Positions 1 through 10,564 of a stretch of 10,564 nt of DNA are shown here, piece after piece. The notes beneath the pieces are model-generated. The model ran no database searches, was not told the DNA's origin, and was given only the letters and a program-made list of their open reading frames with translations. The DNA is from Actinomycetota bacterium (GTDB taxonomy: Bacteria; Actinomycetota; Thermoleophilia; Solirubrobacterales; Solirubrobacteraceae). The DNA lies in assembly GCA_019348575.1 (NCBI GenBank), contig JAHWJE010000021.1:1-10564 (forward strand), read 5' to 3'. The stretch's first letter is position 1, and every line of letters begins with the position of its first letter. The translations under genes were made by a program, and so were the position numbers.

Positions 1-387
1 TCAGCCGTCGAGCGGCCGCTGTCGACATGGGAGCGGCTCACCAACATTACCGTGCTCAGGCGGCTTTTCGTCCTGGCGATCATCGTCCTCGCCTGGGAAG
101 CCTACGCCACCTACCAGAACAATGCGCTGATGTTCCCGACATTCTCCGCCACCGCAGCGGCGTTCTGGGATTCTGTCCTAAATGCGCGGCTGCTGCAGAT
201 GGCGGCGGTATCGATCTCGGTTCTGCTGAAGGGCTATGCGATCGGCATCGCCATTGCGATGGCGCTCACCTCGCTAGCGGTCTCGACCCGGATCGGCAAC
301 GACTTGCTCTCAACCCTGACTTCGATGTTCAACCCGCTGCCCGCCATCGCACTTTTGCCGCTCGCCATGCTGTGGTTCGGGCTCGGC
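1..387 (+). pseudogene. 5'-open, 3'-truncated ABC transporter permease (SsuC/TauC/NrtB type)
   Basis: Frame 1 is open from the first base, so the gene begins before the window or at a GTG at 52. The translation has a hydrophobic N-terminal segment (RRLFVLAIIVLAWEAY), a periplasmic-type stretch, and then two hydrophobic segments ending in LPLAMLWFGLG. That is the order seen in inner-membrane permeases of nitrate/sulfonate/taurine uptake systems. In intact members the GLG is followed by another membrane helix and the EAA loop that contacts the ATPase. Here homology stops at about base 387 and neither element follows. The frame runs on to a stop at 697-699, inside aroQ, but downstream residues are not permease-like. 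Codons are less GC-rich (aat, att, aca, cta) than in the rest of the window. It cannot make a working permease. Whether the break is biological or an assembly join is not decidable here. Confidence 0.72.
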
Positions 388-608
388 GACGCGAAGGGCT
401 ACTCGGACGATCGCTTTCGCAAGGACGTGAAGTGGATCATCGACGTGGTCAAGAACGCGGGCGTCGCTGATTGGGCGTTGCAGATGCCCGGCCGCGCATC
501 GGGGTTGATCGGCGCGCGCCGGGCGATCTGTGAGCGATCGTGTGCGCGCCTGCGCAAAGCGACGGCACGAACGCGCCGATGCGGCCGCCGTGGCAGAGTT
601 GGCGGCAA
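388..608. other. Transition zone between permease fragment and aroQ; no identifiable gene
   Basis: From 388 to about 470 frame 1 still has coding-like codon use and gives a hydrophilic, amphipathic peptide (GYSDDRFRKDVKWIIDVVKN) that does not belong to the permease family. I cannot assign it; one guess is the C-terminal part of a solute-binding or other soluble protein from the same foreign source. From about 480 to 608 the translation becomes Arg/Ala/Cys-rich and looks non-coding. GTG 530 and GTG 540 open frames that run into downstream genes, but their upstream residues match nothing I know. No promoter, tRNA or clear hairpin was seen. Confidence 0.5.
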
Positions 609-1058
609 ATGCCCACCGCTCACAACCGCATCCACGTCATGCACGGCGTCAACCTCGACCAGATCGGGCGCCGCGACCCCGCGCACTACGGCGGGATGAC
701 GTTCCTTCAGCTCGAGCAGGCGATCGACGGCTACGCCGACGAGCTCGGGATGGACGCGCGCTTCTTTCAGACCAACCACGAAGGCGAGTTCGTCGAGGAG
801 CTGCACCGCGTCTCGGACCTCGCCGACGGCCTCGTCCTCAACGCCGGCGCCTGGTCGCACTACTCGCGGGCGATCGGCGAGGCGCTGGCGTTCGCGGGCG
901 TGCCGGCCGTCGAGGTGCACCTCTCGGACGTCATGGCGCGCGAGCAATGGCGCCACCTGTCGGTGCTCGCCGAGCACTGCATCGGGACGGTGGCCGGCAA
1001 GGGCAAGGAGGGCTACCGCGACGCCTTCGTGATGATCCGCCAGGCGCTGCGACCTTGA
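609..1058 (+). CDS. aroQ: 3-dehydroquinate dehydratase, type II
   Basis: This is the third enzyme of the shikimate pathway. It dehydrates 3-dehydroquinate to 3-dehydroshikimate in the cytoplasm and is normally a dodecamer. The 149-residue product has the usual family length. Active-site residues of the M. tuberculosis enzyme, as I recall them, map with a constant offset of three: N15, R22, Y27 (base), N78, H84, E102, H104 (acid) and R115. The usual NGPNL motif reads HGVNL, so a Pro is replaced by Val. ATG 609 is chosen because families start a few residues before this motif; GTG 540 and ATG 579 lie upstream in frame but would add non-homologous residues. No strong ribosome binding site is visible. 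The gene overlaps the downstream peptidase, as in the aroQ-peptidase pair common in Gram-positive genomes, but the expected upstream aroB/aroK is absent. Confidence 0.93.
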   Translation: MPTAHNRIHVMHGVNLDQIGRRDPAHYGGMTFLQLEQAIDGYADELGMDARFFQTNHEGEFVEELHRVSDLADGLVLNAGAWSHYSRAIGEALAFAGVPAVEVHLSDVMAREQWRHLSVLAEHCIGTVAGKGKEGYRDAFVMIRQALRP

Positions 1059-2128
1059 GCGGACGGCTCGAGGCCGTGCGGGCGAAGATCGGCGAGCGCG
1101 AGCTCGACGCGCTGCTGGTCTCCAACCTCGTCAACGTGCGCTGGCTGACGGGCTTCACGGGCTCCAACGCCGCCGCGCTCGTGGGCCCCGGCGCCCCCCG
1201 CTTCGTGACCGACTTTCGCTATCTGACCCAGTCCGCCGAGCAGCTCGATCCCGAATGGGAGCGCGAGATCGGCACCGACCTGCTCGAGCGCGTCGTCGAG
1301 GGGCTGCCGCAGGGGCCGCTGAAGCTCGGGTTCGACGACGCGCACGTGACCGTCAAGCAGCACGCGCAGCTCGAGCGGCTCGTCGCCGACCGCGACGTCG
1401 AGCTCGTCGCCGCCGGCGGGATCGTCGAGGCGCTGCGCGCGATCAAGGACGGTGCCGAGATCGACAGGATCCGCGCCGCGGCGAAGCTCGCCGACGAGGC
1501 CTTCGAGGAGGTCGTCGGCGCGGGCATCGTCGGGCGCACCGAGCGCGACGTCGCGCTCGACCTCGAGGTCGCGATGCGCCGCCGCGGCGCCGAGGGCGCC
1601 TCGTTTGCGCCGATCGTCGCCGCGGGCGAGCACGGCGCGCTGCCGCACGCGATGCCGCGCGACGTGCCGATCCCGCCCGGCACGCTCGTCGTCATCGACT
1701 GGGGCGCGCAGCTGGACGGCTACGCGTCGGACTGCACCCGCACCGTCGCGACGGGCGACCTCGACCCCCGCGACCGCGCCGTCTACGAGACGGTGCTGCG
1801 CGCCCAGGAGGCCGCGCTCGCCGCGATCCGCGAGGGGCCGACGGGCCAGGAGGTCGACGCGGTCGCGCGCGCGATCATCGACGAGTCCGGCCACGCCGAG
1901 CACTTCGGCCACGGGCTCGGCCACGGCGTCGGGATGGAGGTCCACGAGGGCCCGCGGCTGTCCAAGCAGGGCAAGGACCCGCTCGCCGCGGGCAACATCG
2001 TCACGGTGGAGCCCGGGATCTACGTACCCGGCGCCGTCGGCGTGCGGATCGAGGACCTCGTCGCCGTCACCGCCGACGGGTGCGAGGTGCTCAGCGGGCT
2101 GCCGAAGGCGCTGCGGACCGTCCACTGA
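1055..2128 (+). CDS. M24-family Xaa-Pro peptidase (PepQ-like)
   Basis: This is a predicted cytoplasmic metallopeptidase that cleaves Xaa-Pro peptides or dipeptides. The product has 357 residues: an N-terminal creatinase-like domain (about 1-125, containing NVRWLTGFTGSN) and a C-terminal pitta-bread catalytic domain (about 130-357). All five dinuclear-metal ligands are present: D215, D226, H290 (in GHGLGHG), E319 (VEPGIY) and E333 (RIED). Their spacing (11, 64, 29, 14) equals that of Pyrococcus furiosus prolidase as I recall it. The size favours PepQ-like over the longer PepP. The start is taken as TTG 1055, whose last two bases fall in the aroQ stop (TTGA overlap). It places SGRLEAVRAKIG at the N-terminus as in relatives, and points to translational coupling. 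GTG 1076 would cut into the first helix. In many genomes efp follows; here it does not. Confidence 0.92.
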   Translation: MSGRLEAVRAKIGERELDALLVSNLVNVRWLTGFTGSNAAALVGPGAPRFVTDFRYLTQSAEQLDPEWEREIGTDLLERVVEGLPQGPLKLGFDDAHVTVKQHAQLERLVADRDVELVAAGGIVEALRAIKDGAEIDRIRAAAKLADEAFEEVVGAGIVGRTERDVALDLEVAMRRRGAEGASFAPIVAAGEHGALPHAMPRDVPIPPGTLVVIDWGAQLDGYASDCTRTVATGDLDPRDRAVYETVLRAQEAALAAIREGPTGQEVDAVARAIIDESGHAEHFGHGLGHGVGMEVHEGPRLSKQGKDPLAAGNIVTVEPGIYVPGAVGVRIEDLVAVTADGCEVLSGLPKALRTVH

Positions 2129-2136
2129 CGAGCCGC

Positions 2137-2171
2137 GCAGATCAAGCAGCGCTGCGCGCGGGCCGATCTGC
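2137..2171 (+). terminator. Inverted repeat after the peptidase gene, possible weak terminator
   Basis: GCAGATC at 2137-2143 is repeated inverted as GATCTGC at 2165-2171, with a GC-rich loop that itself contains the perfect palindrome GCAGCGCTGC (2146-2155). It fills most of the 48-base gap before the membrane-protein gene. No T-run follows, so termination is only one option; attenuation or no function at all are equally open. Confidence 0.25.
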
Positions 2172-2176
2172 TGCGC

Positions 2177-3421
2177 GTGCGCACCCGTCTGAAGACCGCA
2201 TCGCCGTGGTGGATCGCCGCGCTCGCCGCCGTGGCGATGATGAGCTGGCTGGGCCTGCAGGGGTTCGCGTGGAGCGACTACGACGTCGAGGTCAGCGCCT
2301 CCTTCAAATCGCTGATCGCCGGTGACCTGCACGGCTTCCTCGCCCAGGCCCCGGTGTACGGCGGGTCGCTGGTGCTGCGCGCGCCGTTCGCCGCCGCGGC
2401 TGCGGCGCTCGGCGGCGGCGAGCTCGCGGTCTACCGCGCGGTGTCGATCCCGTGCCTGTTCGCGCTCGCGGCGCTCGGCCTCGTGCTCGTGCGCCGGATG
2501 GGCACGCGCGGTCGCACGAACGGCGCCCGCGCGCTCGTCCTGGGCCTCTGCGTCGCCAACCCGGTGACGCTGCGCGCGCTGGAGATCGGCCACCCGGAGG
2601 AGCTGCTGTCCGCTGCCCTGGCGATCGGCGCGGTGCTCGCCGCCGCCGACCGCCGCGCGCTGCTCGCGGCCGTCCTGCTGGGCCTCGCGATCGCGTCGAA
2701 GTCGTGGGCCGTGCTCGCGATCGGGCCCGTGCTGCTCGCGCTGCCCGAGCGTCGCGTGCTCGCGCTCGGCGTCGCCGGCGCGGTCGCGCTCGCCGTGATC
2801 GCGCCGCTCTGGCTGACCGGATCCCCCGCGACGTTCGTCAAGGCCACGAGCACGACCGGCGAGATCTTCGCGCCGTGGCACGTCTTCTGGTTTCTCGGCG
2901 AGACGGGGCACGTCGTCATCGGCGGTGACGGCCTGCCCAAGCCCGACGGCTATCGCGTCCCGCCGCAGTGGCTCTCGCCGCTCACGCACCCGCTGATCGC
3001 GTTCCTCGTCGTGCCGCTGTCGCTCGCCTGGGCGCGCGTGCATCGGGCGGCGCGCCCCGCCGGCGAGCAGCTGCTCGCGCTGCTCGCGCTGCTGTTTCTC
3101 CTGCGCTGCGCGCTCGACCCGTGGAACGTCGTCTACTACGAGCTGCCGTTCATCCTCGCGCTGCTGGCGTGGGAGGGGCTGTGCCGGCCCGAGCGCCCAC
3201 CGGTCGGCGCGCTGCTGGCCACCGTCCTGACCTGGGTGACGTTCGAGTCCGCGCCGGCCTGGCTGAGCCCGGACATGCAGACCCTGTTCTTCGCCGCCTG
3301 GGCGCTGCCGTTCGCGGCGTGGATGGCGCGGACCGCGTTCGGCGCCCGCGCCGCGCGCTCCGAGCGCCACGGCGCGCCCGATCGGGCGGGCCGCCCGATC
3401 GCCGCCGTGCCCCAGTCCTAG
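2177..3421 (+). CDS. Polytopic membrane protein, GT-C / GT87-like glycosyltransferase candidate
   Basis: The 414-residue product is strongly hydrophobic, with roughly ten to twelve predicted membrane segments (first at about 11-31; others in clusters near 64-105, 117-214 and 270-386). A short charged N-terminus precedes the first helix. The first extracytoplasmic loop carries acidic residues D34, D36 and E38 followed by APVYGGSLVLRAPF, and a later loop has GHPEE (about 137-141). I associate this pattern with uncharacterised actinobacterial GT-C-fold membrane proteins, which transfer sugars from polyprenyl-phosphate donors using an acidic residue in the first loop. Donor and acceptor are unknown. 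GTG 2177 is the only start between the peptidase stop and the first helix; no clear ribosome binding site was seen. It may be co-transcribed with aroQ and the peptidase. A hairpin lies at its 3' end. Confidence 0.75.
   Translation: MRTRLKTASPWWIAALAAVAMMSWLGLQGFAWSDYDVEVSASFKSLIAGDLHGFLAQAPVYGGSLVLRAPFAAAAAALGGGELAVYRAVSIPCLFALAALGLVLVRRMGTRGRTNGARALVLGLCVANPVTLRALEIGHPEELLSAALAIGAVLAAADRRALLAAVLLGLAIASKSWAVLAIGPVLLALPERRVLALGVAGAVALAVIAPLWLTGSPATFVKATSTTGEIFAPWHVFWFLGETGHVVIGGDGLPKPDGYRVPPQWLSPLTHPLIAFLVVPLSLAWARVHRAARPAGEQLLALLALLFLLRCALDPWNVVYYELPFILALLAWEGLCRPERPPVGALLATVLTWVTFESAPAWLSPDMQTLFFAAWALPFAAWMARTAFGARAARSERHGAPDRAGRPIAAVPQS
3379..3401 (+). terminator. Strong GC hairpin at the 3' end of the membrane-protein gene
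   Basis: CGATCGGGCGG (3379-3389) pairs perfectly with CCGCCCGATCG (3391-3401) around a single central base. In RNA this would be about nine pairs with a five-base loop. It ends 18 bases before the stop codon and about 50 bases before the promoter-like sequence of the next operon. It lacks a T-run, as is common for actinobacterial terminators, but being inside the reading frame it could also be fortuitous. Confidence 0.38.
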
Positions 3422-3449
3422 CACGAACGTGCACAGTGCGCGCGCCGCG

Positions 3450-3478
3450 TTGCAGCGCCTCCGAGCATCGGCTATAGC
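3450..3478 (+). promoter_or_regulatory. Candidate sigma70-type promoter for the four-gene oxidoreductase operon
   Basis: TTGCAG (3450-3455) and TATAGC (3473-3478) are separated by exactly 17 bases. The -10 element stands out in a very GC-rich background. Transcription would start near 3485, leaving a leader of about ten bases that holds the GAGGCAGG ribosome binding site and GTG 3495. This fits the adjacent hairpin ending the previous unit. The -35 matches consensus only in TTG, so an activator or an alternative sigma factor is possible. Confidence 0.5.
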
Positions 3479-3485
3479 TAGGGCA

Positions 3486-3493
3486 GAGGCAGG
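3486..3493 (+). promoter_or_regulatory. Ribosome binding site fixing the GMC oxidoreductase start at GTG 3495
   Basis: GAGGCAGG precedes GTG 3495 with suitable spacing (GAGG is five bases from the start). The in-frame GTG 3429 has no such site and would place the promoter-like sequence inside the coding region, so 3495 is preferred. Confidence 0.6.
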
Positions 3494-3494
3494 C

Positions 3495-5912
3495 GTGAGC
3501 CCAGCATCCGAACACTTCGACGCTGTCGTCGTCGGATCCGGGTTCGGCGGATCGGTGACGGCGTATCGGCTGGCTGACGCCGGGCACAGCGTCTGCCTGC
3601 TCGAGCGCGGCAAGCCGTTTGGGCCCAACTCGTTTCCGCGCTCCCCGCTGGGGATGAAGCGCCAGTTCTGGGATCCCAGCGAGGGCCTGCACGGGATGTT
3701 CAACGTCTGGAGCTTCGCCGACATCGACGCGATCGTCGCCAGCGGCCTCGGCGGCGGCTCGCTGGTCTACGCCAACGTCCTGCTGCGCAAGGACGAGGAC
3801 TGGTTCGTGCGCGAGCAGCCCGGCAAGGGCTCGTGGGAGGACGGCTACGAGTACTGGCCGGTCACGCGCGCCGATCTGGACCCGCACTACGACCGCGTCG
3901 AGCGGATGATGAACGTCCAGAAGTACCCGCTCGAGCAGGACCCCTACGACAAGACGCTCAAGACGCTGGCGTTCCGCGACGCCGCCCAGAAGCTCGGCCT
4001 CGACTGGCGCCTCGTGAACCTCGCCGTGACGTTCGCCAACGACGGCGACCCGCCGACGGTCGGCGAGCCGATCAAGGAGGACCGGCCGAACATCCACGGC
4101 GCGACCCGCCTGACGTGCAAGCTCACCGGCGAGTGCGACCTGGGCTGCAACCACGGCTCCAAGAACTCGCTGGACTTCACCTACATCACGGCGGCCTGGC
4201 ATGCCGGCGCCGACATCCGCACGCGCCACGAGGTGCGCTCGTTGCAACCGCGCGACGGCGGCGGCTACCGCGTCGAGTACGTCGTCCACGAGCCGGAGTC
4301 GGAGGGCACGCCGACCGACACGAGCCGCCTGGACCGCCACAGCGTCACCTGCGACCGCCTGATCCTGTCGGCCGGCACGCTCGGGACGACGTACCTGCTG
4401 CTGAAGAACCGCTCGGCGTTCCCGGGCCTCAGCCCGGCGCTCGGCTCGCGCTTCGGCGGCAACGGCGACCTGCTGACCTTCGCGCGCAACTGCATGACGG
4501 AGATCGACGGCAGGAAGGTGCCCAACGTCCTGGACTCCGCCCACGCGCCGGTCATCACGAGCGCGATCCGCGTGCCCGACGAGCGCGACGGCGCCGCGGC
4601 GGGACAGCGCGGGTTCTACCTCGAGGACGCCGGCCAGCCCGAGTTCGTGTCCTGGATGCTGCAGCTGATCGACACCCCCCGGTCGCTGCTGGAGCAGCGA
4701 CGCAGGCTGCCAGGGCTCGTGCGGGATCTCTTCAGGCACGAGGACACGGACGTCGGCGCCGAGATCTCGGAGCTGCTGGGCGAGTGCAGCGAGTCCTCGG
4801 CGTTCCTGCCGCTGCTGGGCATGGGCCGCGACGTCCCCGAGGGGACGATGTCCCTGCGCGACGGCGGCCTGGCGGTCGACTGGAAGAAGAACGGCTCCTC
4901 GAAGGAGTACTTCGAGCGCGTGCGCGACGTCTCCAGGGCCGTCGCCGACGAGCTCGGCGGGAGGTTCCTCGACAACCCGATCTGGCTGCTGAGCCGCGTC
5001 GTCACCGTGCACGCGCTCGGCGGCTGCCCGATGGGCCGCGACGACCGCGAGGGCGTCGTCGATCCGTACGGCCGCGTCTACAACCACCCCGGCCTGCACA
5101 TCGCCGACGGCTCGGTGATGCCGGGCCCGGTCGGGCCCAACCCGAGCCTGACGATCGCCGGCCTCGCCGACCGCTTCGCCGACGCCATCCTCGAAGACAT
5201 GAAGGGAAACACCGTGACCGCACCGCCACCCCCGCCTGCCGCCGAGGGCGGGAACGCCGCGCCCGATGTCGCCGCCGCCCCGCCGCCCAGCGAGCATCCC
5301 GCCTCGCTGCGGTTCACCGAGAAGATGCGCGGCTTCATCAGCTTCGGCGAGGACGACTACGACAGGGGCTTCCGGCAGGGCAAGAAGGCGCGGACGGGCT
5401 GCATGTTCCACGTCACGGTCGTGATGGACGACATCGAGCGCTTCGTCGAGGACGAGCAGCATCCGGGCACGATCAGCGGCCACGTCGACTGCGACGCGCT
5501 CGGCGGCAAGCTCGAGGTGCAGCAGGGCTGGTTCAACCTGTTCGTCGACGCCGACGAGGACGGCGAGCAGCGCAAGCTCATGAAGTACCGCCTGCTGATC
5601 GCCGACGGCGAGGGCCACCCGATCACGCTCGACGGCTACAAGGAGGTCCACGACGACCGCGGCTTCGACGTCTGGAGCGACACGACGACGCTCTTCACGC
5701 GGATCCTCGCCGGTCATGTCGAGCCCGGCGGCGATGACGACGCCGACGTCCTCGCAAGCGGCATCCTGCACGTCCTGCCACAGGACTTCGCGGTGCAGAT
5801 GACGACGTTCCGCGTCGATCCGCCGCACCGGGTCGACGCGCTCGGGCGCTTCGGCGGGCTGTTCGCCGGAAGCCTCTGGGACGCGTTCGGACCGGGCGCG
5901 AGGAAGGACTGA
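3495..5912 (+). CDS. GMC-family FAD oxidoreductase (cholesterol-oxidase-like) with extra C-terminal domain
   Basis: This is a predicted cytoplasmic flavoenzyme oxidising an alcohol, perhaps a sterol or other lipid. The product has 805 residues against about 500-570 for plain cholesterol oxidases. The FAD dinucleotide motif GSGFGG is at 14-19, a GGGSL flavin motif at about 95-99, and the C-terminal GMC signature HALGGCPMG begins at H506. It is followed by N549 in GPNPSLTI, matching the His/Asn pair of cholesterol oxidases. No Tat or Sec signal precedes the FAD fold, unlike secreted Streptomyces ChoA. A Pro/Ala-rich linker (about 575-600) joins a C-terminal domain (about 602-805; FTEKMRGFISFGEDDY, FDVWSDTTTLFTRILAGHV) which I recall from other bacterial GMC proteins but cannot name; it probably handles substrate or membrane contact. 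It is the first gene of a four-gene operon, nine bases before the hydrolase gene. The substrate is not determined by sequence. Confidence 0.85.
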   Translation: MSPASEHFDAVVVGSGFGGSVTAYRLADAGHSVCLLERGKPFGPNSFPRSPLGMKRQFWDPSEGLHGMFNVWSFADIDAIVASGLGGGSLVYANVLLRKDEDWFVREQPGKGSWEDGYEYWPVTRADLDPHYDRVERMMNVQKYPLEQDPYDKTLKTLAFRDAAQKLGLDWRLVNLAVTFANDGDPPTVGEPIKEDRPNIHGATRLTCKLTGECDLGCNHGSKNSLDFTYITAAWHAGADIRTRHEVRSLQPRDGGGYRVEYVVHEPESEGTPTDTSRLDRHSVTCDRLILSAGTLGTTYLLLKNRSAFPGLSPALGSRFGGNGDLLTFARNCMTEIDGRKVPNVLDSAHAPVITSAIRVPDERDGAAAGQRGFYLEDAGQPEFVSWMLQLIDTPRSLLEQRRRLPGLVRDLFRHEDTDVGAEISELLGECSESSAFLPLLGMGRDVPEGTMSLRDGGLAVDWKKNGSSKEYFERVRDVSRAVADELGGRFLDNPIWLLSRVVTVHALGGCPMGRDDREGVVDPYGRVYNHPGLHIADGSVMPGPVGPNPSLTIAGLADRFADAILEDMKGNTVTAPPPPPAAEGGNAAPDVAAAPPPSEHPASLRFTEKMRGFISFGEDDYDRGFRQGKKARTGCMFHVTVVMDDIERFVEDEQHPGTISGHVDCDALGGKLEVQQGWFNLFVDADEDGEQRKLMKYRLLIADGEGHPITLDGYKEVHDDRGFDVWSDTTTLFTRILAGHVEPGGDDDADVLASGILHVLPQDFAVQMTTFRVDPPHRVDALGRFGGLFAGSLWDAFGPGARKD
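5202..5216 (+). promoter_or_regulatory. Possible internal ribosome binding site and GTG start in the GMC linker
   Basis: AAGGGA (5202-5207) lies six bases before an in-frame GTG at 5214, exactly where the FAD/GMC fold ends and the Pro-rich linker begins. Initiation here would yield a separate protein of about 232 residues made of the linker and the C-terminal domain. The site is as good as the one for the gene's own start. Confidence 0.3.
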
Positions 5913-5921
5913 GGTGGTGCC

Positions 5922-6965
5922 GTGACGACCGCCGCCGCCCACACCGACGAGCTCGTCCCGCTCGACGTCGCCGACGGGGTTCCCTGCAACCTGATCCACG
6001 TCCGCGGCCCGCACACGCCGACGAAGGGGCCCGTGCTGCTCGTCCACGGCGTCGGCGTGCGAACGGAGATCTGGCGCCCGCCCACGCCGCGCACGCTGGT
6101 CGAGGCGCTCGTCGACGATGGCTACGACGTCTGGATGGAGACGTGGCGGGCGAGCATGGACGTCCCGAACAACACGTGGACGCTCGACCAGGGGGCGGTG
6201 CTCGACCATCCCGTCGCCGTCAGGAAGGTCGTCGAGCTGACCGGCGCCGACTCGATCCAGGCGATCACCCACTGCCAGGGGTCGACGAGCTTCATGATGT
6301 CCGCCTGCGCCGGGCTGGTGCCGCAGGTGCGCACGATCGTCGCAAGCGCCGTCTCGCTGCACCCGGTCGTGCCGCGCGTGGCGAAGGTGAAGCTGAAGTA
6401 CGTCGTGCCGGTCGTGTCGCGGCTCGCCGGCTACCTCGACCCGCAGTGGGGCGAGAAGGGCGCGCCCTGGGTTCTGCCGAAGGCGGTGACGGCGTACTCG
6501 AAGCTGTCGCGGCGCAAATGCGACAACGGCGTCTGCAAGGTGGCGAGCTTCATGTTCGGGTCCGGCGACCCGACGCTGTGGACCCACGAGCAGCTCAGCG
6601 CCGAGACGCACGAGTGGACGAAGGGGGAGTTCGGGCCGGCGCCGCTGACGTTCTTCAAGCAGATCGCCAGGTGCGTCGAGGCCGGCCACCTCGTGAGCGT
6701 CGAGGGCCGCCCCGAGCTGCCGGAGAGCTTCGTCTCGCAACCGCCGCAGACCGACGCGCGCTTCTCCTTCATCACCGGCGGGCGCAACCACTGCTTCCTG
6801 CCGGAGAGCCAGCAGCGCACGTTCGACTGGTTCGAGCGCCGCGAGCCCGGCCGCCACGCGCTGCACGTCATCCCCGGCTACGGGCACCTCGACGTCTTCG
6901 TCGCCGAGACCGCCGCGCAGAACGTCCACCCGATCGTCCTCGGCGAACTGGAGAAGGCCGCATGA
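5922..6965 (+). CDS. Alpha/beta hydrolase with probable cysteine nucleophile
   Basis: The 347-residue product has an alpha/beta-hydrolase fold and no signal peptide. The oxyanion-hole HGVG starts at H42. The nucleophile elbow reads THCQG with C118 where GxSxG esterases have Ser, and Thr replaces the first Gly. The late His is H322 (GYGHLD). The usual acid position reads N289 in GGRNHCFLPES, so either Asn is tolerated or another acid serves. Cys nucleophiles also occur in PHA synthases and dienelactone hydrolase. I recall this hydrolase type fused C-terminal to GMC oxidoreductases in some proteobacteria, which fits its place nine bases after the GMC gene. GTG 5922 follows GAGGTGG (5911-5917). 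The stop overlaps the next ATG. Likely role: hydrolysis or acyl transfer on the lipid handled by the operon; the exact reaction is unknown. Confidence 0.82.
   Translation: MTTAAAHTDELVPLDVADGVPCNLIHVRGPHTPTKGPVLLVHGVGVRTEIWRPPTPRTLVEALVDDGYDVWMETWRASMDVPNNTWTLDQGAVLDHPVAVRKVVELTGADSIQAITHCQGSTSFMMSACAGLVPQVRTIVASAVSLHPVVPRVAKVKLKYVVPVVSRLAGYLDPQWGEKGAPWVLPKAVTAYSKLSRRKCDNGVCKVASFMFGSGDPTLWTHEQLSAETHEWTKGEFGPAPLTFFKQIARCVEAGHLVSVEGRPELPESFVSQPPQTDARFSFITGGRNHCFLPESQQRTFDWFERREPGRHALHVIPGYGHLDVFVAETAAQNVHPIVLGELEKAA
6950..6957 (+). promoter_or_regulatory. Ribosome binding site for the COX-like gene
   Basis: GGAGAAGG lies four bases before ATG 6962, inside the end of the hydrolase gene. The ATG shares bases with the hydrolase stop (ATGA), so the two genes are probably translationally coupled. 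Confidence 0.6.
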
Positions 6966-8632
6966 GCCCCGCCCCGCCCACCGCGCAGCGCGACACGACC
7001 AGGGACGGGCTCGCGAACAAGGTCCAGTTCCGGCTGCTGACCGGATTCGAGCCGCTCTGGCGGACCGTCCGGCGCATCGACCCGCTCGAGCGGGTCGTCA
7101 ACCGCGTGCTGATCAACAACGGCATCATGAAGGCCGCCCCGCGGCCCTACCGCCTCAGCACGCTGAGCGACTACACGTCGATCGAGTCGCTGACCGACAA
7201 GACCTACAACAGCCGCCAGCTTGCGCCGGTGGCGCCGGGCGGGCCGGCGCTGCCCGATCCGCGCGAGGTGGCCGAGCTCTTCCTCCGCCCCGTCCGCCAG
7301 ACGCCAGACGGCGAGGTCGAGGTCATGCGCGAGTGCGCGAAGTCGACGGTCCTGTTCGCGTACTTCGCGCAGTGGTTCACCGACGGCTTCCTGCGCAGCC
7401 GCCGCGCCGAGCCGGATGCCGCGGAACGCTACGACGAGCTCGACCCGCGGCGCTACCGCGACATCACGCGCAGCGAGTCGACGCAGGAGATCGACATGAC
7501 GCCGCTCTACGGGATCGGTCGCGAGCAGACGCTCGCGCTGCGCGCGATGGAGGGCGGGCTGCTGAAGTCCCAGCAGATCGGCGGCGAGGAGTTCCCGCCG
7601 TTTCTCTGCGACGCGGCGGGCGCGATCAAGCCCGAGTTCGCGAGCCTCCCCGAGCCCGTCGGCTTCCGCAACCCGCGCCTGACGCCGGAGCAGAAGGCGC
7701 ACCTGTTCGCGATGGGCTCGGACGCCGGCAACTCGCAGATCGGCTACGCGATGCTCAACGTGCTCTTCCTGCGCGAGCACAACGCGATCGCGCGGGAGCT
7801 CGGAGACAAGCACCCGGCCTGGGACGACGAACGCGTGTTCCAGACCGCTCGCAACGTCGTGATCGTGCTGCTGATGAAGCTCGTGATCGAGGAGTACATC
7901 AACCACATCGCCCCCTACCGGTTTCGCTTCAAGCTGCACCCCGGGGGCTTCTCGAAGCAGCCGTGGATGCGGCCCAACTGGATCGCCGCCGAGTTCAACC
8001 TCCTCTACCGCTGGCACAGCCTCGTGCCGTCGACGATCGACGTCCACGGCGAGCCGCTCGCACTCGAGGACACGATCAACGACCCGCGGCTGCTGACCCG
8101 GCACGGGATCGGGCCGCTGTTCGACGACGCCTCGCGCCAGCGGGCGGGGGAGGTCGGGCTCTTCAACACCGCCGCCTTCTTCCATCGCATCACCACGCTG
8201 CCGAGCGTCGTGCAGTCGCGCGTCGTCAGGCTCCCGACCTACAACGACTACCGCGCCGACTGCAAGATGCCGCGGCTGGCGTCGTTTGACCAGCTGACGT
8301 CGAGCGTGCGCCTCCGGGAGGAGCTCGAGCGGCTCTACGGCACCGTCGACAGGGTCGAGTTCTACATCGGGATCTTCGCCGAGGATCCGCGGCCGAACTC
8401 CGTGCTGCCCGCGCTGCTGGGCACGATGGTCGGGCTGCACGCGTTCTCGCAGCTGCTGACGAACCCGCTGCTCGCGAAGGGGATCTGGGAGCACCCCGAC
8501 ACGTTCGCCGCGGAGGGCCGGCGGATCATCGCGCAGACCGACAGCCTCGCCACCCTCGTCAGGCGCAACCTGCCGCCCGGCGCGCCCGTGCCCGAGGTGC
8601 GCCTGACGCGCGCGGACTGGGTACGCGTGTAG
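6962..8632 (+). CDS. Cyclooxygenase-like animal-heme-peroxidase family protein (putative fatty-acid dioxygenase)
   Basis: The 556-residue product aligns over most of its length with prostaglandin H synthase from the membrane-binding region onward, without signal peptide or EGF domain. Visible matches include PYRLSTLSDYTSIES (COX: PTYNIAHDYISWES), FAYFAQWFTDGF (COX: FAFFAQHFTHQF), LREHNAIARELGDKHPAWDD, FQTAR, IEEYI and AEFNLLYRWHSL (COX: MEFNQLYHWHPL). Y349 corresponds to catalytic Tyr385, H352 to proximal heme ligand His388, Q137 to Gln203, and S496 probably to Ser530. The distal peroxidase His207 is D141, and the carboxylate-binding Arg120 looks to be Asn. Tyr-radical oxygenation of a fatty acid is therefore possible but ordinary peroxidase activity is doubtful. 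Arg/hydrophobic helices at about 20-60 may bind membrane. ATG 6962 overlaps the hydrolase stop; a catalase-like gene follows after five bases. The oxygenation product and substrate are inference. Confidence 0.85.
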   Translation: MSPAPPTAQRDTTRDGLANKVQFRLLTGFEPLWRTVRRIDPLERVVNRVLINNGIMKAAPRPYRLSTLSDYTSIESLTDKTYNSRQLAPVAPGGPALPDPREVAELFLRPVRQTPDGEVEVMRECAKSTVLFAYFAQWFTDGFLRSRRAEPDAAERYDELDPRRYRDITRSESTQEIDMTPLYGIGREQTLALRAMEGGLLKSQQIGGEEFPPFLCDAAGAIKPEFASLPEPVGFRNPRLTPEQKAHLFAMGSDAGNSQIGYAMLNVLFLREHNAIARELGDKHPAWDDERVFQTARNVVIVLLMKLVIEEYINHIAPYRFRFKLHPGGFSKQPWMRPNWIAAEFNLLYRWHSLVPSTIDVHGEPLALEDTINDPRLLTRHGIGPLFDDASRQRAGEVGLFNTAAFFHRITTLPSVVQSRVVRLPTYNDYRADCKMPRLASFDQLTSSVRLREELERLYGTVDRVEFYIGIFAEDPRPNSVLPALLGTMVGLHAFSQLLTNPLLAKGIWEHPDTFAAEGRRIIAQTDSLATLVRRNLPPGAPVPEVRLTRADWVRV

Positions 8633-8637
8633 GACGA

Positions 8638-9600
8638 ATGGACGCAAGCCCGCAAGAGCTCGGCGGTCCTGAGCGCGTCCAGCGCGCGATCGAGGCGATG
8701 GAGCGCTATGGCGGCACCGTTCCCGGCTTTCGCCGTGCTCACGGGCGCGGCATCGTCTGCCGCGGGTATTTCACCGCCACCGCCGAGGTGGCCGCGCTGA
8801 CGACCGCCGAGCACATGCAGGGCGACCGGATCGAGACCGTGGTCCGGCTCTCCAACAGCGCGTCGAGCCCCTATGCCGGCGACCGCAAGACCGTCCTCGG
8901 GCTCGGCGTGCGCTTCGAGCTGCCGTCGGGCGGCCACGCTTCGTGGGCGGCGCTGACGATCGACCGCGCCCCCTTCCGCGTGCCCGACGACTTCATCGCG
9001 CTGCAGTCCGCGACACGCCGCGGCCGCAACGGCAAGCCCAACCCGCTGCGCCTGGCGGCGCACGTCGCCACGCACGTCAAGAGCGTTCCCGGCATGCTCG
9101 CGGCCCTCCGTCACCCGTCGTCGCAGAGCTTCGCCCACGGCCTCTTCAACGGCCTGAACGCGTACTTCCTGGTCGACGCAGAAGGCCGGCGTCGCGCGTT
9201 TCGCTATCGCTGGATCCCCTCGGAGGACGGCAGCGCGCTGACCAGCGAGCAGGAGCGCACCTACCCGCCGCAGTACCTCCTCAGCGAGCTCCGCAACCGC
9301 CTCGCGAAGGCGCCCGTCACGTGGGCTCTCGTGTTCCAGATGGCCGAGCCGGGGGACGTGACCGACGACGTCACGAAGGTGTGGCCCCGGGAGCGGCGCC
9401 AGATCACCGCGGGCCGCCTCGTGGTCGAGCGGCCGCACGAGGACCAGGAGCTGGCCGACGACCTCGTGTTCGACCCGACCAAGGTCCCGCCCGGGATCGA
9501 GCTGTCCGATGACCCGATCCTGCACTTCCGCTCCGCTGCCTACAGCGAGTCCCACCGCCGCCGCGCGGCGGAGTCGCGGCCGAGCGTGCGCCCGGAGTAG
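8638..9600 (+). CDS. Small catalase-related heme protein (SrpA-like; possible hydroperoxide-converting enzyme)
   Basis: The 320-residue product belongs to the short, catalase-related hemoproteins rather than to classical catalases of about 480 or more residues. The distal-side motif RRAHGRGI has H35. The family end GIELSDDPILHFRSAAY gives R298 and Y302 in the RxxxY spacing of the catalase proximal Arg/Tyr heme ligand. The stretch where true catalases carry the distal Asn (NNTPvFF) reads LTIDRAPFR, so I do not see that Asn. It probably binds heme and reacts with peroxides, perhaps organic ones; catalase-related allene oxide synthases of corals show that the fold can rearrange fatty-acid hydroperoxides. 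ATG 8638 has AGGA at 8631-8634, overlapping the end of the preceding stop. As last gene of the operon, directly after the COX-like gene, it may use that enzyme's product. Its stop is four bases from that of the convergent gene. Confidence 0.83.
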   Translation: MDASPQELGGPERVQRAIEAMERYGGTVPGFRRAHGRGIVCRGYFTATAEVAALTTAEHMQGDRIETVVRLSNSASSPYAGDRKTVLGLGVRFELPSGGHASWAALTIDRAPFRVPDDFIALQSATRRGRNGKPNPLRLAAHVATHVKSVPGMLAALRHPSSQSFAHGLFNGLNAYFLVDAEGRRRAFRYRWIPSEDGSALTSEQERTYPPQYLLSELRNRLAKAPVTWALVFQMAEPGDVTDDVTKVWPRERRQITAGRLVVERPHEDQELADDLVFDPTKVPPGIELSDDPILHFRSAAYSESHRRRAAESRPSVRPE

Positions 9601-9604
9601 GCCG

Positions 9605-10114
9605 TCAGGTGCTCGCGATCTGCGCCGTGGTCGCGGGGGCGGCGCGCAGCGTCTGCAGCACGACGCAGTAGCGCTCCGTGAGCTTGAGCAGCGCGGCGAG
9701 CTGCTCCTCGTCGGCGCCGGGCGCGTCGAGCTCGAAGCGCAGGGCGATGCTGGCGAAGCCGACGGGCGCCTGCCGGTCGACCCCGAGCGTCCCGCGGAAG
9801 TCAAGCTCGCCGTCGGCGGTGATCGTGCCGCCCTCGAGCGGGATCTCGAGCGCCGTCGCGACCGCCTTCAGCGTGACGCCCGCGCAGGCGACGAGCGCCT
9901 CGAGCAGCATGTCGCCGGAGCACAGCAGGCTGCCGTCGCCGCCGGTCGCGGGGTGCAGCCCGGCCCTCGCGAGGGCTCTCCCGGTCTGCACGTTGCAGGC
10001 GATCTCGTCGTCGAGCGTGCCCGTCGCGGTGAGCGTCACGCGCGCGGCCTCGGGCTGCTCGGCGTAGCGCTCTTTGAGGGGCGCCTGCAGGGCGCGCAGG
10101 GCATCGCGGTCCAT
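9605..10114 (-). CDS. OsmC/Ohr-family protein
   Basis: The 169-residue minus-strand product resembles OsmC-family thiol peroxidases, which reduce organic hydroperoxides through two cysteines. C77 in EALVACAGVTL and C150 in ERYCVVLQTL sit at the family's two conserved positions; C40 and C65 are additional. An N-terminal extension (about 1-60) carrying LQAPLKERYAEQPEAA and GLHPATGGDG marks a subgroup rather than Ohr or OsmC proper, so the reaction is not certain. ATG 10114 is taken as the start. The frame is open further upstream to 10351 but those residues are antisense to the next gene and not family-like. It converges on the catalase-like gene and is divergent from the MmcQ-like gene across 24 bases. 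A role in clearing lipid hydroperoxides made by the neighbouring operon is attractive but unproven. Confidence 0.87.
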   Translation of the reverse strand: MDRDALRALQAPLKERYAEQPEAARVTLTATGTLDDEIACNVQTGRALARAGLHPATGGDGSLLCSGDMLLEALVACAGVTLKAVATALEIPLEGGTITADGELDFRGTLGVDRQAPVGFASIALRFELDAPGADEEQLAALLKLTERYCVVLQTLRAAPATTAQIAST

Positions 10115-10122
10115 GGTCGCGG

Positions 10123-10132
10123 ACGCTACCTT
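10123..10132. promoter_or_regulatory. Candidate overlapping divergent -10 elements between OsmC-like and MmcQ-like genes
   Basis: On the plus strand TACCTT (10127-10132) ends six bases before ATG 10139. On the minus strand TAGCGT (10128-10123) ends eight bases before ATG 10114. Both fit the TANNNT form of actinobacterial -10 elements at the distance expected for leaderless or nearly leaderless mRNAs, and they share the TA at 10127-10128. Neither gene has a convincing ribosome binding site. No clear -35 is seen. Confidence 0.33.
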
Positions 10133-10138
10133 GTCGCG

Positions 10139-10534
10139 ATGCCCAACTGGGAGGACGTGGTCGCGCTCGGGACGCGGCTGCCGGGCGTGGAGGTCGGGAC
10201 CTCGTACGGCACGGCGGCGCTGCGCGTACGCGGCAAGGGCATGTGCCGGATGCGTACCAACCCCGACGCGCTCGTCATCCGTGTCACGGACATGGGCGAG
10301 CGCGAGGCGCTGCTGCAGGGCGACCCGGCGGTGTTCTTCACGACCCCGCACTACGACGGCTGGCCGTACGTGCTCGTGCGCCTCGAGGCCGTCGATCCGG
10401 TCGAGCTGGGCGAGCTGCTGGAGGACGCGTGGCGGGTGTTCGCCGCCAAGCGGGTGGTGGCGGCGTGGGACGCCGAGCAGGAGCGAGCGGGGGAGCAGGC
10501 GTCGCGCGCGCGGTGTGAGCGCAACGGCGGGTAG
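10139..10534 (+). CDS. MmcQ/YjbR family protein
   Basis: The 131-residue soluble product matches the MmcQ/YjbR family (CyaY-like fold, often annotated DNA-binding without good evidence). Recognisable features are LPGVEVGTSYGTAALRVRGKG near the start (about 14-34), EREALLQGDPAVFFTTPHYDGWPYVLVRL in the middle, and LLEDAWRVFAAKRVVAAW near residue 110. The family is about 115-125 residues, so the last 15 or so residues (Glu/Arg/Ala-rich) are an ordinary tail. ATG 10139 is chosen because homology begins within ten residues; the upstream open frame is antisense to the OsmC-like gene. No ribosome binding site is seen, which suits a leaderless mRNA. The molecular function is unknown. The remaining 30 bases of the window hold nothing I can call. 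Confidence 0.85.
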   Translation: MPNWEDVVALGTRLPGVEVGTSYGTAALRVRGKGMCRMRTNPDALVIRVTDMGEREALLQGDPAVFFTTPHYDGWPYVLVRLEAVDPVELGELLEDAWRVFAAKRVVAAWDAEQERAGEQASRARCERNGG

Positions 10535-10564
10535 GCCGCGCGCGGCGCGAGGCGGCTGCGCATC

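Follow-up and report, generated by a model that had tools for sequence, protein, structure and literature searches.

A four-gene actinobacterial run encoding a predicted cyclooxygenase-like dioxygenase and a catalase-related protein, a candidate bacterial oxylipin unit

In 2014, Brash et al. reportedly described a linoleate 10S-dioxygenase and a catalase-related 10S-hydroperoxide lyase from Nostoc punctiforme. In the available parts of two papers, this 10S-dioxygenase (10S-DOX) works with the adjacent catalase-related hydroperoxide lyase (PMC13049297; PMC9579011), and 10S-DOX carries the motifs F143tdsF and GxDA487FxQ490A (PMC13049297). Fungal dioxygenase-P450 fusions (linoleate diol synthases) combine a cyclooxygenase (COX)-like dioxygenase with a second haem enzyme, according to the same portion of that source (PMC13049297). 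One characterised bacterial COX-like enzyme is named in the cited passages. Here, we report a run of four genes in a 10,564-nucleotide stretch of actinobacterial DNA (the window). Since the Nostoc enzyme works with an adjacent catalase-related lyase, the best reading of this run, and a probable one, is a bacterial oxylipin unit in which COX-like dioxygenation is followed by catalase-family conversion.

A preliminary description had listed four genes separated by 9, −4, and 5 bases, a promoter-like sequence before the first and a convergent gene after the last; open reading frames and junction sequences bear out each spacing, including the 4-base overlap of the hydrolase and COX-like frames and the 5-base gap between the adjacent, same-strand COX-like and catalase-related genes, and the convergent gene is OsmC-like (Table 1). 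Pfam domains along the run were GMC_oxred_C/N, Abhydrolase_1, An_peroxidase, and Catalase. A consensus promoter scan returned 0 sites; the putative promoter hexamers nonetheless recur unchanged, with the same spacing, ahead of the GMC gene in two aligned relatives (L096 and L140), which supports both the promoter reading and a GMC start at 3495. An alternative GTG start at 3429 was ruled out because the conserved promoter would then fall inside the gene. The OsmC-like neighbor is 90% identical, and in the same place, in L096. A PHROGs search with the four proteins gave no match.

Table 1. Features of the four-gene run and its borders, in window positions
Feature	Position	Strand	Details
Promoter-like element	3450-3478	+	TTGCAG (3450-3455), 17 nt, TATAGC (3473-3478)
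GMC flavin oxidoreductase, cholesterol-oxidase-like, 805 aa	3495-5912	+	PF05199/PF00732; GTG start, within ORF listed from 3429
C-terminal beta-rich domain of GMC protein	5292-5909	+	Also follows patatin domains in two relatives
Alpha/beta-hydrolase-fold protein	5922-6965	+	PF00561; ORF; Cys118 in nucleophile elbow (THCQG), His322 (GHLD)
COX-like haem dioxygenase, distal-Asp 10S-DOX type (predicted), 556 aa	6962-8632	+	PF03098; frame within longer ORF 6143-8632
Catalase-related protein, 320 aa	8638-9600	+	PF00199; ORF; distal His35, haem-ligand Tyr302
OsmC-like protein	9605-10111	-	PF02566; convergent neighbor, outside four-gene set

The motifs of the COX-like protein predict an enzyme of the linoleate 10S-dioxygenase type known from cyanobacteria. 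Of 30 cyanobacterial loci, 23 have WFTDSF at 142, FDFVYRWH at 338 (Tyr342), and GIDAFSQA at 484, the positions printed for 10S-DOX in the available part of PMC13049297. The window protein carries WFTDGF and GLHAFSQL, thus keeping the terminal A-F-x-Q with His in place of the Asp of GxDA487FxQ490A, and is 39% identical over its full length to one cyanobacterial 10S-DOX ortholog. The oxygenase Tyr349 and proximal His352 are kept in all 120 homologous proteins listed, and the distal position is Asp (Asp141) in 118/118 of those aligned there (the other 2 are unaligned at that place). The genome and viral COX-like loci were recruited with patterns that include FAQWFTDG or EFNLLYRW, which in part builds in the conservation of Asp141 and Tyr349 in those loci; the Asp141/Tyr349/His352 count was repeated on sets recruited without motif patterns, and the distal Asp was also found in 40/40 loci obtained in that way. 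Of 199 genomes sampled from the class, 3 carried a COX-like gene (E ≤ 1e-20).

The window protein has the fold and oxygenase Tyr of the prostaglandin H (PGH) synthases PGHS-1 and PGHS-2. It scored 198 bits against PGHS-2, and its AlphaFold2 (AF2) model gave TM scores of 0.78 to 0.82 to COX structures (normalized by query length, 0.78 to 0.81 to COX versus 0.60 to 0.64 to the other peroxidases listed). In contrast to the PGH synthases, to which it is 25 to 28% identical in structural alignments, it has Asp141 in place of the distal His207 and Asn in place of the substrate-binding Arg120 (HMMER alignment; COX numbering), so it does not classify as a PGH synthase.

The best PDB match of the catalase-related protein was 3e4w (164 bits, residues 13 to 316); 3e4w/3e4y is catalase-related, comes from Mycobacterium avium subsp. 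paratuberculosis, and reportedly has peroxidase activity. The window protein fits this small haem protein type in its length of about 320 residues, its distal His35 and its R-x3-Y motif (Arg298 and Tyr302). It does not fit the monofunctional catalases, being only 320 residues long and having no Asn at the place aligned with their distal Asn. Nor does it belong to the branch of the Nostoc hydroperoxide lyase, against which BLASTP gave 30 bits across 76 of its 320 residues; it had no match to the catalase of a Scytonema locus (L009), and none at E ≤ 1e-10 in five cyanobacterial genomes with COX-like genes.

The hydrolase matched PF00561 with 23.8 bits (E = 4e-5), under the curated cut-off of 25.8. 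Its elbow nucleophile is Cys rather than Ser in the window and in 23/23 distinct homologs, all of which also keep the His, and it thus falls outside the serine esterases/lipases. At E ≤ 1e-25, 8 of 296 genomes sampled across the phylum contained a homolog; a search of plasmids gave 15 records, every one below 60% identity.

Cholesterol oxidases were the best PDB matches of the GMC protein (100 bits), which shares their FAD fold; His506 and Asn549, at the places of the known cholesterol oxidase pair, are present in 15/15 homolog hits (coverage ≥65%). It differs from cholesterol oxidases in scoring far below the NCBIfam equivalog cut-off (204.9 versus 850 bits), which places it outside that family, and in its extra C-terminal domain. 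Residues 605 to 801 and 602 to 798 match genes of L152 and L153, respectively, that are patatin by Pfam; the AF2 model of the domain has a mean pLDDT of 76.6, and it had no match in the PDB at E ≤ 0.001.

The preliminary description had proposed co-occurrence of the genes as a check and named scatter of their homologs as evidence against a pathway; scatter is largely what was seen. Among 146 genomes of the nearest family, the hydrolase was found in 12, the COX-like gene in 10, and the catalase in 11; co-occurrence was infrequent, and no genome had all three. Solirubrobacter soli has the COX-like gene on one contig and the hydrolase and catalase on another. The GMC-hydrolase pair is kept between a GT87 and a YjbR gene, with no COX-like gene, in L096 and L140; the catalase is represented at the L096 site by a remnant (residues 250 to 317, 65%), and this locus looks, from its sequence, as if the COX-like gene and most of the catalase were deleted. 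The ATGA overlap at the 3′ end of the hydrolase also occurs in L098 and L141, there with other genes next, so that the L096 overlap only weakly suggests that a COX-like gene was lost.

As much as 10 kb of flanking sequence (less where a contig ended) was read around 80 COX-like loci from genomes and 9 from viruses, and tblastn (E ≤ 1e-5) ruled out general synteny of the four genes: window-type catalase was found at none of these loci, the hydrolase only in L049 (in a separate cluster about 8 to 10 kb from the COX-like gene), and GMC only in L041, as a weak match. Close COX-like and catalase relatives were listed on contigs of equal size (10,015 and 18,822 bases), and were read as lying on the same contig from length, rank, and source in the protein listings. 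Among the matches listed, the 18,822-base contig had COX and catalase but not GMC, a 14,680-base contig had GMC and catalase but not COX, and P0005, P0007, and P0008 (COX-like proteins 79 to 81% identical, on 7- to 8-kb contigs) had neither GMC nor catalase. A further shared size, 6,185 bases (COX-like P0066, which carried a catalase-partnered label in the COX tree, and catalase P0283), was rejected as pairing evidence because equal lengths may be due to chance and L003, the tree sister of P0066, lacks a catalase in the 10-kb flanks that were read on either side. The complete set of four genes is a local arrangement that is rare.

In the oxylipin reading, an unsaturated C18 fatty acid (oleic or linoleic) would lose a hydrogen to the COX-like enzyme, which would then add O2 to yield a hydroperoxide. 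With a weakened peroxidase site, the enzyme would release this hydroperoxide, and the catalase-related protein would cleave or isomerize it. The GMC oxidase and the Cys-type hydrolase may form a lipid-processing pair, with the COX-catalase pair built into, or kept in, their operon. Their roles are the least certain: GMC would most likely oxidize an alcohol belonging to the product or to another lipid, and acyl transfer or release would most likely fall to the hydrolase.

A rather unlikely explanation is that one promoter serves two unrelated modules without a common substrate, the GMC-hydrolase pair for lipids and a COX-catalase pair that came to lie behind it. In its favor, GMC-hydrolase holds its place without COX in L096 and L140, has other neighbors elsewhere (patatin, DUF4345, phosphoesterase, or decarboxylase), and the hydrolase, COX-like, and catalase genes of the nearest family seldom share a genome. 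Against such independence, hydrolase and COX-like translation overlaps by 4 bases, the GMC-hydrolase pair of Thermocatellispora (L099) stands beside a different An_peroxidase, and the S. soli hydrolase adjoins, on the opposite strand, a catalase 54% identical to that of the window. The independence of GMC-hydrolase from COX and the invariant Cys nucleophile both tell against the series proposed in the preliminary description, in which the hydrolase frees a fatty acid, the COX-like enzyme oxygenates it, the catalase converts the hydroperoxide, and GMC oxidizes an alcohol. Lipase-type partners (Tle1 and a patatin fusion) recur beside COX-like genes in other lineages, in keeping with a series that is partly supported only; in full, we consider it unlikely. 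A peroxide-defense operon, with the COX-like and catalase-related proteins acting as peroxidases next to OsmC, would accommodate the OsmC-like neighbor and the presumed peroxidase activity of the closest PDB relative of the catalase, but the COX-like protein has the oxygenase Tyr and no distal His, GMC oxidases as a rule make H2O2, and OsmC stays at the L096 locus without COX; this explanation is very improbable.

The oxylipin unit favored above shares with the Nostoc system a COX-fold dioxygenase bearing F-T-D and YRWH motifs, and an adjoining catalase-family gene. Of 15 cyanobacterial ortholog regions, 12 have a catalase-type gene 3′ and 9 to 11 a Tle1-type phospholipase 5′ of the COX-like gene (Pfam check on one pair). 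The window differs in its 39% identity to the 10S-DOX ortholog, in a catalase from another branch, and in its GMC and Cys-hydrolase genes, which were not seen in Nostoc-type regions, where the phospholipase stands instead. The earlier assignment of a COX-like oxygenase and a catalase-family hydroperoxide converter thus agrees with a pairing characterized in Nostoc, in the available parts of its description, and the window enzyme is predicted to be of that type. The remark that a characterized bacterial pathway with this set is not known holds for the whole set, for which no precedent was found among the open-licence papers listed (titles and abstract starts), and does not hold for the COX-catalase core, which has one in Nostoc. 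Like the linoleate diol synthases, the window pairs a COX-like dioxygenase with a second haem enzyme; its partner is of the catalase family rather than a P450, the P450 pairing being found in other bacteria.

More tentatively, and with a little less than even confidence, we suggest that the COX-like dioxygenases of bacteria stand at the start of a widespread family of two-haem oxylipin modules with an exchangeable hydroperoxide-processing partner. In many actinobacteria and some cyanobacteria, this partner would be a P450 encoded immediately 5′ of the dioxygenase or fused to it; alternatively, it would be a catalase-related protein, drawn from two or more distinct branches, of which the window contributes one. 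Acyl-lipid enzymes would be added around the module (Tle1, patatin, or desaturase; in the window, the Cys-hydrolase and GMC oxidase). If so, bacterial P450-COX pairs, for which no paper was found among the open-licence papers listed (titles and abstract starts), would be the prokaryotic counterpart of the fungal dioxygenase-P450 enzymes. The window and its relatives offer a testable partner set (two catalase branches, P450, lipases, and desaturase), from which one would learn how oxygenases of the prostaglandin type gain a second haem enzyme and if the fungal enzymes have counterparts in bacteria. The four-gene set itself would amount to a bacterial oxylipin route of compact genetic size in an actinobacterial lineage from soil.

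A cytochrome P450 gene lies directly upstream of 59 of 80 related COX-like genes (counted by tblastn), and in one database protein, P450 and COX are fused. P450-COX pairs include ones from Nonomuraea and Actinomadura. Elsewhere, COX-like genes adjoin lipases, a desaturase, or a P450; two Scytonema loci (L009 and L012) have COX-catalase pairs, and in an Acidobacteria MAG (L072), a patatin-COX fusion is followed by a catalase-family gene.

The four-gene run of the window joins a distal-Asp COX-like dioxygenase and a catalase-family gene of another branch to genes for a GMC flavoprotein and a Cys-hydrolase. A COX-like dioxygenase beside a catalase-family gene is an arrangement of an already known kind; the other catalase branch and the added GMC and Cys-hydrolase genes set the window's version apart. 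The preliminary description had four enzymes acting in series on one lipid, beginning with its release; this idea is partly right, since the dioxygenase/catalase-family core is supported and a plain serine-esterase role for the hydrolase is not. Gene order, fold, residues and recurring partners were observed. In the proposed route, the COX-like enzyme would act on a fatty acid and release a hydroperoxide, which the catalase-family protein would convert; the GMC protein and hydrolase may take part in the same route.

In the ORF listing and junction sequences, all four ORFs, the gaps between them and the neighbor that converges on them were as described previously, and the proposed promoter was supported by its identity in two related loci; a consensus promoter scan of the window returned no site.

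Features of the window and of related loci
Feature	Location	Strand	Remark
aroQ	612-1058		upstream neighbor of the four-gene run
M24 peptidase	1055-2128		upstream neighbor
GT87-like membrane protein	2177-3421		score under Pfam cut-off; directly before the four genes
Promoter TTGCAG-17-TATAGC	3450-3478		identical in relatives L096 and L140
OsmC gene		minus	convergent, after the four genes
YjbR-family gene			beyond OsmC
Patatin-COX fusion	L072:5179-7878		Acidobacteria MAG; followed by catalase-type (catalase-family) gene
711-aa protein	L011:11566-13701		no Pfam match
COX-like gene, IMG/VR contig	L085:9929-11617
COX-like gene, IMG/VR contig	L088:9869-11596
COX-like gene, IMG/VR contig	L082:2899-4587
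COX-like gene, IMG/VR contig	L081:2490-4178
COX-like gene, IMG/VR contig	L087:8844-10523
Patatin plus GMC C-terminal domain	L152:6026-7540		near GMC-hydrolase genes; unnamed beta-rich domain
Patatin plus GMC C-terminal domain	L153:5662-7185		near GMC-hydrolase genes; unnamed beta-rich domain

The COX-like protein matched PGHS-2 across residues 22-542 (198 bits; best non-COX peroxidase, 65 bits). Its AlphaFold2 model (mean pLDDT, 87.3) gave TM scores by query length of 0.78-0.81 with COX structures and, among the matches listed (top 50), 0.60-0.64 with other peroxidases and alpha-dioxygenase. Taking the COX numbering to be Tyr385, proximal His388, distal His207, and Arg120, the first two are retained as Tyr349 and His352, the distal His is replaced by Asp141, and Arg120 aligns with Asn. 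Asp141 was kept in all 118 homologous proteins aligned there (120 examined, 2 unaligned at that place) and in 40/40 loci retrieved by searches that used no motif patterns. A tree of 71 proteins placed the window protein with database proteins P0001 and P0004 (support, 99/98).

Linoleate 10S-dioxygenase (10S-DOX) of Nostoc punctiforme has F143-t-d-s-F (versus F205-t-h-q-F of COX), Tyr342, and GxDA487-F-x-Q490-A, according to PMC13049297; activity of the Nostoc dioxygenase and catalase-family pair is given there and by a title cited in PMC9579011. COX-like matches occurred in 54/217 genomes (E ≤ 1e-20) of the cyanobacterial family of Scytonema sp. NIES-4073. All three motifs lay at the exact 10S-DOX positions in 23 of the 30 loci returned, which we take as orthologs of that enzyme; one of these (L191) was 39% identical to the window protein over its length. 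That family is presumably Nostocaceae. Fifteen cyanobacterial 10S-DOX-like regions, read from sequence letters, held a catalase-type gene in 12 and a Tle1-type gene in 9 (2 more likely); Pfam was applied to the L191 pair alone.

The catalase-related protein (320 aa; distal His35, heme-ligand Tyr302) had 3e4w as closest solved relative (164 bits). It lies outside the Nostoc catalase branch (30 bits across 76 residues) and did not match the Scytonema catalase, whereas the Nostoc and Scytonema catalases are mutually related (150 bits); five cyanobacterial genomes carrying COX-like genes had no match to the window type (E ≤ 1e-10). If both branches act on the product of the dioxygenase, then a partner from the catalase family was acquired on at least two occasions.

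The hydrolase nucleophile elbow is THCQG, and the Cys and a later His were present in 23/23 distinct homologs, so a plain serine-esterase role is unsupported; the enzyme may carry out acyl transfer or hydrolysis of the thiol type. The GMC protein retains His506 and Asn549 (15/15 hits), which we take to be the catalytic pair as in cholesterol oxidase, and scored well under the cholesterol oxidase cut-off. Its C-terminal 200 residues reappear behind patatin domains in two loci (L152, L153), and patatin genes lie close to the GMC-hydrolase pair in two others (L098, L141). These associations link the pair to lipids. The Thermocatellispora pair (L099) is divergent and adjoins a different An_peroxidase, which has His in the corresponding motif.

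Conserved linkage of the set, which the preliminary description proposed as a check, was not found in the genomes searched. In the family to which G002 (Solirubrobacteraceae bacterium isolate YX3bin26) belongs, 146 genomes were searched for three of the proteins: COX-like genes occurred in 10 (E ≤ 1e-20; top identity, 55%), the hydrolase in 12 (E ≤ 1e-60), and the catalase in 11 (E ≤ 1e-30; 3 at ≥55% identity, others 33-40%). Solirubrobacter soli alone passed these thresholds for all three; its COX gene is on contig 2, and its convergent hydrolase and catalase genes are on contig 6. Extending the COX search to 232 genomes spanning the order (E ≤ 1e-100) gave the same 10. Among the matches listed (120 per protein, same contig inferred from equal size), GMC, COX, and catalase proteins all came from contigs of 10015 bases and GMC and COX from contigs of 5930 bases; COX and catalase occurred without GMC at 18822 bases, and GMC and catalase without COX at 14680 and at 903960 bases.

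In L096, a locus of G002 (which also holds COX-like locus L003), the window's neighbors flank GMC and hydrolase genes (82-90% protein identity), with no COX gene at the syntenic place. A 113-aa ORF overlaps the hydrolase stop and its end matches window catalase residues 250-317 (65%); at the DNA level, the catalase region aligned significantly at its 3′ end only. These sequences are most simply read as the outcome of a deletion that would have taken out COX together with most of the catalase gene. The overlap is in itself weak evidence, since ATGA overlaps follow the hydrolase in L098 and L141 too. In L140 (genome G015), most of the neighborhood is present (65-82% identity), the GMC-hydrolase pair being followed by the YjbR gene. 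The organism of the window therefore probably falls within or close to the Solirubrobacteraceae. Because homology to L096 starts only at position 567, the contig end of the window may be chimeric. Positions 1-566 have lower GC and a permease-like reading frame without a Pfam match; they matched none of the compared loci.

Other partners recurred across the 80 named genome loci that ranked best among 214 relatives. A same-strand P450 gene lay within ~700 bases upstream of the COX-like gene in 59, from actinobacteria and some cyanobacteria (Pfam confirmed 4/4 tested), and a sixtieth lay somewhat further away (L063). All 52 loci with a fatty-acid desaturase within 3.5 kb were among the 59. A Nostoc-type catalase was directly downstream in three (L009, L012, L072), and none of the 80 combined P450 and catalase (L009 covered only ~600 bases upstream). 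The 59 do not amount to 59 independent events, as most come, by record title, from Nonomuraea, Actinomadura, Streptosporangium, and kin; on the tree, the P450 label needs 4 changes among 16 labeled rows, 3 forced by well-supported branches. One database protein (P0059) fuses P450 and COX-like domains, and the P450-COX pairs may be what corresponds in bacteria to the fungal dioxygenase-P450 enzymes. Homologs of the 711-aa protein of L011 were near the COX-like gene in 53/80 loci and followed it immediately in 48.

Compared with the window itself, the P450-COX pairs and the COX-like phage genes may merit more attention. The L085 gene had no PHROG match; it is an An_peroxidase by Pfam, and the genes around it encode portal, head, tail-terminator, and tape-measure proteins. 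The distal Asp and YRWH were present in 4/4 IMG/VR genes checked.
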